A DNA stretch of 64,000 nt. Source: Roseburia sp. Lineage in GTDB: Bacteria; Bacillota; Clostridia; Oscillospirales; Ruminococcaceae. Shown piece after piece: positions 1 through 64,000 of the stretch; the stretch's first letter is position 1; every line of letters starts with the position of its first letter. Location: NCBI GenBank assembly GCA_023666265.1, contig JAMPCH010000004.1:1-64000 (forward strand). The letters run 5' to 3'. Both the position numbers and the translations under genes were made by a program. A model generated the notes under the pieces. It was not told the DNA's origin and searched no databases. It was given only the letters and a program-made list of their open reading frames with translations.

Positions 1-218
1 GAGCGGATACGCTCCTCCGGGATCGACAGCATACAAGATATGTTTGAAAAATCAAAGATTTTTCAAACCCGTTGTTTGTGCCTCGGCAAATCCTCTCGGC
101 ACAAACTGCCTCCAGAGGAAAGGAATGGTCATAAGAACGAATGTAACAAGTCCTCGTTCTCGGTAAAGAATTTTTTAAAGATAATATCAAGCTTCGCGGA
201 GATCACGTTATGCGGCAT
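1..218 (-). pseudogene. Interrupted Rpn-family (PD-(D/E)XK nuclease/transposase) gene, 5' part
   Basis: An ATG at 218 with an AAAGGAGG ribosome site just upstream opens a frame reading MPHNVISAKLDIIFKKFFTE and then NEDLLHSFL before a TGA at 129-131. KLDIIFKK.FT.N.DLL is the typical N-terminus of Rpn/PD-(D/E)XK family transposases. About 90 bases further on, another frame reads CMLSIPEERIR up to the window edge, which fits the next conserved stretch (DML.IP...I). The coding sequence therefore appears interrupted between these two segments by palindromic DNA. The gene continues beyond position 1, so its C-terminus cannot be judged. Family call rests on motif recall only. Confidence 0.6.
42..106. 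repeat. Two adjacent palindromes inside the Rpn gene
   Basis: Positions 42-53 and 57-68 form a 12-bp perfect inverted repeat with a 3-base loop. Positions 74-82 and 98-106 form a second, 9-bp inverted repeat. Together they occupy the segment that separates the two Rpn coding blocks, so they are likely a small inserted hairpin element. Confidence 0.6.
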
Positions 219-324
219 AAGACCGCCTCCTTTCGCCCTTCCTTAAAATTATTATATCATCTTTACCGCGGAAATGCAAGAGAAAGTTAAGTTTTCGCCT
301 TCCTATAATAAAAAGCGATCGACA

Positions 325-353
325 TTGACAAAAAATAAAAGCTATGTTATAAT
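325..353 (+). promoter_or_regulatory. Consensus promoter of toxin peptide A
   Basis: TTGACA at 325-330 and TATAAT at 348-353 are separated by 17 bp, a perfect sigma-70/sigma-A promoter. The leader contains CCTCC (368-372) that can pair with the GGAGG of the ribosome site (380-384), so the start site may be self-sequestered. Confidence 0.9.
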
Positions 354-392
354 ATACCTGTCGGTTCCTCCGTCGGAAAGGAGGTGAGCGAT

Positions 393-479
393 ATGGAGGC
401 TATAATTGCGTTTATTCTCTCCGTTGTGGCGAGTGTTGTGGGAAACCTCATCACGGACTACATAAAGAGAGATCGGTAA
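393..479 (+). CDS. 28-residue hydrophobic peptide, candidate type I toxin (copy A)
   Basis: A short gene of 28 codons begins MEAIIAFILSVVASVVG and ends in a charged tail (DYIKRDR). It has a strong AAAGGAGGTGA ribosome site and one membrane-spanning segment covering residues 3-20. A convergent promoter downstream makes an antisense RNA that overlaps its 3' end. Single-helix peptide, basic tail, SD-masking hairpin and convergent antisense RNA are the hallmarks of type I toxin-antitoxin systems such as txpA/RatA and bsrG/SR4. Two close paralogues lie at 3084-3170 and 3479-3565. I do not recognise a named family; toxicity is inferred. Confidence 0.75.
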   Translation: MEAIIAFILSVVASVVGNLITDYIKRDR

Positions 480-514
480 GGAAGACCGGCATTTATTTAT
501 CTTCGGATAAATAA

Positions 515-601
515 AAAAGCGAACACCCGACTGTGCGGTTCGGGTGTTCGTTTTGTCTTTGTCGGTAAGAAATTTGCGACATGAAGACAATTGCGTTTAT
601 C
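515..601 (-). ncRNA. Antisense RNA of toxin A (candidate RNA antitoxin)
   Basis: On the minus strand, TTGACA (636-631) and TATAAT (613-608) with 17-bp spacing drive a transcript starting near 601. It ends in a hairpin with arms 520-530 and 540-550 flanked by T-runs on both strands, so the terminator works for both the toxin mRNA and the antisense RNA. The overlap with the toxin message is at the 3' end. Confidence 0.7.
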
Positions 602-659
602 AATGTTATTATATCACGCCTACTTTACTTTGTCAAGACTTTTTTGTGATTTCGAATAA

Positions 660-745
660 ATAAAGTGAACACACGAGCCTACCTCGAGTGTTTGTTTTGT
701 CTTTGTCGGTAAGAAATTTGTGACATGGTGACAATTGTGTTTATT
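660..745 (-). ncRNA. Orphan antisense module A' without a toxin gene
   Basis: A degenerate copy of the antisense unit: -35 TTGACA (780-775), -10 TACAAT (757-752), 17-bp spacer, the same transcribed core, and a terminator hairpin at about 668-693 with one mismatch. No toxin frame accompanies it. It is a duplication relic or a decoy antitoxin. Confidence 0.5.
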
Positions 746-780
746 AATGTTATTGTATCGCGCTTATTTTATTTTGTCAA

Positions 781-1084
781 GACTTTTTTGTGATTTCGGA
801 TAAATAAAGCGAAAATCCAAGAGCATTTGGGTTCGTCTTGGTTTTCACCCCGCCCTATATACCTATATAAATATAAGCAAGAAATCTCCCCTCAAAAACA
901 TTTTAAAAAATTTTAAAAAAAGGTGAAACTTTTCGGGCGGGGGACGTGACTACCTAAATGTAAACGGTACATTGAGGCTTTTCTAAAGACCGCGTTTAAA
1001 GCGAGATTCGTGGAAAGAAACCGAAATTTGTGCAATTTGTCTTTACATAACAAAACAAATTCCAAATTATGGTAAATTTGCCGA
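781..1084. other. Noncoding leader region upstream of the surface-protein gene
   Basis: No gene seen. An imperfect hairpin (811-821 with 837-846) may terminate transcripts. Positions 898-921 are an A/T-rich run and the remainder has no recognisable RNA motif. Confidence 0.4.
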
Positions 1085-1113
1085 TTGAATTTTCAAGAAA
1101 AACAAGGTATAAT
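1085..1113 (+). promoter_or_regulatory. Promoter of the Asp-rich surface protein
   Basis: TTGAAT at 1085-1090 and TATAAT at 1108-1113 with 17-bp spacing, about 58 bp upstream of the chosen start codon. Confidence 0.75.
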
Positions 1114-1170
1114 GAAAAGCGGAAATGGCACAAGCTATTTACTAAAATTTTTTATTGGAGGACTAAAATC

Positions 1171-2700
1171 ATGAAGATGACAAAGCTTCTTGCAAGTGGT
1201 GTTGCGGCTTCTTTAGCGGCGACTTCTCTTGTAGCGGTGGCTTCGGCCGCCGATCGCACGTTTGATATGGCTGTATCTTACGGCGAAATCATCGTAAAGT
1301 CCGAGGGCGGTATTGAACTCGGTCAGGAATGGAATCTCTCTCAAGCGGATATTGACGCGGGTAAGACCCTCGGTATCACTAGCAACGAGACCATCAAGCT
1401 TAAGGTTTCCAGCGATTTTGACACCGTAGATTATCAAGGCGTAACCCTTCAGGTTACCGGCGTTAAGGGTACGAGATCCAGCTCTTCGAAGACTTATACC
1501 TACATTTTCGATGACAAGGGCGACGGAAACTACGAATTAGAAGTATACGGTGGTGATACCGCTGCTGCTGACAAGTTCCTTCCTTCTCAGTTTGTTGAGA
1601 TCACGAAGGTTGCGCTCAGCATCAAGGGTACGCATAAGGAAACCGATCAGAGCTACTACAACAAGCTCGGCGACAGCGAATGGGGTTACTGGAATTCCGG
1701 TACTACCATTGAGGGTGGCAAAACCGGTATTGCGGCGGTTATCAACTCGATCGGCCTTTGGGGCGCTAACTACGACTCCAAGTCGATCAAGAATGACTAT
1801 GCGTTCATGCCTTTAGCGGTAGGTAACGGTAGCGCGAATACCTTTATGAGACATGACCTTCAGATTCTCTCTTATGCTGACGCTAAGTACGCTCAGAACA
1901 TCAACGGTACCGATAACAACCAGTCTTATACCGAGGACGGCTATAACAAGGGTACTGTTCCGGTACAGTTCGCGGGTCTTGCTTCTCAGGTTGGCGACTT
2001 CTTTAACAAGCAGACCAACGGTACGATCACCTTCAAGTTCACGACCGCTTCTGCGGCGACCGGCGATACTTGGTTAAACGGTGGTGTTCCTTCGACTCAA
2101 GTAGGTCTTAAGAACGCGTTAGGTAACGCGACCCCGAACGATTTCGTTCTCGCGTTCAACTACGATCAGACCGGTTCGCTCCAGGCTGTTGCCGAAGTAA
2201 AGGCTGATACCGGCGAGGTTGAATTTGACATCGACGATGTTCTCGACGCGTTAGACGGCAGAACGATCGGTGTTATCGACAACATCTACTACGGCTTAAA
2301 CAAGGGCGTATATTATGATGACATCAAGGCTACCGGTCTTAAGGTAGAATCGATCACCCTCTCCTACGACGAGGATGACGACGCGAACAGCGACATCGAA
2401 GAGCCCGACGATGACGACGAGCCGATCGATGACGATGACGATGACGAGTCCGACGATGTTGACGACGACGATGATGTTGACGATGATGTTAACGTTGACG
2501 ACGACGATGATGATGACGACGATGTTGACGATGACGTAACGCCTGTTGACGACGACGAGCCTCAGGGTAATGCGGGTGGTACGACCAACACTGTTGTTGA
2601 TCCCGCTGACGACGGCAACCCGCCTACCGGCGTAGCTCTCGCGGTTGTTCCTGCGATGATCGCTGCTGTTGCGGTAGTTGTATCCAAGAAGAGAAAGTAA
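1171..2700 (+). CDS. Sortase-anchored surface protein with Asp-rich C-terminal region
   Basis: The start at 1171 is chosen because TTGGAGGA lies 10 bases upstream and a typical signal peptide follows (MKMTKLLASGVAASLAA...ASAA). The protein has 509 residues. Residues about 30-410 form an unrecognised extracellular region. Residues about 410-475 are almost entirely Asp with some Glu and Val. The C-terminus has a sorting-type signal, NPPTG, followed by a hydrophobic helix and KKRK. This resembles the N/S-P-x-T-G sorting signals of ruminococci, and a related SPDTG signal ends the protein at 45186-46022. The acidic stretch could bind divalent cations or act as a charged spacer; its role is inferred. 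Flanking DNA on both sides carries related toxin/antisense modules in opposite orientation. Confidence 0.8.
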   Translation: MKMTKLLASGVAASLAATSLVAVASAADRTFDMAVSYGEIIVKSEGGIELGQEWNLSQADIDAGKTLGITSNETIKLKVSSDFDTVDYQGVTLQVTGVKGTRSSSSKTYTYIFDDKGDGNYELEVYGGDTAAADKFLPSQFVEITKVALSIKGTHKETDQSYYNKLGDSEWGYWNSGTTIEGGKTGIAAVINSIGLWGANYDSKSIKNDYAFMPLAVGNGSANTFMRHDLQILSYADAKYAQNINGTDNNQSYTEDGYNKGTVPVQFAGLASQVGDFFNKQTNGTITFKFTTASAATGDTWLNGGVPSTQVGLKNALGNATPNDFVLAFNYDQTGSLQAVAEVKADTGEVEFDIDDVLDALDGRTIGVIDNIYYGLNKGVYYDDIKATGLKVESITLSYDEDDDANSDIEEPDDDDEPIDDDDDDESDDVDDDDDVDDDVNVDDDDDDDDDVDDDVTPVDDDEPQGNAGGTTNTVVDPADDGNPPTGVALAVVPAMIAAVAVVVSKKRK

Positions 2701-2745
2701 TTTAACCGAGGTTAAATGAAAATCCGAAAGGGTAATGAATGAATA

Positions 2746-2777
2746 AAACCACCCCCGATGAACGTCGGGGGTGGTTT
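2746..2777 (+). terminator. Intrinsic terminator of the surface-protein gene
   Basis: GC-rich 13-bp stem (2746-2758 with 2765-2777) followed by a T-run. Confidence 0.9.
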
Positions 2778-2827
2778 TTTGTGGGAAAAGCCTTGACAAA
2801 GTGAAATAGGCGTGGTATAATGTAAAT

Positions 2828-2900
2828 GAAAGAGATTATAGTCTCCATGCCGTTACTTCCGGCAAAGCGAACGCCCGAGCGAGCCTTGGGTGTTCGTCTT
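2828..2900 (+). ncRNA. Orphan antisense module B'
   Basis: Promoter TTGACA (2793-2798) and TATAAT (2816-2821), 17-bp spacer, followed by a short transcript and a hairpin with G-T pairs at about 2868-2897. The core matches the antisense RNAs of the toxin modules, but no toxin gene follows before the next antisense promoter. Confidence 0.55.
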
Positions 2901-2961
2901 ATTTATCTGAAATTTTGTAAAAAGTCTTGACAAAATAAAATAGGCGTGGTATAATGACATT

Positions 2962-3048
2962 GATAAAGGTGATTGTCTCCATGTCGCAAATTTCTTATCG
3001 ACAAAGACAAGACGAACGTCCGACCGGGGGGGCTCGGACGTTCGCTTT
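2962..3048 (+). ncRNA. Antisense RNA of toxin B
   Basis: Promoter TTGACA (2927-2932) and TATAAT (2950-2955), 17-bp spacer. The transcript converges on toxin B and ends in a hairpin with arms 3013-3023 and 3034-3044 followed by T-rich sequence. Confidence 0.7.
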
Positions 3049-3083
3049 TTATTTATCCGTGGATAAATAAATGTCGGTTTTTC

Positions 3084-3170
3084 TTACCGATCTCTCTTTA
3101 TGTAGTCCGTGATGTAGTTGCCTACAACACTCGCCGCAACGGAGAGAATAAAGGTGATTATAACCTCCAT
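3084..3170 (-). CDS. 28-residue hydrophobic peptide, candidate type I toxin (copy B)
   Basis: MEVIITFILSVAASVVG and then a tail ending DYIKRDR, paralogous to copy A. The ribosome site AAAGGAGGTGAG lies upstream. The minus-strand promoter has TTGACA (3238-3233) and TATAAT (3215-3210) with 17-bp spacing. One transmembrane helix is predicted by eye. A convergent antisense RNA (2962-3048) covers the 3' end of its message. Confidence 0.75.
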   Translation of the reverse strand: MEVIITFILSVAASVVGNYITDYIKRDR

Positions 3171-3209
3171 ATCGCTCACCTCCTTTCCGACGGAGGAGCC
3201 GACACGTAT

Positions 3210-3238
3210 ATTATACCATAGCTTTCCTTTTTTGTCAA
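3210..3238 (-). promoter_or_regulatory. Consensus promoter of toxin B
   Basis: TTGACA (3238-3233), 17-bp spacer, TATAAT (3215-3210), read on the minus strand. Confidence 0.85.
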
Positions 3239-3267
3239 TATTTGACACATTGACACGATCAATAAAC

Positions 3268-3290
3268 CCCCGAGCCGCGCTCGGGAGTTC
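3268..3290. terminator. Hairpin between toxin modules B and C
   Basis: AACCCCCGAGC pairs with GCTCGGGAGTT around a CGC loop. It is near-identical to the hairpin at 3660-3684, showing the module was duplicated together with this boundary. Confidence 0.6.
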
Positions 3291-3355
3291 GTTCTATTTA
3301 TCCGAAATCACAAAAAAGTCTTGACAAAGTAAAATAGATGTGTTACAATAATGTT

Positions 3356-3445
3356 GATAAGAGAAATTGTCTCCATGCTGTAAGTTTCTTACCGGCAAAG
3401 ACAAAGCGAACACCCGAGGTACGACAGTCGGGTGTTCGCTTTTTT
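3356..3445 (+). ncRNA. Antisense RNA of toxin C
   Basis: Promoter TTGACA (3321-3326) and TACAAT (3344-3349), 17-bp spacer. Terminator arms 3406-3417 and 3428-3439 are followed by a T-run. Confidence 0.7.
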
Positions 3446-3478
3446 ATTTATCCGAAGATAAATAAATGCCGGTCTTCC

Positions 3479-3565
3479 TTACCGGTCTCTTCTTATGTAA
3501 TCGGTGATGTAGTTGCCTACAACACTTCCTACAACGGAGAGAATAAGAGAAATCAAGATCTCCAT
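3479..3565 (-). CDS. 28-residue hydrophobic peptide, candidate type I toxin (copy C)
   Basis: MEILISLILSVVGSVVG and a tail ending DYIRRDR. It is the third paralogue, in tandem with copy B. The ribosome site is AAAGGGGGTG, slightly weaker than in A and B. The promoter is at 3633-3605 on the minus strand. Substitutions between the three copies keep the hydrophobic core and basic tail, which suggests selection on the peptide. Confidence 0.75.
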   Translation of the reverse strand: MEILISLILSVVGSVVGNYITDYIRRDR

Positions 3566-3604
3566 ACTGGGCACCCCCTTTCCGACGGAGGAACCGACAA
3601 GTAT

Positions 3605-3633
3605 ATTATACCATAGCTTCCCTTTTTTGTCAA
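3605..3633 (-). promoter_or_regulatory. Consensus promoter of toxin C
   Basis: TTGACA (3633-3628), 17-bp spacer, TATAAT (3610-3605), read on the minus strand. Confidence 0.85.
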
Positions 3634-3659
3634 TATTTGACACATTGACACAATCAATA

Positions 3660-3684
3660 AACCCCCGAGCCACGCTCGGGGGTT
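3660..3684 (-). terminator. Hairpin downstream of the GH130 gene
   Basis: AACCCCCGAGC / GCTCGGGGGTT stem just past the GH130 stop codon. The T-run lies on the plus-strand side, so its direction is uncertain; it separates GH130 from the toxin C promoter. Confidence 0.6.
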
Positions 3685-3710
3685 CGCTTTTTAATAAATT
3701 AAAGTAAAAC

Positions 3711-4718
3711 TCAAACAGACGAATGCTTCTTGATATACTCGACGACCTCGTCGGCGTTACAGAACGCCATCGAGACGCAGGTATCGGCACAGCCGTAATA
3801 GATCGCGATCCGACCCGTGTCCGCGTCACAGAGCGCCGCACAGGGGAAGGTCACGTTTTGGACGTCGCCGACGCACTCGTAAAGCTCGCGCGGGTTGAGG
3901 AGGTATTCCGAACAGCGGTACTTGACGATCCACGGCTTATCGATGTCGAGGATACAAGCGCCGAAGCTGTACACAAAGCCGTTACAGCTCTCGAGTACGC
4001 CGTGGTAGAAGCAGAGCCAGCCCTCGCTCGTCTCAATCGGGATCGGACCCGCGCCGATCTTTTTCGCTTCCCAGCCCTTGAGCGGTCCCATTACGTGGCG
4101 GTGTTCGCCCCAGTACTTCATATCGGGCGACTGAGAGAGATACATATCGCCAAAGGGGGTATGACCCGAGTCGGACGGGCGGCTAAACATCACATACTTC
4201 CCGTTGATCTTACGCGGGAACATGACGCCGTTTCGGTTAAAGGGGAGGAAGGCGTTCTCACACTGGTGAAATTCCTTAAAATCCTTTGTCCAGCCCACGC
4301 CGATCGTCGGCTTCCACCCATAGGCGTTACACCATGTGATCCAAAATCTGTCCTCGATCCAAACGCATCTCGGGTCATAGCCGTACTGCCACGGGTTCGC
4401 CTCCGCCGTCGCGGGGTCGTCGTTGATCCAGTTCACGCGCTCGGGGTCGATCTCCCAGCTGATCCCGTCCTTTGAGAAGCCCGCATGGATCGCCATATTC
4501 CGCTCCTTATCGTCTACGCGAAAGACGCCCGCGAAGTTATAGTCGCCGCTCTTAAAGGGGACGACCGCGCTGTTAAAGATCGAGTTGCTCGTCGGGAGGA
4601 GGTCGCGGGGGATGATCGGGTTCGCGTCATAGCGCCAGATCACGTCTTTACAGCTCGCGGGGCGATCCTGCCACGGCATATTCGGGAGAGAGGGCTGATT
4701 GATGATTTTTACGCTCAT
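3711..4718 (-). CDS. GH130 family beta-1,4-mannooligosaccharide phosphorylase-like enzyme
   Basis: The 335-residue protein matches the five-bladed propeller phosphorylases of GH130, most like the Ruminococcus albus mannooligosaccharide phosphorylase RaMP2 group by recall. GYDPR at residues 113-117 carries the general-acid Asp (D115). Further family blocks are NPII near residue 33, [10 protein letters not shown] and FSRPSD, and GAGPIPI. Such enzymes phosphorolyse beta-1,4-mannosides to mannose-1-phosphate in the cytosol; exact substrate is inferred. GAAAGGAA precedes the ATG. A consensus promoter lies 72 bases upstream and the gene appears to be transcribed alone. Confidence 0.9.
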
Positions 4719-4789
4719 AATATTGTTCCTTTCAACTTCGGATTTCCCTCAAAAGAGGCTGTCTTTGAGGCTTCCATTATTATAGCTAT

Positions 4790-4818
4790 ATTATACCGAA
4801 AAAAAACGCGCCTGTCAA
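4790..4818 (-). promoter_or_regulatory. Promoter of the GH130 gene
   Basis: TTGACA (4818-4813), 17-bp spacer, TATAAT (4795-4790) on the minus strand. Confidence 0.85.
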
Positions 4819-4977
4819 TAGAAGAAAGAAAGAATTTCCAAAATCCTTCCCTAAAATCTTTTTGAGAAGGAGAGTCTCCCCGGGTTACGATCCGGGGTCA
4901 TGGCGGTCATTCTTTTATAAAAATTATGAAAAAATCGCCAAAACTGTAACCGAAAAATGAGAAATCTTGTATTTTAC

Positions 4978-5042
4978 ACAAAATTATGTTGATAATTTTG
5001 TAAGAACGCCCTATTGTTATCTTTCATTTCGTATGTTATAAT
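4978..5042 (+). promoter_or_regulatory. Promoter of the pilus operon with adjacent palindrome
   Basis: TTGTTA (5014-5019) and TATAAT (5037-5042), 17-bp spacer. Immediately upstream, a 10-bp-arm palindrome (4978-4987 and 4992-5001) could be a regulator site or the end of an upstream transcript. Between 4819 and 4977 only a hairpin around 4877-4896 is visible. Confidence 0.75.
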
Positions 5043-5079
5043 ATATTTATACATATACGCAAATGAATGGAGGGTGTTC

Positions 5080-6273
5080 ATGGCATATTTTTCTTACGTC
5101 GCGACCGACGCGAACGGCGCGAGGGTCAAGGGCAAGGAATACGCGGAGGATTACCTCGAGCTGATCTCCAAGCTTAGGGAAAAGAACCTTTTCTGCTCGG
5201 AATACACCGAGTTACAGGAAAAGCAGCAGAGCGCACAGTATCAGTTTAAGACCGCCGATCTCGCGTTTATCTGTCGTCAGCTCGCGTCTATGCTCAAGGC
5301 GGGTATCAGCCTCGTTAAAAGCCTTCATATCCTTTACTCTCAGGAGGAGAACAAAAAGGCGAAGGCGGTACTCCTCGAGATCTATGAGGACGTCCAAAAA
5401 GGGCGATCCTTCTCCGAGGCGATCCAGGCTCGCCCCGGCGTTTTCCCAAATCTTTTTGTAAGTATGGTCGCCGCGGGCGAGGCATCGGGTAACCTCGACG
5501 GGATCATGCAAAGAGTAGCGGATCACTACCTGTCCACAAATAAGACGAATAATAAGGTAAAGAACGCGATGGTCTACCCGATCGTCCTTCTCGTCCTCCT
5601 CGTTGTGATCTTTTTCGCGCTGATGATCTTTATTCTCCCGATGTTCCGCGACTTAGCGGGCGACGAGATACCGCCGCTCTCCGCCGCGCTTTTCTCGATC
5701 GGTGATTTTATGCAGGCGTACTGGTGGCTGCTCATCATCATCTTTGTGGTGGTCTTCTTTGTCATCAAGATCTTACTTAAAGTCCCGGCGGTGCGGCTCA
5801 AATTTGACCAGTTTCTGACAAAGATGCCGAAGGTCGGCGTACTGATGTGTACGATCTATACCTCGCGCTTCGCGAGAACGATGTCTAACCTTTTTGCCTC
5901 CGGCTTACAGATGGTGGATTGTATCGAGAAGTCGGTCGACACGCTCGGTAATTCCTACATACAGACCGTCTTCCACAATCAGGTCGTCGAGGACGTAAAA
6001 CAGGGGGCTTCCCTCTCGAGCGCGGTCGCCAAGACCGAGATCTTCCCCGGGATCTTTACGTCGATCATCATGGTCGGCGAGGAATCCGGCGCGCTCGACG
6101 AGATCCTCGAGAAATCCGCCGAGTATTACGAGGACGAGGCGGATACCGCGATCCAAAAGCTCGTCGGCTTGATGGAGCCGGTCATGATCATCTTTATGGG
6201 TATCATGGTCGGTATGATCTTAGCGGGTATCTTCCCGATCCTTTACGGCGGTATGGGGAATATCGGCGGCTAA
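5080..6273 (+). CDS. pilC: Type IV pilus inner-membrane platform protein PilC
   Basis: The start at 5080 is preferred over an earlier in-frame ATG because GGAGGGTG lies just upstream and the family N-terminus (MAYFSYVATDANG) begins there. The protein has 397 residues, the usual PilC/GspF length. Two T2SSF domains are visible, about residues 48-170 and 250-375, each with the FxxxLAxML.aGi and GE.sG.Ld motifs. Hydrophobic segments occur near 170-190, 215-240 and the C-terminus. PilC couples the cytosolic motor ATPases PilB and PilT to the pilin machine. It is the first gene of the pilus operon. Confidence 0.93.
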   Translation: MAYFSYVATDANGARVKGKEYAEDYLELISKLREKNLFCSEYTELQEKQQSAQYQFKTADLAFICRQLASMLKAGISLVKSLHILYSQEENKKAKAVLLEIYEDVQKGRSFSEAIQARPGVFPNLFVSMVAAGEASGNLDGIMQRVADHYLSTNKTNNKVKNAMVYPIVLLVLLVVIFFALMIFILPMFRDLAGDEIPPLSAALFSIGDFMQAYWWLLIIIFVVVFFVIKILLKVPAVRLKFDQFLTKMPKVGVLMCTIYTSRFARTMSNLFASGLQMVDCIEKSVDTLGNSYIQTVFHNQVVEDVKQGASLSSAVAKTEIFPGIFTSIIMVGEESGALDEILEKSAEYYEDEADTAIQKLVGLMEPVMIIFMGIMVGMILAGIFPILYGGMGNIGG

Positions 6274-6359
6274 GTCAAAAAGCGAATTTCCGAAAAAAGC
6301 GCATTCCCGTTCAAACGGTCATTTATCATTTATAAACGATGAAAGGAATGGTTCACTAA

Positions 6360-7910
6360 ATGCTATCAATTGATATCACCGACAAGCAGATCAAGCTTGT
6401 ACGCGGAACGCTCAGCGGCGTAAAGATCCGCGTCGTCGAGGTAGAGACCCGAGACCTTACCCTCGGCTGTGTCAGCAACGGCTACATCACCGACATCCCG
6501 ATGGTAGCGGGCGAGATCACCGACATCATCTCCTCAAAGGGGATCAAGGATAAAGAGGCGATCGTCTGTATCAACTCCGGCTCGATCCTCTATAAGGATC
6601 TGATCGTCCCCAAGCCCAAGAAGATCTCAAACTCCTCGGCGATCGAGTCGATGATCCTTAACACCATGGGGATCACGAAGGAATATAATATCTCATACTC
6701 GATCATCGGCGACGAAAAGGGCGAAAACGGCGAAGACATGCTCCGCCTCCTCGCGATGGCTTGTCCTCAGAGAATGGTCGACGGCTATATCCGCCTCTTT
6801 ACTCAGCTCGGTCTTAACCTAAAACAGATCAACATCTCGAATAACTGTATCAGCCGTCTGATCTTAAATACGCCGAAGCTCGAGTCCTCGATGCCCTTGA
6901 TGCTCGTCCAGGTCGATAACGACTTCGTCAATATCAACCTCTATGAGGACAATCAGGTAACGCTCAACCGCTATGTCCGGATCGACCCCTATGACTACAG
7001 TAACGACGAGGATTACGTCAACCAAGCGGTATACGATAACGTCTTCCGTACGATCCAGTTTATCCAACAGCGTAAGGACGCCAAGCCGTTAAAGGAGATC
7101 ATGTTCTACGGCCACGTTAAGGACTTTATCGCCCTCTCCAACGCGGTATCCTCCTTTAATGTACCCGCTCATATTCTGAATATGCCCTCAAACGTCGTGA
7201 CCTTCTGCGACTTTGACTTCGCGGAGTACGCGAACGCGCTCGGCGCTTTCTTAAAGGTACGTAAGGACTTAGATCATATCAACCTCCTTGAGGCGAGCGC
7301 CGTAAAGGGGAAAAAGGGCGCGAGTACCTTCCTCATCACGACGATCCTCCTCGCCGTCGCGGCGGTGGTGGTCTCCGCCGTGGGCGTGGTCGTTTGTGAC
7401 TCGATCGCGGGGAATATCCAGGCGGAGGCGGATCAGATCGACGCCGAGATCCATAGCGAGGCGATGAACGAGCGAATCCGGGTACTAAATGAAAAGATCT
7501 CCGTATTCGAGGGCGTGAACCTCTATCGGACAAATCTCGAGGCGGCGACGACCCTCTTCGACTATCAGCCGCGCGGGATCACCGAGGTCAAGGCTAAGGT
7601 CGAGGAGGCGATCGGCGACCTCGATATGAATATCATGAACGACATCACGATCGCCGGCTATAACGTCGCGATCACGATGCGGTGTTATGACGAGGACACG
7701 CCGACGAAATATATCCGTAACCTCATCGATCAGGATTACTTCGAGGACATCGTCTTCACCGGCTTTACGAGCGAGTCTCAGGACGAGGAAGAGGACGACA
7801 ATACCACCACCACAAGACGCCCCGTCGTAAACCGCGACAATCGCGAGGGACTTTACTCCTTCGCGGTAAGTATGAGAATCAAGGGAGGGAACAGCGTTGA
7901 ACTTAACTAA
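6360..7910 (+). CDS. PilM-PilN fusion protein of the type IV pilus alignment complex
   Basis: Residues about 1-310 look like the actin-like PilM ATPase (MLSIDITDKQIKLVRG at the start, internal IVCINSG). Residues 311 onward contain INLLEA, the conserved PilN N-terminal motif that normally docks into PilM, then a transmembrane helix (about 324-347), a coiled-coil stretch and a PilN-like extracellular ferredoxin-type domain to residue 516. In most bacteria these are two genes; here one frame covers both with no stop. A Thr/acidic linker (EEEDDNTTTTRR) lies near residues 478-490. The neighbour downstream is PilO, as expected. Confidence 0.85.
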   Translation: MLSIDITDKQIKLVRGTLSGVKIRVVEVETRDLTLGCVSNGYITDIPMVAGEITDIISSKGIKDKEAIVCINSGSILYKDLIVPKPKKISNSSAIESMILNTMGITKEYNISYSIIGDEKGENGEDMLRLLAMACPQRMVDGYIRLFTQLGLNLKQINISNNCISRLILNTPKLESSMPLMLVQVDNDFVNINLYEDNQVTLNRYVRIDPYDYSNDEDYVNQAVYDNVFRTIQFIQQRKDAKPLKEIMFYGHVKDFIALSNAVSSFNVPAHILNMPSNVVTFCDFDFAEYANALGAFLKVRKDLDHINLLEASAVKGKKGASTFLITTILLAVAAVVVSAVGVVVCDSIAGNIQAEADQIDAEIHSEAMNERIRVLNEKISVFEGVNLYRTNLEAATTLFDYQPRGITEVKAKVEEAIGDLDMNIMNDITIAGYNVAITMRCYDEDTPTKYIRNLIDQDYFEDIVFTGFTSESQDEEEDDNTTTTRRPVVNRDNREGLYSFAVSMRIKGGNSVELN

Positions 7911-8850
7911 GCTCGAAAAAACGGTCATCATCATTCTCGTCGTCGGGGGTATCCTCGCGGCAGGGATCTTCTTCTTTATCGTTCCCGCCTATAAAGGGAT
8001 CGAGACGGCGAATAACAACCTCGACAATATGAAATCACAGCGTCAGGCGATCGAGGAACAGCTCGCGCGCGAAGCGACGATCGACGACGAGATCGCGGAC
8101 GCCAAAAAAGAGGCGGAGACCATGGAGGGCGACTTTTATCCCGACCTTACGACCTATGAGGCGGTCGAGATCACGCTCGCGTACCTAAGAGACTGTGATA
8201 TGACGACCGACGCGATCACGGTCTCGCCGATGTCGACCTCGTCGATCTCGCTCGACGTTTATACCCCGGTCGAGATCATCTATGACCTAAAGACTTATTC
8301 GGCGGCGGCGCGCGGCACGGACGAAAACGCGCTCCTCGAGGGACAATTCCTCGACGGTAACAAGCGCTATACGATCTCGGTCGGCTCGATCACCGACATC
8401 ACGATCGCGGACGCCGAGAGCGGCGAGGCGGTCGAGGTATCGCGCTATACCGAGACGATGAAGGACGCGTATAAAGAGGCGCTATGCCGCTACGCGGTCT
8501 CAAGCGGTCTTAACCAGACGATCGGCGCGACGACGGTGAGCTTCACGGTAAAGGGTACTTATGAGAACTATCTAAAGTTCATCGACTACGTCTTTGACAT
8601 CGAGCGCGCGACCTATATGAACGCGGTCGTTATCCCGATGACTCACGGCGCGGAAGCCGAGGAGGGGACGACCTATGTCGACGAGATGGGGAATGTCGTC
8701 CCGAACGAACAGGTCTCTCAGGGCGACGTCGCCTATGAGGCGGACGACGAGATCGAACAGGCGATCAACTTCGTCTACTACAGCGTAGAGCCGATGGAGG
8801 CGCTCGACAATATCGACGCGGCGGGCGTAACGATCGTCGTTAATCAGTAA
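7897..8850 (+). CDS. pilO: PilO-like type IV pilus alignment protein
   Basis: The start is a TTG at 7897, supported by GGGAGGG seven bases upstream and by the 14-bp overlap with the preceding gene, which implies translational coupling. The protein has 317 residues: a short cytosolic tail, one transmembrane helix (about residues 8-30), a coiled-coil (about 35-75, AxxxLDNMKSQRQAIEEQ) and a periplasm-like domain. This topology and position after PilN identify PilO. It should heterodimerise with the PilN half of the fusion. Confidence 0.82.
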   Translation: MNLTKLEKTVIIILVVGGILAAGIFFFIVPAYKGIETANNNLDNMKSQRQAIEEQLAREATIDDEIADAKKEAETMEGDFYPDLTTYEAVEITLAYLRDCDMTTDAITVSPMSTSSISLDVYTPVEIIYDLKTYSAAARGTDENALLEGQFLDGNKRYTISVGSITDITIADAESGEAVEVSRYTETMKDAYKEALCRYAVSSGLNQTIGATTVSFTVKGTYENYLKFIDYVFDIERATYMNAVVIPMTHGAEAEEGTTYVDEMGNVVPNEQVSQGDVAYEADDEIEQAINFVYYSVEPMEALDNIDAAGVTIVVNQ

Positions 8851-8864
8851 AATAACGGGTTTTT

Positions 8865-8897
8865 ACGGAAACGCCGCCTAAAAAGCGGCGCTTCCGT
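8865..8897 (+). other. Stem-loop between pilO and the PilX-like gene
   Basis: Arms 8865-8877 and 8885-8897 form a GC-rich stem without a T-run. It may be an RNA-processing or attenuation element. The rest of 8851-9098 shows no gene. Confidence 0.4.
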
Positions 8898-9098
8898 CGC
8901 CCGCTTTATGCGCTAAGCCCGTTTACCCCCTTTTTTTGGGGAAGGTGGTAAAGCCGGCGGGCAAACTAAAAATTAAATTTTCGGCTTTTCCCCGACGTTT
9001 CCCCGTCCGACTTTTTGGAAGGGCGCAAAGCGCGGGTCATAAACAAAACAGACTTAAATTTCAGGCATTTCTTACAATGAAAGAAGGAGGTTTTAACC

Positions 9099-11885
9099 AT
9101 GATGTTTCGGTTGATGTATCGGCTAAAGAAAAAACACGGCGCGGTACTCTTTATGGTGATCGGTATAATGGCGCTCTTGATCGCGATGTCGACGGCGGCG
9201 TATTATACCGCGCGCGGCTCGTATAATACCGTCGCGAGCAGCTACAGCTATTCTCAGCTTTATCTCTCCGCGATCTCGGCGGCGGATATGGTCTCGGCGG
9301 CGATCATGAATCAGCCGATCCCGGCGGCGAGCGGCGGGAATAATTTCGCCGCGGTAAAAACGGCGGTCGATACCGACTTAAACCCGATCCAACAGTCGGA
9401 CGGTACTTTCGCCGCGCCGACGAATGTGATCTATATGAAGAGCGGCAACTTAGGCTCTATCACGTATGACGCGTCGACGACCTCGGGCGACATTATCGAC
9501 GAGCTAAATAAAGTCGAACCGATCGAACAGGGCGTACTCGACGGCTTGACCGTTAAGATCAGCGCGGGTCTAAAGTCGGCGAATATGACCGTAACGAGTT
9601 CGTCGACCGACTCCAGTAACCCGTCGAAGGACGTCGTGACGGAGAAGGGGACGATCGCGGTCACCTATTTTATCGAGACGACGGCGTATTATAACGGCGA
9701 TATGATCTCGGTACAGGACGTCGTCACGAACGATAAACAGGTCGAGCGGAAAAAAAATATCCCGGTGACGCTCACTCCCGGGGCGAGCACGAGCTTCCCG
9801 CCGCTCAACCCGAACGCTTCCACCGGTCAGGGGAAGCTCGGCGTGGACGGGACGTCGACCTCGACGGGGCGCGGCGTACTTGTAAGCGTGAAGCGGCTCG
9901 ACGGGAACATGACCTTCCACAATGACATTACGTGGATCGGTACGTCGGCGAGCAACGTCGGCAATAAGATCGACGGGAGCCTTGTTTCCCATGGGTCGAT
10001 GTATTTCTCTAAGTGTAACGTCAACGTATCGGGGACGGATAACCACTGGTACATCGGCGGCGACTTTGTCACCACGAACGATCAGACCGGGACGATCAAG
10101 CTCAACCAAAACAATCTCTATGTCGGCGGGGATATGATCCTCGGGACTCAGCAGACCGTACAGGCGAAGGAGATCTTTGTCGACGGCGACCTTTATGTTT
10201 TAAAACAATGCACGATCGACACGGAGAAGCTCCATGTCAGCGGGAACATCTATTTCGTCGAGTATAATCCCGACGGTTCTCCGAGACCGGCGGCAGCCGC
10301 GCTCGAAAAAGCGGTCGAGGGCGACAGAGGCATCACGGGCGACACCGGGAATGTCAACGCGCGCTTGAGCGGCAACTTTACGCTCGAGCTCGGCGGCGAC
10401 GTTGTCGCGGCGGGTAAAAACGCGCCGCACGAGGAATGGCGGTGGAACGGAACGACGGGAAAGAATGAAGTTGTGACCGTTCAGAATGAGATCACGGCGG
10501 GTCAGACCGTCAAGATCGGGAATAATTATTCGAGCGTCAAGGACGGCTCGAATTATCAGACGATCGAGGGAGTCGAGAATTTTGATAAAAAGGCTCAGCT
10601 CGAGGGCGGCTATACCGTTCTCGTCCGGGACGATAAGACGGATAAATATGTCCCCGAGCAGAGAGAGGGTTCTCTACTCGACGCGATCGCGGATAACACC
10701 AACCAGACCGTAAACGCCGAGAGCGGTACGGTCGAGAAGGGCGAACAGATCACCTACCCGAACTATACCGCGAAGCAGGAGACCTATAATAATAGTCTGA
10801 CGCTCGATTTCAGCGATATGGAGGCGATCACCGAGGAGCAAGCGGACGGGACGACGAAGATCGTCGGCTATAAAAAGGAATGTCCTGTCACGGATGAGAG
10901 CGGGAACGAGATCGCGACCGCCTGTATCAAGATTGACGGGAGCGACGTATGGAACGCACAGGACGTAACGGTCAATATCCCCTATGTTGAGGAGGGCTTT
11001 GTCTTAAATTACGCCAATCCCGGCTTTATGGGCGGCGACATCTCGGGGAACGCGACGGTAAAATATAATATCGTCTCCGACCCCTCCACGATCACCGACC
11101 CGGACGCTCAGATCTCGACGACCCAGCCACTCGCGGCGAATAAGGCGGATCAAAAATCCATGCCGATCGTCCTCGCGTCGAATACCACGGACGGGAACAG
11201 CTTTAGCTGGAAGGGCGACGGATACAGCAACAACGGGAGCGGCGCGTATGTCTCGGTCAGCGACGATATGAAGGTCTCGTTTGAGATGGGCAATCTCGAT
11301 ACCACGACGACCCCCGGGGTGTATAAGCCCTATGATAATGTAGCGGATAACGAGAATAAGGTCAAGATCCCGACCTATATCCTCGGTCAAAAGACCGCCG
11401 TCGGGAGCGAATCGCTCATCAATATCATGGAGAGCGAAAACACCTTCTTAGTCAGCAAGGACGAGAATAACGGGAACGTTAAGATCGGGAATACCCCGCT
11501 CACGGATTCGACGATGCCCGAGAATAACATCATGCTGATCTCCAACAGCTCGGGTACGGCTTTCCGCGCGGATTATCAAAATTCCGTCGTCGGCGGTTAT
11601 CTCTATGCCCCGAGCGGTCAGCTCGCCGCGAGCAACGACACCAATGGCGCGGTCATCAATATCGGCTCGGTCGTTATCTCGGACTATGAGGCGAACCACG
11701 CGGATTATCACGTCGTCCTCCCGAGACCGAGCGACATGGACGCGTTTATCGGTCCGCTCTCGAATAAGAGCAACTCGACGGGCGACCCGACCCGCGTTCA
11801 AAACCCGGGCAGCGCCACTTATGATACGCCGAATATTAAATTCGGGAACTGGAACCTCGTCGGCAGTAACTATGTCGGGAGCTAG
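9099..11885 (+). CDS. Very large PilX-like pilus-associated protein
   Basis: AAGAAGGAGG lies 8 bases upstream of the ATG. The N-terminus is a PilX-type membrane anchor (KKKHGAVLFMVIGIMALLIA, residues 10-29) without the glycine/glutamate cleavage motif of true prepilins. The rest of the 928 residues is extracellular. Residues about 260-410 carry repeated short beta-type segments such as GGDFVTT, GGDMILG, VDGDLYV and VSGNIYF, suggesting a beta-helix. The region near 420-900 is Thr/Asn/Gly-rich. Typical PilX is about 150-200 residues, so this is a greatly extended version. A tip adhesin or surface scaffold role is inferred from length and locus position. Confidence 0.75.
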   Translation: MMFRLMYRLKKKHGAVLFMVIGIMALLIAMSTAAYYTARGSYNTVASSYSYSQLYLSAISAADMVSAAIMNQPIPAASGGNNFAAVKTAVDTDLNPIQQSDGTFAAPTNVIYMKSGNLGSITYDASTTSGDIIDELNKVEPIEQGVLDGLTVKISAGLKSANMTVTSSSTDSSNPSKDVVTEKGTIAVTYFIETTAYYNGDMISVQDVVTNDKQVERKKNIPVTLTPGASTSFPPLNPNASTGQGKLGVDGTSTSTGRGVLVSVKRLDGNMTFHNDITWIGTSASNVGNKIDGSLVSHGSMYFSKCNVNVSGTDNHWYIGGDFVTTNDQTGTIKLNQNNLYVGGDMILGTQQTVQAKEIFVDGDLYVLKQCTIDTEKLHVSGNIYFVEYNPDGSPRPAAAALEKAVEGDRGITGDTGNVNARLSGNFTLELGGDVVAAGKNAPHEEWRWNGTTGKNEVVTVQNEITAGQTVKIGNNYSSVKDGSNYQTIEGVENFDKKAQLEGGYTVLVRDDKTDKYVPEQREGSLLDAIADNTNQTVNAESGTVEKGEQITYPNYTAKQETYNNSLTLDFSDMEAITEEQADGTTKIVGYKKECPVTDESGNEIATACIKIDGSDVWNAQDVTVNIPYVEEGFVLNYANPGFMGGDISGNATVKYNIVSDPSTITDPDAQISTTQPLAANKADQKSMPIVLASNTTDGNSFSWKGDGYSNNGSGAYVSVSDDMKVSFEMGNLDTTTTPGVYKPYDNVADNENKVKIPTYILGQKTAVGSESLINIMESENTFLVSKDENNGNVKIGNTPLTDSTMPENNIMLISNSSGTAFRADYQNSVVGGYLYAPSGQLAASNDTNGAVINIGSVVISDYEANHADYHVVLPRPSDMDAFIGPLSNKSNSTGDPTRVQNPGSATYDTPNIKFGNWNLVGSNYVGS

Positions 11886-11994
11886 ATCTCGGTAACAGGC
11901 AACAAAACTCGGCGACCTCCGGGGACAAAATTCCCAAAAATAAAGGGAAGCGATCCCCGGGAGGACGCGGATCATTAAGAAAGGAAGGAACGGC

Positions 11995-13290
11995 ATGAAA
12001 CAAATACGCGGCAAGAAGGGCTTTACGCTTGTCGAGTGTATTATCGCGATCGCCGTATTCGGCTTACTCTCGCTCGTCGTATTTATGATCCTCACGAACG
12101 CGAGCGTCCGCGCGGCGAAGGCGAGCGAATCGGAAGAGAACCTCGCCCAGCTCATCGAGAACGTCGTCGGCGACGAGACCTATAAAAAGTATGACTCGAG
12201 CTCCCCGACGATGAATCTCATCATCGATAACGACTCCTCAAAAACGATGACCGTCAGCTATAACGTCATCAGCGGCTATAAAAACTTTATCGAGTGTAAC
12301 CCGACGGGGTCGGACCCGTCCTGTGGACGACAGGCGAATTTCACCGACTTTATGAGTAGCAGCCCGACGACCCTCACCCCGGTCAGCAGCGCGAACTTTA
12401 ACGTGGATAGCGATTATTTAGTCTGCCCGGAATGTGGGAAGGCGCAGCAGCCGATCAGACTGAGATGTCCCGACTGTGGCTTAACGGGCGTCCATACCCA
12501 GACTCAATCGGGGACGTCAAATAAGCTCTTTAACTATCTGAAAGCGACGACGGGCGGCGGCTTTGAATGCTCCGCCTGTGGCAGTACCGCCGTCATGGCG
12601 ATCGACAGCAGTGGGAATTTTATCTCGGAGAAGGTCTCGGCGGACGGCTTCTCGGTCAGCGGTCTAAGCGCGAACGGGATCCGCTATGGCGAGGACATTG
12701 ACTGGACGACGACCGACGCGGGGTCTCATAAGGATAATCTCGACAATGATCGGCTTTGCCACTTTCGTAAGGTGAATCCCGCCGAGCCGTCGGTCCCGGG
12801 CTTAGAGATCAAGACCGGTCAGATCCATATGACCCTTAGCTATAGCGGCTCGATCAACGAGTCCTTCGCGGGGCGTTACGCGCTGACATTAAACGCCGTC
12901 GCGGACAGCGCGGTGATCGCGGCGGGGGAGGAATACGCCATCGACGTGGTACTCCCGATCGGCTATACGCCGACCCTCTTACCCGGCTCTAACTCAAAAG
13001 CCAAGGTGACCTCGGGGACGCTCCCGGGCGACGCGAGCGGTAAGACCTATCCGATCATAAGGGTCACGAATACCGGGAACGGCGCGCTCAGTCAGATACT
13101 CTTTACGCTTACGTCGAATGAGACCGGCTATTCGTTTGAATATGACTATAACCGCGATTTCTCCGATACGACTTTGACCGATGACGACCAAGGGCTTTTC
13201 CGCTGGTTCGATCTTAATGTAGCGAGCGTCAATCGGGCGGACAGCGTTTATCTGACGAGCGCGAGCGGAAACGCCTATATCTTAAATTGA
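11995..13290 (+). CDS. PilV-like prepilin with zinc-ribbon motifs
   Basis: The N-terminus RGKKG/FTLVECIIAIAVFG has the class III prepilin cleavage site after glycine and the Glu at +5. The hydrophobic helix spans about residues 10-30. The remaining head domain is unusually large (431 residues in all) and contains CPECGKAQQPIRLRCPDCG at about residues 143-161 and a CSACG near 193. These paired CxxC motifs look like zinc ribbons, rare in pilins. GAAAGGAAGG precedes the ATG. It should be cleaved by the prepilin peptidase at 14455-15507 and enter the pilus as a minor subunit. Confidence 0.8.
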   Translation: MKQIRGKKGFTLVECIIAIAVFGLLSLVVFMILTNASVRAAKASESEENLAQLIENVVGDETYKKYDSSSPTMNLIIDNDSSKTMTVSYNVISGYKNFIECNPTGSDPSCGRQANFTDFMSSSPTTLTPVSSANFNVDSDYLVCPECGKAQQPIRLRCPDCGLTGVHTQTQSGTSNKLFNYLKATTGGGFECSACGSTAVMAIDSSGNFISEKVSADGFSVSGLSANGIRYGEDIDWTTTDAGSHKDNLDNDRLCHFRKVNPAEPSVPGLEIKTGQIHMTLSYSGSINESFAGRYALTLNAVADSAVIAAGEEYAIDVVLPIGYTPTLLPGSNSKAKVTSGTLPGDASGKTYPIIRVTNTGNGALSQILFTLTSNETGYSFEYDYNRDFSDTTLTDDDQGLFRWFDLNVASVNRADSVYLTSASGNAYILN

Positions 13291-13349
13291 CCTCACGACG
13301 ACACAGGGCGGCGGTCGACGACCGCCCGAAGGTAAGGAGTTGAAACAAA

Positions 13350-14351
13350 ATGGCTAAAATGATTCGGAGGGTCCGCTCGGGGAAGGGCTTTACGCTCACC
13401 GAGCTGATCATCGTCTCGGCGATCATGGTGGTTTTGATCGCGGCGGTCGCGGCCTTCTCTTACCCCGTCCAGAATATGGTCAGGGCGACGGGGGCGACGG
13501 CGGACGCGATCAACGCGAACGAGACGATCGCCGAATATATCCGGGGGCGGCTCGCTTACGCCGACGCGCTCTATATCCATTACGGCGTGAACCCGACGAA
13601 TACCCCGGATTTCTCGGCGTCGATGTCGCGCCTCACGGGAACGGGCGGTAAGGTCACGACCTCAAACCCGACCCATGGGAAGGCGGGGGCGCTGATCATT
13701 CACTATGAGGAGGACAGCGCGAACCCCGAGCGCTCGAGCTTTAAGCTTTATGACTACCCGATCACGGCGTCGACCACGAGCTACGCGGCGGCGTGTCTTA
13801 ACGCGGCGGGGACGGGGCTTAACGAGAGCGGCGCGGTCTTTGACGACGCGTTTTACGGGGATATCCAGCGGATCATCTACCTCCCCAAGGCAAACCCGTT
13901 CACAAACAGCACGAACGGCGAAGTATTTATGAATTTTGAGATCCATTCCTTTAAAGGGGACGCCGACTATATCGCCTATCAGGCGGACGGGACGACGGTC
14001 GACAAAACGAACAGCAGGTATATCTATCCCTTGATCTTAAAGGATATTTATGAGAAGGTCGACAATAAGATCTATACGATCAAGAGCAGCGGGACGGGGA
14101 CGGTCATTCCGACGCGCGCTGACTGGCAGCAATCCTTCCGCGACGTGGTCGACAGCGACCTCGGGCTCTCGCTGATCCGTAAGGGGGACGCGAACACCTC
14201 CTCGTTTGTCCTCGAGAATTTTAAGAGCGCCGATATTTATCAGCCGAGCTCCTTCTCGATGAATTATCCCGAGGTGACGACCTATGCGCCGCTCTCCACT
14301 ATGTCGGGGAACGATATCGTGATCTTTTATCATATCCCCCATTTCTCCTAA
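13350..14351 (+). CDS. PilW-like minor prepilin
   Basis: The N-terminus SGKG/FTLTELIIVSAIMVV has the prepilin peptidase site and Glu at +5, followed by a hydrophobic helix. The 333-residue length and position after another prepilin fit PilW-type minor pilins, which prime pilus assembly. The head domain is not recognised. TAAGGAG lies 10 bases before the ATG. It is the last gene of the plus-strand pilus run before the convergent peptidase gene. Confidence 0.8.
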   Translation: MAKMIRRVRSGKGFTLTELIIVSAIMVVLIAAVAAFSYPVQNMVRATGATADAINANETIAEYIRGRLAYADALYIHYGVNPTNTPDFSASMSRLTGTGGKVTTSNPTHGKAGALIIHYEEDSANPERSSFKLYDYPITASTTSYAAACLNAAGTGLNESGAVFDDAFYGDIQRIIYLPKANPFTNSTNGEVFMNFEIHSFKGDADYIAYQADGTTVDKTNSRYIYPLILKDIYEKVDNKIYTIKSSGTGTVIPTRADWQQSFRDVVDSDLGLSLIRKGDANTSSFVLENFKSADIYQPSSFSMNYPEVTTYAPLSTMSGNDIVIFYHIPHFS

Positions 14352-14370
14352 TTTTATGTAAAAACAAAAA

Positions 14371-14395
14371 CCTCCGGCGGGGTTTCCGCCGGAGG
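14371..14395 (-). terminator. Terminator of the prepilin peptidase gene
   Basis: CCTCCGGCGG pairs with CCGCCGGAGG; on the minus strand it is followed by a T-run. A second hairpin at 14402-14426 lies between it and the gene end. Confidence 0.85.
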
Positions 14396-14454
14396 CAGCG
14401 TCCGGCACACGCGCGTTCGTGTGCCGAACCTTGCCTATCATCGAACCTTAACTA

Positions 14455-15507
14455 TCATAATAACCCGAGATACCAAGCGATGATCTCTTCGCCGAAGAGA
14501 TACGCCGCCGCGACCCCGACCGCGAGATAAGGACCGAAGACGATCTGTTTTTTCGCCGAGGCGGTCTTGACCGCCCCGCCCTCGAGGACGACCGAGAGGC
14601 TATATTGACCGTATCCGGCGAGCGCGTCGGTGAGCCGCGCGTTGAGCGCGGCGACGTTCGGCTTAGCGAGCCAGAGCTTATCGGCGATACAGTCCGGGTC
14701 GATCTGTGAGCTTCCCTTAAAAAAGCTCCCATAGAGGACGTCGCTTTTTCCCTCCGCGAGCGCCGCGCCGCGCTCGATCTCCTCCGCGTACCATTCGCTC
14801 GCGATCTTGTGAAGGCGTTCTCCGACCTCCTTTTTCTCCTTTTTGGGGACGCGTAGGAGCGTGACAGAGCCGCCGATCGCGCCGAGGACGATCCCGATCC
14901 CGGCGGCGGGGACAGCCCGCCACCCGAGGAGGAGACCCGCCGCCGCCATGAGCTGGAGGTCGCCGCCGCCCATCGCGCCGAACATCGCGAGGAGCGCGAA
15001 GGGGACGCCGACGACGACCGCCCCGAGAAGGTGATCATACCACGGAGCGCCGTCGGTAAAGATCGAGATCAGCCCGAGCGCCGCGATGATGATACTCGCG
15101 AAATAGGGGATCTCCATCGTGTCGATGTCGATCCCGCTCAAAACGATCAGGACGGGGAAGAGGATCAGCGCGTAGATCAATTCGACGGATAGCCCGAGGA
15201 CGAGGAGCGCGAGGACGTAGGAGAGCGCCGTCAGAAGTTCGACGATCCAATAGCGCGGGGAGATCTTCGCGCCGCAAAAGCGACACCTTCCCCGGAGGAA
15301 GATATAACTCGCGATCGGGATCAGGTCGATATTTTTGAGCTGTTTCCCACAGGTCATACAGTGACTGCGGTTGACGACGATCGACTGTTTTAGCGGGGTA
15401 CGGAGGATCACGACGTTTAAAAAGCTCCCGATCACGGCGCCTAAGATAAACGCCATAATAATAAAGGCGATCGCGTAGGGAATGGGGAGTTCAAAAAGGT
15501 TCGGCAT
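14455..15507 (-). CDS. pilD: Prepilin peptidase (leader peptidase/N-methyltransferase type)
   Basis: A polytopic membrane protein of 350 residues. The N-terminal part has GSFLNVVILR and two CxxC pairs (CMTCG, CRFCG) typical of the cytosolic zinc/methyltransferase loop. The aspartyl protease motifs are GIDIDTMEIP and GGGDLQL. Between IGGSVTLLRV and the last helix lies an extra cytosolic segment of about 100 residues (roughly 215-320) rich in Lys/Glu and Ala, absent from standard PilD. It processes the prepilins encoded next door. The gene is on the opposite strand from its substrates. Confidence 0.92.
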   Translation of the reverse strand: MPNLFELPIPYAIAFIIMAFILGAVIGSFLNVVILRTPLKQSIVVNRSHCMTCGKQLKNIDLIPIASYIFLRGRCRFCGAKISPRYWIVELLTALSYVLALLVLGLSVELIYALILFPVLIVLSGIDIDTMEIPYFASIIIAALGLISIFTDGAPWYDHLLGAVVVGVPFALLAMFGAMGGGDLQLMAAAGLLLGWRAVPAAGIGIVLGAIGGSVTLLRVPKKEKKEVGERLHKIASEWYAEEIERGAALAEGKSDVLYGSFFKGSSQIDPDCIADKLWLAKPNVAALNARLTDALAGYGQYSLSVVLEGGAVKTASAKKQIVFGPYLAVGVAAAYLFGEEIIAWYLGLL

Positions 15508-15627
15508 TTGGGAAAACTTCCTTTCGTAAGCTTGATTTTTTATATTTTAACATATTTTACCGTAAATATCAACTGTTTTCGCGCCAAGCGAGAGAACTTT
15601 TATTTTATAGAAGGTGGAGGGTAAGAC

Positions 15628-17316
15628 ATGAACAACATACCGATAGGACAAATCCTGCTCGAAAACGGCTATATCACCAAACAGCACCTCGAGGACGCGC
15701 TTGTCCAACAAAAGGGCTCGGGGAAAAAGCTCGGCGATATGCTCCTCGATCTCGGCTATGTCTCCGAGACCCAGCTTGTCCAGGCGCTCTCTCAGCGCCT
15801 AAAGGTCCCGTTTATCGACCTCACGACGACCAAGATCGAGAGCGAGGCGGTCAAAAAGATCCCGGAGGCGATCGCGAAGAAGAATACCGTTATCGCCTTT
15901 AAGATCAATAACGGGCGGCTTTATGTCGCGACGAACGACCCGGTAAACTTTTATATCTTTGAGGAATTAAAGATCCAGACGGGGATGGAGATCCACGCCG
16001 TCCTCGCGACGCGTTCGTCGATCATGGAGGCGATCGGTAAGGTATACTCCGCGAATACCGTATCGAACGTTATGGACGACATCGATAAGGAATATGACGC
16101 GAACGCCGCGTTGATGCAGGAGGCGGACGACGGCGCGGAGGAGCGTATCGATAACGCGCCGGTCGTTAAGCTCGTAAATACGATCATCGAGACGGCGTAT
16201 CGCGACCGCGCGTCGGATATCCATATCGAGCCGTTTAAGGATCGGACGCGTATCCGCTTTCGTATCGACGGCGAGTGCGTCGAGCGTATGGCGGTCAAGC
16301 CCGCCGTCCATAATTCGATCATTACGCGTATCAAGATCCTCGGCGGTATGAATATCGCCGAGAAGCGTATCCCGCTCGACGGACGTTCGTCCGCGGTGAT
16401 CGACGGGGTGACCCAAGACCTACGTATCTCGACGATCCCGACCGTTTACGGGGAGAAATGCGTTATCCGTCTACTCGCGACGGGCGATGAGAAGGCGCGT
16501 AAGATCACCGACCTCGGTATGACCGACTATAACTATGATATGTTCCGTCAGATCATTCGCTGTCCGAACGGCGTTATGCTCGTAACGGGACCGACCGGGT
16601 CGGGGAAGTCGACGACCCTTTACGCGACCCTCGGCGAGCTATCAAAGCCGAACGTCAACATCGTCACCGCCGAGGACCCGGTCGAGAAGAAGATCGACGG
16701 CGTAAACCAATGTCAGATGAACGAAAAAGCGGGTATGACCTTCGCGGCGGCGCTCCGCTCGATCTTACGTCAGGACCCGGACATCGTCATGGTCGGCGAG
16801 ATCCGCGACGGCGAGACCGCCGACATCGCGATCCGCGCCGCGATCACGGGACACTTGGTACTCTCGACCCTGCATACGAATGACGCGGCGTCGACGATCC
16901 TCCGTCTCGTGGATATGGGCGTCGCGCCGTATATGGTGGCGTCGTCGCTCGTCGGCGTTATCGCCCAGCGACTTGTTAAGCTGCTTTGTCCCGACTGCCG
17001 CGAAAAGATCACCCTGACCGATCCGGCGGACTTACGACTGGTCGGGAAGGACAGCCCGGTCGACATTTATCAGCATCACATCGGCGGGTGCCGCACCTGC
17101 CATAACACAGGGTATAAGGGCAGAACGGCGATCCACGAGATCATCGTATCGACGAACGACATCAAGGAGCTTATCTCGCGGAACGCGACCGCCGAGGAGA
17201 TCGGGCGACAGGCGCGAAAGAACGGCACGAGGCTCCTCCGCGACAACGTAACGGATATGGTACTCGACGGAAAGACGACGATGGACGAGCTCGTAAAAGC
17301 GACGTACTCGGTATAA
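15628..17316 (+). CDS. pilB: Type IV pilus assembly ATPase PilB
   Basis: The 562-residue protein starts with an MshEN-type domain: IGQILLENGYITKQHLEDAL (residues 6-25) and a second LGDMLLDLGYV...L..AL block, the pattern known to bind c-di-GMP in MshE and PilB. The ATPase core has Walker A GPTGSGKSTT (residues 321-330), an Asp box and Walker B region (DIVMVGEIRDGETA), and a His box. A CxxC...CxxC zinc motif lies at about residues 454-490. PilB powers pilus extension. AAGGTGGAGGG precedes the ATG. The gene is followed 21 bases later by pilT. Confidence 0.95.
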   Translation: MNNIPIGQILLENGYITKQHLEDALVQQKGSGKKLGDMLLDLGYVSETQLVQALSQRLKVPFIDLTTTKIESEAVKKIPEAIAKKNTVIAFKINNGRLYVATNDPVNFYIFEELKIQTGMEIHAVLATRSSIMEAIGKVYSANTVSNVMDDIDKEYDANAALMQEADDGAEERIDNAPVVKLVNTIIETAYRDRASDIHIEPFKDRTRIRFRIDGECVERMAVKPAVHNSIITRIKILGGMNIAEKRIPLDGRSSAVIDGVTQDLRISTIPTVYGEKCVIRLLATGDEKARKITDLGMTDYNYDMFRQIIRCPNGVMLVTGPTGSGKSTTLYATLGELSKPNVNIVTAEDPVEKKIDGVNQCQMNEKAGMTFAAALRSILRQDPDIVMVGEIRDGETADIAIRAAITGHLVLSTLHTNDAASTILRLVDMGVAPYMVASSLVGVIAQRLVKLLCPDCREKITLTDPADLRLVGKDSPVDIYQHHIGGCRTCHNTGYKGRTAIHEIIVSTNDIKELISRNATAEEIGRQARKNGTRLLRDNVTDMVLDGKTTMDELVKATYSV

Positions 17317-17337
17317 GCGAAGAAAGGATCAAATCTT

Positions 17338-18408
17338 ATGAATGTTATCGACGTAAACCAAATTTTAGACGAGGTACGCGAAATGGGCGCGTCCGACCTT
17401 CACTTTACGGCGGGGCTGCCCCCGATCGTGCGGCTACACGGGAATATCAAAAAGGTATCGGGCTATCCCGACTGTACCGAGCCGATCATCGTCAACGTCA
17501 TCAATCAGATCACCTCGATCAAGCATAAACAGACGATCCAAAAGGGTCAAGACGCGGACTTTTCCTACGTGACCTCGTCGGGTCACCGCCACCGTGTCAA
17601 CGTTTATCGCCAGCGCGGCTATCACGCCGTCGCGCTCCGTCTCCTTCGGAACGATATACCGACGCTCCGCGACCTTTTCCTCCCCTCGATCCTCGGGGAC
17701 TTCGCGTTAAAGCCGAGAGGGCTCGTCCTCGTCACGGGACCGACCGGCTCGGGGAAGTCGACCACCCTCGCGGCGATGATCGACCACATCAACCGCCAAA
17801 AAAATTGTCATATCATCACGATCGAGGACCCGATCGAGTACCTCCATAACCATAAACAGTCCATGATCAACCAGCGCGAGATCGGTGTCGACGTCGATAG
17901 CTTCGCGGGCGCGCTCCGCGCCGCCCTCCGTGAGGACCCGGACGTGATCCTCGTAGGGGAAATGCGCGACTTTGAGACGATCAACGCGGCGGTCACCGCG
18001 GCGGAAACGGGACACCTCGTACTCTCGACCCTCCATACGACGGGCGCGGCGGACACGCTCGACCGTATCATCGACGTTTATCCGCCTCACTCTCAGGGGC
18101 AAATTCGCTCTCAGCTCGCGAACTCGATGGTCGGGGTCGTGTCTCAGACGCTTTGCGCGACGGCGGACGGGCGCGGGCGCGTAGCGGCGCTCGAGATCAT
18201 GGCGGCGACCGACCCGGTACGCGCGAATATCCGCGAGGGAAAAATTTTCCAGATCCCGAGCGCGATCTCGACGGGTAAGGCGGCGGGAATGTTCTCGCTC
18301 GACCAAGACCTCGCGCGGCTCGTCAGAAACGGGAAGATCACCGAGGAGCTGGCGCGGACAAAGTGTCAAAACCCCGCCGAGTTTCAGCGGTTTTTGTCGG
18401 TGTCTTAA
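17338..18408 (+). CDS. pilT: Type IV pilus retraction ATPase PilT
   Basis: 356 residues, the normal PilT length. Features are the N-terminal ASDLHFTAGLPPIVR block, Walker A GPTGSGKST starting at residue 134, Asp box around ITIEDPIEY, Walker B DVILVGEMRDFETI, and AETGHLVLSTLHT His box. It depolymerises the pilus for twitching or DNA uptake. GAAAGGA precedes the ATG and the gene forms an operon with pilB. Confidence 0.95.
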   Translation: MNVIDVNQILDEVREMGASDLHFTAGLPPIVRLHGNIKKVSGYPDCTEPIIVNVINQITSIKHKQTIQKGQDADFSYVTSSGHRHRVNVYRQRGYHAVALRLLRNDIPTLRDLFLPSILGDFALKPRGLVLVTGPTGSGKSTTLAAMIDHINRQKNCHIITIEDPIEYLHNHKQSMINQREIGVDVDSFAGALRAALREDPDVILVGEMRDFETINAAVTAAETGHLVLSTLHTTGAADTLDRIIDVYPPHSQGQIRSQLANSMVGVVSQTLCATADGRGRVAALEIMAATDPVRANIREGKIFQIPSAISTGKAAGMFSLDQDLARLVRNGKITEELARTKCQNPAEFQRFLSVS

Positions 18409-18423
18409 AATCCCAAATACGCT

Positions 18424-18455
18424 CGCTCCCCCGAGACCTTTATCTCGGGGGAGCG
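18424..18455 (+). terminator. Terminator after pilT
   Basis: CGCTCCCCCGAG (18424-18435) pairs with CTCGGGGGAGCG (18444-18455), followed by a T-run. Confidence 0.93.
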
Positions 18456-18533
18456 TTTTTGTTTTATTTTTTAGGGAAGGAGATGATCTTTGACAGCGAG
18501 CGGTTCGGGGGAGGTTTTATCGTCTAAACAGCT

Positions 18534-18872
18534 TTATCCGCTTTCTTTTTCCCCGGCGTATTTCTCGATCTCGTCGTCGACGATCCGCTCGACGTCACAG
18601 AGGAGCTTATACTTCGCGCGGTCGGGGGTGAGGTCATAGAGCTCGAGGAGGCGTTTTTCTTCATCGGTCAAGCCGCGCCCCGCCTCGCCGAAGACGATAT
18701 AGTCGATCGAGGTATCGAGATATTCGGCGATCTTAACGAGAACGTCCCCTTTGGGGAGCTGACCCTTCTTCCAGTTTCCCGTATTCCCCGTACTAAGCCC
18801 GAGCGCGTCGAGCATACGGGAGACGGAGGTATTTCTTTTTTTACAGAGTTCTTGTAATCTTTCATAAAACAT
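18534..18872 (-). CDS. XRE-family helix-turn-helix repressor
   Basis: The start at 18872 (MFYERLQELCKKRNTSVSRM) is supported by GAGGTGA 8 bases upstream; a longer frame to 18917 lacks a good ribosome site. 112 residues. Residues 4-62 form an HTH_XRE domain with SVSRMLDALGLSTGNTGNWK as the recognition region. The C-terminal half is charged and helical. A perfect 18-bp palindrome in the divergent promoter region is the likely operator, so it probably represses itself and the peptide/exporter transcript on the other strand. Confidence 0.85.
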   Translation of the reverse strand: MFYERLQELCKKRNTSVSRMLDALGLSTGNTGNWKKGQLPKGDVLVKIAEYLDTSIDYIVFGEAGRGLTDEEKRLLELYDLTPDRAKYKLLCDVERIVDDEIEKYAGEKESG

Positions 18873-18910
18873 ACAAAAATCACCTCGAAATTTTGGGGAA
18901 TAGGGAGAAA

Positions 18911-18963
18911 TACTCATAATTATGAGTAGAATATATTGACAAACGCAGAAATATGAGTATAAT
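18911..18963 (+). promoter_or_regulatory. Operator palindrome and promoter of the peptide-exporter transcript
   Basis: A perfect palindrome TACTCATAATTATGAGTA lies at 18911-18928. The promoter TTGACA (18936-18941) and TATAAT (18958-18963) has a 16-bp spacer. A half-site ATATGAGTAT (18951-18960) overlaps the -10 box. The full palindrome also overlaps the likely -10 region of the divergent XRE gene. This arrangement fits repression of both directions by the XRE protein. Confidence 0.75.
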
Positions 18964-19080
18964 AAAATGGAAGAATAAGATGGCGGGGTGTCCCCTTTTG
19001 GGTATAAAGTCCTAATTTTATATTATAGCATAAAATCGGGGATTTGGCAAACGTTTTTTTATTCTTTGTAGAAAACTATC

Positions 19081-19177
19081 CTTTCTATATCCGTAAATGG
19101 TAAAGCCGTCGAAAGGCGGTGACACAAAGCTAAAGGGTCTGTACCCCTATGGGGATGACAGCCAGTTACAGAAGGAG
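19081..19177 (+). ncRNA. c-di-GMP-I riboswitch (GEMM class)
   Basis: The conserved core is present: GGTAAAGCCGTCGAAAGGCG, then ACACAAAGCTAAAGGGTCT, a variable hairpin, and ATGACAGCCAGTTAC. The GAAA tetraloop of P2 (receptor in P3) and both ligand-binding junction strands are recognisable. It sits in the leader of the double-glycine peptide gene, ending about 9 bases before the ATG. The closing helix can be extended by pairing CCTTTCT (19080-19086) with AGAAGG of the ribosome site, so ligand binding may lower translation. The direction of control is inference. Confidence 0.93.
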
Positions 19178-19185
19178 GGACTTTT

Positions 19186-19380
19186 ATGAAGTCTTTAAAT
19201 TACGAAGCACAGAGATCAATCGAAGGCGGATGCTCGAAGAATGTTTATTGTCCCAGTTGTGGCAGAAAGATTAAAGTATCGCTGATTCAGCGGTTGTTTT
19301 GGTCAGACGCGCGCGTTCGGACAAACGCGCTGAGCGAACACGGCTTAAACGCGATGTACGGTAAGAAAATCAGTCACTAA
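19186..19380 (+). CDS. Double-glycine leader peptide, candidate secreted Cys-rich peptide
   Basis: 64 residues. The leader MKSLNYEAQRSIEGG ends in a GG site, matching leaders cut by C39 peptidases. The predicted 49-residue mature part begins with Cys (CSKNVYCPSCGRKIK) and holds three cysteines, two in a CPSC pair that could bind metal or form a disulfide. No modification enzyme is encoded nearby, so it is more likely an unmodified bacteriocin or signal than a lanthipeptide. AGAAGGAGGG gives strong translation. The gene follows a c-di-GMP riboswitch and precedes a C39-type exporter. I do not recognise the mature sequence. Confidence 0.85.
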   Translation: MKSLNYEAQRSIEGGCSKNVYCPSCGRKIKVSLIQRLFWSDARVRTNALSEHGLNAMYGKKISH

Positions 19381-19401
19381 TTCGGCATTTGCTGAAAAAA
19401 G

Positions 19402-19431
19402 GCGGGCAAGGATAGTTTGCCTGCTTTTTTT
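19402..19431 (+). terminator. Intergenic terminator/attenuator between peptide and exporter
   Basis: GCGGGCAA (19402-19409) pairs with TTGCCTGC (19417-19424), followed by seven T. Partial read-through would give more peptide mRNA than exporter mRNA. Confidence 0.85.
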
Positions 19432-19465
19432 ATGATAAATAATTGGATTTTTAGAGAGGTTATAA

Positions 19466-21709
19466 ATGAAAATAATATTACAGCATGACGAGCGGGATTG
19501 CGGGGCGGCGTGTCTTGGAATGATTGCGTGGCATTACGGTTTAAGGCTTTCTCTTGAAAAAATGCGCCACCTTACAAAAACCGACAAATCCGGTACAAAT
19601 CTTTACGGATTGACGGACGGGGCTAGACAAATCGGACTAAAAGGCATCGCTCTTTCGGGAAGCGCCGATGACCTAATGAAGGAAATTAAGGAAGGAAAAA
19701 TCAAATTTCCGTTTATCGCGCATATTGTTTCGGAAGAAAATATGCTTCATTTTGTTATCATATATGGGATAAAAAACGAAAAATTTTTGATTGCCGATCC
19801 CGGAAAAGGTCGAAGAAAGCAGAAAACAAAGGACTTTTTTTCTGTCTGGACGGGTAGCGTAGTAGCATTTGAAAAGACAAGCGATTTTAAAAAAGGAAAC
19901 TACGCTACGGGAACTTTAACGAGAACCTTAAAATTGTTACGGAATCAGCGCATAAAATTAGCGTGGATTTTTATTTCTTCCTTAGTTATTGCCTTAATCG
20001 GGATTACCGGGTCGTTTATTTTTGAAATTGCGATTGACGGATTTATCGAAGTCGATGAAGGGACAGAACATAGTGAGGAGGTGCAATATGTTGAAACAGA
20101 GGAGCAAGAAAATGTGCTTGAAAATATATTGGACGATATTATAAGTTACGCTTCGAGCGTAGGGATCAATTCTTTATTTATCGGCTTAATCGGGCTTTAT
20201 TTACTGCAAGCGTCGGTTCAGTTTTTGAGAGGTTGTTTAATTATTTCTGTTTCAAAACAAATTGATATAAAATTGGTTTTAACATATTATAATCATATTA
20301 TGGACTTACCGATTGAAAATATTTTAAAACGTCAAACGGGGGAATATTTATCGAGGTTTTCGGACGCTTCCGTCATAAGAGATACACTATCCGATGTAAT
20401 CTTAACATTATTACTTGATTCCTTAATGGTGATAGCTGCCGGTGTTATTTTATATATGGAAAACAGTACGCTTTTTTTCATTTCCTTGACAATGGTGGGA
20501 TTTTATATGTTAATTGTAATTGTGTTTAGAAAACCATTTAAAAGATCAAACAGGAACGTGATGGAAAATGATGCTATACTTCAAGCGTATTTTAAAGAAA
20601 GTATAGACGGAGCTGAAACGGTAAAGGCGTCAAGAGCAGAAGAAGCGGTTAAGAATACCGCGAAAAAAAAGTTTATGAAATTTATAAGCTCCGCCGTTAA
20701 GTCAAGCGTGCTGTCTGTTTCACAAAATGCGCTATCGGATACGGCGGAAATGATCGGAGTTGTACTGATCTTGTGGATAGGATTTTCCATGGTTATATCG
20801 GGACAAATAACGATAGGTACTCTCATTTCATATTATGCGCTAATGGCTTATTTTTCCGAACCCGTGAAAAATCTAACGGAGCTTCAGCCACAGGTTCAAT
20901 CCGCTTTTGTGGCGATAGAACGTCTTAATGATATTCTTGAACAGGATAAAGAACCCCTTCAAACAAGCTCAGGCATATTTCCGTCAGCCGACAAATGGGA
21001 AATAAGCCATATTGATTTCAGATACGGAAACAGGAGCTTAGTATTAAACGATGTTAATATCTCGTTTTTTAAAGGACAAAAAATCGCGCTGGTCGGCGAA
21101 AGCGGTAGCGGGAAAACCACAATCGCTAAACTTTTATTAGGATTTTACAAACCCGAGCGTGGAACTATAAAAATAGATGATGTCCCTATCGAAGAGCTTA
21201 GTTTAGCGGAATTACGATCCGTTATCGCTTATGTTAAGCAGGAGACTTTTTTGTTCGCGGATACGATAAAAAATAATTTAAGGCTCGGTAATGAGGGGAT
21301 AACCGATGAAGAGATACAAAAAGCTTGTGAGCAAGTAAATATTGATCAATTTATACAATCTTTGCCACTCGGATATGATACGCCGGTAGAAGAAAACGGA
21401 GCAAATTTGTCGGGCGGACAAAAACAACGGTTGGCAATAGCGAGATCGCTTTTAAGAAATCCCAAATTGTTAATTTTAGACGAAGCAACCAGTCATTTGG
21501 ATACGATAACGGAGGATACAGTAAAAAATACAATTTTTGGACTTGCTGATGAGCTGACCTGTATTGTTATCGCCCATAGACTGTCGACTGTCAAAAATTG
21601 TGATTGTATTTATGTAATGAAAAACGGAACGGTGGTTGAACACGGAACACACGACCAGTTAATGGCAAAACACAAGTTCTACTATAATATGTGGCGTTCA
21701 GAAGCATAA
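19466..21709 (+). CDS. Peptidase-containing ABC transporter (C39, bacteriocin/peptide exporter)
   Basis: 747 residues. The N-terminal C39 peptidase has the oxyanion Gln (Q6), catalytic Cys (C12, in DERDCGAAC), His (H95, MLHFVI) and Asp (D111, IADPGKG). The transmembrane domain spans about residues 160-450. It contains an unusual acidic loop between helices 1 and 2 (about residues 200-228). The ATPase has Walker A GESGSGKTT (about 543-551), signature LSGGQKQR and Walker B LLILDEATSHLD. It should cleave the GG leader of the peptide encoded upstream and export it. Codon use is visibly AT-richer than in the flanking pilus and lipoprotein genes, suggesting acquisition. Confidence 0.95.
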   Translation: MKIILQHDERDCGAACLGMIAWHYGLRLSLEKMRHLTKTDKSGTNLYGLTDGARQIGLKGIALSGSADDLMKEIKEGKIKFPFIAHIVSEENMLHFVIIYGIKNEKFLIADPGKGRRKQKTKDFFSVWTGSVVAFEKTSDFKKGNYATGTLTRTLKLLRNQRIKLAWIFISSLVIALIGITGSFIFEIAIDGFIEVDEGTEHSEEVQYVETEEQENVLENILDDIISYASSVGINSLFIGLIGLYLLQASVQFLRGCLIISVSKQIDIKLVLTYYNHIMDLPIENILKRQTGEYLSRFSDASVIRDTLSDVILTLLLDSLMVIAAGVILYMENSTLFFISLTMVGFYMLIVIVFRKPFKRSNRNVMENDAILQAYFKESIDGAETVKASRAEEAVKNTAKKKFMKFISSAVKSSVLSVSQNALSDTAEMIGVVLILWIGFSMVISGQITIGTLISYYALMAYFSEPVKNLTELQPQVQSAFVAIERLNDILEQDKEPLQTSSGIFPSADKWEISHIDFRYGNRSLVLNDVNISFFKGQKIALVGESGSGKTTIAKLLLGFYKPERGTIKIDDVPIEELSLAELRSVIAYVKQETFLFADTIKNNLRLGNEGITDEEIQKACEQVNIDQFIQSLPLGYDTPVEENGANLSGGQKQRLAIARSLLRNPKLLILDEATSHLDTITEDTVKNTIFGLADELTCIVIAHRLSTVKNCDCIYVMKNGTVVEHGTHDQLMAKHKFYYNMWRSEA

Positions 21710-21715
21710 TTCCAC

Positions 21716-21749
21716 AAAAAAGAGACCTCCCCTAGGAAGTCTCTTTTTT
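21716..21749 (+). terminator. Terminator after the exporter gene
   Basis: A-rich arm 21716-21726 pairs with GTCTCTTTTTT (21739-21749); T-run follows. The stretch to 21900 has no gene. Confidence 0.85.
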
Positions 21750-21900
21750 TCCGTCTGTGAGGGTGCGCCCAAGCGCACGCCTTCCCAAAAATAAAAACGA
21801 AATATGACCCGCCCCTTACGGAGAAGCTCCACCCCCGAGCCGAAGGCTTTTCGACCGCGCGAAGGGGGAAACGGATCGCCCGAGGCGGTACGCATCCGCC

Positions 21901-22734
21901 TCACGGCGCGGCAGTCGTCTCGGCGGTCTTAGCCGCCTCGAGAACCTCGGCGTTTTGGCGCGAGATCTCCGCCGAGCGCGAGGCGTATTCCGAGGCGAGC
22001 TCGGCGTCATAGTCGATCATCGTGTAGTCGGTCGGGAGGTCAAAGGCGCTCTCGGTAACCTCGTTCGTGAGGGTCAGGACCTCGCTCACCTCTTCGCCGA
22101 CGCGGATATAGCGGATCTCGCCCGTCTCCTCGTCGTAATAAAAGTTTGAGGCGTTGGCGTGTTCGTCATAGATGATCTCGTGTTGATAGACCACGCCGTT
22201 CAGCTCCTCATAGTCGTCGACGTAAGAGCATTTCTCGACCTCGCTCAGCTTTAGCTTGATCCGATAGCTCTCGACGAGCTCGGCGGCGTTCTCCTCGGGA
22301 TAGCTCATATAGCGGATCGTCCGCGCCGCGTCGTCGATCTCATAAGCCCGCCCGTCCTTATAGACGACGCGGACGCCGTCCCCGTCCTCGTCATACGCCG
22401 TGAGCGCGAGCGTTTTTTCGTCGCGGATATAGACCCCCGCCGTCGCGCGCGTCCCCTCGGAGACGATCGCCGTCTCATAGCTCAGCGGGATCGCCCGCCG
22501 CGTCTCGAGATAGCGGACATAGAGCGGGATCTTTTCCTTTAAAAAGGCGAGCGCCTCCGAGGTCGTGTCTTCCTCCGGCTCGGCGTCCGAGCCGTCGCCG
22601 AATACGATCTGGGTGACCTTACCGCCCGAGCCCTTTGTCGTTTCGTCGGTCTTTGACGGCTCTTCGTCGCCGTTACAGCCCCCCGCCGCGAGGATCAGCG
22701 CCCCCGCCGCTAAAATTGCCAAAAGCTTTTTCAT
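21901..22734 (-). CDS. Lipoprotein, paralogue of the next lipoprotein
   Basis: The signal peptide ends in a lipobox, LAAGGC with lipidated Cys at about residue 20. A Thr/Lys/Glu-rich linker follows to about residue 60. The remaining domain (about 65-255) contains Tyr-rich beta segments such as YIRDEKTLAL and NFYYDEETGEIRYI, reminiscent of LolA/LppX-like lipoprotein folds. 277 residues. It shares overall plan and motifs (LPTDYTMI near the end) with the adjacent gene at 22920-23768 (IPADYALV). Function unknown; surface location on the outer face of the membrane is predicted. Confidence 0.8.
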   Translation of the reverse strand: MKKLLAILAAGALILAAGGCNGDEEPSKTDETTKGSGGKVTQIVFGDGSDAEPEEDTTSEALAFLKEKIPLYVRYLETRRAIPLSYETAIVSEGTRATAGVYIRDEKTLALTAYDEDGDGVRVVYKDGRAYEIDDAARTIRYMSYPEENAAELVESYRIKLKLSEVEKCSYVDDYEELNGVVYQHEIIYDEHANASNFYYDEETGEIRYIRVGEEVSEVLTLTNEVTESAFDLPTDYTMIDYDAELASEYASRSAEISRQNAEVLEAAKTAETTAAP

Positions 22735-22883
22735 ACGTTCGGTTTCCTTTCTTTTTTCTGTTTTTTTTATTTATTACAGTAGTTTCACCTTTCGGGTCTG
22801 ATTATACATTCACACTTTGTAGTCCGCTTTTCCCGGGAAAAGGGTTTCGTTGAACGGCTGAAAAACAGCTGAAATCGATGTGA

Positions 22884-22914
22884 AAAAACGCCCCGCTTGT
22901 CGCGGAGCGTTTTT
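22884..22914 (-). terminator. Terminator after the second lipoprotein gene
   Basis: GC stem (about 22889-22896 with 22902-22909) flanked by A- and T-runs, acting on the minus strand. Confidence 0.85.
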
Positions 22915-22919
22915 GGCGT

Positions 22920-23768
22920 TTACTGTGCGTCCAGCGCGTCCTCCATGCTGACGAGGGCGTAATCGGCGGGGATCGTAAAGATGTCGTCGGGAATATCGTG
23001 GGTAAAGTCGGTGACCTCCATCGTGATCCCGGCGGAGATCAGATAGCGGACGTCCTTTGTCGCGGGGTCGGCGTAAAGCGTCACCTCGACCTCGGGCGCG
23101 ACGATCTTTTCATAAAGATACTCCGCTCCGTTAAATTCCTCCGTCCCCGTCTCATAGGTCGCCGCCGCCGCGTCAAACTGGATACTATTGTCGAGACCCG
23201 TCGTCATACTTTCCTCGAGCGAGGCGCGCATCTCGTCGTCGATGTCCAGATAGAGCGCGGTCTTTTCGTCGGGGCTGACCATATAATAGCGGTCGCCGGT
23301 GATGATGATGTCCTGTTCGACCCCGTCGGCGGCGGTAATGACCGCCATTTCGTTGGCGGACTTGATGATCGTTGTCATTTCGCAATGAGAGGCGACGCCC
23401 GTCCCGTAAAGATCCGTGTCATAAGCGAAGCCGACGCAGATCGGGAGGATCGTCTGTTCCTCGATATAGTTCGCGTAGATCGGCGCGTTCGCGCGGACGA
23501 TCTCGATCGGCTCGGCGTTTTCGTCGACGGTCGCTCCCTCGGTCTCCTCGGGGGCTTCCGTCTCCTCGGAGGATTCGGTTTCCTCGGGCGCTTCCTCATC
23601 GGAGGAATCCGCAAGCCCGGCAAGTCCGGCGGGGGCTTCGTCCTCTTCGGGGGCTAAGGTCGTCTCGGCGGGGGTCGTCGTGGTCGTCGTCTCCACCGTT
23701 TCGTTTGAACAAGACGCGATCGACGCGATCATCGCGATCGCGGTCAATAAGGATAAAAGCTTTTTCAT
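22920..23768 (-). CDS. Lipoprotein with Thr/Glu-rich linker
   Basis: Signal peptide with lipobox IASIASC, then a Thr run and an Ala/Glu/Pro linker of repeated EETE units to about residue 85. The folded part (about 88-275) resembles the neighbouring lipoprotein at 21901-22734. Its motifs are YMVSPDEKTALYLD and the closing IPADYALVSMEDAL. A LolA-like fold is a guess from the alternating beta pattern. AGGAGGT precedes the ATG. It has its own consensus promoter and terminator, so it is separately regulated. Confidence 0.8.
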   Translation of the reverse strand: MKKLLSLLTAIAMIASIASCSNETVETTTTTTPAETTLAPEEDEAPAGLAGLADSSDEEAPEETESSEETEAPEETEGATVDENAEPIEIVRANAPIYANYIEEQTILPICVGFAYDTDLYGTGVASHCEMTTIIKSANEMAVITAADGVEQDIIITGDRYYMVSPDEKTALYLDIDDEMRASLEESMTTGLDNSIQFDAAAATYETGTEEFNGAEYLYEKIVAPEVEVTLYADPATKDVRYLISAGITMEVTDFTHDIPDDIFTIPADYALVSMEDALDAQ

Positions 23769-23810
23769 AGTGAATTTACCTCCTATGGGTATGTAAATTT
23801 AATTTACCCT

Positions 23811-23839
23811 ATTGTAGCATGGATTTCAGAATTTGTCAA
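23811..23839 (-). promoter_or_regulatory. Promoter of the lipoprotein gene
   Basis: TTGACA (23839-23834), 17-bp spacer, TACAAT (23816-23811) on the minus strand. The rest of 23840-24040 holds an A/T-rich palindrome near 23850-23876 and no supportable gene. Confidence 0.8.
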
Positions 23840-24040
23840 TACCTCTTACGAGAAATTTTGAAAAAATTTTTCTCGCGCGAGGCTATTCTGTATTATAGCG
23901 CCTTTTACCCCTTTCGTCAAGGGGAATGTTTGATTTTTGGGGGCTTTTTGGCTTTTCTCGTCACGCTTGTCAAAAAACGCGGGATTTTTGAGAAGGATTT
24001 GTGAATTTTTTGTGATGTTTTGGGGGTTTATACGGAAATA

Positions 24041-24070
24041 TAAGGGCAAGAGAATATACCCTTGCCCTTA
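24041..24070 (-). terminator. Terminator of the YafQ-type toxin-antitoxin operon
   Basis: TAAGGGCAAG pairs with CTTGCCCTTA; both strands have flanking A/T runs. Confidence 0.88.
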
Positions 24071-24076
24071 TTTTTG

Positions 24077-24361
24077 TTAAAAGCCCATATCGCTGTGTGT
24101 TCCCGTTCGGGTCAATGAAAGCACCAACTTGTCATTGTAGACCTTGTATATCAATAACCAATCCGGCTGGATATGACATTCTCTATAGCCTTTCCAATTT
24201 CCCGTCAGCGCGTGATCATTGTTGCTTTCCGATAGCTTCTCACCGCGTTGCAGTTTACTTACAACCTCATTCAAAAACGCTACATTGTAATTCCTTTTTA
24301 TAAGTCTCTTATAATCCTTTTTGAATATCGACGTAGCGACTACCTGATACTTATTCGTCAT
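24077..24361 (-). CDS. YafQ-family mRNA endonuclease toxin
   Basis: 94 residues of RelE/ParE fold. The residues important in E. coli YafQ are present: H50 (NDHALTG), H63, D67 and W68 (CHIQPDW), H89 (GTHSDMGF) and the terminal Phe. The HALTGNWKGYRECH block is diagnostic. YafQ cleaves mRNA on the ribosome. The start overlaps the upstream antitoxin gene by 11 bases, the normal coupling of this family. Confidence 0.93.
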   Translation of the reverse strand: MTNKYQVVATSIFKKDYKRLIKRNYNVAFLNEVVSKLQRGEKLSESNNDHALTGNWKGYRECHIQPDWLLIYKVYNDKLVLSLTRTGTHSDMGF

Positions 24362-24551
24362 CCGCTTCTTTCTCCATTTCCTTCATAAATTCCGAAAAAT
24401 CGGAATAACGCTTAGAATTCGGATCGTTGGCGATCAGATCGCTTTCCATCCTCGCGATCGTGTTTTCGTCGGCAAAAAGCGTGATAAATTCCCTCATTTT
24501 CTTTTCGGATAACGATGCTAACACACTTACGGCGTAATCTTTTGTCGTCAT
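24351..24551 (-). CDS. Antitoxin partner of the YafQ-family toxin
   Basis: The start at 24551 is chosen because GGAGGGTC lies just upstream; the longer frame to 24626 has no ribosome site. 66 residues: MTTKDYAVSVLASLSEKKMR at the start and an acidic C-terminus (FSEFMKEMEKEADDE) expected to wrap the toxin. It is not a clear DinJ/RelB by sequence, so the family is left open. It precedes and overlaps the toxin gene. Confidence 0.85.
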   Translation of the reverse strand: MTTKDYAVSVLASLSEKKMREFITLFADENTIARMESDLIANDPNSKRYSDFSEFMKEMEKEADDE

Positions 24552-24645
24552 AAGACCCTCCTGTTCCTTATGGTCGGTTTCTCTTTTAAACACCTTGCCG
24601 CTCGGCGGCAAGGCGCAAAGGCGCACTCCTACGGCTGTTAGTATA

Positions 24646-24674
24646 AGTATGTCACAAAATCAATTCTTTGTCAA
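24646..24674 (-). promoter_or_regulatory. Promoter of the toxin-antitoxin operon
   Basis: TTGACA (24674-24669), 17-bp spacer, CATACT (24651-24646) on the minus strand. The weak -10 fits autoregulated toxin-antitoxin operons. Confidence 0.6.
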
Positions 24675-24767
24675 GCGCCCGAATGATATTTTTAAAAATT
24701 TTGCTCCTTTTCGTATTTTGTCCCGTTTAATTAGCACTTTTTATCTGTCATCAAAGTCGCCTTACCG

Positions 24768-24796
24768 TTGACAAAACCCGTAAAATCAAGTATAAT
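24768..24796 (+). promoter_or_regulatory. Promoter of yqhQ-prmC
   Basis: TTGACA (24768-24773), 17-bp spacer, TATAAT (24791-24796). Confidence 0.88.
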
Positions 24797-24856
24797 AAGA
24801 TAGAATAAAAGAAAGCACACAACAGGTAAACCAAAACGGAAAGGGAACAAAACAAA

Positions 24857-25858
24857 ATGCCCAAAAATAAAAACGAAACGAAGGGAAAAAAGACCACGAT
24901 CGGCGGTCAGGCGCTCATCGAGGGGATCATGATGAAAGGACCGTCTAAGGCGGCGATGGCGGTACGTCTCCCCGACGGGTCGCTCACCGTCGAGGTGAAG
25001 GAGCTAAAGAAGAAAAAATGGTATAACAAAGCGCCGTTTATCCGGGGGACGATCAACTTCGTCTCCCAGCTCCTCGACGGCTATCACTATATTTCGCGCT
25101 CGGCGGAGCTCTCGGGCGTGGCGGACGAGGAGGAGGACGAGGAGCCGTCGAAGTTTGAGCGATGGCTCACCGATAAATTCGGCGAAAGGCTCATGCCGGT
25201 CTTGATGGCGATCTCGATGATCCTCGGGGTCGCGCTCGCGGTTGTTTTATTCGTCTTTGTCCCGACGTGGCTCTTTATGCTGATCCAGCTCGCGGCGGGC
25301 GAGACCGATCTTTCGGCGTTTCAGTCGCTATTCGAGGGGGTCTTAAAGATCGCGGTCTTTGTCGGGTATATGTGGATCGTCTCGAATATGAAGGATATGA
25401 AGCGGATGTACGGCTATCACGGCGCGGAGCATAAGACGATCGCCTGTTATGAGGCGAAAAAACCGCTCACCGTCGAGAATATCCGCCCGATGCGGCGGTT
25501 TCATCCGCGCTGTGGGACGAGCTTTATCTTCCTCGTCTTAATTATCAGTATCCTCGTTTATTCGGTCGTCCCGATCACGAACGCCTTTTTTGTGGAAGCC
25601 TTCGGCGCGACCGAGGCGGTCGCGATGCTCCTACGCGTGGTGTGTAAGCTCCTCCTCCTCCCGGTCATCGTCGGGATCTCCTATGAGGTGATCCGCCTTG
25701 CGGGGCGATATGATAATATCGTGACGCGGATCGTCTCCGCGCCGGGTCTCGCGCTCCAGCGGCTCACGACCAACGAGCCGGACGACAGTATGATCGAGGC
25801 GGCGATCGCGGCGATGAACCCCGTGATCCCCGAGGACGGGGAGAGCGACGAATGGTAA
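24857..25858 (+). CDS. yqhQ: DUF1385 family membrane protein YqhQ
   Basis: 333 residues. The family signature GGQALIEGIMMKGP lies at residues 17-30, with YGYHGAEHKTIACYE and RFHPRCGTSFIFLV later. There are four to five membrane segments. DUF1385 proteins commonly sit next to prmC and prfA in Firmicutes, and prmC follows here with a 7-base overlap. The biochemical role of the family is not established. The start has weak ribosome-site sequence (AAAGGGAAC). Confidence 0.92.
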   Translation: MPKNKNETKGKKTTIGGQALIEGIMMKGPSKAAMAVRLPDGSLTVEVKELKKKKWYNKAPFIRGTINFVSQLLDGYHYISRSAELSGVADEEEDEEPSKFERWLTDKFGERLMPVLMAISMILGVALAVVLFVFVPTWLFMLIQLAAGETDLSAFQSLFEGVLKIAVFVGYMWIVSNMKDMKRMYGYHGAEHKTIACYEAKKPLTVENIRPMRRFHPRCGTSFIFLVLIISILVYSVVPITNAFFVEAFGATEAVAMLLRVVCKLLLLPVIVGISYEVIRLAGRYDNIVTRIVSAPGLALQRLTTNEPDDSMIEAAIAAMNPVIPEDGESDEW

Positions 25859-26787
25859 AGCCGCAGGGAGAGCGACGACCGGGAAAGCCGGACGACGGAC
25901 AAAAAGCGGCAATGTCTGCGGAAATCGATGCGGATCACCGCGATGAGCGCCCGACGATAACGCCGCGCGAGGCGGTACGCCTCCTTCGTGAGAAGCTGGC
26001 GGGCGGCGGCGTTTTTGACCCCGCCTATGAGGCAAATGAGATCTTTGAGGAGCTTTCGGGGCGGTCGCCGCTCCTCGCCCACCCGATCGGCGAGGAGCTT
26101 TTCCGGGAAATGACCGCGCTCGCCGCGCGGCGAGCGGCGGGCGAGCCGCTCCAGTATCTTTTTGGGAAGTGGGAATTTTACGGGCTGACGTTTTTCGTCG
26201 GCGAGGGGGTACTGATCCCCCGCCCCGAGACCGAGCTTTTGGCGGAGATCGCGATCCGCGCGCTGAAGGCGCGAAAGGGCGGGACAATGCTCGATCTGTG
26301 TAGCGGGACGGGCTGTATCGCGGTCGCGGCGGCGCTGAACAGCTCCGCCGAGGTCTATGCCGTCGAGCGGTACGAGGCGGCCTTCGCCTATCTCAAAAAA
26401 AACGTCGAGGCTCACCGCGCGAACGTCGTCCCGATCTTAGCGGACGCGCTCGACCCCGCAGTCCTTCCCCAAAAAAATTTTGACGTGATCGTCTCTAACC
26501 CGCCCTATCTCACGGCGGAGGAGATGAGGGCGCTCCCGTGCGAGGTACGGCGCGAGCCGACGACCGCGCTTTTTGGCGGGGCGGACGGACTGGATTTTTA
26601 TCGGGCGCTCGTCCCGCTCTGGGGGGCGCGCCTTGCCGACGGGGGGATATTCGCGGTCGAGGTGGGCGACGGACAGGCGGCGGCGGTCGCCGAAATTTTT
26701 ACGGCGGCGGGGCTGACGGCGGAGATCCTCCCCGACTTACAAGGGATCGGGCGGGTCGTTTTGGGAAAATCGAAAAAAAGCGGTTGA
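25852..26787 (+). CDS. prmC: Release factor glutamine methyltransferase PrmC
   Basis: Methylates the GGQ glutamine of peptide release factors using SAM. The NPPY motif (VSNPPYLT, about residues 218-225) and the SAM-binding DLCSGTGCIAVAAA are intact. The N-terminal helical domain carries PLQYLFGKWEFYGL and PRPETELL. The frame has 311 residues starting at the ATG that overlaps the yqhQ stop; an internal ATG at 25912 (MSAEIDADHRDE) could be the real start, giving the more usual length of about 291. Confidence 0.93.
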   Translation: MVKPQGERRPGKPDDGQKAAMSAEIDADHRDERPTITPREAVRLLREKLAGGGVFDPAYEANEIFEELSGRSPLLAHPIGEELFREMTALAARRAAGEPLQYLFGKWEFYGLTFFVGEGVLIPRPETELLAEIAIRALKARKGGTMLDLCSGTGCIAVAAALNSSAEVYAVERYEAAFAYLKKNVEAHRANVVPILADALDPAVLPQKNFDVIVSNPPYLTAEEMRALPCEVRREPTTALFGGADGLDFYRALVPLWGARLADGGIFAVEVGDGQAAAVAEIFTAAGLTAEILPDLQGIGRVVLGKSKKSG

Positions 26788-26813
26788 CAAGCGCGGTCGA
26801 AATATGGTATACT
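26784..26813 (+). promoter_or_regulatory. Promoter of the zinc-ribbon membrane protein
   Basis: TTGACA (26784-26789) overlaps the prmC stop codon; TATACT lies at 26808-26813 with an 18-bp spacer. Confidence 0.75.
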
Positions 26814-26876
26814 GTAGATAATGTCACTTTAAGGCGGCGATACGCCGCAAATCAAACAAATTTTCAGGGGGTACTT

Positions 26877-27473
26877 ATGGGAATCGGCGATTTATTTCAT
26901 TTGGCGGTGTCGGATTATTCGACGTTAAAAACGGTCGGGATCTTAACGGTGATCTTTTTGATCGCGGCGATCGCGGGCGGGGTCGTCCTCTACTTCCTCG
27001 TATTCGGGAAGCAAAAGGACGGGAAGTATAAGGGCTTTATGAAGTGGATCTATGATTTTGTCCATTTCCGCGTCCTGACGATCGAGGCGGTCATTAAGAT
27101 CCTTTATCTGATCTCGGCGATCGCGGTCACGCTGACGGCGTTTTTACAGTTCGCCTATGGGCTGATCGGGCTTTTACTCTGCCCGCTCCAGATCATTCTC
27201 GGGAATATCGTGGTTAGGATCGCCTACGAGTTCGCGATCATGCTGATCCTCTTAGTACGGAACACGAACGAGATCAACGCCAAGCTAAAGGATCAGAACG
27301 GCGAGGGGAAGACCTCGGCGGATCCCTTCTCGGTCGCGCTCCCGAAGGTAAGCATCACGCCGGCGGCTCCGCCCGCGCCGAAGACGGGCGCGAAATTCTG
27401 CTCCGGCTGTGGGAAGGCGCTCGAGGCGGGCGCGAAGTTCTGCGACGGCTGCGGGAAAAAGTGCGACGAATAA
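26877..27473 (+). CDS. Membrane protein with C-terminal double zinc ribbon
   Basis: The start at 26877 follows CAGGGGGTAC. 198 residues. Membrane segments lie at about residues 19-43 and 68-130. The C-terminal tail has two CxxC pairs, FCSGCGKALEAGAKFCDGCG (about 174-193), typical of zinc-ribbon domains. The middle resembles DUF4282-like membrane proteins, but I do not assign a family. Function unknown. Confidence 0.75.
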   Translation: MGIGDLFHLAVSDYSTLKTVGILTVIFLIAAIAGGVVLYFLVFGKQKDGKYKGFMKWIYDFVHFRVLTIEAVIKILYLISAIAVTLTAFLQFAYGLIGLLLCPLQIILGNIVVRIAYEFAIMLILLVRNTNEINAKLKDQNGEGKTSADPFSVALPKVSITPAAPPAPKTGAKFCSGCGKALEAGAKFCDGCGKKCDE

Positions 27474-27572
27474 GCTACATAGTGTGACAAAAGCTCTCCT
27501 TCCTTGATCGGGCGGGAGAGCTTGTTGTTTTATTTTTTCGGAAGGCGTGCTTCACGGCGGGTCTCGGTGGGG

Positions 27573-27729
27573 GAAAGAAAACGCCCTTCCCCGAGTGATC
27601 GGGGTAGGGCGCATAAGCGGCTGTTTGGCAGGCGTCCCATTCTCCTGCATCTCTCGGGTCACCCCTGTCAAGCCTTCGGCGTGTGGACGGGGACGGATTC
27701 TTCCACCTCAAACAGCTCTTATTATCTTT
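27573..27729 (-). ncRNA. Structured ncRNA of PBECR2 unit 1
   Basis: On the minus strand, TTTACA (27764-27759), 17-bp spacer and TATAAT (27741-27736) give a start near 27729. A closing helix pairs 27709-27716 with 27620-27627. Inside are a GGTGG/CCAC hairpin, conserved blocks CCACACGCCGA and CCGAGAGATGCAGGAGA, and a GCAGG/CCTGC hairpin. An intrinsic terminator (27582-27594 with 27599-27611) ends the RNA. A homologous RNA occupies the same position after the next PBECR2 gene, with compensatory changes. I do not recognise a known RNA family. Confidence 0.78.
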
Positions 27730-27747
27730 ACACTTATTATAACACAT

Positions 27748-28125
27748 TTATTCGGATTTGTAAAGGATTTTTTTGTTTTTTATCAGCCGATTCCATTCCG
27801 ATTCGTTGATTTTCATAAACGTAATGATCGAGTTTTTAAAATCCGAGTTGTCGGCGGGGGTCACAAGCCTTAAAACTGTTTTAAAATATCGATCCCCTTT
27901 GCGAAATGTCTTTAAGAGCAGGGCGGATCTCGGTTTATTCGCCTCAATAATATAATCCGGGTCGGAGACGATCTCTCGCATATAGTGACAGTATTCTTCA
28001 AAATCGTTCGGGTGGTGATCCTTTATATGGCGGATTCGCTCGTTTGTTATAATTACCTCGTCGGTAACAATGCTGTCAGCGACCGCTTTAAATTTTTTGG
28101 TGTCGATTTTTCCGATAAAATACAC
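27748..28125 (-). CDS. PBECR2-like nuclease-fold protein (unit 1)
   Basis: 125 residues with a GTG start at 28125; an ATG two bases upstream is out of frame. The sequence has the PBECR2-type (barnase/EndoU/colicin/RelE superfamily) pattern: FIGKIDTKKFK, SIVTDEVIITNERIRHIK, HHPNDFEEY, DPDYIIEANKP, KNSIITFMKI and the closing NKKILYKSE. Such proteins are predicted RNases, often phage or toxin linked. Its own promoter is at 28186-28159 (16-bp spacer). The last codons contain the -35 box of the downstream ncRNA. Toxic activity is inferred. Confidence 0.75.
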   Translation of the reverse strand: MYFIGKIDTKKFKAVADSIVTDEVIITNERIRHIKDHHPNDFEEYCHYMREIVSDPDYIIEANKPRSALLLKTFRKGDRYFKTVLRLVTPADNSDFKNSIITFMKINESEWNRLIKNKKILYKSE

Positions 28126-28202
28126 ATTTCCGCCCGCCTGACTGTTTCTTTTTCTTCTATTATATCATAATCTCCCGTTTTGTCAACCCGCTTTCTCCTC
28201 AA

Positions 28203-28357
28203 AAAGGAAGCCCCGCCATGACAAAGCACGGCGGGGCTTGATACGCTATTCGGCAGGCGTGGCATGTCTCCTGCATCTCTCGGGATCTCCCCTGTCGTTA
28301 CCATCGGCGTGTGGTTGCCACGAAATTTACCACCTCGAACAGCTATCCTTATCCTAC
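28203..28357 (-). ncRNA. Structured ncRNA of PBECR2 unit 2
   Basis: Promoter TTTACA (28391-28386), 17-bp spacer, TATAAT (28368-28363). The closing helix pairs 28336-28343 with 28245-28252, where a U-A pair of copy 1 has become C-G and another position a G-U pair, supporting the RNA fold. The conserved blocks CCACACGCCGA and CCGAGAGATGCAGGAGA are present. The terminator is 28208-28217 with 28230-28239 plus a T-run. Confidence 0.78.
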
Positions 28358-28374
28358 TTTATATTATAGCGCAT

Positions 28375-28749
28375 TTATTTGGATTTGTAAAGGATTTTTT
28401 TCGTTTTTAAATAACGTCGGTATCTTTTTTTGTTGACCTTTAAAAAGGTCACAACGGAATTTTTAAATTCGGACGGGTCTTTTGAGGTCCTTAACCAAAG
28501 TATGAGCTGATAATTGCCCTCGTCGCGAATATGTTTTAAAATAAAAGCGATGTTTGGATTACCCGACTCTAAGATATAATCCGGGTTTTCGATGATTTGA
28601 GCGGCATACTGAAAATATCTTTCGTAATCGTTTGGATGCCGTTTTTGGATATGCCTCACCCGACGAGGGGTAATAACGACCTCGTCCGTAACAATATCGT
28701 CGTTGACGCATTTATAGATTTTTCTGTCGATCTTACCCACAAATTGCAC
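28375..28749 (-). CDS. PBECR2-like nuclease-fold protein (unit 2)
   Basis: The GTG at 28749 (MQFVGKIDRKIYKC) is preferred because AGGTGG lies 8 bases upstream and the start aligns with unit 1; a GTG at 28761 is possible. 124 residues, clearly paralogous to 27748-28125. Shared blocks are GKID, DIVTDEVVIT, RVRHIQKRHPNDYERY, NPDYILES, KNSVVTFLKV and KTKKILYKSK. The promoter has TTGACA (28811-28806), 17-bp spacer and TATAAT (28788-28783). Gene plus downstream ncRNA form a duplicated unit. Confidence 0.75.
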   Translation of the reverse strand: MQFVGKIDRKIYKCVNDDIVTDEVVITPRRVRHIQKRHPNDYERYFQYAAQIIENPDYILESGNPNIAFILKHIRDEGNYQLILWLRTSKDPSEFKNSVVTFLKVNKKRYRRYLKTKKILYKSK

Positions 28750-28831
28750 GTTGTGATCCACCTATCCGTCCGTTCTTCTTCTATTATACCAACACTTTCC
28801 CGTTTTGTCAACCCGAACCGCAGAAAAAGCG

Positions 28832-28862
28832 GCGTCCCCGCACCGAAACGGTACGGGGACGC
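28832..28862 (-). terminator. Terminator of the NrdD-tail-like gene
   Basis: GCGTCCCCGCACCG pairs with CGGTACGGGGACGC (one mismatch); a T-run follows on the minus strand. Confidence 0.85.
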
Positions 28863-28886
28863 GGGAGGAAAAAATCATACGAGTAT

Positions 28887-29189
28887 TCAACTAACATAGA
28901 CGTCTTCACAGTCGTCGGGGACGTCGTGCATCACGCGGTCGAGAACCTCGGCTCTCTTCGCGTTGTTAAAGCGGTCGAGCGTCCCGACAAGATAACCCGT
29001 GATCCGCCGAATACGCTCAAAGGGGCGATCCTCATAGGTGTAAGAGAGGTCGACGTAATCGCCGTCGGCGTTGATCGCCACGGCGAGAAGCTTTTGCGAG
29101 GGCTTATTCTCCCGCCCCCGATTGACATATTCCTGGATCTCTTCGTCGCTGAGATCCGCGCCCGTTACGGTCAGTTGTACGTTTTTCAT
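28887..29189 (-). CDS. Small protein resembling the C-terminal tail of anaerobic ribonucleotide reductase
   Basis: 100 residues. RRITGYLVGTLDRFNNAKRA (about residues 65-84) is like the tail region of class III ribonucleotide reductase NrdD, and stand-alone proteins of this type are common in Clostridia. It lacks the four zinc cysteines and the glycyl-radical loop, so it cannot be a reductase. AAAGGA lies 12 bases before the ATG. Its promoter is weak (TTGCAT 29335-29330, TATAAT 29312-29307). Function unknown. Confidence 0.65.
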   Translation of the reverse strand: MKNVQLTVTGADLSDEEIQEYVNRGRENKPSQKLLAVAINADGDYVDLSYTYEDRPFERIRRITGYLVGTLDRFNNAKRAEVLDRVMHDVPDDCEDVYVS

Positions 29190-29599
29190 GGTGATGATCT
29201 TGTCCTTTCTTTTGCGGGAAAGCCCCGTCTCTGATTTATCTCAATGTACCCGATACTGCTCCACTCCGAATGTGTACAAATCGGCATATCTTGATGACGT
29301 AAACCTATTATACCACAATATATAGTGAAATGCAACCCCTTTTTGAAATTTTTTTGAGGAGAGATTTAAAGAGAGAATGGAGAGAAGATAAAGAGAAAAC
29401 AGAGAGAAGGATATTAGGCGGGGCTTCGCCCCGCGCCCCACAAGCCTTTGAAAAGGCTTGACCGAAACTTTTAATATTGCTTTAAAAAGCTTTTGTGAAT
29501 AAAAAAGTACGCGATGTTCGAAAATTTTCCGAATATCGCGTTTTTATTTTTTAGAAGGGTTTATTTCGCTGTGTTGGTAAAAATTCGGAACAAGTGTGT
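29190..29599. other. Intergenic region with repeat fragments
   Basis: No gene supported. Positions about 29248-29275 resemble one end of the 103-bp palindrome at 30204-30306 (shared ACTCCGAATGTGTA). A GC palindrome near 29420-29440 is followed by AAGCCTTTGAAAAGGCTT (29444-29461), a motif repeated at 34087-34104. Confidence 0.45.
29509..29541 (+). terminator. Intrinsic terminator-like hairpin
   Basis: ACGCGATGTTCG (29509-29520) pairs with CGAATATCGCGT (29530-29541), then a T-run. Confidence 0.65.
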
Positions 29600-29908
29600 T
29601 TTGTCCCTTTTTCCAACAAGTGCAAATTTGAGAAATTGCGGCAATTTTTTTGCCACTTTGTCCGACCAAAGTGGCGCAAAGCTCGCCTCGGCAAAAGCTT
29701 TGTATGCGCCGCGTCCCTACGGCTAGAGGTATTGCCGTGCGGCGCTTGGGGCTTTTGCCTGCAAGCATCCTGCTTGCTCGCGGAAATGTCCTCAGCCCAA
29801 GGGTCTGGACGGTTTCCGCTCGGGGGATTTTACTAGACGGCGCATTTTGATTTCCTGTCCCCGTTTACGTTTTTTCGTCAGCGGAAATTAAGGGATTTCC
29901 TACACACC
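29600..29908 (+). repeat. Interspersed structured repeat Y, copy 1
   Basis: A block of about 300 bp shared with 46127-46408 and, in part and inverted, with 47023-47172. It contains CCCTTTTTCCAACAAGTG, a GCAAATTT/AAATTGC hairpin, a CCACTTTG/CAAAGTGG hairpin and the conserved CCCAAGGGTCTGGACGGTTT. No intact gene is present; short frames across it are not conserved. Confidence 0.7.
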
Positions 29909-29919
29909 CGCGACGGTTC

Positions 29920-30040
29920 GGGCATAAATTTTATAGCGATACCCTCTTGGGATGTTCCTTCTGCGCCCTCTACATCAAGCCCACAGAACGTTTTCGCAAA
30001 CCACATTATAGAACCGGTTTAGACTTGGTTCTCTAGACAT
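29920..30040 (-). pseudogene. Fragment resembling a PlsC-type acyltransferase N-terminus, copy 1
   Basis: From an ATG at 30040, after GAGAGGAA, the frame reads MSREPSLNRFYNVVCE. After a frame change it reads LDVEGAEGTSQEGIAIKF, like the N-terminus of 1-acyl-glycerol-3-phosphate acyltransferases (YN...VEG.ENIP.EG). The catalytic HX4D region is absent. The same fragment recurs at 46714-46945. Identification is tentative. Confidence 0.4.
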
Positions 30041-30203
30041 TTCCTCTCGTTTTTACTTCAGATTTCTTTAAACTCCTCCCAGCCCCTGTTCCCGGGTGTT
30101 AAATGGACGGGCTTTCGACCTTTTCCCGAATTTTTACGGACTTGCCGCTCTGTACTCCTTCCCAAAACAAAAAGCTTTTTAAAGCAATATTAAAGTTTAG
30201 GTC

Positions 30204-30306
30204 GTACTGTTTCGCGACATGAATGTGTACAAAAATTCCGCACAAAATCTTGAACTTAAGGATTTTGTGCGGAATTTTTGTCTACACATTCGGAGCGAAA
30301 CAGTAC
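30204..30306. repeat. 103-bp MITE-like near-perfect palindrome
   Basis: Ends GTACTGTTTCGC (30204-30215) and GCGAAACAGTAC (30295-30306) are exact inverted repeats, and the inner arms (about 30223-30250 and 30261-30290) also pair almost fully. No coding capacity. A second element with GTACTG ends is at 46762-46865. Confidence 0.75.
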
Positions 30307-30353
30307 AAGCCTTATTCAAAGGCTTGCAGGGGCGTGGGGACAGCGTCCCCACA
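30307..30353. repeat. REP-like GC palindrome
   Basis: AAGCC...GGCTT arms followed by GTGGGGACAGCGTCCCCAC. Similar units occur near 31418-31460 and 34643-34672. Confidence 0.6.
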
Positions 30354-30394
30354 TAAAATTTTTTCTCTTCTCGCGTCTCTCTCGCGTCCCCGCG

Positions 30395-31243
30395 TCAATC
30401 CGAGATCACAATATCGGGGTCGTTGTCTATGACCAGCCGGTCGCAGAGCTGACCCAAGATCGCGGCGTAAGCGTCGGGGGAGAGATGGATCCCGTCGCCC
30501 CCGTTATAATTCGTCTTGAGGGCGTTACGCGAATTTTTCATTTCCGGGGAAACGTCGACGTAGACCCACTTTTCGTTCTCGGCGATCATCTCGGCGAGCG
30601 CCTCGTTAAAGAGGTCGATCGTCTCGTTCGCCGTGAAGGCGGAATCCTCCTCGACGGGCGTGATCGAGAGGACGACGAGCCGCGCGTCGGGGAGAAAGCC
30701 CTCCGCCGTCCGAAGGAGGTTCTTGTAATTCTCGGCGAATTCCTGCTTCGACGTGATGTTGACGTCGTTCATCCCCATGGAAAAAACGACGGTCTCGGGC
30801 TTTCGGTCGACGAGGAGCGAGAGGAGCGACAGCTCAGCCCCGTCCTCGGTAAACGTAAAGTCAAAGATATTGCGGGCGGCGATGTTCCCCTGCGCCGCGA
30901 CCTGTTCCGGGGTCAGGATATCATAAAACATCAGCCCGCTGCAGATACTGTCGCCGACAAAAACGCACCCGTCGAGGAACCCGCGATCCGCGTCGCTTAA
31001 AGGGAAGTCGTGATAGACCTCCGCCTCGGGGGCGTCGGCGGTCGTGATAAAGGCGCTCTCGGGGGCGCTTTTTTCGCTCGTGGTCGTCGCGACCGAGACC
31101 GTCTTGATCTCGCTCGGCGGCGGCGTCGTGACCGTCGTCGCCGAGGTCTCGGGGAGCGTCCGATCGGCGATATTGACACAGCCGCCCGCCGCGATCAGGA
31201 GGAGCGCGGCGAGAAGCCGGGATAAAAGCTTTGGTTGTTTCAT
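30395..31243 (-). CDS. SGNH/GDSL-family hydrolase lipoprotein
   Basis: The ATG at 31243 (MKQPKLLSRLLAALLLIAAG) is preferred over one nine bases upstream because GGA then sits at normal distance. A lipobox IAAGGC follows. After a Thr/Ser linker, the catalytic domain (about residues 88-275) shows block I FVGDSICSG with the nucleophile Ser, block III GMNDVN and block V DGIHLSPDAY with the Asp-His pair. SGNH lipoproteins act as esterases on surface glycans or other acyl groups; substrate unknown. 282 residues. Confidence 0.88.
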   Translation of the reverse strand: MKQPKLLSRLLAALLLIAAGGCVNIADRTLPETSATTVTTPPPSEIKTVSVATTTSEKSAPESAFITTADAPEAEVYHDFPLSDADRGFLDGCVFVGDSICSGLMFYDILTPEQVAAQGNIAARNIFDFTFTEDGAELSLLSLLVDRKPETVVFSMGMNDVNITSKQEFAENYKNLLRTAEGFLPDARLVVLSITPVEEDSAFTANETIDLFNEALAEMIAENEKWVYVDVSPEMKNSRNALKTNYNGGDGIHLSPDAYAAILGQLCDRLVIDNDPDIVISD

Positions 31244-31417
31244 TCGGATCATTCCATTGAATCAAATTCGCGCCGACCTTCGCCGCTTCCGTTTTTTGAC
31301 AGCCTTCGGCTTTTTTCGGCGCATTTCTATTGTACCACGCGCGGCGAAAAAAGTCAATGCGGACTTTTTCCCGCGAAAATTTTCTAAAATTTAAATGAAG
31401 AAGGCGGTAAAGCCGCA

Positions 31418-31460
31418 AACGGGGCGCGGGGGCGTGGGGGCGCGAAGCCCCCGCTTCCCA
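31418..31460. repeat. REP-like GC palindrome upstream of pgk
   Basis: GCGGGGGCGTGGGGGC pairs loosely with GCCCCCGC. The rest of 31253-31507 has no gene. Confidence 0.5.
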
Positions 31461-31507
31461 AAAAATATTAAGGAAAAATGTCGGGAAAAATTTTCCTGAA
31501 AATCCTA

Positions 31508-31536
31508 TTGAAAACGACCGAAAAATCTGCTATAAT
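31508..31536 (+). promoter_or_regulatory. Promoter of pgk
   Basis: TTGAAA (31508-31513), 17-bp spacer, TATAAT (31531-31536). Confidence 0.85.
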
Positions 31537-31593
31537 AGATAACAGGAAAAGAGGTCCCGGTCTCCGGGAAAAACAAGAAAGGAATGAACCGAA

Positions 31594-32820
31594 ATGAGCA
31601 AGTTAAACAAAAAGAATGTCGAGGATCTCGCGCCGAAGGTAAAGGGGAAGCACGTTCTCGTCCGCGTGGACTTTAACGTACCGCTAAAGGACGGTAAGAT
31701 CACGAACGATAATCGGATCGTCGCCGCCCTCCCGACGATCAACAAGCTGATCGAGAGCGGGGCTAAGATCGTCCTTTGTTCCCACCTTGGGAAGCCGAAG
31801 AACGGTCCGGAAGCGAAATTTTCCCTCGCGCCCGCGGCGGAGCGCTTAGCCGAGCTCGTTAAGACGAACGTGATCTTTGCGGCGGACGACAGCGTCGTCG
31901 GCGAGAACGCCAAGAAGGCGGTCGCGGAGATGAAGGACGGCGAGATCGTCGTACTCGAGAATACGCGCTTTCGCGGCGCGGACGAGACCAAGAACGGCGA
32001 TAACCTCAGTAAGGAGCTCGCCGAGCTCGTAAACGGCGAATTTTTCGTAATGGACGCCTTTGGTTCGGCGCACCGCGCTCACGCCTCGACGGCGGGCGTA
32101 ACGAAGTACGTCAAAGAGACGGCGGTCGGCTATCTTATGAATAAGGAGATCGACTTCCTCGGGAACGCGGTCGAGGATCCGGTTCGTCCCTTCGTCGCGA
32201 TCCTCGGCGGCGCGAAGGTCGCGGATAAGCTCAACGTGATCTCAAACCTCCTCGAGAAGTGTGATACTTTAATTATCGGCGGCGGTATGGCGTATACCTT
32301 TTTAAAAGCGAAGGGGAACGAGGTCGGGACGTCGCTCGTCGACGACGAAAAGCTCGGCTATTGTAAGGAGATGCTCGAGAAGGCGGAGAAGCTCGGGAAA
32401 AAGCTCCTCCTCCCCGTGGATACGGTCGTGGCGAAGTCCTTCCCCGACCCGATCGACGCGTCGATCGAGATCGAGACCGTCCCCTCGGACAGTATCCCCT
32501 CGGATAAAATGGGTCTCGACATCGGCGAAAAGACCCAAGCCCTCTTCGCCGAGGCGGTAAAGTCGGCGAAGACCGTCGTATGGAACGGACCTATGGGCGT
32601 ATTTGAGAACCCGACCCTCGCCAAGGGGACGATCGCGGTCGCTAAGGCGCTCGCCGAGACCGACGCGACGACCGTTATCGGCGGCGGCGACAGCGCGGCG
32701 GCGGTCGTACAGCTCGGCTTCGCGGATAAGATGAGCCATATCTCGACGGGCGGCGGCGCGTCGCTCGAATATCTCGAGGGGAAGGTACTCCCCGGGATCG
32801 ACGTGATTCAAGACAAGTAA
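31594..32820 (+). CDS. pgk: Phosphoglycerate kinase
   Basis: Converts 1,3-bisphosphoglycerate and ADP to 3-phosphoglycerate and ATP. 408 residues, slightly above the usual 395. Diagnostic segments are [45 protein letters not shown], the hinge region [20 protein letters not shown] and [16 protein letters not shown] precedes the ATG. It heads the glycolytic cluster pgk-tpiA-gpmI. Confidence 0.97.
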
Positions 32821-32929
32821 GGAATAGGCATAAGGCGGACGTTTCCGAACGTTCGCCCGCGCTTGTTTTTCGTAAATTTTTTGGGCAGGACTGCGAGCCG
32901 ACGGGCGCGCGAAAGGACGGGAGGTTTTT

Positions 32930-34024
32930 ATGAGCGAGGACAAAACGATTACGGAGCAGCGCTTTGAGCGCTTCACCGTGACAAAAAGCCGGGTCAGCGG
33001 GAGCTTTGAGGAATGTGATATGTCGGGCTGCTGCCTGATGCGCGACGATCTCGCGGGACTCGGGATCGTGTGCAGCGACGCGCGGGGGATCAGCTTCGCG
33101 GAGTGTAATCTCCAAGGCGCGGGATTTATGGAATGCGACCTCTCGGGCGCGGAAATTTCCGACTGTAAGCTCGACGGGATGACGATCGAGGGCGTCCCGA
33201 TCTTAGCCCTACTCGACTGTTATTATCAACATCACAAGGAGGAAAACGAAATGAACAAATCCACCAGAAAGGCGATCATCGCCGGGAACTGGAAAATGAA
33301 TAAGACACGCCCCGAGGCGAAGGCGCTCTTAGAGGAACTCAGTCCGCTCGTTAAGGACGTTTCGGGCGTGGAGATCGTCGCCTGTGTTCCCTTCACGAAC
33401 CTCGAAACGGCGCTCGCCGCGACGGCGGGGACGAATATCAAGGTCGGCGCGGAGAACTGTCACTTTGAGAAGAGCGGCGCTTTCACGGGTGAAATTTCCG
33501 CCGATATGCTGGCGGAGATGGGCGTGAGCTATGTCGTCCTCGGTCACAGCGAGCGGCGGCAGTACTTCGGCGAGACGGACGAGACCGTCAATAAGCGGAC
33601 GAAGGCGGCGCTCGCGGCGGGGCTGATCCCGATCGTCTGCGTAGGCGAACTCCTCTGGGAGCGGGAATGTAACATCACCGAGGAGGTCGTCGCGCGTCAG
33701 ATCAAGCTCGACTTCTTCGGGATCGCCGCCGAGGACGTAAAAAAGTGCGTGATCGCGTATGAGCCGGTTTGGGCGATCGGGACGGGTAAGACCGCGACCG
33801 CCGAACAGGCGGAGGAGGTCTGTGCCTTTATCCGCGCGACGCTCGCGAAGCTCTACGGCGCGGCGGTCGCCGAGGGTATGACGATCCAGTACGGCGGCTC
33901 GATGAACGCCAAGAACGCGGCGGAGCTCGTCGCCAAGCCCAACGTGGACGGCGGTCTCATCGGCGGCGCTTCGCTCAAGGCGGCGGATTTTACCGAGATC
34001 GTAAAAGCGGCGGCGAACGGGTAA
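32930..34024 (+). CDS. In-frame pentapeptide-repeat-like extension continuous with TpiA
   Basis: From an ATG at 32930 (GGGAGGTTTTT upstream) the frame reads through without a stop into triosephosphate isomerase, giving 364 residues. Residues about 1-100 show A(D/N)LXX-type pentapeptide repeats (FEECDMSGCCLM, FAECNLQGAGFMECDLSGAE) and end in MTIEGVPILALLDCYY, the usual end of small pentapeptide proteins. No stop separates this from the tpiA start at 33251. Either a fusion protein is made, or a small protein gene lost its stop codon and both products appear. Confidence 0.6.
   Translation: MSEDKTITEQRFERFTVTKSRVSGSFEECDMSGCCLMRDDLAGLGIVCSDARGISFAECNLQGAGFMECDLSGAEISDCKLDGMTIEGVPILALLDCYYQHHKEENEMNKSTRKAIIAGNWKMNKTRPEAKALLEELSPLVKDVSGVEIVACVPFTNLETALAATAGTNIKVGAENCHFEKSGAFTGEISADMLAEMGVSYVVLGHSERRQYFGETDETVNKRTKAALAAGLIPIVCVGELLWERECNITEEVVARQIKLDFFGIAAEDVKKCVIAYEPVWAIGTGKTATAEQAEEVCAFIRATLAKLYGAAVAEGMTIQYGGSMNAKNAAELVAKPNVDGGLIGGASLKAADFTEIVKAAANG
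33251..34024 (+). CDS. tpiA: Triosephosphate isomerase
   Basis: The ATG at 33251 has AAGGAGG 7 bases upstream and begins MNKSTRKAIIAGNWKMNKTR. 257 residues, normal for TIM. Catalytic Lys (GNWKMN), His (LGHSERR), Glu (YEPVWAIGTGK) and the phosphate-binding loop (QYGGSMNAKN) are intact. It interconverts dihydroxyacetone phosphate and glyceraldehyde-3-phosphate. It lies between pgk and gpmI. Confidence 0.95.
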   Translation: MNKSTRKAIIAGNWKMNKTRPEAKALLEELSPLVKDVSGVEIVACVPFTNLETALAATAGTNIKVGAENCHFEKSGAFTGEISADMLAEMGVSYVVLGHSERRQYFGETDETVNKRTKAALAAGLIPIVCVGELLWERECNITEEVVARQIKLDFFGIAAEDVKKCVIAYEPVWAIGTGKTATAEQAEEVCAFIRATLAKLYGAAVAEGMTIQYGGSMNAKNAAELVAKPNVDGGLIGGASLKAADFTEIVKAAANG

Positions 34025-34049
34025 GTTTTATAAGAGATTTTTAAGAGAG

Positions 34050-34140
34050 AAATATTAAGATGTGGGGACTCCGTCCCAACGCCCCAGCAAGCCTTTGAAA
34101 AGGCTTGACCTAAACTTTTATAAATCTTTAGAAAGGTTTA
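34050..34140. repeat. REP-like repeat pair downstream of tpiA
   Basis: A GGGACTCCGTCCC palindrome followed by AAGCCTTTGAAAAGGCTT and an imperfect AAACTTT...AAAGGTTT palindrome. The middle motif also occurs at 29444-29461. Confidence 0.55.
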
Positions 34141-34205
34141 GGCGAAATTGAAGGGAACGCGATATTCGGCTATTTATGTGAGAGCGGAAGATAGGAGGAA
34201 AGCCT

Positions 34206-34349
34206 ATGACAAATCAAGAGCTTTGTACACAGTACGAACTGATCGTCGCGCTGATCGAATCGGGCAATACCGAAAAAGCGGTCGAAATTTTAAAGGGCGC
34301 GATCGATCGGTTAAAGGGAACCTCCTCAAGGTCAAGCGACGGGAAGTAG
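34206..34349 (+). CDS. 47-residue protein of unknown function
   Basis: MTNQELCTQYELIVALIESG opens a short helical protein ending in a Ser-rich tail. AGGAGGAAAG lies 7 bases before the ATG, a strong signal for such a small frame. No family recognised. It precedes a small antitoxin-like gene by 47 bases, so the two may be co-transcribed. Confidence 0.6.
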   Translation: MTNQELCTQYELIVALIESGNTEKAVEILKGAIDRLKGTSSRSSDGK

Positions 34350-34396
34350 AACGCTTATATCCCGCTTAGAAAACAAAGGGGGGGCAGATCATTACT

Positions 34397-34543
34397 ATGA
34401 ACGAGACCGAAGAGCAAATTGCCGGCGAAGAGCTTCTTAAAGCCTTTCGGGAGGTCGAGGATATGAAAAAGCACCCGGAGAAATACAAGAAGTATTCCGA
34501 TGTTGACGAGATGATGAGAGACATTTTGGAAGGCGCGGAATAA
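34397..34543 (+). CDS. 48-residue antitoxin-like protein, orphan
   Basis: The protein is acidic and helical, with a KKHPEKYKKYSDVDEMMRDI block like the C-terminal toxin-binding part of RelB-type antitoxins (compare NPSNYKRYSSFSEILDEI in that family by recall). There is no adjacent toxin gene. The ribosome site (GGGGGGC) is weak and distant. A decayed or solitary antitoxin is likely. Confidence 0.5.
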   Translation: MNETEEQIAGEELLKAFREVEDMKKHPEKYKKYSDVDEMMRDILEGAE

Positions 34544-34642
34544 AATTTATCAAAAATTGAAATGATGTACGGAATAACAAGGCTATGATTTTCTGTATAA
34601 AGCATTATTGATTTTTGCTTCTTTTTGGCACAAAAAGAAGCA

Positions 34643-34672
34643 GGGGTGTGGGGACGGCGTCCCCACGATCAT
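34643..34672. repeat. REP-like GC palindrome upstream of gpmI
   Basis: GTGGGGACGGCGTCCCCAC, the same unit as at 30334-30352. Confidence 0.6.
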
Positions 34673-34724
34673 AAAAATTTCTCTCATAAATTTCTCTCTC
34701 AAAAAGTCAAAAGGAGGAACAACA

Positions 34725-36296
34725 ATGGCAAAACCCATTTTATTAGTCGTCATGGACGGCGTTGGATTTTCAAAGACGGGGCTGGGCGATGCGGTGACGC
34801 TCGCGAATACGCCCACGCTGGACGGGCTGATGGCGACCTGTCCGATGATGCGGCTAAAGGCGCATGGCGACGCGGTCGGGCTACCGACCGACGACGACAT
34901 GGGAAACAGCGAGGTCGGTCATAACGCGATCGGCTGCGGTCAAATTTATTCCCAAGGGGCGAAGCTCGTCAACGAGTCGATCGAGAGCGGGAAGATGTAC
35001 GATTCGGCGACTTGGAAGGAGATCGTCGGGAACGTAAAAACGAACCGTTCGACGCTCCATTTTATCGGGCTACTCTCCGACGGGAACGTTCACTCAAACA
35101 TCGCCCACCTGATCGGTATGTTAAAGCGGGCGAAGGCGGACGGCGTCGCGAAGGTACGCTGTCATATCCTCCTCGACGGGCGGGACGTCCCCGCGACCTC
35201 CGCGCCGATCTATATCGAGGAGCTTGAGAGCTGTCTAAAGGAGCTGAACGACGGGAGCTTTGACGCGCGGATCGCGAGCGGCGGCGGACGGATGAAGGTC
35301 ACGATGGATCGCTATAAGGCGAACTGGGGCATGGTCGAGCTGGGCTGGAACACGCACGTAAAGGGCGAGGGGAGACAGTTCGCGTCCGCGCTCGAGGCGG
35401 TCGAGACCTATCGTAAGGAGATCCCCGGCGTGATTGATCAGGATCTCCCTGCCTTCGTCATCGCCGAGAACGGCGAAGCGGTCGGGCGGATCGTCGATCA
35501 CGACAGCGTGATCTTATTCAACTTCCGAGGCGACCGCGCGATCGAGCTGTCGATGGCGTTTGACTGCGCCGATTTTGACGCCTTCCCGCGCGGGGCGAAG
35601 CCGGACGTCGTTTACGCGGGTATGCTCCAGTACGACGGCGATCTAAAGCTCCCCGAGAAGTATCTCGTCGACCCCCCCGAGATCACGAACACCCTCTCGG
35701 AGGTGCTTGTCAAGGCGGGACTTCGCCAGTACGCGGTATCCGAGACGCAAAAGTACGGTCACGTGACCTACTTCTGGAACGGGAACAGGAGCGGGAAATT
35801 CAGCGAGGAGCTCGAGACGTATAAAGAGATCCCCTCGGATAACGTGAGCTTTGACGAGCGCCCGTGGATGAAGTCGGCGGACATCACCGACGACCTCATC
35901 GAGGTGATCCGCTCGGGGAAGTATGACTTTATCCGCTGTAACTTCCCCAACGGGGATATGGTCGGGCATACGGGAAGCCTCCCCGCGACGATCACGGCGA
36001 TGGAGTCGGTCGATCTCGCGCTCGCGCGGCTCATGAAGGTCTGTGACGAATGCGGGGTGACGATGCTCGTCACCGCCGACCACGGGAACGCCGACGAAAT
36101 GCTCGAGCGGAACAAAAAGGGCGAGGTCGCGGTCCGTACCGCTCATTCGCTCAACCCCGTCCCCTTTATCATCTATGATAAGGACGTAAAGTATACGATC
36201 AAGGAGGGCGCTTACGGTCTCGCGAATATCGCGCCGACCGTCGTAAAAATGCTCGGTCTGACCGCGCCCGACTGTTGGGAAGCGTCGATGATCTGA
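34725..36296 (+). CDS. gpmI: 2,3-bisphosphoglycerate-independent phosphoglycerate mutase
   Basis: The start at 34725 follows AAAAGGAGGAAC and gives 523 residues, the usual length. The alkaline-phosphatase-type metal ligands are visible: VVMDGVGF near the start, the phosphoserine in MGNSEVGHNAIG, HILLDGRD, NGDMVGHTG and TADHGNADEM. It interconverts 3- and 2-phosphoglycerate using manganese. It completes the pgk-tpiA-gpmI glycolytic run. Confidence 0.97.
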   Translation: MAKPILLVVMDGVGFSKTGLGDAVTLANTPTLDGLMATCPMMRLKAHGDAVGLPTDDDMGNSEVGHNAIGCGQIYSQGAKLVNESIESGKMYDSATWKEIVGNVKTNRSTLHFIGLLSDGNVHSNIAHLIGMLKRAKADGVAKVRCHILLDGRDVPATSAPIYIEELESCLKELNDGSFDARIASGGGRMKVTMDRYKANWGMVELGWNTHVKGEGRQFASALEAVETYRKEIPGVIDQDLPAFVIAENGEAVGRIVDHDSVILFNFRGDRAIELSMAFDCADFDAFPRGAKPDVVYAGMLQYDGDLKLPEKYLVDPPEITNTLSEVLVKAGLRQYAVSETQKYGHVTYFWNGNRSGKFSEELETYKEIPSDNVSFDERPWMKSADITDDLIEVIRSGKYDFIRCNFPNGDMVGHTGSLPATITAMESVDLALARLMKVCDECGVTMLVTADHGNADEMLERNKKGEVAVRTAHSLNPVPFIIYDKDVKYTIKEGAYGLANIAPTVVKMLGLTAPDCWEASMI

Positions 36297-36319
36297 CGGC
36301 GAATAAAAAATTTCCGATC

Positions 36320-36353
36320 TCCGCGCGTTCAAAAAACGGACGCGCGGATTTTT
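36320..36353 (+). terminator. Terminator after gpmI
   Basis: TCCGCGCGT (36320-36328) pairs with ACGCGCGGA (36340-36348), then seven T. Confidence 0.92.
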
Positions 36354-36421
36354 TTAAAAATTTTTTGCGACCTTTTCTCCTTCCGTAAAGTGTTATATAT
36401 GAGATCGATTTTAAAACGTAC

Positions 36422-36478
36422 TCCGTAACGTCTCCGCGCGCCGGTACACCTGCACACCTGCCCGGGTGAGGTTACGGA
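36422..36478 (+). other. Long-range inverted repeat in the sigma-factor leader
   Basis: TCCGTAAC (36422-36429) pairs with GTTACGGA (36471-36478), enclosing a GC-rich segment just before the ECF gene. A leader hairpin or regulator site is possible. Confidence 0.4.
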
Positions 36479-36496
36479 AGCAAGCAGGGTGAAAAA

Positions 36497-37018
36497 ATGA
36501 CAGAACTTTCCTTGATCACGCGGGAGAGCTTTGACGAGGTCATGCGGGCTTACGCCGACATGGTCTATCGTCTCGCCGTCTCGCGAACGGGAAATCCCGC
36601 CGACGCGGAGGATCTTTTACAAGAGGTCTTTCTCCGCTATATCCGCGCGGATAAGACTTATCGCGACGAGGAGCATCGTAAGGCGTGGCTCCTCCGCGCG
36701 ACGATCAACTGCGCGAAATCCCTCCATACCTCGGCTTGGTCGCGTCACCGCGAGGCGAGCGCCTCGGAGGCGACGCTTAATAACGAGGGGCGCGAGGACG
36801 AACGCCTCCGCGAGATCGAAACAAAGTCGGAGGTATACGGCGCGGTCTTAAAGCTCCCCGAGCGCTATCGGGTCGCGATCCACCTCTTTTATTACGAGGA
36901 CTTATCGGTCGCGCGGATCGCGAAGCTCCTCGGGATCGGCGAATCCGCCGTTAAATCGCGGCTCGCCCGCGCGAGGGCGATACTCAAAGACCTTTTACAG
37001 GAGGATCTGTTTGAATGA
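36497..37018 (+). CDS. ECF-type RNA polymerase sigma factor
   Basis: 173 residues. Sigma region 2 covers about residues 10-75 (YADMVYRLAVSRTGNPADAE, DLLQEVFLRYI). Sigma region 4 covers about 115-165 (LPERYRVAIHLFYYEDLSVA, RIAKLLGIGESAVKSRLARA). The next gene overlaps its stop by four bases (ATGA) and encodes a single-pass membrane protein, the normal arrangement of a sigma factor with its anti-sigma factor. The signal sensed is unknown. Confidence 0.92.
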   Translation: MTELSLITRESFDEVMRAYADMVYRLAVSRTGNPADAEDLLQEVFLRYIRADKTYRDEEHRKAWLLRATINCAKSLHTSAWSRHREASASEATLNNEGREDERLREIETKSEVYGAVLKLPERYRVAIHLFYYEDLSVARIAKLLGIGESAVKSRLARARAILKDLLQEDLFE

Positions 37019-38070
37019 TGACGACCTATTTTAAAGAAAAGCTAAGGGAAGACCTCGACCGTTTCTCCCCCTCGCCCGCGCTGATCGAATGTGTCTCGGC
37101 GATGATGAGGGAGGAGGCGGAGAAGCCCCGCAAAAGTCCTTTTGGGGCAGGTGTGCGCTTCGTCGGGCTCGCGGCGGCGGTCGTCCTCCTCTCCTTCGGG
37201 GCGATCGGTCTCGGTGTTCTTCGCCCGATCGGGGTCGCGGAGATGATCGAAACGGGCGAGACGATCACGGAGGCGGCGGGGGAGAACCCTTCCCAAAATA
37301 AAAACGCGGAAGCGCTCGACGAAAGCGGGATCGCGGCGTATAGCGACGAATTTTGGGTCGCGGACGAACCGGCGGCGCTCGCGGACGAGCCGATGATAAC
37401 GGCGCGGGCGATCGGCGGGGACGAGCTGGCGCTTTATTACGCGCTCGCCGATCAGTCGATCGCGCGGATCGACGGCGGGATCATTCGGATCGTCGGCGAG
37501 GAGGCTTTTGAGGAATGGCGGATCGGGAAGGAGGCGAACGCCGCCCCGACCGACCTCGCGGAGGACGTGAACCTTTACGCGCTGATTTGCGACTTCCCCG
37601 ACGAAAAAGAGGCGATCCGCGCGCGGCTGACCGAGTTGGCGGTGATCGACCGCGAAAACGGCTGGGAAGTAAGCCTCACGGACGAGGAGATCGCGCTGTT
37701 ATGCGACGGGGAGCGGGACGCGGTCGCGGCGTATTTCGTCAGTCCCGCCGCCGTCTACGCCAACGGGAAAATTTATTCCCCCGCGTGGCTCGACGCTCAC
37801 ACGGTCGCGGACTATACGGCGGAGGCGATCCCGCCCGAGGCGCTTCGCGAAAAGCTCGACGAGATCCTGTATTTTTCGTCCTTTCTCGATCTAAGCGAGC
37901 TGGCGGCGAAGCTCGGCGAATACCTCGGAGAGCCGATCGCGCTCCCGACCGATCAGGGGGCGGACGAAGCGGCGCTCGGGAACATCCCCGCGATCGCGGA
38001 CGACCCCGAGCCCTCGGAGACGGTCGGCGACGAAGGGGTCGAGGACGAACCCGAGGAAGCCCTATCGTAA
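37015..38070 (+). CDS. Putative membrane anti-sigma factor
   Basis: 351 residues with a cytosolic N-terminus (about 1-45), one transmembrane helix (about 48-68, FVGLAAAVVLLSFGAIGLGV) and an extracytoplasmic domain of about 270 residues rich in Glu, Ala and Asp. No classical zinc-binding anti-sigma HxxxCxxC motif is seen. The call rests on overlap with the ECF gene and topology. The Glu-rich tail (DDPEPSETVGDEGVEDEPEE) is low complexity. Confidence 0.7.
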   Translation: MMTTYFKEKLREDLDRFSPSPALIECVSAMMREEAEKPRKSPFGAGVRFVGLAAAVVLLSFGAIGLGVLRPIGVAEMIETGETITEAAGENPSQNKNAEALDESGIAAYSDEFWVADEPAALADEPMITARAIGGDELALYYALADQSIARIDGGIIRIVGEEAFEEWRIGKEANAAPTDLAEDVNLYALICDFPDEKEAIRARLTELAVIDRENGWEVSLTDEEIALLCDGERDAVAAYFVSPAAVYANGKIYSPAWLDAHTVADYTAEAIPPEALREKLDEILYFSSFLDLSELAAKLGEYLGEPIALPTDQGADEAALGNIPAIADDPEPSETVGDEGVEDEPEEALS

Positions 38071-38073
38071 TAC

Positions 38074-38107
38074 GAATACCCGCGGGAGCGACCTCTCGCG
38101 GGTATTC
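38074..38107 (+). terminator. Hairpin after the anti-sigma gene
   Basis: GAATACCCGCG (38074-38084) pairs with CGCGGGTATTC (38097-38107); no strong T-run. Confidence 0.5.
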
Positions 38108-38223
38108 GCGTAAAAAACGCCGCCGAGGGTGAAATTTTCGCCGCCGCTATTGCTTTTTTCCCGATTTTATGTTATACTAAGTTTAGTATGGGGCTTTGTC
38201 CCTAAAAAGTGAGGTGAGCGCGG

Positions 38224-38913
38224 GTGAAAAGCAGTAGCTGGTGTTTATATCTCGGCGAGGCGCGGGCTTACGACGTGCCGACGCTTCGGCGATATTTTGA
38301 TACCGCGCTCGTGAGCGGCTATCTCCTCGGCGGGACGCTCGAGCGCTGGCTGAGCGACGCGGGGGAGGCGGCGATCCTCGCCCGCGTTCGGGCGATCGAC
38401 TACGGCGGCGACATCGGCGAACAGCTCGAACACATCTTCGGCGTTCGCCCCGCGCGTAAGACGCGCCTCCCCGCCTGTCTGATCAAAAAGCCGCCCTCCG
38501 CCGCCGCCCGACCGCTCCCTTCCTCTTATTTTAGGGAAGGGTTCGCCCCGCGAGGCTCGTACTCCTTTGGGTCTTATCATCTCCCCTCGGGGTCGTATCG
38601 GCTCGGATCGTTCCGAACGGGGTCGTTTCAAGTCGGGTCATATTATATCGGCTCATATCGGCTCGGCTCTTATCGCTATGAATGGGAATGGGAATTTGAG
38701 CGCGGGTCGTACCGAAAAGGCTCGTTTTATCGGACAAGCTTCGGGGCGGGCGGTTCCTTCCGCGCGGGAAGCTATCGAAAAGGGTCGTTTAGCGGCTCTT
38801 ATCGCTTTTACGCGGGGAACGCCGAGATCACCGAGGAGGAATATCGGCGGACGCTTATCAACCTGAGTTCCTGCCCGTTAAACGAATACGGGTACGGGAT
38901 ACATTTGATCTAA
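38224..38913 (+). CDS. Protein with GS[Y/F]xx tandem repeats
   Basis: GTG start at 38224 with GTGAGGTGAG upstream. 229 residues. Residues 1-75 form a small helical domain with the pattern LRRYFDTALVSGYLLGGTLE-RWLSDAGE, similar to N-terminal modules of repeat proteins in gut Firmicutes. Residues about 108-200 hold 14 GS[Y/F] motifs, most spaced every five residues (GSYRLGSFRTGSFQVGSYYI), broken once by a WEWEFE segment. The C-terminus (about 203-229) is unique. There is no signal peptide. The adjacent gene encodes a glycosyltransferase-like protein two bases downstream, so the Ser/Tyr repeats might be its substrate. Function unknown. Confidence 0.75.
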   Translation: MKSSSWCLYLGEARAYDVPTLRRYFDTALVSGYLLGGTLERWLSDAGEAAILARVRAIDYGGDIGEQLEHIFGVRPARKTRLPACLIKKPPSAAARPLPSSYFREGFAPRGSYSFGSYHLPSGSYRLGSFRTGSFQVGSYYIGSYRLGSYRYEWEWEFERGSYRKGSFYRTSFGAGGSFRAGSYRKGSFSGSYRFYAGNAEITEEEYRRTLINLSSCPLNEYGYGIHLI

Positions 38914-38914
38914 T

Positions 38915-39757
38915 ATGGACGCAATTCATGTAAACGCAACTATGCCGTTCTTCTCCAAGCGAAGGGACGGCATTTATTCCATCGAAAAATTCGGGCTTTA
39001 TACCGCCGTTTTGTCGGCGCTCGCGTGGCGCAGGCGTAACGGGCGCATCTTCCTTTGTACCGATCGGGTCGGCGCGGCGTATTATAGGCGGCTCGGGATC
39101 GAGCGAGTCTGGGACGAGATCCGCGACGTGATCCCGACGGATCAGGAGGGGATCGACCCCGAAATGTTTTGGGCGGCGGGGAAGCTGATCGCCCTTCGCG
39201 AGACGGCGGGGGATTACGCCCTCGTGGACGAGGACTTTATCGTCTGGAAAAAGCTCGAGCTGTCAAAAACCGCCGTGACCGCCGCCCACCGCGAGGCGAT
39301 CACGCCGGAAATTTATCCCGACCCGCGCGGCTTCGGCGCGGACTTCCCCCTCTTAGAGCGGCTCGACCCGACCGTTCTCCCCTGTAATACGGCGTTTTTG
39401 TATATCCCCGACGAGTCCTTTCGCCGCTTTTACGCGAGCCAGTCGATCGCGTTTATGAAGTCCGCGCCGAAAAGCGGCGATCCGCTTTGTCCGATGGTCT
39501 TCGCGGAGCAAAGGCTACTCTCCATGCTTTGCGCGATGACAAAAACGCCGATCGAGACCCTCCTCGACTATGAGCGCCTTTTCGTCGCCCAAGACGACTA
39601 TACTCACCTTTGGGGCGCGAAGCAGGCGATGCGCGACGATCCCGCGCGCCGCGAGGCGTTCCTAACGCGCTGTCGGAAAAGGATCGAGAGCGACTTCCCC
39701 GAATATCGGGACGTGATCGAGCGGATCGAGGCGGGAACGCCGAATGAACCAAAATAA
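38915..39757 (+). CDS. Glycosyltransferase-like protein (DUF6734-type, tentative)
   Basis: 280 residues. The N-terminal half shows a GT-A-like pattern: an N-terminal strand, FGLYTAVLSALAWRRRNGRI followed by LCTDRVGAAYY, and a DxD-like YALVDEDFIVWKKL around residue 105. The later LPCNTAFLYIPDESFRRFY segment resembles the acceptor-side region of DUF6734 proteins as I remember them. It follows the GS[Y/F]-repeat gene by one base, so the two form one transcriptional unit. Donor and acceptor are unknown. Confidence 0.6.
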   Translation: MDAIHVNATMPFFSKRRDGIYSIEKFGLYTAVLSALAWRRRNGRIFLCTDRVGAAYYRRLGIERVWDEIRDVIPTDQEGIDPEMFWAAGKLIALRETAGDYALVDEDFIVWKKLELSKTAVTAAHREAITPEIYPDPRGFGADFPLLERLDPTVLPCNTAFLYIPDESFRRFYASQSIAFMKSAPKSGDPLCPMVFAEQRLLSMLCAMTKTPIETLLDYERLFVAQDDYTHLWGAKQAMRDDPARREAFLTRCRKRIESDFPEYRDVIERIEAGTPNEPK

Positions 39758-39774
39758 AAAAGGAGATAAGACCA

Positions 39775-40236
39775 ATGAACATCGAAATAAGACAAAAGGA
39801 GTCCTTCGCTGTGATCGGGAAGGAAGGCTCGACCGAGGAAGGCGCGGGCTTTATCGCCCGCCTTTGGGACGAGGCGAATACGCATTTTGAGGAAATTAAA
39901 GCGCTTATAAAAACGGACGAAAACGGCGACCCTGTCGGGTTTTGGGGCGCGATGAGCGATCTCACGCGTTCCTTCCTCCCGTGGGAAAATTTTGAGAAGG
40001 GGCTTTATTTGGCGGGGGCTGAGTGTCCGCTCGACGCGAAAGCGCCCGAGGGCTGGACGAAATGGGTCGTCCCCGCGTATGAGTACCGCGTCGCGCGGAA
40101 GGAGAGCGAGACCGCCTTCCCCGATACGCTCCGCTATTTAGAGGAGAACGGACTTTCATTAGCGGGCGCGGTTCACGATTTCACCGACCCCAAAACGGGG
40201 GAGGAATATTTCTTTTTCCCCGTGAAAAAGCTTTAA
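39775..40236 (+). CDS. GyrI-like small-molecule-binding protein
   Basis: 153 residues. The beta-alpha-beta pattern MNIEIRQKESFAVIGKEGST, a middle LAGAECPLDAKAPEGWTKWV and the closing EEYFFFPVKK match the GyrI-like/AraC effector-binding fold, here without a DNA-binding domain. Stand-alone members bind hydrophobic cations or hydrolyse toxic small molecules; ligand unknown. AAAGGAGA lies 12 bases before the ATG. Probably part of the 38224-41700 gene run. Confidence 0.8.
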   Translation: MNIEIRQKESFAVIGKEGSTEEGAGFIARLWDEANTHFEEIKALIKTDENGDPVGFWGAMSDLTRSFLPWENFEKGLYLAGAECPLDAKAPEGWTKWVVPAYEYRVARKESETAFPDTLRYLEENGLSLAGAVHDFTDPKTGEEYFFFPVKKL

Positions 40237-40293
40237 TTACCCGGCTTTTGAGGGGCGGGCGGGACGCACGCCTTCCCCAAAAGGAGATCTGTC

Positions 40294-41700
40294 ATGAAAA
40301 AGAAGCTGTTGTCCCTTTTCCTCGCGGTCGGCGTTCTTTTGTCCGCCTGTTCCGCCGAGAGCGGGTCGCCCGCGCTGTCCGCCGTTACGACGGCGGACAA
40401 GCCCGCCGAGCCGATCCCTTCCGAGGAGACGGCTGCGGCGGAGGACGAGCCGAAAGCCCCGACCCTCGCCGAGACGGCGGGGGCGCTTAGTGAAACAGCG
40501 CAAGCGCTCGGCGAGGAAATGGCGAACGGCGATTTCTCGGACTGCGCGGCGCGTTTCTCCGCCGCGATGAGGGAGAGTCTCGACGAGGCGGCGCTGAAGG
40601 CTGCGTGGGACGGGGTCGTCGCCGGGGCGGGGGAATATCGCGGGGTCTACGACCTGTCCGAGAGCGAAAGGGACGGCGCGGTCACGGTCGCCGTGACGCT
40701 CGAATACGCGAATACGGGGGTCTTGGCGACCTTCGTCTTTAATGAAGAAGGCGAGATCGACGGGCTTTGGCTGAATTACCGCGTCTTACCCGAGCCGACC
40801 GAGGACATGGAGGACAGGGCGTATACCGAGATCGCGGTCGCGGTCGGCGAATATCGGCTCGACGGGCTTTTGACTCTCCCAAAAGGGGCGGAGCGCCCGC
40901 CCGTCGTTGTTTTCATTCAGGGATCGGGACAAAGCGACCTCGACGAAACGGTCGGCGGGGCGCGACCCTTTCGCGATCTCGCCCATGGTCTCGCCGCGCG
41001 GGGGATCGCCTCGATCCGCTTTAATAAGCGGTTTTATCAATATCCCGCGCTCGCGGACGACCCGACGAGCGTCACGATCGAGACCGAGGTCTTAGCGGAC
41101 GTTCGCGCGGCGATCGCTCTCGCGAGGGCGGACGAGCGGGTCGGGGATCAAATATTCCTCCTCGGTCACAGCCTCGGGGGAATGCTCGCGCCCGCGCTCG
41201 CGGCGGAGGACGGCGAAATTCGCGGCGTGATCTCGCTCGCGGGAAGCCCGCGTCGGCTCGAGGACATTATTGTGAGCCAATATAAGGCGGCGCTGGGCGA
41301 AAGCGGCTTAGACCCGAGCGACGAGACCTTCGCGGCGGCGATGTCGACCGTCGTCGCCGAAGCCGCGCGGATCAAAACGCTCGGCGAGGACGATACGGGG
41401 GACTACTTCGGCGCGAACGCCGCCTATTGGCGGTCGCTGAACGAGATCGACGGGGCGGGGGCGGCGCTTTCGCTCGAATGTCCGCTCCTGTTTTTACAGG
41501 GGAGCGAGGACGTACAGGTCTACGCCGATCTCGACTACGCCGAGTGGGAAACGCTCCTCGCGGGGAAGGAGAACTGCCGCTTTCGGCTTTTTGAGGGCTT
41601 GGGGCATTTTTTCACCGATGAAAGCGGGTCGGTCGACCCGACGGTCGCCGACGAGATCGCCGAATTTATTCTAAACGAAAGGGAAAGCACCCTTCCCTAA
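40294..41700 (+). CDS. Alpha/beta hydrolase lipoprotein with DUF3887-like domain
   Basis: Lipobox LLSACS (Cys about residue 19). Residues about 60-155 look like a DUF3887 domain. Residues 185-460 form an alpha/beta hydrolase with VVFIQGSGQSDLDE (oxyanion loop), nucleophile elbow LGHSLGGML (Ser), and the late LEGLGHFFTDE-type His block (FEGLGHFF). 468 residues. It is an extracytoplasmic esterase or peptidase-like enzyme; substrate unknown. AAAGGAGA precedes the ATG. Confidence 0.87.
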   Translation: MKKKLLSLFLAVGVLLSACSAESGSPALSAVTTADKPAEPIPSEETAAAEDEPKAPTLAETAGALSETAQALGEEMANGDFSDCAARFSAAMRESLDEAALKAAWDGVVAGAGEYRGVYDLSESERDGAVTVAVTLEYANTGVLATFVFNEEGEIDGLWLNYRVLPEPTEDMEDRAYTEIAVAVGEYRLDGLLTLPKGAERPPVVVFIQGSGQSDLDETVGGARPFRDLAHGLAARGIASIRFNKRFYQYPALADDPTSVTIETEVLADVRAAIALARADERVGDQIFLLGHSLGGMLAPALAAEDGEIRGVISLAGSPRRLEDIIVSQYKAALGESGLDPSDETFAAAMSTVVAEAARIKTLGEDDTGDYFGANAAYWRSLNEIDGAGAALSLECPLLFLQGSEDVQVYADLDYAEWETLLAGKENCRFRLFEGLGHFFTDESGSVDPTVADEIAEFILNERESTLP

Positions 41701-41725
41701 AGGAAAAACAAAGGGGGAAACCGAT

Positions 41726-44700
41726 ATGAACTGGACGCCCGAACAGGAGACCGCGATCGCGTATCGAGGCGGCGCGGCGGTCGTTTCGGCGGCGGCGGGG
41801 AGCGGGAAGACCGCCGTCCTCGTCGAGCGGATCGTCCGACTTTTGACCGACGCGGAAAGCCCCGTCCCCGCCGATCGGCTCGTCGTCGTGACCTTTACCG
41901 AGAAGGCGGCGGGCGAGCTAAAGGCGCGGCTGAACGCCGCGCTCTCGGCGGCGACGGAGCGCGACCCCGAGAGCGAGCTTTTACGGCGACAGCTCATTCG
42001 CCTCGAGGACGCGAGTATCTCGACGATCAGCGCCTTTTGTCTCTCCCTTTTACGGCGATACAGCGCTTTTTTAGAGCTTTCGCCCGACTTCACCGTCGCC
42101 GACGACGCGGGACAGACGCTCTCTCTCGCGCTCGACGCCGTCCTCGAGGATTTTTACGCGACGGCGGACGAGGAGGAGAAGGCGCTCCTCTATGACTGGT
42201 ACGGCGGGGAGAACGACGAGGCGCTCGCCGAGACGGTACAAGGGCTTTACGAATTTTCGCGCAACCTCCCCGACGCGGCGGCTTTTTTCGCCGATCAGCT
42301 CTCGATCTATGAGAACCCCGCCGAAAAGCTCCCCCCTCTAAAAAAGGAATTTTACGCGCGGGAGATCGCGCCGCTCCTTACGGAGGGCGAGGCGCTTTAT
42401 AGCCCCTTCCTCTTGTCCGAGGAGGCGCGGGATCGCCTTTTCGCCGAGGGCTGGCGCTCGTTTTTTGAGCGCTATCGGGCGCTCGGTACGGATTTCGCCG
42501 ATCGCGAGGCGGTGGAGCTTTTCCTCTCGGAGAAGCTCCCCGATCTCCCGCGTAAAACGAAGGATTATGACAATACGGCGGCGAAGGAGGCGCACGACGA
42601 GCTGAAAGAGATACGCGAAAAGCTCCTCCCGCTCGCGGGGCTTTTTCACCGCGCCGAGGAGGACTGTCTTACCTGCGCCCCCGTCTTTCGGCTCTTGGTC
42701 GGTCTGGTCGAGGCGCTCGAGGAGGAATTTACGCGGCGTAAGCGGCGGGACAATCAGGTCGATTTCGCCGACATCGAGCTGGCGGCGCTCCGCCTCCTAC
42801 GCGACGAAAAGACCGCGCGGGAGATCGCCGACGGGATCGCCGTCATCATCGTCGACGAGTTTCAGGACAGTAACGAGATCCAGTATGAAATTTTTCGCCG
42901 TCTCTCGGCGGACGGGAAGAATCTTTATTTCGTCGGCGACGTAAAGCAGTCGATCTATCGCTTTCGCGGCGCGGATCCGCGCGTCTTTATCCGCCTCCTC
43001 GAGGACGAATCCTTCCGGACGATCCTCTTGAACCGAAACTTCCGAAGCTCGGAGAAGGTGATCGAGCCGGTCAACGCGATCTTTGAGGGGACGATGACAC
43101 GGGAGCGCGGGGGGATCGACTACGGCGAGGACGCGAAACTCATTCAAGGGATGTTTTATGAGACGGACGAGCGCTACGGCGCGGAGCTGATCCGTATCCA
43201 CGGCGAGAGCGCCGAGAAGGCGCGTGAGGCGGAGGCGGCGTATCTCGCCGATCGGATCGGGGAGATGATCGAGAGCGGCTTCCCCGTGACGGAGAGGGGG
43301 GCGCGCCGTCCCTGTCGCCCCGGGGACTTCGCGATCCTGATGGGGCGGTACGCGTCGAACGCGCACATTTATAAAAGGGCGCTCGCCCGCGCGGGGATCG
43401 CTTTTGAGGCGAAGGAGGAGACGCGCTATATCGACTTCGCCGAGATACGCTTTACGCTCGCGCTCTTAACGGTCGTCGATAACCCCTATCGCGACCGCGA
43501 GCTCGCGGCGGTCTTGACGCTACCGCCCTATTCCTTTACGGCGGACGAGCTCGCGTCGGCGAAGCTCGGCGGCGGGGAAAAGCGGCATAAGAGCCTTTAC
43601 GCGGGGTTAAGGAGCTACGCCGAGACGAGCGAAAAGGCGGCGCGTTTCCTCGCCGAGCTCGACGAGCTTCGCGCCTACGCCGCCGAACACCCGATCGAGC
43701 GGCTCGTCCGAAAGATCTATGACGAGAGCGGCTTTGTCGAGGCGACGCGGGCGCTCCCCGACGGGGAACGGCGGGACGCGAACCTAAAGCGCCTGATCGG
43801 GGACGCGCGGCGCTTCTCGGCGAAGGGAAGCCGGGGCTTATACGACTTTTTACGCTATATGGAGCGGAGCGCGAAATTTTCCCCGGCTCAAAAGACCGTC
43901 AGCGGCGCGGGGTCGGAGAACGCTGTCAAGCTGATGACCATTCACGGGTCAAAGGGGCTGGAGTTCCCGATCTGTTTCGTCGCGAACCTCTCCTCGGCGG
44001 AGCGCCATGGCGGCGCGTCCCTTTTCGCGGCGGAGACGACGCGCGGGATCGGGCTAAAGCTCGTTGACCGCGAAAAAATGCTGAAGCTCGAGACCTTCCT
44101 TTATCGCTATGTCGAGGACGAGAACCGCCGACAGGAGGAGAGCGAGGCGATGCGCCTCCTCTACGTCGCGGCGACGAGGGCGAGGGAAAAGCTCGTCTTT
44201 ACCGCCCCGATCGGGGCGAAAAGGGAGAACAGCGAGCCGCGCCTTCACCTAAAATGGGTCGGGGAGAGCGGGGCGGTCAAGCGGGGACTGATCGAGACGA
44301 AGGAGCTTTACGGCTACACGGCGAAGCCCTTCCCAAAAAAAGAAGGAGAGGCGGGGGAAGCGCCGAGGCTCGCCCCCTTTACGCCCTATCCCTATCGGCG
44401 CTACGCCGAGATCCCCGCCAAGGCGACCGCGACCCAAGTCGGCGTAAAGAGCGTGAACGACTTCGCGCCGACGGTCGATAAGATCGATCGCTTCCTCCGC
44501 GTCCCGAGCTTTTTACGCGGCGGCGAGCGGCTCTCGGGGAAGAAAAAGGGCGACGCGTATCATAAGGCGCTCGAGATGATCGACTTCGCGGGCGGGGTCG
44601 ACCAGCTCGACGCGCTCGCCGAGCGGGGGAAGCTCACCGAGGCGGAGCGCGGCGCGATCAAGGACGAGGAGATAAAAATTTTTTTGGGAAGCAGTCTATG

Positions 44701-45013
44701 TCGGCGGATCCGCGCGAGCGGGGAGGTCTATCGCGAGTACCCGATCTTTTTTGAGTATAGCCCCGAGCCTATCCCCGAGGGGGAGGAGAAGCCGTTTATC
44801 CAAGGGATCGCCGACCTTTATTTCGTCGAGGACGGCGAGATCGTCCTCGTCGACTATAAGACGAACGTCGGCGTCAGCGCCGAGACGCTCCGCGAGGAGT
44901 ATGAGGGTCAGCTATATATCTATCGCGACGCGCTCGAACAGGCGACGGGCTTAAAGGTAAAGGAATGTCTCCTTTACGCTTTTTCGCTCGGGGAGACGAT
45001 CGAGATCGGATAG
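41726..45013 (+). CDS. addA: AddA-type helicase-nuclease subunit
   Basis: 1095 residues. UvrD-type helicase motifs: Q-motif WTPEQETAI, Walker A SAAAGSGKTA (residues 21-30), motif II VDEFQDSN (about 376), motif IV YRFRGADPR, motif V/VI TIHGSKGLEFP and RLLYVAATRARE. The C-terminal RecB-type nuclease has QGIADLYFVEDGEIVLVDYK (about 1027-1046). AddAB repairs double-strand breaks and degrades foreign DNA. The partner addB is not found in this window, although in Firmicutes it usually lies directly upstream; here a lipoprotein gene occupies that position. Confidence 0.93.
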   Translation: MNWTPEQETAIAYRGGAAVVSAAAGSGKTAVLVERIVRLLTDAESPVPADRLVVVTFTEKAAGELKARLNAALSAATERDPESELLRRQLIRLEDASISTISAFCLSLLRRYSAFLELSPDFTVADDAGQTLSLALDAVLEDFYATADEEEKALLYDWYGGENDEALAETVQGLYEFSRNLPDAAAFFADQLSIYENPAEKLPPLKKEFYAREIAPLLTEGEALYSPFLLSEEARDRLFAEGWRSFFERYRALGTDFADREAVELFLSEKLPDLPRKTKDYDNTAAKEAHDELKEIREKLLPLAGLFHRAEEDCLTCAPVFRLLVGLVEALEEEFTRRKRRDNQVDFADIELAALRLLRDEKTAREIADGIAVIIVDEFQDSNEIQYEIFRRLSADGKNLYFVGDVKQSIYRFRGADPRVFIRLLEDESFRTILLNRNFRSSEKVIEPVNAIFEGTMTRERGGIDYGEDAKLIQGMFYETDERYGAELIRIHGESAEKAREAEAAYLADRIGEMIESGFPVTERGARRPCRPGDFAILMGRYASNAHIYKRALARAGIAFEAKEETRYIDFAEIRFTLALLTVVDNPYRDRELAAVLTLPPYSFTADELASAKLGGGEKRHKSLYAGLRSYAETSEKAARFLAELDELRAYAAEHPIERLVRKIYDESGFVEATRALPDGERRDANLKRLIGDARRFSAKGSRGLYDFLRYMERSAKFSPAQKTVSGAGSENAVKLMTIHGSKGLEFPICFVANLSSAERHGGASLFAAETTRGIGLKLVDREKMLKLETFLYRYVEDENRRQEESEAMRLLYVAATRAREKLVFTAPIGAKRENSEPRLHLKWVGESGAVKRGLIETKELYGYTAKPFPKKEGEAGEAPRLAPFTPYPYRRYAEIPAKATATQVGVKSVNDFAPTVDKIDRFLRVPSFLRGGERLSGKKKGDAYHKALEMIDFAGGVDQLDALAERGKLTEAERGAIKDEEIKIFLGSSLCRRIRASGEVYREYPIFFEYSPEPIPEGEEKPFIQGIADLYFVEDGEIVLVDYKTNVGVSAETLREEYEGQLYIYRDALEQATGLKVKECLLYAFSLGETIEIG

Positions 45014-45093
45014 ATCGTATACCGAACGTAGATTCTCTGTAAAATTTGTCTAATTTGTTGTAAAAAAACAAAAAAATTCAAGCAAAATGACAC

Positions 45094-45122
45094 TTGTCAA
45101 CCGCGAGAAGAAATGGTATAAT
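45094..45122 (+). promoter_or_regulatory. Promoter of the second surface protein
   Basis: TTGTCA (45094-45099), 17-bp spacer, TATAAT (45117-45122). Confidence 0.8.
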
Positions 45123-45185
45123 AAACTTGTATCAGTACGTCGCTTTATAAAAGCGACCCATCAATTTATGCGGAGGATTCTAAAA

Positions 45186-46022
45186 ATGAAATTTTCTAAG
45201 GCTATTGCGGCAGGAGTTGCCGCGGCGGCTGTCGCTTCGACCCTCGCGGTCACGGCTTCGGCGGCGGACGCGTTTGACGCGTACATCGGTTTCCAGACCA
45301 CGGTCTACAGCTTCAGAAACGCTTGGGATGACAGCGGTTACGGCGCGGAGTCGGGCTATCACGATAACTTTATCGTATGGGGTAGCGGCGACGCTCCCGA
45401 GGAGACCTTCCCGGATTATGAGGATAACTGGGACTATGACGTAGCCGGCTACCTTCTCGACGCGACTTATGAGGACGTAACGGTCGACGGGAACGGTACA
45501 TATACCGTTTCGGCGAGCGATATCGACTGGGCGCTCGATAAGGCGAGCGACTTTAACCTAATCTTTGTTTCGACCGACGCGCCGAACGACGGTAGCATCG
45601 TTTGTACCGAGGCGAAGATCATCGTAGACGGCGAAGTCGTTAAGACGATCGAGAACCCGATCTGTGACGAGACTCAGTCGCACTTTAACATCTCGCTCGC
45701 GAACACTTGGAACAACGACATCGGCGGCTATGGCTTAGCGTATCCGACCGAGTCCTTAGCGGTCGAATTCACGATCGAGGGCTTTGACGACGACGCGGAC
45801 GAAGGGAACATTACCGAAGACGAAGCTCCTGCGGCGGAAGAGACTCCTGCGGCGGAGGAAGCTCCCGCGACCACGGAAGCTCCCGTAGCGGGCGACACCG
45901 CGACGGCGACCGCTTCTTCCACGAAGGGTTCGCCCGACACCGGCGTTGAGGACGTAGCGCTCATCGGCGGTCTCGCGATCGTTGCGGGCGCGGCGATCGC
46001 TCTCACCAGAAAGAGAAAGTAA
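45186..46022 (+). CDS. Sortase-anchored surface protein
   Basis: The start at 45186 follows GCGGAGGA and a signal peptide (MKFSKAIAAGVAAAAVASTL, ending ASAA). 278 residues. The mature domain (about 26-205) is unrecognised. A linker of repeated AAEETPAAEEAPATTEAP units (about 215-245) spans the wall. The anchor is SPDTG, a hydrophobic helix and RKRK. Anchor and signal peptide resemble those of the protein at 1171-2700, suggesting the same sortase. It is monocistronic. Confidence 0.83.
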   Translation: MKFSKAIAAGVAAAAVASTLAVTASAADAFDAYIGFQTTVYSFRNAWDDSGYGAESGYHDNFIVWGSGDAPEETFPDYEDNWDYDVAGYLLDATYEDVTVDGNGTYTVSASDIDWALDKASDFNLIFVSTDAPNDGSIVCTEAKIIVDGEVVKTIENPICDETQSHFNISLANTWNNDIGGYGLAYPTESLAVEFTIEGFDDDADEGNITEDEAPAAEETPAAEEAPATTEAPVAGDTATATASSTKGSPDTGVEDVALIGGLAIVAGAAIALTRKRK

Positions 46023-46050
46023 GCTTTTAAAACGGCAGATCAAATGACGA

Positions 46051-46082
46051 CCCGCCCCCGAAGGTGACCCTTCGGGGGCGGG
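46051..46082 (+). terminator. Terminator of the surface-protein gene
   Basis: 14-bp GC stem (46051-46064 with 46069-46082), then a T-rich tail. Confidence 0.92.
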
Positions 46083-46126
46083 GATTTGTTTTTGGAAAGG
46101 AGATATGGCGGGTTTTGGGGCAGTTT

Positions 46127-46408
46127 TCGTCCCTTTTTCCAACGAGTGAAAATTTGAGAAATTGCGGCAAATTTTTTGCCACTTTGTCCGACCAAAGTGG
46201 CGCAAAGTCAGCTACGTCAAAAGCTTTGTATGCGCCGCGTCCTGCGGCGCTTGGGGCTTTTGCCTGCAAGCATCCTGCTTGCTCGCGGAAAAGTCCTCAA
46301 CCCAAGGGTCTGGACGGTTTCCGCTCGGGGGATTTGGCTAGACGGCGCATTTTGATTTTCTGTCCCCGCTCTCGTTTTTTTCGTCAGCGGAGATCAAGGG
46401 ATTTCCCG
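46127..46408 (+). repeat. Interspersed structured repeat Y, copy 2
   Basis: Same order of blocks as copy 1 (CCCTTTTTCCAAC, GCGGCAA, CCACTTTG/CAAAGTGG hairpin, CCCAAGGGTCTGGACGGTTT). It forms the left arm of a composite whose right arm is the inverted copy at 47023-47172. Confidence 0.7.
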
Positions 46409-46713
46409 TACAACCACTACCGATCGGGCTTAGGCTTTATAATAATACCAACTTTGTTATTTAATCTGCTTGGTTTTTCCTTGCTCTTTATGCTTTTTCC
46501 CAAACTATACCATACCGCCGGCGGAGATTTGGGACGAAAGACAGGGGGACGCGGGGATAGCACTATCGTCGGAAGGTGAACCTATTTGCGGCTTCCCGGG
46601 CGCAAAGTCGACGAATATGCAAAAAAATGCTGTTTTATACAGACTTGTTCATTTAGACCCGGGAATAGGGGCTGGGAGGAGTTTAAAGAAATCTGAAGTA
46701 ACAACGAGAGGAA

Positions 46714-46945
46714 ATGTCTAAAGAACCAAGTCTACACCGGTTTTATAATGTGGTTTGTGTAGTACTGATTTTGGCTTAAAAAGAGTCGAAAAAATCAAGC
46801 AAAGGCTTGGATTTATGCGGCTTTGTGAAGATTTTTTCGCAACTCTTTTAAGCAAAAATCAGTATAAGTCCTTATGGGCTTGATGTAGAGGGCGCAGAAG
46901 GAATTTCCCAAGAGGGTATCACTATAAAATTTAAGCCCGATCAGT
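46714..46945 (+). pseudogene. Fragment resembling a PlsC-type acyltransferase N-terminus, copy 2
   Basis: MSKEPSLHRFYNVVCV after GAGAGGAA, then, past an inserted palindrome (46762-46865), LDVEGAEGISQEGITIKFKP in another frame. It matches copy 1 at 29920-30040. The shared upstream sequence (GGGCTGGGAGGAGTTTAAAG) shows that flanking DNA moved with it. Tentative family. Confidence 0.4.
46762..46865. repeat. MITE-like palindrome inserted in the PlsC fragment
   Basis: Arms 46763-46796 and 46830-46864 pair with few mismatches. The insertion is evident because copy 1 at 29920-30040 lacks it. The left end GTACTGATTTT resembles the end of the 30204-30306 element. Confidence 0.7.
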
Positions 46946-47022
46946 TGTGGGTGTGTAGGTGATCCCGTAAGTTCCACTAGCAAAAAATCGAAATCCGAAA
47001 CAGGTAAGCAAAGACTTCCCCC

Positions 47023-47172
47023 TTAGTAAAATCCCCCGAGCGGAAACCGTCCAGACCCTTGGGTTGAGGGCATTTCCGCGAGGGTGACTTTCGGTTCCTT
47101 TGGTCAGCCAAAGGAACAAAACACTTGCCGCAGTTTTATCAAAACTGCACTTGTTGGAAAAAGGGACGAAAA
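47023..47172 (-). repeat. Interspersed structured repeat Y, copy 3 (inverted, shorter)
   Basis: Contains the inverted blocks of copies 1 and 2, with different hairpin sequences (GCAGTTTT/AAAACTGC and GTTCCTTTG/CAAAGGAAC) that keep pairing. Between 46409 and 47022 there is otherwise no intact gene, and 47173-47323 is empty. Confidence 0.68.
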
Positions 47173-47323
47173 AATATCCCAAATACACACACCGCCAATG
47201 AGCCTTCTACCGCTTTGATCGGAAAGGAAAAAGTTCCCGCGATCTTTAAACTCCGAAAAAATTATAAAAAGGAACGAAAGCTCGCCCGTCCCGTTGCCTT
47301 CCCCAAAAATAAAAAGAAAGACC

Positions 47324-47653
47324 TCATACAAACACCAGCTGGACCAACAGCATATAACAGATCGTCCCGCCCGCGATCGAGAGGAGCATTTGTTTTTTCC
47401 AAAAATGGAGGGCGACGACGACCGCGATCGAGATCAGCTCGGGAAGTCCATGTGACCCCTCGAAAACGCTTACGCCCTTTAGGCAGTAGATCACGAGCAG
47501 ACCAAAGACCGCGCCGGGGAGGACGCGCCCGAGGTATTCGACGTATTTTGGCGTTTCCTTCCCCGCCGGGAAGACGAGGAAGGGGAGAAAGCGGGTCATC
47601 ATCGTCCCGAGGATGACCGCCGCGATGGTGATCGCCTGTTCTGAGAGGGTCAT
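47324..47653 (-). CDS. azlD: AzlD-family branched-chain amino acid exporter subunit
   Basis: 109 residues, three to four membrane helices, with [20 protein letters not shown] typical of AzlD. It pairs with AzlC to export branched-chain amino acids and analogues. Its start overlaps the azlC stop by four bases (ATGA). Confidence 0.92.
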
Positions 47654-48354
47654 TTCGCTTCGCCCCCTTCCAACGGGCGGCGAAGGACGGTCAAAAAGAG
47701 AAGGATCGCCGCCATCGCGGGGAGGATAAAGCCGTCCGCCCCAAAGACGAGGAGGCTCAAAAGCGACAGCCCGAGCCCCGCCAGCGCGGGAAGGTGGGAT
47801 TTATCCTTATGCCATTGATCGAGGAAGATCACGACGAACATCGCCGTCATCACGAAATCAAGACCCTTTGTGTCGAATGTCAGAAACGAGCCGAAGATCC
47901 CGCCGAGCGACGCGCCCGTCACCCAGTAGCATTGATTTAAAAGCGTCACAAAAAACATAAACCACCCGCGATCCACGCCCTCGGGCGGCTCGGCGGCACA
48001 GTTGATCGAAAAGCTCTCGTCACACATCCCAAAGATCAGATAGAGCCGCTTCTTCCCCACGCCCTTAAATTTATCGAGCATGGCGAGTCCGTAAAAGATA
48101 TGCCGCGCGTTGATCATCAGGGTCAGGACGAGCGCCGAGAGCGGGTCAAAGCTCCCGAGGAGGAGATTTCCCGCGACGAACTCCATCGACCCCGCGAAGA
48201 TCGTCAGGCTCATCACCATCGGATAGACGAACGAAAAGCCGAGGTCGGTCATATAGACCCCGTAGGTAAAGCCGAGGAACAAAAATCCCGTCAAGATCGG
48301 GATCGTAAAGGGGAAAGCCGCCTTCAGCGCCCGTGTTTTTGTCCCTTTTATCAA
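47650..48354 (-). CDS. azlC: AzlC-family branched-chain amino acid exporter
   Basis: 234 residues, multi-helix, with [33 protein letters not shown] and [16 protein letters not shown], all AzlC signatures. It forms an operon with azlD. AAGGGAC-type ribosome site is weak. Confidence 0.92.
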
Positions 48355-48400
48355 GGAAGGTCATCTCTCTTTCCGTCAAGTTCTTGTTTTCGCGAAAAAG

Positions 48401-48425
48401 CGCGAATTGATCGAAATCCGCGCCC
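48401..48425 (-). terminator. Terminator of the PASTA lipoprotein gene
   Basis: GCGCGAAT.../...CCGCGC stem followed by T-run on the minus strand. Confidence 0.6.
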
Positions 48426-48450
48426 TTCGATTATTTTTTTACATGCGTCG

Positions 48451-49482
48451 TTACGAGATCAGCTCTTTAAAGATATTCTCGTTAAACGTCCCGTGGTGAT
48501 CCTTGGTCGGCGGGTCTTGGGTAAAATCGACCTCCATCTCATAGAGGACGCCCGAGTTACCCGTCTCGAGCGAGGTCACGACGATCGAATAGGTATGTAT
48601 ATCCTTCCCGCTGACCTCCCACGAGATCTTATTTGTGAGGCTAAGCTCTTTTACCTCGGTCTTTTCCTCCTGGAGCGTCCCGTCGATATAATATTTGAGC
48701 TGAAATTCGCCGACGATGCTCGACTTGAGCGAGACGGAGATCGTCGTTTTCCCCGCCGTCGCCGAGGCTTCACCCGCGATCTTGATCTCGACGCGGGTAT
48801 TCGGCTCGACGACCGTCCCCTCGTCGATCCCTTGGCTCAGTACCGTTCCCGGCGCAGCGTTCGGGTCGTCGTCATACCCGATCGTTAGCCCGATCCCGTT
48901 ATCCGCCGCGAGGCGCGACGCCTCTTCGACCGTCAGCCCGATAAATTTCGGGACCTTGATCTCGGTAACGCTCGAGCCCATGCTGACGTAACAGGTCACG
49001 GTCGTCCCGGGGAGCGCTTTTTCGCGCGCGGCGGGACTGGTACGGGTCACACAGTTCTCGGGAACGGTATCGCTCTCCTCGCGGACGATCTCACAGAGAA
49101 AGCCCTGTTTCTCGAGGAGGGTCTGAGCGTCCTCGATACTGCGCCCGACGTAGTCGTCGATCTCGGTCATTTTCGGACCGCTACTGAGCGTGAGCGTAAA
49201 AAGCGACCCCTCGTCATATTTCTCGCCGGCGGGAACGTCCTGCTCCAAAACGGTATCGATCTCCGCCTCGTCGGCGCGGTACTCGGTCTTGATATTAAAG
49301 GAGGGATAGCGCATTTTGACCTGTTCGAGCGTCAGCCCGACGAAATTCGGCGCCTCCGGGCGCAGGTCGGGCGGCTCGGTCTCGACCGTCGTTGTCGTAA
49401 AAGCGCCCGTCACGCCGTCACAGCCGCCCAAGAGGAGGATCGCCGCCGTCAACAGGATCGCCGCCATACTCTTTATTTTCAT
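48451..49482 (-). CDS. Lipoprotein with three PASTA domains
   Basis: The ATG at 49482 follows GAAAGGA; longer frames lack support. Lipobox LLLGGC (Cys about 20). PASTA domains: PNFVGLTLEQVKMRYPSFNI (about 45-110), VGRSIEDAQTLLEKQGFLC (about 112-178) and VPKFIGLTVEEASRLAADNG (about 182-250), then a beta-rich C-terminal domain with PTKDHHGTF near the end. PASTA domains bind muropeptides or beta-lactams in kinases and PBPs; here they are tethered to the membrane without a kinase, so a wall-sensing or wall-binding role is inferred. 343 residues. Confidence 0.88.
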   Translation of the reverse strand: MKIKSMAAILLTAAILLLGGCDGVTGAFTTTTVETEPPDLRPEAPNFVGLTLEQVKMRYPSFNIKTEYRADEAEIDTVLEQDVPAGEKYDEGSLFTLTLSSGPKMTEIDDYVGRSIEDAQTLLEKQGFLCEIVREESDTVPENCVTRTSPAAREKALPGTTVTCYVSMGSSVTEIKVPKFIGLTVEEASRLAADNGIGLTIGYDDDPNAAPGTVLSQGIDEGTVVEPNTRVEIKIAGEASATAGKTTISVSLKSSIVGEFQLKYYIDGTLQEEKTEVKELSLTNKISWEVSGKDIHTYSIVVTSLETGNSGVLYEMEVDFTQDPPTKDHHGTFNENIFKELIS

Positions 49483-49634
49483 TTTTTGTCCGTCCTTTCG
49501 GGAAAGTCCTTGTCGATACACGATTTATCATACCATATTAAAAAGAAAAAGTCAATGAAAACGCGCTTTTTTCATCTTATTTCCATAAAAATCAAAAATT
49601 TCGGGATAAAAAGCGCGATTTTTTCAAAAAAAGC

Positions 49635-49663
49635 TTGACAATCCGCCGCCCGCGTGCTATAAT
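49635..49663 (+). promoter_or_regulatory. Promoter of the tRNA-Thr/Tyr transcript
   Basis: TTGACA (49635-49640), 17-bp spacer, TATAAT (49658-49663). Confidence 0.9.
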
Positions 49664-49679
49664 AATAAGGCAATCGAGC

Positions 49680-49755
49680 GCCGGTGTAGCTCAGTTGGTA
49701 GAGCAGCTGATTTGTAATCAGCAGGTCGGGGGTTCAAGTCCGTCCACCGGCTCCA
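49680..49755 (+). tRNA. tRNA-Thr (anticodon TGT)
   Basis: Cloverleaf of 76 bases with encoded CCA. Acceptor GCCGGTG/CACCGGC, anticodon loop TTTGTAA, T-loop GGTTCAAGTCC. Confidence 0.97.
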
Positions 49756-49782
49756 ACCCGCGCTTGATCGAAAGCGAATAAC

Positions 49783-49867
49783 GGAAGCGTTCCCGAGTGG
49801 CCAAAGGGGGCAGACTGTAAATCTGTTGCGTTTCGCTTCGGTGGTCCGAATCCACCCGCTTCCACCA
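49783..49867 (+). tRNA. tRNA-Tyr (anticodon GTA)
   Basis: 85 bases with long variable arm and encoded CCA. Acceptor GGAAGCG/CGCTTCC, anticodon stem GCAGA/TCTGT, loop CTGTAAA. A weak terminator stem follows at about 49870-49900. Confidence 0.97.
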
Positions 49868-49995
49868 AAAAAGATCTCTCTCGCGTGTCGAGGGGGATTT
49901 TTAAACAGGCGATCCCGCTATTATTTTTTTGGGAAGGCGTGCGCGCGGCGCGCGTTCATCACCCGGGGCGGCGCGGCGGGGTCGGGAAAAATCCC

Positions 49996-50024
49996 TTGAC
50001 AATCGGGGGAGAGTATGGTATAAT
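49996..50024 (+). promoter_or_regulatory. Promoter of the tRNA-Leu/Pro transcript
   Basis: TTGACA (49996-50001), 17-bp spacer, TATAAT (50019-50024). Confidence 0.9.
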
Positions 50025-50053
50025 CTAAAAGGATCGCGGAGCGCCGCGAAAAC

Positions 50054-50140
50054 GCAGGTATGGCGGAATCGGCAGACGCGCCGGCTTCAGGTGCCGGTCC
50101 TCGCAAGGGGGTATGGGTTCAAGTCCCTTTACCTGCACCA
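50054..50140 (+). tRNA. tRNA-Leu (anticodon CAG)
   Basis: 87 bases with long variable arm and CCA. Acceptor GCAGGTA/TACCTGC, anticodon loop TTCAGGT. Confidence 0.97.
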
Positions 50141-50172
50141 AAAGACCCGACCCGGTACGCCGGGGGATATAT

Positions 50173-50249
50173 CGAGGTGTGGCTCAGTTTGGTAGAGCGC
50201 TGCGTTCGGGACGCAGAGGCCGTGGGTTCAAGTCCCGTCACCTCGACCA
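50173..50249 (+). tRNA. tRNA-Pro (anticodon CGG)
   Basis: 77 bases with CCA. Acceptor CGAGGTG/CACCTCG, anticodon loop TTCGGGA. Its last 22 bases recur at 50343-50364, marking an integration site. A terminator hairpin lies at about 50250-50295. Confidence 0.97.
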
Positions 50250-50364
50250 AAGAAAAAGTCCGTCGCGCCCTCGGCGTGGCGGGCATTTTCTTTGCTGACG
50301 AGTTCGGGAGTTGAAGCCACAAGGGTTAGGGACGAAGTCCTGTCAAGTCCCGTCACCTCGACCA
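50228..50364 (+). repeat. attL-like direct repeat of the tRNA-Pro 3' end
   Basis: Identical 22-bp sequences at 50228-50249 (within tRNA-Pro) and 50343-50364 begin TCAAGTCCCGTCACCTCG and end in CCA. Tyrosine integrases use tRNA 3' ends as attachment sites, and a tyrosine recombinase fragment lies about 200 bp further on. The 93 bp between the repeats may be the scar of an earlier insertion or of a small element. Confidence 0.8.
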
Positions 50365-50366
50365 CA

Positions 50367-50408
50367 AACCGCATTACAAAGCCATTTATTGGCTGTGTGA
50401 TGCGGTTT
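50367..50408 (+). terminator. Hairpin just inside the island
   Basis: AAACCGCAT...ATGCGGTTTT with inner AAGCCA/TGGCT pairing, then T-rich. A further palindrome ATGCGGTAAC/GTTACCGCAT lies at 50418-50442; no gene to 50565. Confidence 0.7.
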
Positions 50409-50565
50409 TAATTTTTATGCGGTAACATTTCGTTACCGCATCCTTGACTACCGATTCGGTACTTGAAATGTATGCGGCGGCTATAAAGGACGCTCTGTTT
50501 CGGAGCGGGTGTTTGTCGTATTCTTTGTTTTATACGGCTCAATTTTTGAACTCGGTAACGTTTCG

Positions 50566-51045
50566 TTATTGAAGTTCGAGGCTGAACGATTCGTTCACCG
50601 TTTTTAGTCGTTCTTTCTCGATTTTTATGTCAGCCTTGACTTTTGCGATAAGCTCTGCCAGCTTTTCTTCGCGTTCCTCGCGTGTCTGGGTGTAGATATT
50701 ATGCGATTCTCGCTTACCGTAGGCATTTGTCGGGGTATATCTCCCCTCGAAGAGGTGGTCGTTTATCATCGTCACACAGCCTGTTCCCGATTTGCGTATT
50801 TTGGGCTTGTACGGCTCGAGTTCGGGTTGGTTGTCATCTATCCTTACCCGTTCATCTGCTTGCGGAATCGGGGCGTTTGTGCCGCCAATTTGGCGGTCTA
50901 TTTTCGCGGCTGCTTGCCGCTGCATTGTGTCGGTTATATGGCTGTAAATATCGATCGTGGTCGCCGAGGAGATATGACCTATTGTTGCGGAGAGCGTTTT
51001 CACGTCCATACCGTTTTCAAGTGCCATCGTTGAGAATGTGTGCCC
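50566..51045 (-). pseudogene. C-terminal fragment of a tyrosine recombinase (integrase)
   Basis: The open segment reads GHTFSTMALENGMDVKTLSA at its start, containing the catalytic His box, then IGHISSATTIDIYSHIT with the His and the nucleophile Tyr. A stop lies directly upstream of GHTF at 51046-51048, so the first Arg motif and the whole N-terminal core-binding domain are missing. A further 110-residue tail with coiled-coil character (ELIAKVKADIKIEKERLKTV) follows. An internal ATG at 51027 could start a non-functional product. It lies next to the tRNA-Pro repeat, as an integrase should. Confidence 0.85.
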
Positions 51046-51301
51046 TTATGATATAATAAAGACAAACGGAAAAATCCCATAACAAAGGGGTTTGTGGACG
51101 TTTGCCGTTATATTTCAATTCTTTTTCCAACGAAATCTTACGGTTAGAAATCTGTCGAAAAAGAGGGGGCGTTTATTTAAGACAAAAAAACGGGGTGCAA
51201 ATCCCCGAAAATGCGAAAAGGCGCATACACTAATTGCAGTGTGGTGCGCCTTTATCGCTTTACAATTGAATATTCATCGCTGTATAAGCGAGTTGTATAT
51301 T

Positions 51302-51336
51302 GCGGAGAGCTTTAAAAAGGCTCTCCGCTTTTTTTG
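51302..51336 (+). terminator. Intrinsic terminator
   Basis: GCGGAGAGC (51302-51310) pairs with GCTCTCCGC (51320-51328), then a T-run. A longer hairpin of AAGGCGCA/TGCGCCTT lies at about 51217-51253. No gene between 51046 and 51490. Confidence 0.85.
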
Positions 51337-51401
51337 TTTGTGGGTGAAGTCAAAAAAGTTTACCAAGCGGATAGTAGACAGGCTAACAATTGAAAAGTAC
51401 C

Positions 51402-51435
51402 AAAAGCCGATTGCTGTAAAAAGCAGTCGGCTTTT
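51402..51435 (+). terminator. Intrinsic terminator
   Basis: AAAAGCCGATTGCT (51402-51415) pairs with AGCAGTCGGCTTTT (51422-51435), one wobble. Confidence 0.8.
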
Positions 51436-51490
51436 GTGTTTTTGATACGGCTTATTCAGCAACAAACAAACCGAAGAAAGGGTGAATATT

Positions 51491-52470
51491 ATGTCAACAG
51501 TATTCAGAGTTGAAAAAAGCGATACACGGTTATGTCGAATTTCCACTTAAAGGATAGAAATTTATCGTATAAAGCAAAAGGTCTTTTGTCGGTTATGCTC
51601 AGTCTGCCTCCCGATTGTTACACGTTGGGCGGTCTGGCGATCATCGCGAACGACGGCGTAGACAGCGTTCGCAGCGCGATAAAGGAACTGGAGAAATACG
51701 GTTATCTCGTTCGTTTTCAGAGCCGTGACGAGCGCGGGCGTATGTCCGTAAACGAGTACACCGTGTACGAAAATCCCGAACTGAACCCAAATTCCGCACA
51801 GTCCGAAAAGGACAATTACGTTCTCGAAAAAAACCAAAAAAGCGCTGCCAAGTGGAGAACCGCGCCAACCGAAAAGACGGAGACAAACGAGAAAAGCGCG
51901 GATTTTTCTCGCTCACCGTCATTGAAAAATTCGCCGTCGAAAAAATCGTTATCGGAAAATCCCACAACGGCTACATATAATATATTAAATACTCAATTAT
52001 TAAGTACTCATCAATCAAATCAATCAATCAGCCGCGCTTACGCGCGGGAGGATATGACGGATATGATCAAGGATGTTGATTTAAAAGGTCTGACCGACGA
52101 ACGTAATTATTACCGTGAGTTGATACGGAAAAACATTGAGTACGATTTCCTCTATCAGAACCGAAATAATTCCAAGCTGAAAATCAATATCGGCAAAATC
52201 GACGAGATAGTCTCGATTATGGTGAACGTTGTGTGCAGTCATCGCCAAACCGTTCGAGTAAACGGTGAGGAGTTGCCGCAGGAGAACGTTAAGCGGCGTT
52301 TTCTCGAACTCGATCAAGATCACATCGACTATGCTCTCACCGCGCTTGAAAGAAACGCGGGCGATGTGCGAAATATACGAGCGTATCTTATAACCGTGCT
52401 TTACAACGCGCCCGATACTATGGAAATCTACTATGACGCTTGGGTCAAGCGCGATTTGCGTGGAGGGTGA
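51491..52470 (+). pseudogene. Frameshifted helix-turn-helix replication-initiation-like protein
   Basis: From an ATG at 51491 (AAAGGGTG upstream) the frame reads MSTVFRVEKSD and is then lost. The typical continuation YTVMSNFHLKD resumes in another frame, with MSNFHLKDRNLSYKAKGLLS from 51532 to 52470. GATACACGG where GATTACACGG is expected suggests loss of one base near 51522. The winged-helix domain (about residues 15-85) with LGGLAIIANDGVDSVRSAIK fits the helix-turn-helix/DnaD-type proteins of Firmicute mobile elements. Translation from 51532 would give a shortened 312-residue product. Confidence 0.75.
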
Positions 52471-52555
52471 TTTTCCTTTTCAGCAATGTAAAATGCGTTG
52501 ATAAACGAAAACGCTTGACAACGTTTTCTCATACAAAATCGGCGACACGACGTCG

Positions 52556-52613
52556 CAAGGCGAACGCCCAAAGTGCGGCACGGATGCCGCACAACAAAGG
52601 CGTTCGCCCAGAG
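52556..52613 (+). other. Composite stem-loop
   Basis: AGGCGAACGCC.../GGCGTTCGCC outer pairing and GTGCGGCA/TGCCGCAC inner pairing. It lies at the boundary of a truncated gene. Confidence 0.6.
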
Positions 52614-52624
52614 AGCCGAACCGC

Positions 52625-52996
52625 GCTTATGTTTTCGAAAGCGCGATAGATCTACTCTCGTTCAAAATGCTTGCCAAGCAAGACAAGATACAAAACAGCG
52701 TCCTCGTCTCAATGGCAGGTTTAAAGCCGAACAGCCTAAAATCGTTATCCGACAAAGGGTTCGGCTTGTATTCCTGTGTCGATAACGACGAGAAAGGAAT
52801 TAAATTTACCGCAGATAACGGCTTGATACCGTGCAACAGAATTTTAGCGGAGAACGGCGTGAAAGACTTTAACGAACTGCTCCAGCTGATAACGCACAAC
52901 CGAGAGATAGCGGCGCAAAAGTCCCAAGCGCAAAATCACGCCGCGCCGCAGACCGCAAGCAAAACCGCGCCGATGCCGTCACGTTCTCGGCGGTGA
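52625..52996 (+). pseudogene. C-terminal fragment of a TOPRIM (DUF3991-type) mobilisation protein
   Basis: The frame from 52625 reads AYVFESAIDLLSFKMLAKQD, NSVLVSMAGLKPNSL, LYSCVDNDEKGIKFTADNGL, the TOPRIM motifs (Glu, then DND) of toprim-containing proteins common in Clostridial mobile elements. The N-terminal zinc-finger/DUF3991 part is absent; no start codon or ribosome site precedes it. It appears truncated at the stem-loop boundary. Confidence 0.65.
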
Positions 52997-53196
52997 ACGT
53001 CCGCAAAATCGGATATTCCCTTTCGGCTTTGCCGATGAATAACAAAGGTAAATCTTGAAAGGTCGGCGCATTTTGCACGAATTTTCATCACAAAGTGCGT
53101 TTCGGAATTTGTGATTTTGCGGCGATTTTTCAAATCGCGGGCAAAGGGGTTTTAGGGGATTTCCCCTAACTCAACGCCAAGGTGTTTAGCTATGCT

Positions 53197-53231
53197 AATC
53201 ATTTTGGCTATTGAGTATAGCCAAAATGATT
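53197..53231. other. Candidate oriT inverted repeat
   Basis: AATCATTTTGGCTAT (53197-53211) pairs perfectly with ATAGCCAAAATGATT (53217-53231), 90 bp upstream of the MobV-like gene, followed by GACATAGTGG. MobV relaxases nick near such repeats just upstream of their gene. The rest of 52997-53320 shows no gene. Confidence 0.5.
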
Positions 53232-53320
53232 GACATAGTGGAAATTGGCGGAGGCTAATTAACAACAGTTAGACGAACCGCACGGCAAATCCATTTAATT
53301 CTAAAACGGAGGTAACGGTT

Positions 53321-54094
53321 ATGAGTGGGCAAAATTCCAAAAAACTATCTATATCCTTTCGTGTTGACGAGGGCGTGATCGAACATAACAACCGCGAATT
53401 TGTGGCAAACAATGTGGACGGTGCGCGCATTTCCGATAACGTCTGCTACGTTCGGCGCGATATTCGCGAGGTATACAATGAGTTGTTCGGTAAGGCTCTT
53501 GAAGAATATAATTCTCGGCAAACGCAAGCAAGCCGCAAGATACACGACTACTACGATCGTTTGAGGCGAGAGGCTTCAAACGCAGCCCTACCGCATTTGC
53601 ACATAGATTTTATTCCCATTGCCTACAAGCTAACTCGCGGTCCTGCCGTCAAAGTGTCTATGAAGAACGCTCTACGGGAACAGGGGTTTACCTCGGCGAA
53701 CAGGTTACAGAACGAATGGGCGGCTTGGGAAGAACGAGAGCGCGGCGTGATGATAGATATTCTCCGCAAGCACGATTTGAGCCGCGACGTTAAGAACGTC
53801 CACCGCGCGCATCTGACGGTTGACGAGTACAAGGACTTTGCGGACAAGCAGCAGAAGATACGAAATATCAACGCGCACATAAACGAACTGAAAAAGAAAA
53901 ATCCCGCCGACCTTACGCCCGACGAGGCAGAACTGATAAATAACCAAAACGATTTTCTGCGCTCGGAGATACAAAAACGCGACGAGAGCATTTCCGCGCT
54001 TTCGGAGAAACTAGGCGCAAAATTCGTGCCGTTCGATATTTTTTCCGAGGACAAGCTGCAGTTTGTCGCCGCCCCTTGCGTTTTTTCGCTTTGA
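53321..54094 (+). pseudogene. MobV/Pre-type relaxase with internal deletion
   Basis: ACGGAGGT lies 10 bases before the ATG. The N-terminus (ISFRVDEGVIEHNNREFV, then YNELFGKALEEYNSRQTQAS) and the metal-binding HLHID motif (ALPHLHIDFIPIAYKLTRG) are those of MobV plasmid-recombination relaxases. However YYDRLRR runs directly into EASNAALPHLHID, where family members usually have about 80-90 further residues, including the first catalytic segment. The C-terminus has a coiled-coil (KKKNPADLTPDEAELINNQN). At 257 residues it is well short of typical MobV, so it is probably inactive. Confidence 0.7.
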
Positions 54095-54341
54095 ATTGCC
54101 ATAACGGAAATTCAATTTTGCGCTTACGCGCAAAACCGCGAAAATCCGCGGGTGGTTCGACCACTTTACGTGGATTTTCGGCTAATATTCGCGTCACAGA
54201 ATCACAAGGGACACGCGGCTTTCGGCGGTTTCACGCGAAGCGTGAAATGCATAGATACATCAGCTTGCTGATGTTTCGGCCATTAGGGCAATTGCAAGCC
54301 GAAAACGCTGAAAACTTCCCGCGCAAGCGGGAAGTTTAGGC

Positions 54342-54815
54342 GAGACTTATCTCCCGAAAAATCTCGAACGCCGCATAGCCGACCGTGACAAATTCCCGAA
54401 CGCCGTCCGTGAGAAATTCCAAACGGCGAACTCGGTCGAGAGAAAATTCCACGTTACCATTATGGATTTGGTGATCGAGGTAAAGAAATTCACGATTACG
54501 CCCCGCAAACTCGACCCGAAGAAAATCTACACGTTCCAGAACGACGCGGAGATAGACCACCTTTCGGAACAGCTGCGCACCATACGAGATTTTCATTTCA
54601 CGTCACGGGAGCAGATGTACGCAAAAGCTGAGGAACTCAAACGCGGCATAGGCGAGAGAACCGCGGAAAATCCGCAGGAGAGCCAACTCCAACTAAAGCG
54701 TGTTGCCGAGCTGATAGCGGTATATGAGAAAATTGTCGAGGGTAACTACATCAACAATCTTATTAGAGAGCAGAAAGACCGTGAGCAGACAAGAGCCGTT
54801 GAAAAGAGGGTTTGA
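54342..54815 (+). pseudogene. Mobile-element protein fragment
   Basis: An open segment begins ETYLPKNLERRIADRDKFPN right after a palindrome (AACTTCCCGC/GCGGGAAGTT, 54313-54336) and continues to KKFTITPRKLDPKKIYTFQN and a coiled-coil tail ending REQTRAVEKRV. An ATG at 54462 gives a 117-residue product without a clear ribosome site. I do not recognise the family; position suggests a mobilisation gene remnant. Between 54095 and 54341 only short hairpins are seen. Confidence 0.45.
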
Positions 54816-54910
54816 CGTTCCATATAATTGCAAACTGCTTTGCCTAAATGAACAGCCCTGTTTCCCATTTGTGGGAAACAGGGATTTTTTGCGAAAATAC
54901 ACAAAAAATG

Positions 54911-54939
54911 TTGAAATTTCTGTTGAATTATGGTATAAT
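54911..54939 (+). promoter_or_regulatory. Promoter of the helicase-nuclease/restriction operon
   Basis: TTGAAA (54911-54916), 17-bp spacer, TATAAT (54934-54939). Confidence 0.8.
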
Positions 54940-54979
54940 GACTATATGGTGTATGTATGATCATCGAAAGAGGTTTGTT

Positions 54980-57871
54980 ATGTTCGATTTTAAAAATGCA
55001 AATGATGAGCAAAAGAAAGCAATTACGCATACCGACGGTGCATTGCTTATAACGGCGGGTCCGGGTACGGGAAAAACCTTTACGCTTGTCCAGAGGGCGG
55101 TCTACCTCATTCAAGAAAAACACGTCTCGCCCGAACAGATAATGATTGCTACTTTCACCGAGAAAGCCGCAAAGGAAATCGTTACGAGAATTTCAAATGA
55201 ACTTATGGAGAGGAACATTCCCGTTGATATTAGCGAGATGTACATAGGTACGTTTCACTCTATTTGTCTGCGGTTTATCAAGGATAATCTTGAATATACG
55301 GACTTTAAGAAAAACTATCGTATGCTTGATAGCTTTGATCAGCAATATCTTATTTTTCAGAACTATTTTAGGACTTTCAGACCTATTGAGAACATAGACG
55401 TTCTTTTCAGTAACGGCGGTGTATGGTCGCGTTCACAAAACATTGCTAATCTCGTCAATACCTTGAATGAGGAACTCGTGGAGAGTGCCTTGCTCTGCTC
55501 CGATGACGATCTGGAGATAAGAGCCGCAGGGGAGATTTTACGCGCTTACAACGAGTTGCTTATTGAAAACAACACGCTCGATTTCTCGACTATCCAAACA
55601 GCGGCATATCGCCTTTTGACAGGCAACAGAGAAATTTTGGAAAAACTGCGTGAACAAATTCAGTACATAATGATAGACGAGTATCAAGATACGAACTATA
55701 TCCAAGAGCAGATAGTCTTTCTCCTCGGCGGCGAGAGGCGAAACATCGCCGTTGTCGGTGATGACGACCAAGGCTTGTACCGTTTTCGCGGCGCGACTAT
55801 CCGCAATATCCTTGAATTTCCGTCAAAATTTGAGGACGGTTTCTGCAAGCGCGTCTCACTTGTCACGAACTACCGCTCGGACAGCAAAATAGTAGATTTC
55901 TATAATAAGTGGATGGCAACAACTGGCGGTGCGAATTTCAAGTTTGATTGGGGAAAATTCCGTTACAACAAGAGTATCGTTCCGAACTCCGCGTCCAAGC
56001 TGAAAAGTCCAACGGTTGTGACTGTTGTCGGAGACGATGACGAGGACGAATGGCATAAGAACGTGCTGACTTTTGTCCAAAAGCTGCTCTCATCTGGAAA
56101 GGTCACTAATCTCAATCAGATAGCTTTTCTTTTCAATTCCGTAAGGGGAGAGCGCGTCGTTAAACTAGCCGATTTTTTGGAAAAAAACGGAGTAAACATA
56201 TACTCTCCGCGTTCTAATATGTTCTTTCAGCGTGACGAGATCAAATTGTCGTTCGGATTTCTGCTTTTGGCGTTTCCCGTGTACTTGGGCAAACTTAACG
56301 AGCGTGATTTTAACTATGCCGATGAAAATTTGTGCGTTTACTATGAGAGCTGCGTAAAACGGGCAGCTGAGTACCTCAAGGAGAATAGCGACAGCTTGAA
56401 CCTCAAACGCTGGGTAGCCGAAAAGGGTCGGGCGCATAGCCAACTCACGAGGAACACCGTGTACGCTTTTTCGGGTCTGTTCTATCAGCTTATGGAGTTT
56501 GAGCCGTTCGCGGGTATTCTTGATACCGAGTTGACAAACGGAGCAGTCGATCTGCGCCCCGTTCGTAACCTTGCTATGTTCTCACAAATTTTGGCAAAAT
56601 TCGAGTACCTTCACCGTGTGAATATCTTCACTACTAAAACCATAGATAATGTTGTTGAAAAGTTCTTCAATATGTATATCCGTTTCCTTTATAACGGTGG
56701 AATTGGCGAATATGAGGACGACAGCGAATATGCTCCGAGCGGGTGCGTTTCATTCCTCACGATACATCAGTCAAAGGGAATGGAATTTCCCGTGACCGTC
56801 GTCGGATCGCTGAACGGAGTACCGAGAAACAGGGCAAATCCGATCATAGAGAAGATAGAGCCGAAATATTTCCATAGGAAAGCGTTTGAGCCGACGGATA
56901 GGGTCAAGCTGTTTGATTTTTGGAGACTGTACTACACCGCATTTTCCAGAGCGCAAAATCTTCTCGTTCTGACGTGTAATGAACACGGCGGCACAAGAGC
57001 AGAACCAAGCAAGTATTTCAGAGAGGTTTACAAAGGTATTCCGAGCTTTTTCGGAAATGATTTTGATTTGAGCGAGTTTACGTTCAGCGATGTCAAAAGC
57101 GTAAATATCAAGGAGCGATATTCCTTTACCTCACACATTTCCGAGTACGAGACGTGCGGAGTACAGTACAAATTCTTTAAGGAACTCGGCTTTGCTCCGA
57201 TAATCGTGGGCGCGACGGCTTTCGGTACGCTCGTACACCAGACCATAGAGGACATTCACAAGAGCGCACTGCGGCACGAGGAACATCTCATCACCGCAGA
57301 GAATATAGAGAAATGGTTTAACAGCAACTACAACTCTATCACCAAGAGAGAACACACCTACCTTGCCGAGCCGCAGTTGAAAGCTGCTCTCGGTCACGTT
57401 ATGAGGTATGTGGAGCGTCAAGGCGGCGATTGGTCGCGGATACAGGAAACCGAGGTCGAGGTCGGGCTTGTCAAGCCGAACTATATCCTCGAGGGCAAGA
57501 TCGACTTGATAACGGGCGACAACAACACGGTTGAGATCGTCGATTTCAAATCGGAGAAAAAGCCTAACCTCGCGACCGACAAAGATCGCGTGGAGCATTA
57601 CAAGAAACAGCTCCAAGTCTACGCGTATCTCGTGGAGGAACGGACGGGAAAGACCGTAAGCAAGATGCACCTTTACTACACGGGCGCGGAGAACGAGGTT
57701 CCGACTATCACATTCCCGAAGAACGACGCGTCTATCGAGCAGACGATAAGCGAATTTGACAAGATCGTCGAGAAGATACAGGCAAAGGATTTCGGCGGCA
57801 AGTCGAAATCACAACAGACGTGCGATAACTGCGACTTTAAGTACTATTGCACCAACATCAGAAAGGGTTGA
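54980..57871 (+). CDS. UvrD-like helicase fused to a Cas4/AddB-type nuclease
   Basis: The start at 54980 is chosen from AAAGAGG upstream and the promoter at 54911-54939. 963 residues. Helicase motifs: Walker A AGPGTGKTFT (residues 26-35), VDEYQDT-type motif IDEYQDTNY (about 233), GDDDQGLYRFRGA, TIHQSKGMEFPV and YTAFSRAQNLLVL. The C-terminal PD-(D/E)XK nuclease (about 735-960) has EGKIDLI, VEIVDFKSEKK and the iron-sulfur-type cysteines CDNCDFKYYC with an earlier Cys (TCGVQYKFF). The gene stops five bases before the mod gene, so it belongs to the restriction-modification operon and may assist DNA degradation. Confidence 0.9.
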   Translation: MFDFKNANDEQKKAITHTDGALLITAGPGTGKTFTLVQRAVYLIQEKHVSPEQIMIATFTEKAAKEIVTRISNELMERNIPVDISEMYIGTFHSICLRFIKDNLEYTDFKKNYRMLDSFDQQYLIFQNYFRTFRPIENIDVLFSNGGVWSRSQNIANLVNTLNEELVESALLCSDDDLEIRAAGEILRAYNELLIENNTLDFSTIQTAAYRLLTGNREILEKLREQIQYIMIDEYQDTNYIQEQIVFLLGGERRNIAVVGDDDQGLYRFRGATIRNILEFPSKFEDGFCKRVSLVTNYRSDSKIVDFYNKWMATTGGANFKFDWGKFRYNKSIVPNSASKLKSPTVVTVVGDDDEDEWHKNVLTFVQKLLSSGKVTNLNQIAFLFNSVRGERVVKLADFLEKNGVNIYSPRSNMFFQRDEIKLSFGFLLLAFPVYLGKLNERDFNYADENLCVYYESCVKRAAEYLKENSDSLNLKRWVAEKGRAHSQLTRNTVYAFSGLFYQLMEFEPFAGILDTELTNGAVDLRPVRNLAMFSQILAKFEYLHRVNIFTTKTIDNVVEKFFNMYIRFLYNGGIGEYEDDSEYAPSGCVSFLTIHQSKGMEFPVTVVGSLNGVPRNRANPIIEKIEPKYFHRKAFEPTDRVKLFDFWRLYYTAFSRAQNLLVLTCNEHGGTRAEPSKYFREVYKGIPSFFGNDFDLSEFTFSDVKSVNIKERYSFTSHISEYETCGVQYKFFKELGFAPIIVGATAFGTLVHQTIEDIHKSALRHEEHLITAENIEKWFNSNYNSITKREHTYLAEPQLKAALGHVMRYVERQGGDWSRIQETEVEVGLVKPNYILEGKIDLITGDNNTVEIVDFKSEKKPNLATDKDRVEHYKKQLQVYAYLVEERTGKTVSKMHLYYTGAENEVPTITFPKNDASIEQTISEFDKIVEKIQAKDFGGKSKSQQTCDNCDFKYYCTNIRKG

Positions 57872-57876
57872 CTATT

Positions 57877-59679
57877 ATGGAAAAGCAGATCACATTTGAC
57901 GAGAACGGCATATACACTTTCCCCGAACGCGAGCCGATAAAGGGATTTCCCGAACTCCGTTGGACGGGGAAACGCCCGTTTAAGTCCACGATGTACTTTC
58001 CCGCGCAGCTTAAGGAAAGCTACGGCACGGACAAGGACGGGTGGATGAATAAGATTTTTTGGGGCGATAATCTCCAAGTGATGAGCCACCTTTTAAAGCA
58101 ATTCCGCGGGCAAATTGACCTTATCTACATAGATCCGCCGTTTGACAGCAAAGCCGACTATAAAAGGACAGTTAAAGTCAAGGGTAAAACCGCGACCACA
58201 GACAGTTTGGCTTTTGAGGAAAAGCAATATGGGGATATTTGGACAAAAGATGAATACTTGCAATTTATGTATGAACGTTTGATACTTATGAGAGAATTAC
58301 TTTCTGATAAGGGGAGCATTTATATTCATTGCGATTGGCATAAATCTTCTCATTTGAGGTGTATTTGTGACGAAATATTGGGTGGTGAGAATTTCAGAAA
58401 TGAAATTGTCTGGTGTTATCGTACTTCTTTGCGTAGTTCCGAGAAAGCATTTGGCAGAGACCACGACACTATCTTATTTTATAGCAAAACTGATTTACAT
58501 AAAATTCACCCGGATAGAAAAGACTTCCCGGTTAGCGAGGCAACTATAAAAAGATGGGCGACATATGCTGATGAAAATGGATTTGTTAGCAATAAGCACT
58601 TTGCAGGCAGCGAAAGTACAATAATCGATACATCTGACGAATCAAAAGGATTTTACATAAATCAAGGAATTCCACGCGATTGGTGGGAAATTTCTGCTAA
58701 CGTAGCTAAAGGCAATACTTCCGAAGTCAAAGCAGGAAAATATCCAACTCAAAAGCCAGAAGAATTAATTGAAAGGATCGTTAAAGCATCCTCCAATCCG
58801 GGCGATATAGTTCTTGACTGCTTTATGGGCAGCGGCACAACACAAGCCGTTGCAATGAAACTTGGCAGACGTTTTATCGGCGCGGACATCAATCTCGGAG
58901 CAATTCAAACCACCACAAAGCGGCTTATCGGGATAGCCGACGAACTCAACTCCACAATGGACAATGACGATAAATACACGGGCTTTGAAGTTTACAATGT
59001 CAACAATTATGACTTCTTCAGAAATCCCGTTGAGGCGCGCGATCTGATAATCGCTGCACTCGATATTGAAAAGTTCTCGGCGAACTCCGTCTATGACGGC
59101 GAACTTGACGGGCGTATGGTGAAGATTATGCCCGTGAACCACATTGCGACAAAAGCCGACCTTGCGGAACTCATCGCGAATATGCCCTATAAGGTTTTCG
59201 AGCAGCGCAAAAATGACAACCCGAACGAACCCGTAGAGCGTATCACGCTCGTTTGTATGGGTCACGAACCCGATCTGAAAGCGCACTTGACCGCCGAGGT
59301 CACGGGCTTTAAGCTTGATATTGAGATAGTCGATATTCTCCGCGACAAAGCGGATTTACAGTTAAAGCGCGAGGCAGAGGCGGTCGTTCTCCGAAAGGGG
59401 AATAAGCTGGTGATAGAGGAATTCTACCCTATGAACCTTATGCAAAAATTATCTTTACAGAAAGAAACGGTTGACGATTGGAAACAGCTTGTAGAGAGCG
59501 TTATGGTTGACTTTAACTACGACGGCGCGGTACTCCAACCGACGATAACCGATATTCCCGCCAAGAACGAGTTTGTATTGGGCGAGTATGACATACCCGA
59601 AACGGCGGGGACTATCCGAGTTAAAATAACCGATCTGCTCTCGGAGTCACTTGAAATCGAGGTGAAAGAAGATGCCTAA
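57877..59679 (+). CDS. Type III-like DNA methyltransferase (Mod)
   Basis: The ATG at 57877 (MEKQITFDENGIYTF) is 5 bases after the previous stop; AAAGGG serves as ribosome site. 600 residues. Motif IV DPPF (residues 86-89) precedes the target-recognition region and motif I DCFMGSGTT (314-322), the beta-class order of type III Mod N6-adenine methyltransferases. The stretch encoding roughly residues 95-305 is visibly AT-richer than both ends, suggesting exchange of the target-recognition region. The stop overlaps the res gene by 8 bases. Confidence 0.92.
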   Translation: MEKQITFDENGIYTFPEREPIKGFPELRWTGKRPFKSTMYFPAQLKESYGTDKDGWMNKIFWGDNLQVMSHLLKQFRGQIDLIYIDPPFDSKADYKRTVKVKGKTATTDSLAFEEKQYGDIWTKDEYLQFMYERLILMRELLSDKGSIYIHCDWHKSSHLRCICDEILGGENFRNEIVWCYRTSLRSSEKAFGRDHDTILFYSKTDLHKIHPDRKDFPVSEATIKRWATYADENGFVSNKHFAGSESTIIDTSDESKGFYINQGIPRDWWEISANVAKGNTSEVKAGKYPTQKPEELIERIVKASSNPGDIVLDCFMGSGTTQAVAMKLGRRFIGADINLGAIQTTTKRLIGIADELNSTMDNDDKYTGFEVYNVNNYDFFRNPVEARDLIIAALDIEKFSANSVYDGELDGRMVKIMPVNHIATKADLAELIANMPYKVFEQRKNDNPNEPVERITLVCMGHEPDLKAHLTAEVTGFKLDIEIVDILRDKADLQLKREAEAVVLRKGNKLVIEEFYPMNLMQKLSLQKETVDDWKQLVESVMVDFNYDGAVLQPTITDIPAKNEFVLGEYDIPETAGTIRVKITDLLSESLEIEVKEDA

Positions 59680-62317
59680 AACGCAGGAAATGGAGTTAGA
59701 GTACGCCTTCTTCAATCTCTTACGCGACTACTACGACCAAAACAAGGGTAAAGTTAAGCGCAGATACACCGATTTAACGCGGAAATTTCTCAATTACAAC
59801 GACAAAGAGGTTAATCCCGACGCTTTTCTCCGCAGACCGCAGTTTGAGGCATTGGAGATGTACGTCTTTATCAAGGAATTTTTCAACAACCGTGATGTTG
59901 CCGCCATTTTCAAGGACTATATGGAGCATAAGGGCGAATTTGCGGACGAAAGTTTCTATGCTCACCCGATATACAAGAGCGGGCAAACGACGCTGCTTGA
60001 CATCGGCGCGAAACAGAATGAAGCTCTTTTTAAGGAGATGAAGAAGGTAAGCGAGGCTTACCCGAACTACATCTACGCCCTTACAATGGGATTGGGTAAG
60101 ACCGTTCTTATGGCAACGTGTATCTTCTATGAGTTTTTGGTGGCGAATAAAAATCCAAAGGACGGGAGATTTTGCCACAATGCAATCGTCTTTGCGCCCG
60201 ATAAGACGGTTTTGGAGAGTTTGCGCGAGATAATCACTCTTGACAAAACACTCGTTGTGCCGCCCGAATACGCGAGAGTGTTGGACGCGAATATCAAGGT
60301 GCATTTTCTAGAAGATACGGGAACTACGCTGAATACGCTCGACAACTCCGACTTTAACATCATTATCTCCAACACGCAGAAGATCATCGTTAAGAAAAAG
60401 CATAAGGACGACAGCGCGGCGGTCAAGCTGTTTACGCAAACAAAATCGCCCGATCAGCTCTCCATAATCGATGCTGCTCTGCAAGATATTTACGGTGATG
60501 ACGATATTACCGCTGACGACCTGATATTCAACCAGCGGTTTAAGAAATTGTGCCGTTTAAATCAGATCGGCATTTACGTTGACGAGGCTCACCACCTTTT
60601 TGGCAAGGAACTTGAAAAGGCACTCCGCAAGGGAACCGATACGAGTTTGAGAAACACTATAAACCTCCTTGCTACCGAGCTGGAGCGCGGCGACACGTCT
60701 GTTGTCGCTTGTTATAACTATACGGGTACTCCTTACGTCAAGAACAAGATTTTACCCGAGGTAGTATACAGTTACGGCTTAAAGAACGCTATCGCTATGG
60801 GGTATCTGAAAGACGTTGATCTGTTAAAGGGCTACGAAAACGTCAAGGACAAGGAATTTCTCAAAGACGTTTTGGAAATATTTTGGACAACCCACAAGGG
60901 CAAAACTTACGAGGGTTTACCTCCGAAAATCGCAATTTTCGCGTCGCGGATCGCGGAGATAACCGACGAGGTTCAACCCGCAGTTGAAGAAATCTGCGAC
61001 GAGCTGGGTATTCCGCGCGATAAAATACTTGTAAACGTCGGAGACGCGGCAATTACCAAGGACGAGGCTATACGCGATTTTAACAATTTAGATGTTATCG
61101 GAACAGCGGGCAGCCAAAAGCAAATTATACTCCTAGTTGATAAAGGGCGCGAGGGTTGGAACTGCCGTTCTCTTTTCAGCGTGGCAATGTTCAGAAGTCC
61201 GAAATCAAAGGTTTTTGTTTTGCAAGCAACTATGCGTTGTCTGCGGCAAATCACCGACGAGCAGCAGAAGGCTATGGTGTTCTTGTCTAAAGACAATCTT
61301 GACATACTCGACGGTGAGCTGCAAGAGAATTTCGATATGACTGTTGACGATCTCTCCAACAAAGGTAAAAGCGACCGCGAAACATATGAGGTTCGTGTTT
61401 TGCCGCCGCCCCGTTATATCAAGGTGAAAACCGTCCACCACAATTATACGCTCACCGAAAAGGAATATACCGCGCCTGTTGACTTTGGGTTAGCGGAATA
61501 TGATTACACCAAATACGCCGCCACGGTGTATGAGAAACGCGGGCTTGCCGCCGATACTGCCCTCAAGGAACACAACGCCGACTACCTAAGAGAAACGAGG
61601 AAATTCAGCGGATTTACGCTTATCGGCGAAATAGCAAGGTATCTTAACGCCAAGTGTACCGTTATCTCACGGGTTTTGAAAGAGTGCGTCGACGGTGAGG
61701 AACTCGTCCTTGAAAAAGTAAACCTATATAACGACGTTCTCTATGACATTATTATCCCGAAAATATTCAGTACCCTTTGGGATGAGAAAGTCGAAAAGAT
61801 TGTCAAGGAACGTCAATTGATTTTGCTCCGCAAGCCTACCGACAAGGAGTATTACACGTTTAGCGCCTCACCCGAACTCGTGATAAAGCGCGATGATGTG
61901 GAAATGGCGCGATACAAGGAGCGCAGTTTCCACGCCGACACCTATTGCTTTGACAGCAAGCCCGAAAAAGAGTGCTTTTATCAGTACATTATGAACGAGA
62001 ACCGCGTTAAGAGCGTTTATTTTACGGGTATGTTCACGGCTGGTCAAGGCGATCTCTCCATTCCGTATTACGACCCCGAAACAAAACGTATGCGCAACTA
62101 CTATCCCGATTTTCTGGCGGAAATGGCGGACGGAACGATACAACTCATCGAGGTCAAAGGGGATAACAAGATTGACGATGTTGTTGTTAAGGCAAAGGCG
62201 AGCGCGGCAAAGGAAATTGCCTCCGAGAGCGAAATGGAATACATCATTTATGCGGGCAGCAAACTTATGAACGAGAATGTTCTTGAGGATGACGATCCGC
62301 AAAGTCATCTTGTATAA
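59672..62317 (+). CDS. Type III-like restriction helicase-nuclease (Res)
   Basis: 881 residues. Walker A TMGLGKT (about 137-143), DEAH box VDEAHHLF (about 303), motif III-like YNYTGTPYVK and motif VI QATMRCLRQ belong to the superfamily 2 helicase. A C-terminal PD-(D/E)XK endonuclease has YYPDFLAEMADGTIQLIEVK (about 811-830). It pairs with Mod for recognition and cleavage of unmethylated DNA. GTGAAAGAAG gives a modest ribosome site and translation is coupled by the 8-base overlap. Confidence 0.9.
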   Translation: MPKTQEMELEYAFFNLLRDYYDQNKGKVKRRYTDLTRKFLNYNDKEVNPDAFLRRPQFEALEMYVFIKEFFNNRDVAAIFKDYMEHKGEFADESFYAHPIYKSGQTTLLDIGAKQNEALFKEMKKVSEAYPNYIYALTMGLGKTVLMATCIFYEFLVANKNPKDGRFCHNAIVFAPDKTVLESLREIITLDKTLVVPPEYARVLDANIKVHFLEDTGTTLNTLDNSDFNIIISNTQKIIVKKKHKDDSAAVKLFTQTKSPDQLSIIDAALQDIYGDDDITADDLIFNQRFKKLCRLNQIGIYVDEAHHLFGKELEKALRKGTDTSLRNTINLLATELERGDTSVVACYNYTGTPYVKNKILPEVVYSYGLKNAIAMGYLKDVDLLKGYENVKDKEFLKDVLEIFWTTHKGKTYEGLPPKIAIFASRIAEITDEVQPAVEEICDELGIPRDKILVNVGDAAITKDEAIRDFNNLDVIGTAGSQKQIILLVDKGREGWNCRSLFSVAMFRSPKSKVFVLQATMRCLRQITDEQQKAMVFLSKDNLDILDGELQENFDMTVDDLSNKGKSDRETYEVRVLPPPRYIKVKTVHHNYTLTEKEYTAPVDFGLAEYDYTKYAATVYEKRGLAADTALKEHNADYLRETRKFSGFTLIGEIARYLNAKCTVISRVLKECVDGEELVLEKVNLYNDVLYDIIIPKIFSTLWDEKVEKIVKERQLILLRKPTDKEYYTFSASPELVIKRDDVEMARYKERSFHADTYCFDSKPEKECFYQYIMNENRVKSVYFTGMFTAGQGDLSIPYYDPETKRMRNYYPDFLAEMADGTIQLIEVKGDNKIDDVVVKAKASAAKEIASESEMEYIIYAGSKLMNENVLEDDDPQSHLV

Positions 62318-62334
62318 CTTGTTATCAAATTAAA

Positions 62335-62367
62335 AAATGGTTCGTTCCGGTGAACGAGCCATTTTTG
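62335..62367 (+). terminator. Terminator of the restriction operon
   Basis: AAATGGTTCGTTC pairs with GAACGAGCCATTT (one wobble), then a T-run. Confidence 0.92.
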
Positions 62368-62487
62368 TTTATACTATTCTGTATTCCTGTTATCAATAAT
62401 ACAATATTTTTTATTATACAATTTTGGAATATTGAAATCTTAGTCATAATATGCCTAATCACGATCCGTTTAAGTCATAATTTTCCT

Positions 62488-62516
62488 TTGACGTGCCTCA
62501 AAATAAATGGTAGAAT
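62488..62516 (+). promoter_or_regulatory. Promoter of a large noncoding transcript
   Basis: TTGACG (62488-62493), 17-bp spacer, TAGAAT (62511-62516). Confidence 0.65.
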
Positions 62517-62522
62517 ATAGTA

Positions 62523-63020
62523 AAGGACAAGCCCCGTCCGAATTTGAGTGAAAACAATCCTCAAAGGCTGCGGTTTTTCCGAACGACGGGTATTTTCCGA
62601 AAAACAGTTCTTTGAAAATTGAATAGCAAAGCAAACACAACAGTTGCAAGCCGTGGTCACTAAGCCTGTGACCGCGCGAGGATGTTCCTGTTGCCTACCT
62701 ACGAGGTTACTCATTATCCGTGACCACACATTATTTTTGCGCGAGAATAACAGTAACCGAGGAATGTACGAGCGATCAGCCGAAAACCGATAACGCAGTC
62801 GGCGAGTAGTAAAGGAACGAGCGGGAAACGGCTTGTAATATAATGATACTTACCGTGAGGTCTGTCCATAGGAATGGCAGAGGTGAAAGCCCTATGTGCG
62901 GGGTGCGTAACTACCCGCTGTTTGCTTTGAGTGCAGTCTAAAATAAAAACGTCGGGCTGCACAAATCTTTGACCGCGTTCGCTGAACGAGAACGGTAAAA
63001 GACGGCAGCCCGACTTTTTA
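62523..63020 (+). ncRNA. About 500-nt structured noncoding transcript
   Basis: It starts at the promoter above and ends in a strong terminator (GTCGGGCTGC 62951-62960 with GCAGCCCGAC 63005-63014, then T-run). The region 62627-62929 is closed by a perfect 10-bp helix, CAAAGCAAAC with GTTTGCTTTG, and holds several internal hairpins such as GTGGTCAC/GTGACC and GGGTGCGTAACTACCC. No frame in it is supported. It could be an ORF-less group II intron-like RNA or one of the large ornate RNAs of mobile elements; I cannot decide. Confidence 0.5.
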
Positions 63021-63040
63021 TATATTTGTTTGCATAAGCG

Positions 63041-63175
63041 AGTATGGGGTTGATATATGTATCAACCTTTTGGGTATTCCTTTATGCAAGCAAGTATGGG
63101 GTTGATATATGTATCAACCTTTTGGGTATTCCTTTATGCAAGCAAGTATGGGTTGATATATGTATCAACCTTTGA
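63041..63175 (+). repeat. 52-bp tandem repeats with internal palindromes
   Basis: Units start AGTATGGG at 63041, 63093 and 63145, a 52-bp period repeated about 2.5 times. Each contains GGTTGATATATGTATCAACC, a perfect palindrome with 8-bp arms. They lie upstream of a small gene and a recombinase gene and may bind a replication, excision or regulatory protein. Confidence 0.8.
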
Positions 63176-63198
63176 AATCAATAAAAGGAGGTCTACTT

Positions 63199-63411
63199 AT
63201 GCGTGAGGGCAATTTCACCGCGTCTGAGGAATTAGTGGATATTCGCGGTATTACGGTAAACCGTGATCTGCCGAAAGATGAGCGCATAGCGGATTTTGTA
63301 AGCCAAATTAGAAACCCTTATCTTTTCAGATGCGGAAAATACGTCGTCAAGGCAAGTTTCTCCGATAACGGTCAAACGTTGGAGGACTGTATTAAGGGGC
63401 TTATAAAATAA
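63199..63411 (+). CDS. Small DUF6870-like protein
   Basis: The ATG at 63199 follows AAAGGAGG. 70 residues: MREGNFTASEELVDIRGITV then LPKDERIADFVSQIRNPYLF and RCGKYVVKASFSD. This pattern matches small DUF6870 proteins I recall from Clostridial conjugative elements, always near serine recombinases. Function unknown. It lies directly downstream of the 52-bp repeats. Confidence 0.75.
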   Translation: MREGNFTASEELVDIRGITVNRDLPKDERIADFVSQIRNPYLFRCGKYVVKASFSDNGQTLEDCIKGLIK

Positions 63412-63425
63412 TTTTGGAAAACAGC

Positions 63426-63454
63426 TTGACATTCGCATTTAGGTGTGGTATAAT
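63426..63454 (+). promoter_or_regulatory. Promoter of the serine recombinase gene
   Basis: TTGACA (63426-63431), 17-bp spacer, TATAAT (63449-63454). Confidence 0.88.
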
Positions 63455-63488
63455 AAAGGTGGAAAAAGAATTGAATATCTGCATAACC

Positions 63489-63533
63489 ACACTCCTTTTG
63501 ACTGCGGGCGTTTTCCGTGTCTGAAAGGAGTGT
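63489..63533 (+). promoter_or_regulatory. Leader hairpin masking the recombinase ribosome site
   Basis: ACACTCCTTT (63489-63498) pairs perfectly with AAAGGAGTGT (63524-63533), which contains the Shine-Dalgarno sequence and is followed by a T-rich run. It could block translation or attenuate transcription. Confidence 0.65.
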
Positions 63534-63540
63534 TTTTATT

Positions 63541-64000
63541 ATGCAACAATTCAAGGCGATCAAGTACATCAGATTGTCGTACACCGACGACAAGAACGTC
63601 GAGAGCAACAGCGTTTCCAACCAAAGAAAACTTATCGATGATTTTTTGGTTAAGCACCCCGAGATCGAGGCAGTAGCCGAAAAGGTGGACGACGGTTACA
63701 GCGGAGTGCTTTTCGACCGCCCCGCGTTTTCCGAGATGATGGAACTTGTAAAAAACGGTACAATCAACTGTGTTATCGTCAAAGACTTGTCAAGGTTCGG
63801 TCGTGAGCATATCGAAACGGGGCGTTATCTTCGGAAAATCTTTCCGGCTTACGGCGTGAGGTTCATTGCTATCAATGATAATTTGGATACCTTGACCGAG
63901 AGCGCAGACGGAATGGTCGTTTCCGTCAAGAACATTATTAACGAGGAATATAGCCGCGACATATCCGTAAAAACGCGAACGGCTCTTGACATTAAACGTC
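63541..64000 (+). CDS. Large serine recombinase, N-terminal part (cut by window end)
   Basis: The open frame runs from 63541 to the window end (153 residues seen). The catalytic domain begins MQQFKAIKYIRLSYTDDKN, with the nucleophile Ser in YIRLS. Other resolvase motifs are SNQRKLIDDF, DDGYSGVLFDRPAF, VIVKDLSRFGREHIETGRYL and ISVKTRTALDI. Large serine recombinases of this type (TnpX/TndX-like) integrate and excise conjugative elements in Clostridia. The upstream hairpin covers its ribosome site. It differs from the tyrosine integrase remnant at 50566, so the island may be composite. Confidence 0.92.
   Translation, partial: MQQFKAIKYIRLSYTDDKNVESNSVSNQRKLIDDFLVKHPEIEAVAEKVDDGYSGVLFDRPAFSEMMELVKNGTINCVIVKDLSRFGREHIETGRYLRKIFPAYGVRFIAINDNLDTLTESADGMVVSVKNIINEEYSRDISVKTRTALDIKR

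What the first reader, a model, noticed from the sequence alone, without database searches (positions are those of the whole stretch)
27573..28811. Tandem units of a PBECR2-like nuclease gene plus a structured ncRNA
Two consecutive units on the minus strand each consist of a 124-125-residue BECR-fold protein with its own promoter, followed by an RNA of about 155 nt with a separate TTTACA-17-TATAAT promoter and a terminator. The two RNAs share long blocks (CCACACGCCGA, CCGAGAGATGCAGGAGA) and a closing helix with compensatory base changes, while loops and terminators differ. A predicted RNase paired with a co-duplicated RNA suggests an RNA-antitoxin (type III-like) or RNA-guided regulatory system. 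I know of no described system of this form.
Basis: partly seen in the sequence, partly recalled or inferred. Interest (0 to 1): 0.85.

Follow-up and report, generated by a model that had tools for sequence, protein, structure and literature searches.

The report
RNA antidote paired with phage-type RNase
A known but unexplained class of structured bacterial RNA ("skipping-rope") almost always sits beside genes for one clade of predicted RNA-cutting phage and plasmid toxins, and it behaves in evolution like their antidote, which would give this orphan RNA class a first testable function.

Summary
The window holds two tandem units, each a PBECR2 gene (PF18810) followed by a structured RNA with its own promoter and terminator. 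Both RNAs match Rfam RF02924 "skipping-rope", an sRNA family for which I found no published function. The pairing is general. In the window's genome 3 of 3 PBECR2 genes have the RNA. In unbiased Pfam sampling about 27 of 30 PBECR2 loci have it beside the gene, as do 14 of 14 checkable named phage and plasmid loci across four phyla. In the window's subfamily the figure is 118 of 119, usually 27-34 nt after the stop codon. The RNA has a six-pair pseudoknot with strong compensatory change and a near-invariant promoter whose -35 box lies inside the toxin's last codons. Many of these toxins are C-terminal domains of phage MuF head proteins. MuF genes without PBECR2 lack the RNA, except two in which a toxin swap left the RNA behind. 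The RNA persists where the toxin is broken or lost (six cases); the reverse is rare. The protein model resembles RelE/BrnT/colicin-E5 RNases. Best reading: a type III-like RNA antitoxin or immunity RNA for a BECR-fold RNase. Direct binding and toxicity are inferred; the founding paper was not readable here.

The parts
28783..28811 (-). promoter of gene A (TTGACA-17-TATAAT)
   Evidence: 12/12 consensus match
28375..28761 (-). gene A: solo PBECR2 protein, 128 aa from the listed GTG, or 124 aa from an in-frame GTG at 28749
   Evidence: PF18810 E 3.2e-13; ORF
28363..28391 (-). promoter of RNA A (TTTACA-17-TATAAT); the -35 box lies in the LYK codons of gene A
   Evidence: 11/12 match; conserved in 111 junctions
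28245..28343 (-). RNA A: skipping-rope RNA core; pseudoknot strands 28317-28322 and 28258-28263
   Evidence: RF02924 50.5 bits; R1 104.5 bits; pseudoknot
28208..28239 (-). terminator of RNA A
   Evidence: 13-pair stem plus T run
28159..28186 (-). promoter of gene B (TTGACA-16-TATAAT)
   Evidence: 12/12 consensus match
27748..28125 (-). gene B: solo PBECR2 protein, 125 aa
   Evidence: PF18810 E 1.2e-15; model pLDDT 91.8
27736..27764 (-). promoter of RNA B (TTTACA-17-TATAAT)
   Evidence: 11/12 match
27620..27716 (-). RNA B: skipping-rope RNA core; pseudoknot strands 27690-27695 and 27633-27638
   Evidence: RF02924 50.0 bits; R1 109 bits
27573..27611 (-). terminator of RNA B (hairpin plus T run)
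   Evidence: read from sequence

Best explanation
Each unit is a two-part toxin and RNA-antidote module. The protein is a BECR-fold, metal-independent endoribonuclease of the PBECR2/PBECR3 clade. The skipping-rope RNA, made from its own strong promoter, folds into a pseudoknotted structure that binds the nuclease and blocks it, as RNA antitoxins do in type III systems and in AbiF-RCd22. In phages the same toxin is the C-terminal warhead of MuF minor head proteins, and the RNA serves as its immunity factor; on plasmids and in chromosomes the solo pair acts as a toxin-antitoxin module. Shown here: the pairing, separate promoter, pseudoknot, fold resemblance, MuF fusions, and retention of the RNA when the toxin is lost. 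Inferred: RNase activity, toxicity, direct binding and inhibition.
For: Pairing: own genome 3/3. Unbiased PF18810 hits in 398 phylum and 196 class genomes: about 27 of 30 distinct loci have an adjacent RNA. Window subfamily 118/119, spacing mostly 27-34 nt; the one exception has an insertion between gene and RNA. Named plasmids and phages 14/14 checkable, in Bacillota, Fusobacteriota, Spirochaetota and Mycoplasmatota. Independent transcription: 17-nt spacer in 111/111 junctions, TTTACA in 104/111; convergent arrangements; in L255 the order is promoter-RNA-terminator-toxin as in ToxIN. RNA structure: 96.9% of cells paired, 19 of 24 pairs with two-sided changes; pseudoknot 463/468, 0 of 10000 shuffles. 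Toxin fold: VIA-align best rows are 7vd7 toxin Z 7.4, BrnT Z 6.9, a CDI toxin Z 5.9, then 3ao9 (a sequence-specific ribonuclease domain), YoeB and RelE; H33 invariant and T102 at least 90% conserved. Antidote logic: RNA intact where the toxin is frameshifted, deleted or IS-cut (L008, L017, L023, L034, L028, L016/L045). MuF control: 6/6 MuF with PBECR2 have the RNA against 2/80 without, and those two are toxin-swapped relatives that kept it.
Against: No expression, toxicity or binding data. Many RNAs have no toxin beside them. L237 is an apparently intact relative without a detectable RNA, and borderline L047 also lacks one. PBECR3 domains inside large polyvalent proteins lack the RNA, so the link holds for one clade, not the whole Pfam families. 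The structural Z values are moderate, and Foldseek alone gave no significant hit. Protein and RNA divergence do not correlate significantly (Mantel).
Confidence: 0.74

Rival explanations
1. The RNA is an activating cofactor or guide: protein and RNA form an RNP effector whose RNA directs or switches on cleavage.
For: Near-obligate pairing with a conserved structured RNA would also be expected of an RNP.
Against: No variable unpaired spacer: unpaired blocks such as GAGAGAUGCAGGAGA are conserved and variable positions are mostly paired. RNA without toxin is common and the RNA outlives broken toxins, opposite to what a mere cofactor should do.
Confidence: 0.1
2. The RNA has its own role in mobile elements and the nuclease processes or is titrated by it; adjacency reflects enzyme and substrate rather than toxin and antidote.
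For: Orphan RNAs in many phages with no shared neighbour family.
Against: The same MuF head genes lack the RNA when the PBECR2 domain is absent; the RNA-linked proteins form one group on the tree (support 77/78).
Confidence: 0.1
3. The RNA is a cis element or antisense regulator of the toxin mRNA (type I-like or 3' UTR control).
For: Immediate downstream position on the same strand in most loci.
Against: Own promoter in 111/111 junctions; no cognate complementarity to the region around the toxin start (p 0.88, 56 pairs); convergent and upstream arrangements and orphans.
Confidence: 0.03
4. The RNA is a virion component bound by the MuF or portal complex.
For: Many copies follow MuF or minor capsid genes.
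Against: RNA also pairs with solo genes on plasmids and chromosomes without MuF; 78 of 80 related MuF genes without PBECR2 lack it.
Confidence: 0.03

Closest known systems
Skipping-rope RNA, Rfam RF02924
   Same: Both window RNAs are members by Rfam's own cut-off, and Rfam reports a covarying pseudoknot (PMC7779021).
   Different: Rfam lists it only as an sRNA and I found no published function; the link to PBECR2 nucleases is added here.
PBECR2/PBECR3 domains (Iyer et al. 2017, PMC5512222)
   Same: Same Pfam families; predicted BECR RNases, with solo versions and MuF fusions described.
   Different: That work proposed packaged effectors against host RNA; the passages read mention no RNA partner.
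AbiF-RCd22 of Clostridioides difficile (PMC12373285)
   Same: Prophage toxin neutralised by direct binding of a structured ncRNA.
   Different: Abi_2/Cas13-ancestor-related toxin and an unrelated RNA family.
ToxIN type III toxin-antitoxin (PMC8860590, PMC5772629)
   Same: Endoribonuclease toxin with pseudoknotted RNA antitoxin; L255 has the RNA-terminator-toxin order.
   Different: ToxI is a series of short repeats cut out by the toxin; here the RNA is a single unit of about 97 nt, usually downstream with its own promoter, and the toxin is BECR-fold, not ToxN.
MuF polymorphic toxins (Jamet et al. 2017, PMC5576092)
   Same: C-terminal toxin domain on a temperate-phage MuF protein, with an adjacent protective element retained after toxin swaps.
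   Different: Immunity was assumed to be a small protein; here it would be an RNA. The window copies are solo, without MuF.

Membership tests
Rfam RF02924 skipping-rope | Score above gathering threshold over the full model | tested here: met
   50.0 and 50.5 bits vs 36.7, model 1-80/80
Pfam PF18810 PBECR2 | Score above curated cut-off | tested here: met
   58.2 and 50.4 bits vs 27.1
BECR-fold endoribonuclease | Fold similar to RelE/BrnT/colicin E5 | tested here: inconclusive
   Top VIA-align rows are toxins of this type, Z 4.9-7.4; Foldseek E not significant
BECR-fold endoribonuclease | Helix histidine and C-terminal Ser/Thr of active PBECR domains | tested here: met
   H33 invariant and T102 at least 90% in 47 sequences; both present in the two window proteins
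Type III toxin-antitoxin | RNA antitoxin inhibits protein toxin by direct binding | not testable with these tools
   Needs binding and toxicity assays
Type III toxin-antitoxin | Toxin and RNA genetically linked | tested here: met
   118/119 and about 27/30 loci
ToxIN/CptIN/TenpIN | Tandem short RNA repeats upstream of toxin, terminator between | tested here: not met
   Single RNA core of about 97 nt downstream with own promoter in the window; L255 alone has the upstream order
Type I toxin-antitoxin | RNA antisense to toxin mRNA | tested here: not met
   No cognate complementarity to the region around the toxin start, p 0.88
MuF polymorphic toxin | N-terminal MuF domain | tested here: not met
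   Window proteins are solo, 125-128 aa; relatives do carry MuF or minor capsid domains

The most novel reading that the evidence does not exclude
Skipping-rope RNAs are RNA immunity factors for a polymorphic, virion-carried phage RNase toxin. Orphan copies in other phages and in chromosomes are free-standing resistance RNAs against that toxin, which would make an RNA, rather than a protein, the immunity gene of a polymorphic toxin family.
Probability: 0.45. Interest if true: 0.92.

Novelty: new variant of a known kind. Interest (0 to 1): 0.82.

Why it matters
It would assign a mechanism to a widespread orphan ncRNA family, identify the missing partner of a predicted phage RNase family, add a new toxin fold and a new RNA architecture to RNA-antitoxin systems, and suggest that polymorphic phage toxins can use an RNA as their immunity gene. 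A two-plasmid test could settle it.

Tried and rejected
RNA as a small immunity ORF: each frame is interrupted in most RNAs and lengths are not in multiples of three. Type I antisense: marginal in the two window units, absent over 56 pairs. Protein-RNA co-divergence by Mantel test: r 0.21, not significant. Sequence search of the PDB: nothing. Foldseek against PDB: no significant hit. PADLOC and NCBIfam: no model; phrog_29609 has unknown function. A broad alignment (A2) was too divergent for a contig search. A regex for classic-type RNA in MuF loci returned nothing, even in loci known to carry window-type RNA, so it is not used as evidence. Five viral RNA pattern hits lie inside coding sequence or look like chance (L054, L058, L087, L096, L101). 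Literature: the paper I recall as founding the RNA family (Weinberg et al. 2017) is not held. Text searches for RF02924, skipping-rope and PBECR2 gave no functional report. The name spbA, used for relatives in Streptococcus suis phages, could not be traced.

Full report
What is in the window. On the minus strand at 28811-27573 lie two head-to-tail units. Each has a consensus promoter (12/12), a 124-128 aa gene, a second promoter overlapping the end of that gene, an RNA of about 97 nt core, and a terminator (the terminator of RNA B was read by eye). The proteins are PBECR2 (PF18810). The RNAs are skipping-rope RNAs (RF02924). A third, divergent pair sits on another contig, and the genome has exactly three such RNAs and three such genes.

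Is the pairing general? I used several samples. (i) PF18810 hits in 398 genomes of the phylum and 196 of the class: of about 30 distinct loci, about 27 have the RNA beside the gene. One (G371) was cut by an insertion element that separates the gene from an intact RNA 1.9 kb away. Two (L047, which is borderline, and L237) have none. (ii) The window's own subfamily: 113 loci from viral and genome contigs, 118 of 119 domains with the RNA starting 5-179 nt after the stop codon, nearly all 27-34 nt; the exception (L124) has DNA inserted between the two. (iii) Named plasmids and phages: 14 of 14 loci with readable flanks, including B. subtilis pTA1060, Fusobacterium and Treponema plasmids and S. suis phage phiJH1301-1. 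In the 398-genome sample 34 RNAs occur in total, so chance adjacency is negligible.

Which way round? RNAs without a toxin are common. By my count of the phylum sample, 15 of 34 RNAs adjoin an intact gene, 6 adjoin a broken, deleted or separated one, and 13 have neither (two of those flanks were not fetched). In viral contigs roughly 17 of 66 pattern hits have the gene. L028 and its relative L029 share an RNA region 99.6% identical, but the toxin gene is cleanly missing from L028; L008, L017, L023 and L034 carry frameshifts or deletions in the toxin beside well-conserved RNAs. An intact toxin of this clade without RNA is rare. That is the asymmetry expected of toxin and antidote.

Anatomy of the RNA. 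Over 83 distinct sequences, 96.9% of cells of the nested structure are paired and 19 of 24 pairs show changes on both sides, 0 of 500 shuffles as good; this alignment was fitted to the structure, but the slid controls collapse. A pseudoknot joins the first hairpin loop to the six bases before the 3' strand of the last helix: 463 of 468 cells paired, 16 different strand combinations, 0 of 10000 shuffles. The window's two RNAs differ there by compensatory changes. The RNA promoter has a 17-nt spacer in 111 of 111 distinct junctions, and its -35 box TTTACA lies in the codons of the conserved LYK near the toxin's C-terminus in most of them. Convergent pairs and one upstream arrangement with a terminator between RNA and toxin (L255) show that the RNA is an independent transcript.

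Anatomy of the protein. AlphaFold2 on a 47-sequence alignment gave pLDDT 91.8. VIA-align's best rows are RNase toxins: 7vd7, BrnT (3u97), a CDI toxin (7m5f), 3ao9, YoeB and RelE, Z 4.9-7.4; these values are moderate and Foldseek alone was not significant. Histidine 33 is invariant and threonine 102 nearly so, the PBECR catalytic pattern described by Iyer et al. (PMC5512222).

Phage context. Roughly half of the subfamily's reading frames extend well upstream of the domain, and all eight long ones scanned carry an N-terminal MuF or Phage_min_cap2 domain. As a control I searched with MuF N-termini alone. Of 86 related MuF loci, 6 have PBECR2 and all 6 have the RNA; of the 80 without PBECR2, 78 have none by model R1 (20 of these also negative by Rfam), and the two that do (L340, L341) are 92% identical to a PBECR2-MuF but carry a swapped DUF6883 domain with a small ORF, the old RNA remaining downstream. 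Displaced immunity genes are typical of polymorphic toxin loci (general knowledge).

Limits of the family link. PBECR3 domains embedded in polyvalent proteins lack the RNA. On a tree the RNA-linked proteins form one group, support 77/78.

Mechanism. I commit to RNA antitoxin or immunity by direct inhibition of a BECR RNase. The closest proven precedent is AbiF-RCd22 (PMC12373285); from memory, its RNA motif came from the same 2017 survey as skipping-rope. Jamet et al. (PMC5576092) assumed protein immunity for MuF toxins. I found no paper linking skipping-rope RNA to any protein, within an open-licence library that lacks the founding paper. Toxicity, binding and RNase activity remain untested.

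Noticed in passing
window 62840-62897 (+): Match to Rfam RF02913 pemK RNA, another structured RNA named after a toxin family (40.3 bits).
   Followed up: no
window 24077-24626 (-): YafQ-type toxin gene (PF15738) with a small upstream ORF that looks like its antitoxin.
   Followed up: no
window 19089-19173 (+): c-di-GMP-I riboswitch about 290 nt upstream of a peptidase-containing ABC exporter gene at 19466.
   Followed up: no
window 28887-29189 (-): 100-aa ORF just upstream of the units whose residues 56-88 match the C-terminal end of NRDD.
   Followed up: no
L074, RNA at 2361-2412 (-): Orphan skipping-rope RNA 8 nt downstream of an ORF that, with its upstream neighbour, looks like a split Abi_2-type gene.
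   Followed up: partly
L243 5414-5632: On pTA1060 the convergent skipping-rope RNA is next to a Bacillus-plasmid RNA (RF01691), another orphan plasmid RNA; the same holds in L248.
   Followed up: no
L013 1159-2409 and L020: Orphan skipping-rope RNAs beside nucleotidyltransferase, HEPN-like and MazEF-like genes, as in toxin or defence islands.
   Followed up: no
L340, L341 2998-4902: MuF toxin domain swap (DUF6883 plus a 55-aa ORF) with the former RNA kept downstream.
   Followed up: yes
L125, L129, L143, L147, L185, L195, L206, L211, L212: Two tandem skipping-rope RNAs after one toxin gene.
   Followed up: no
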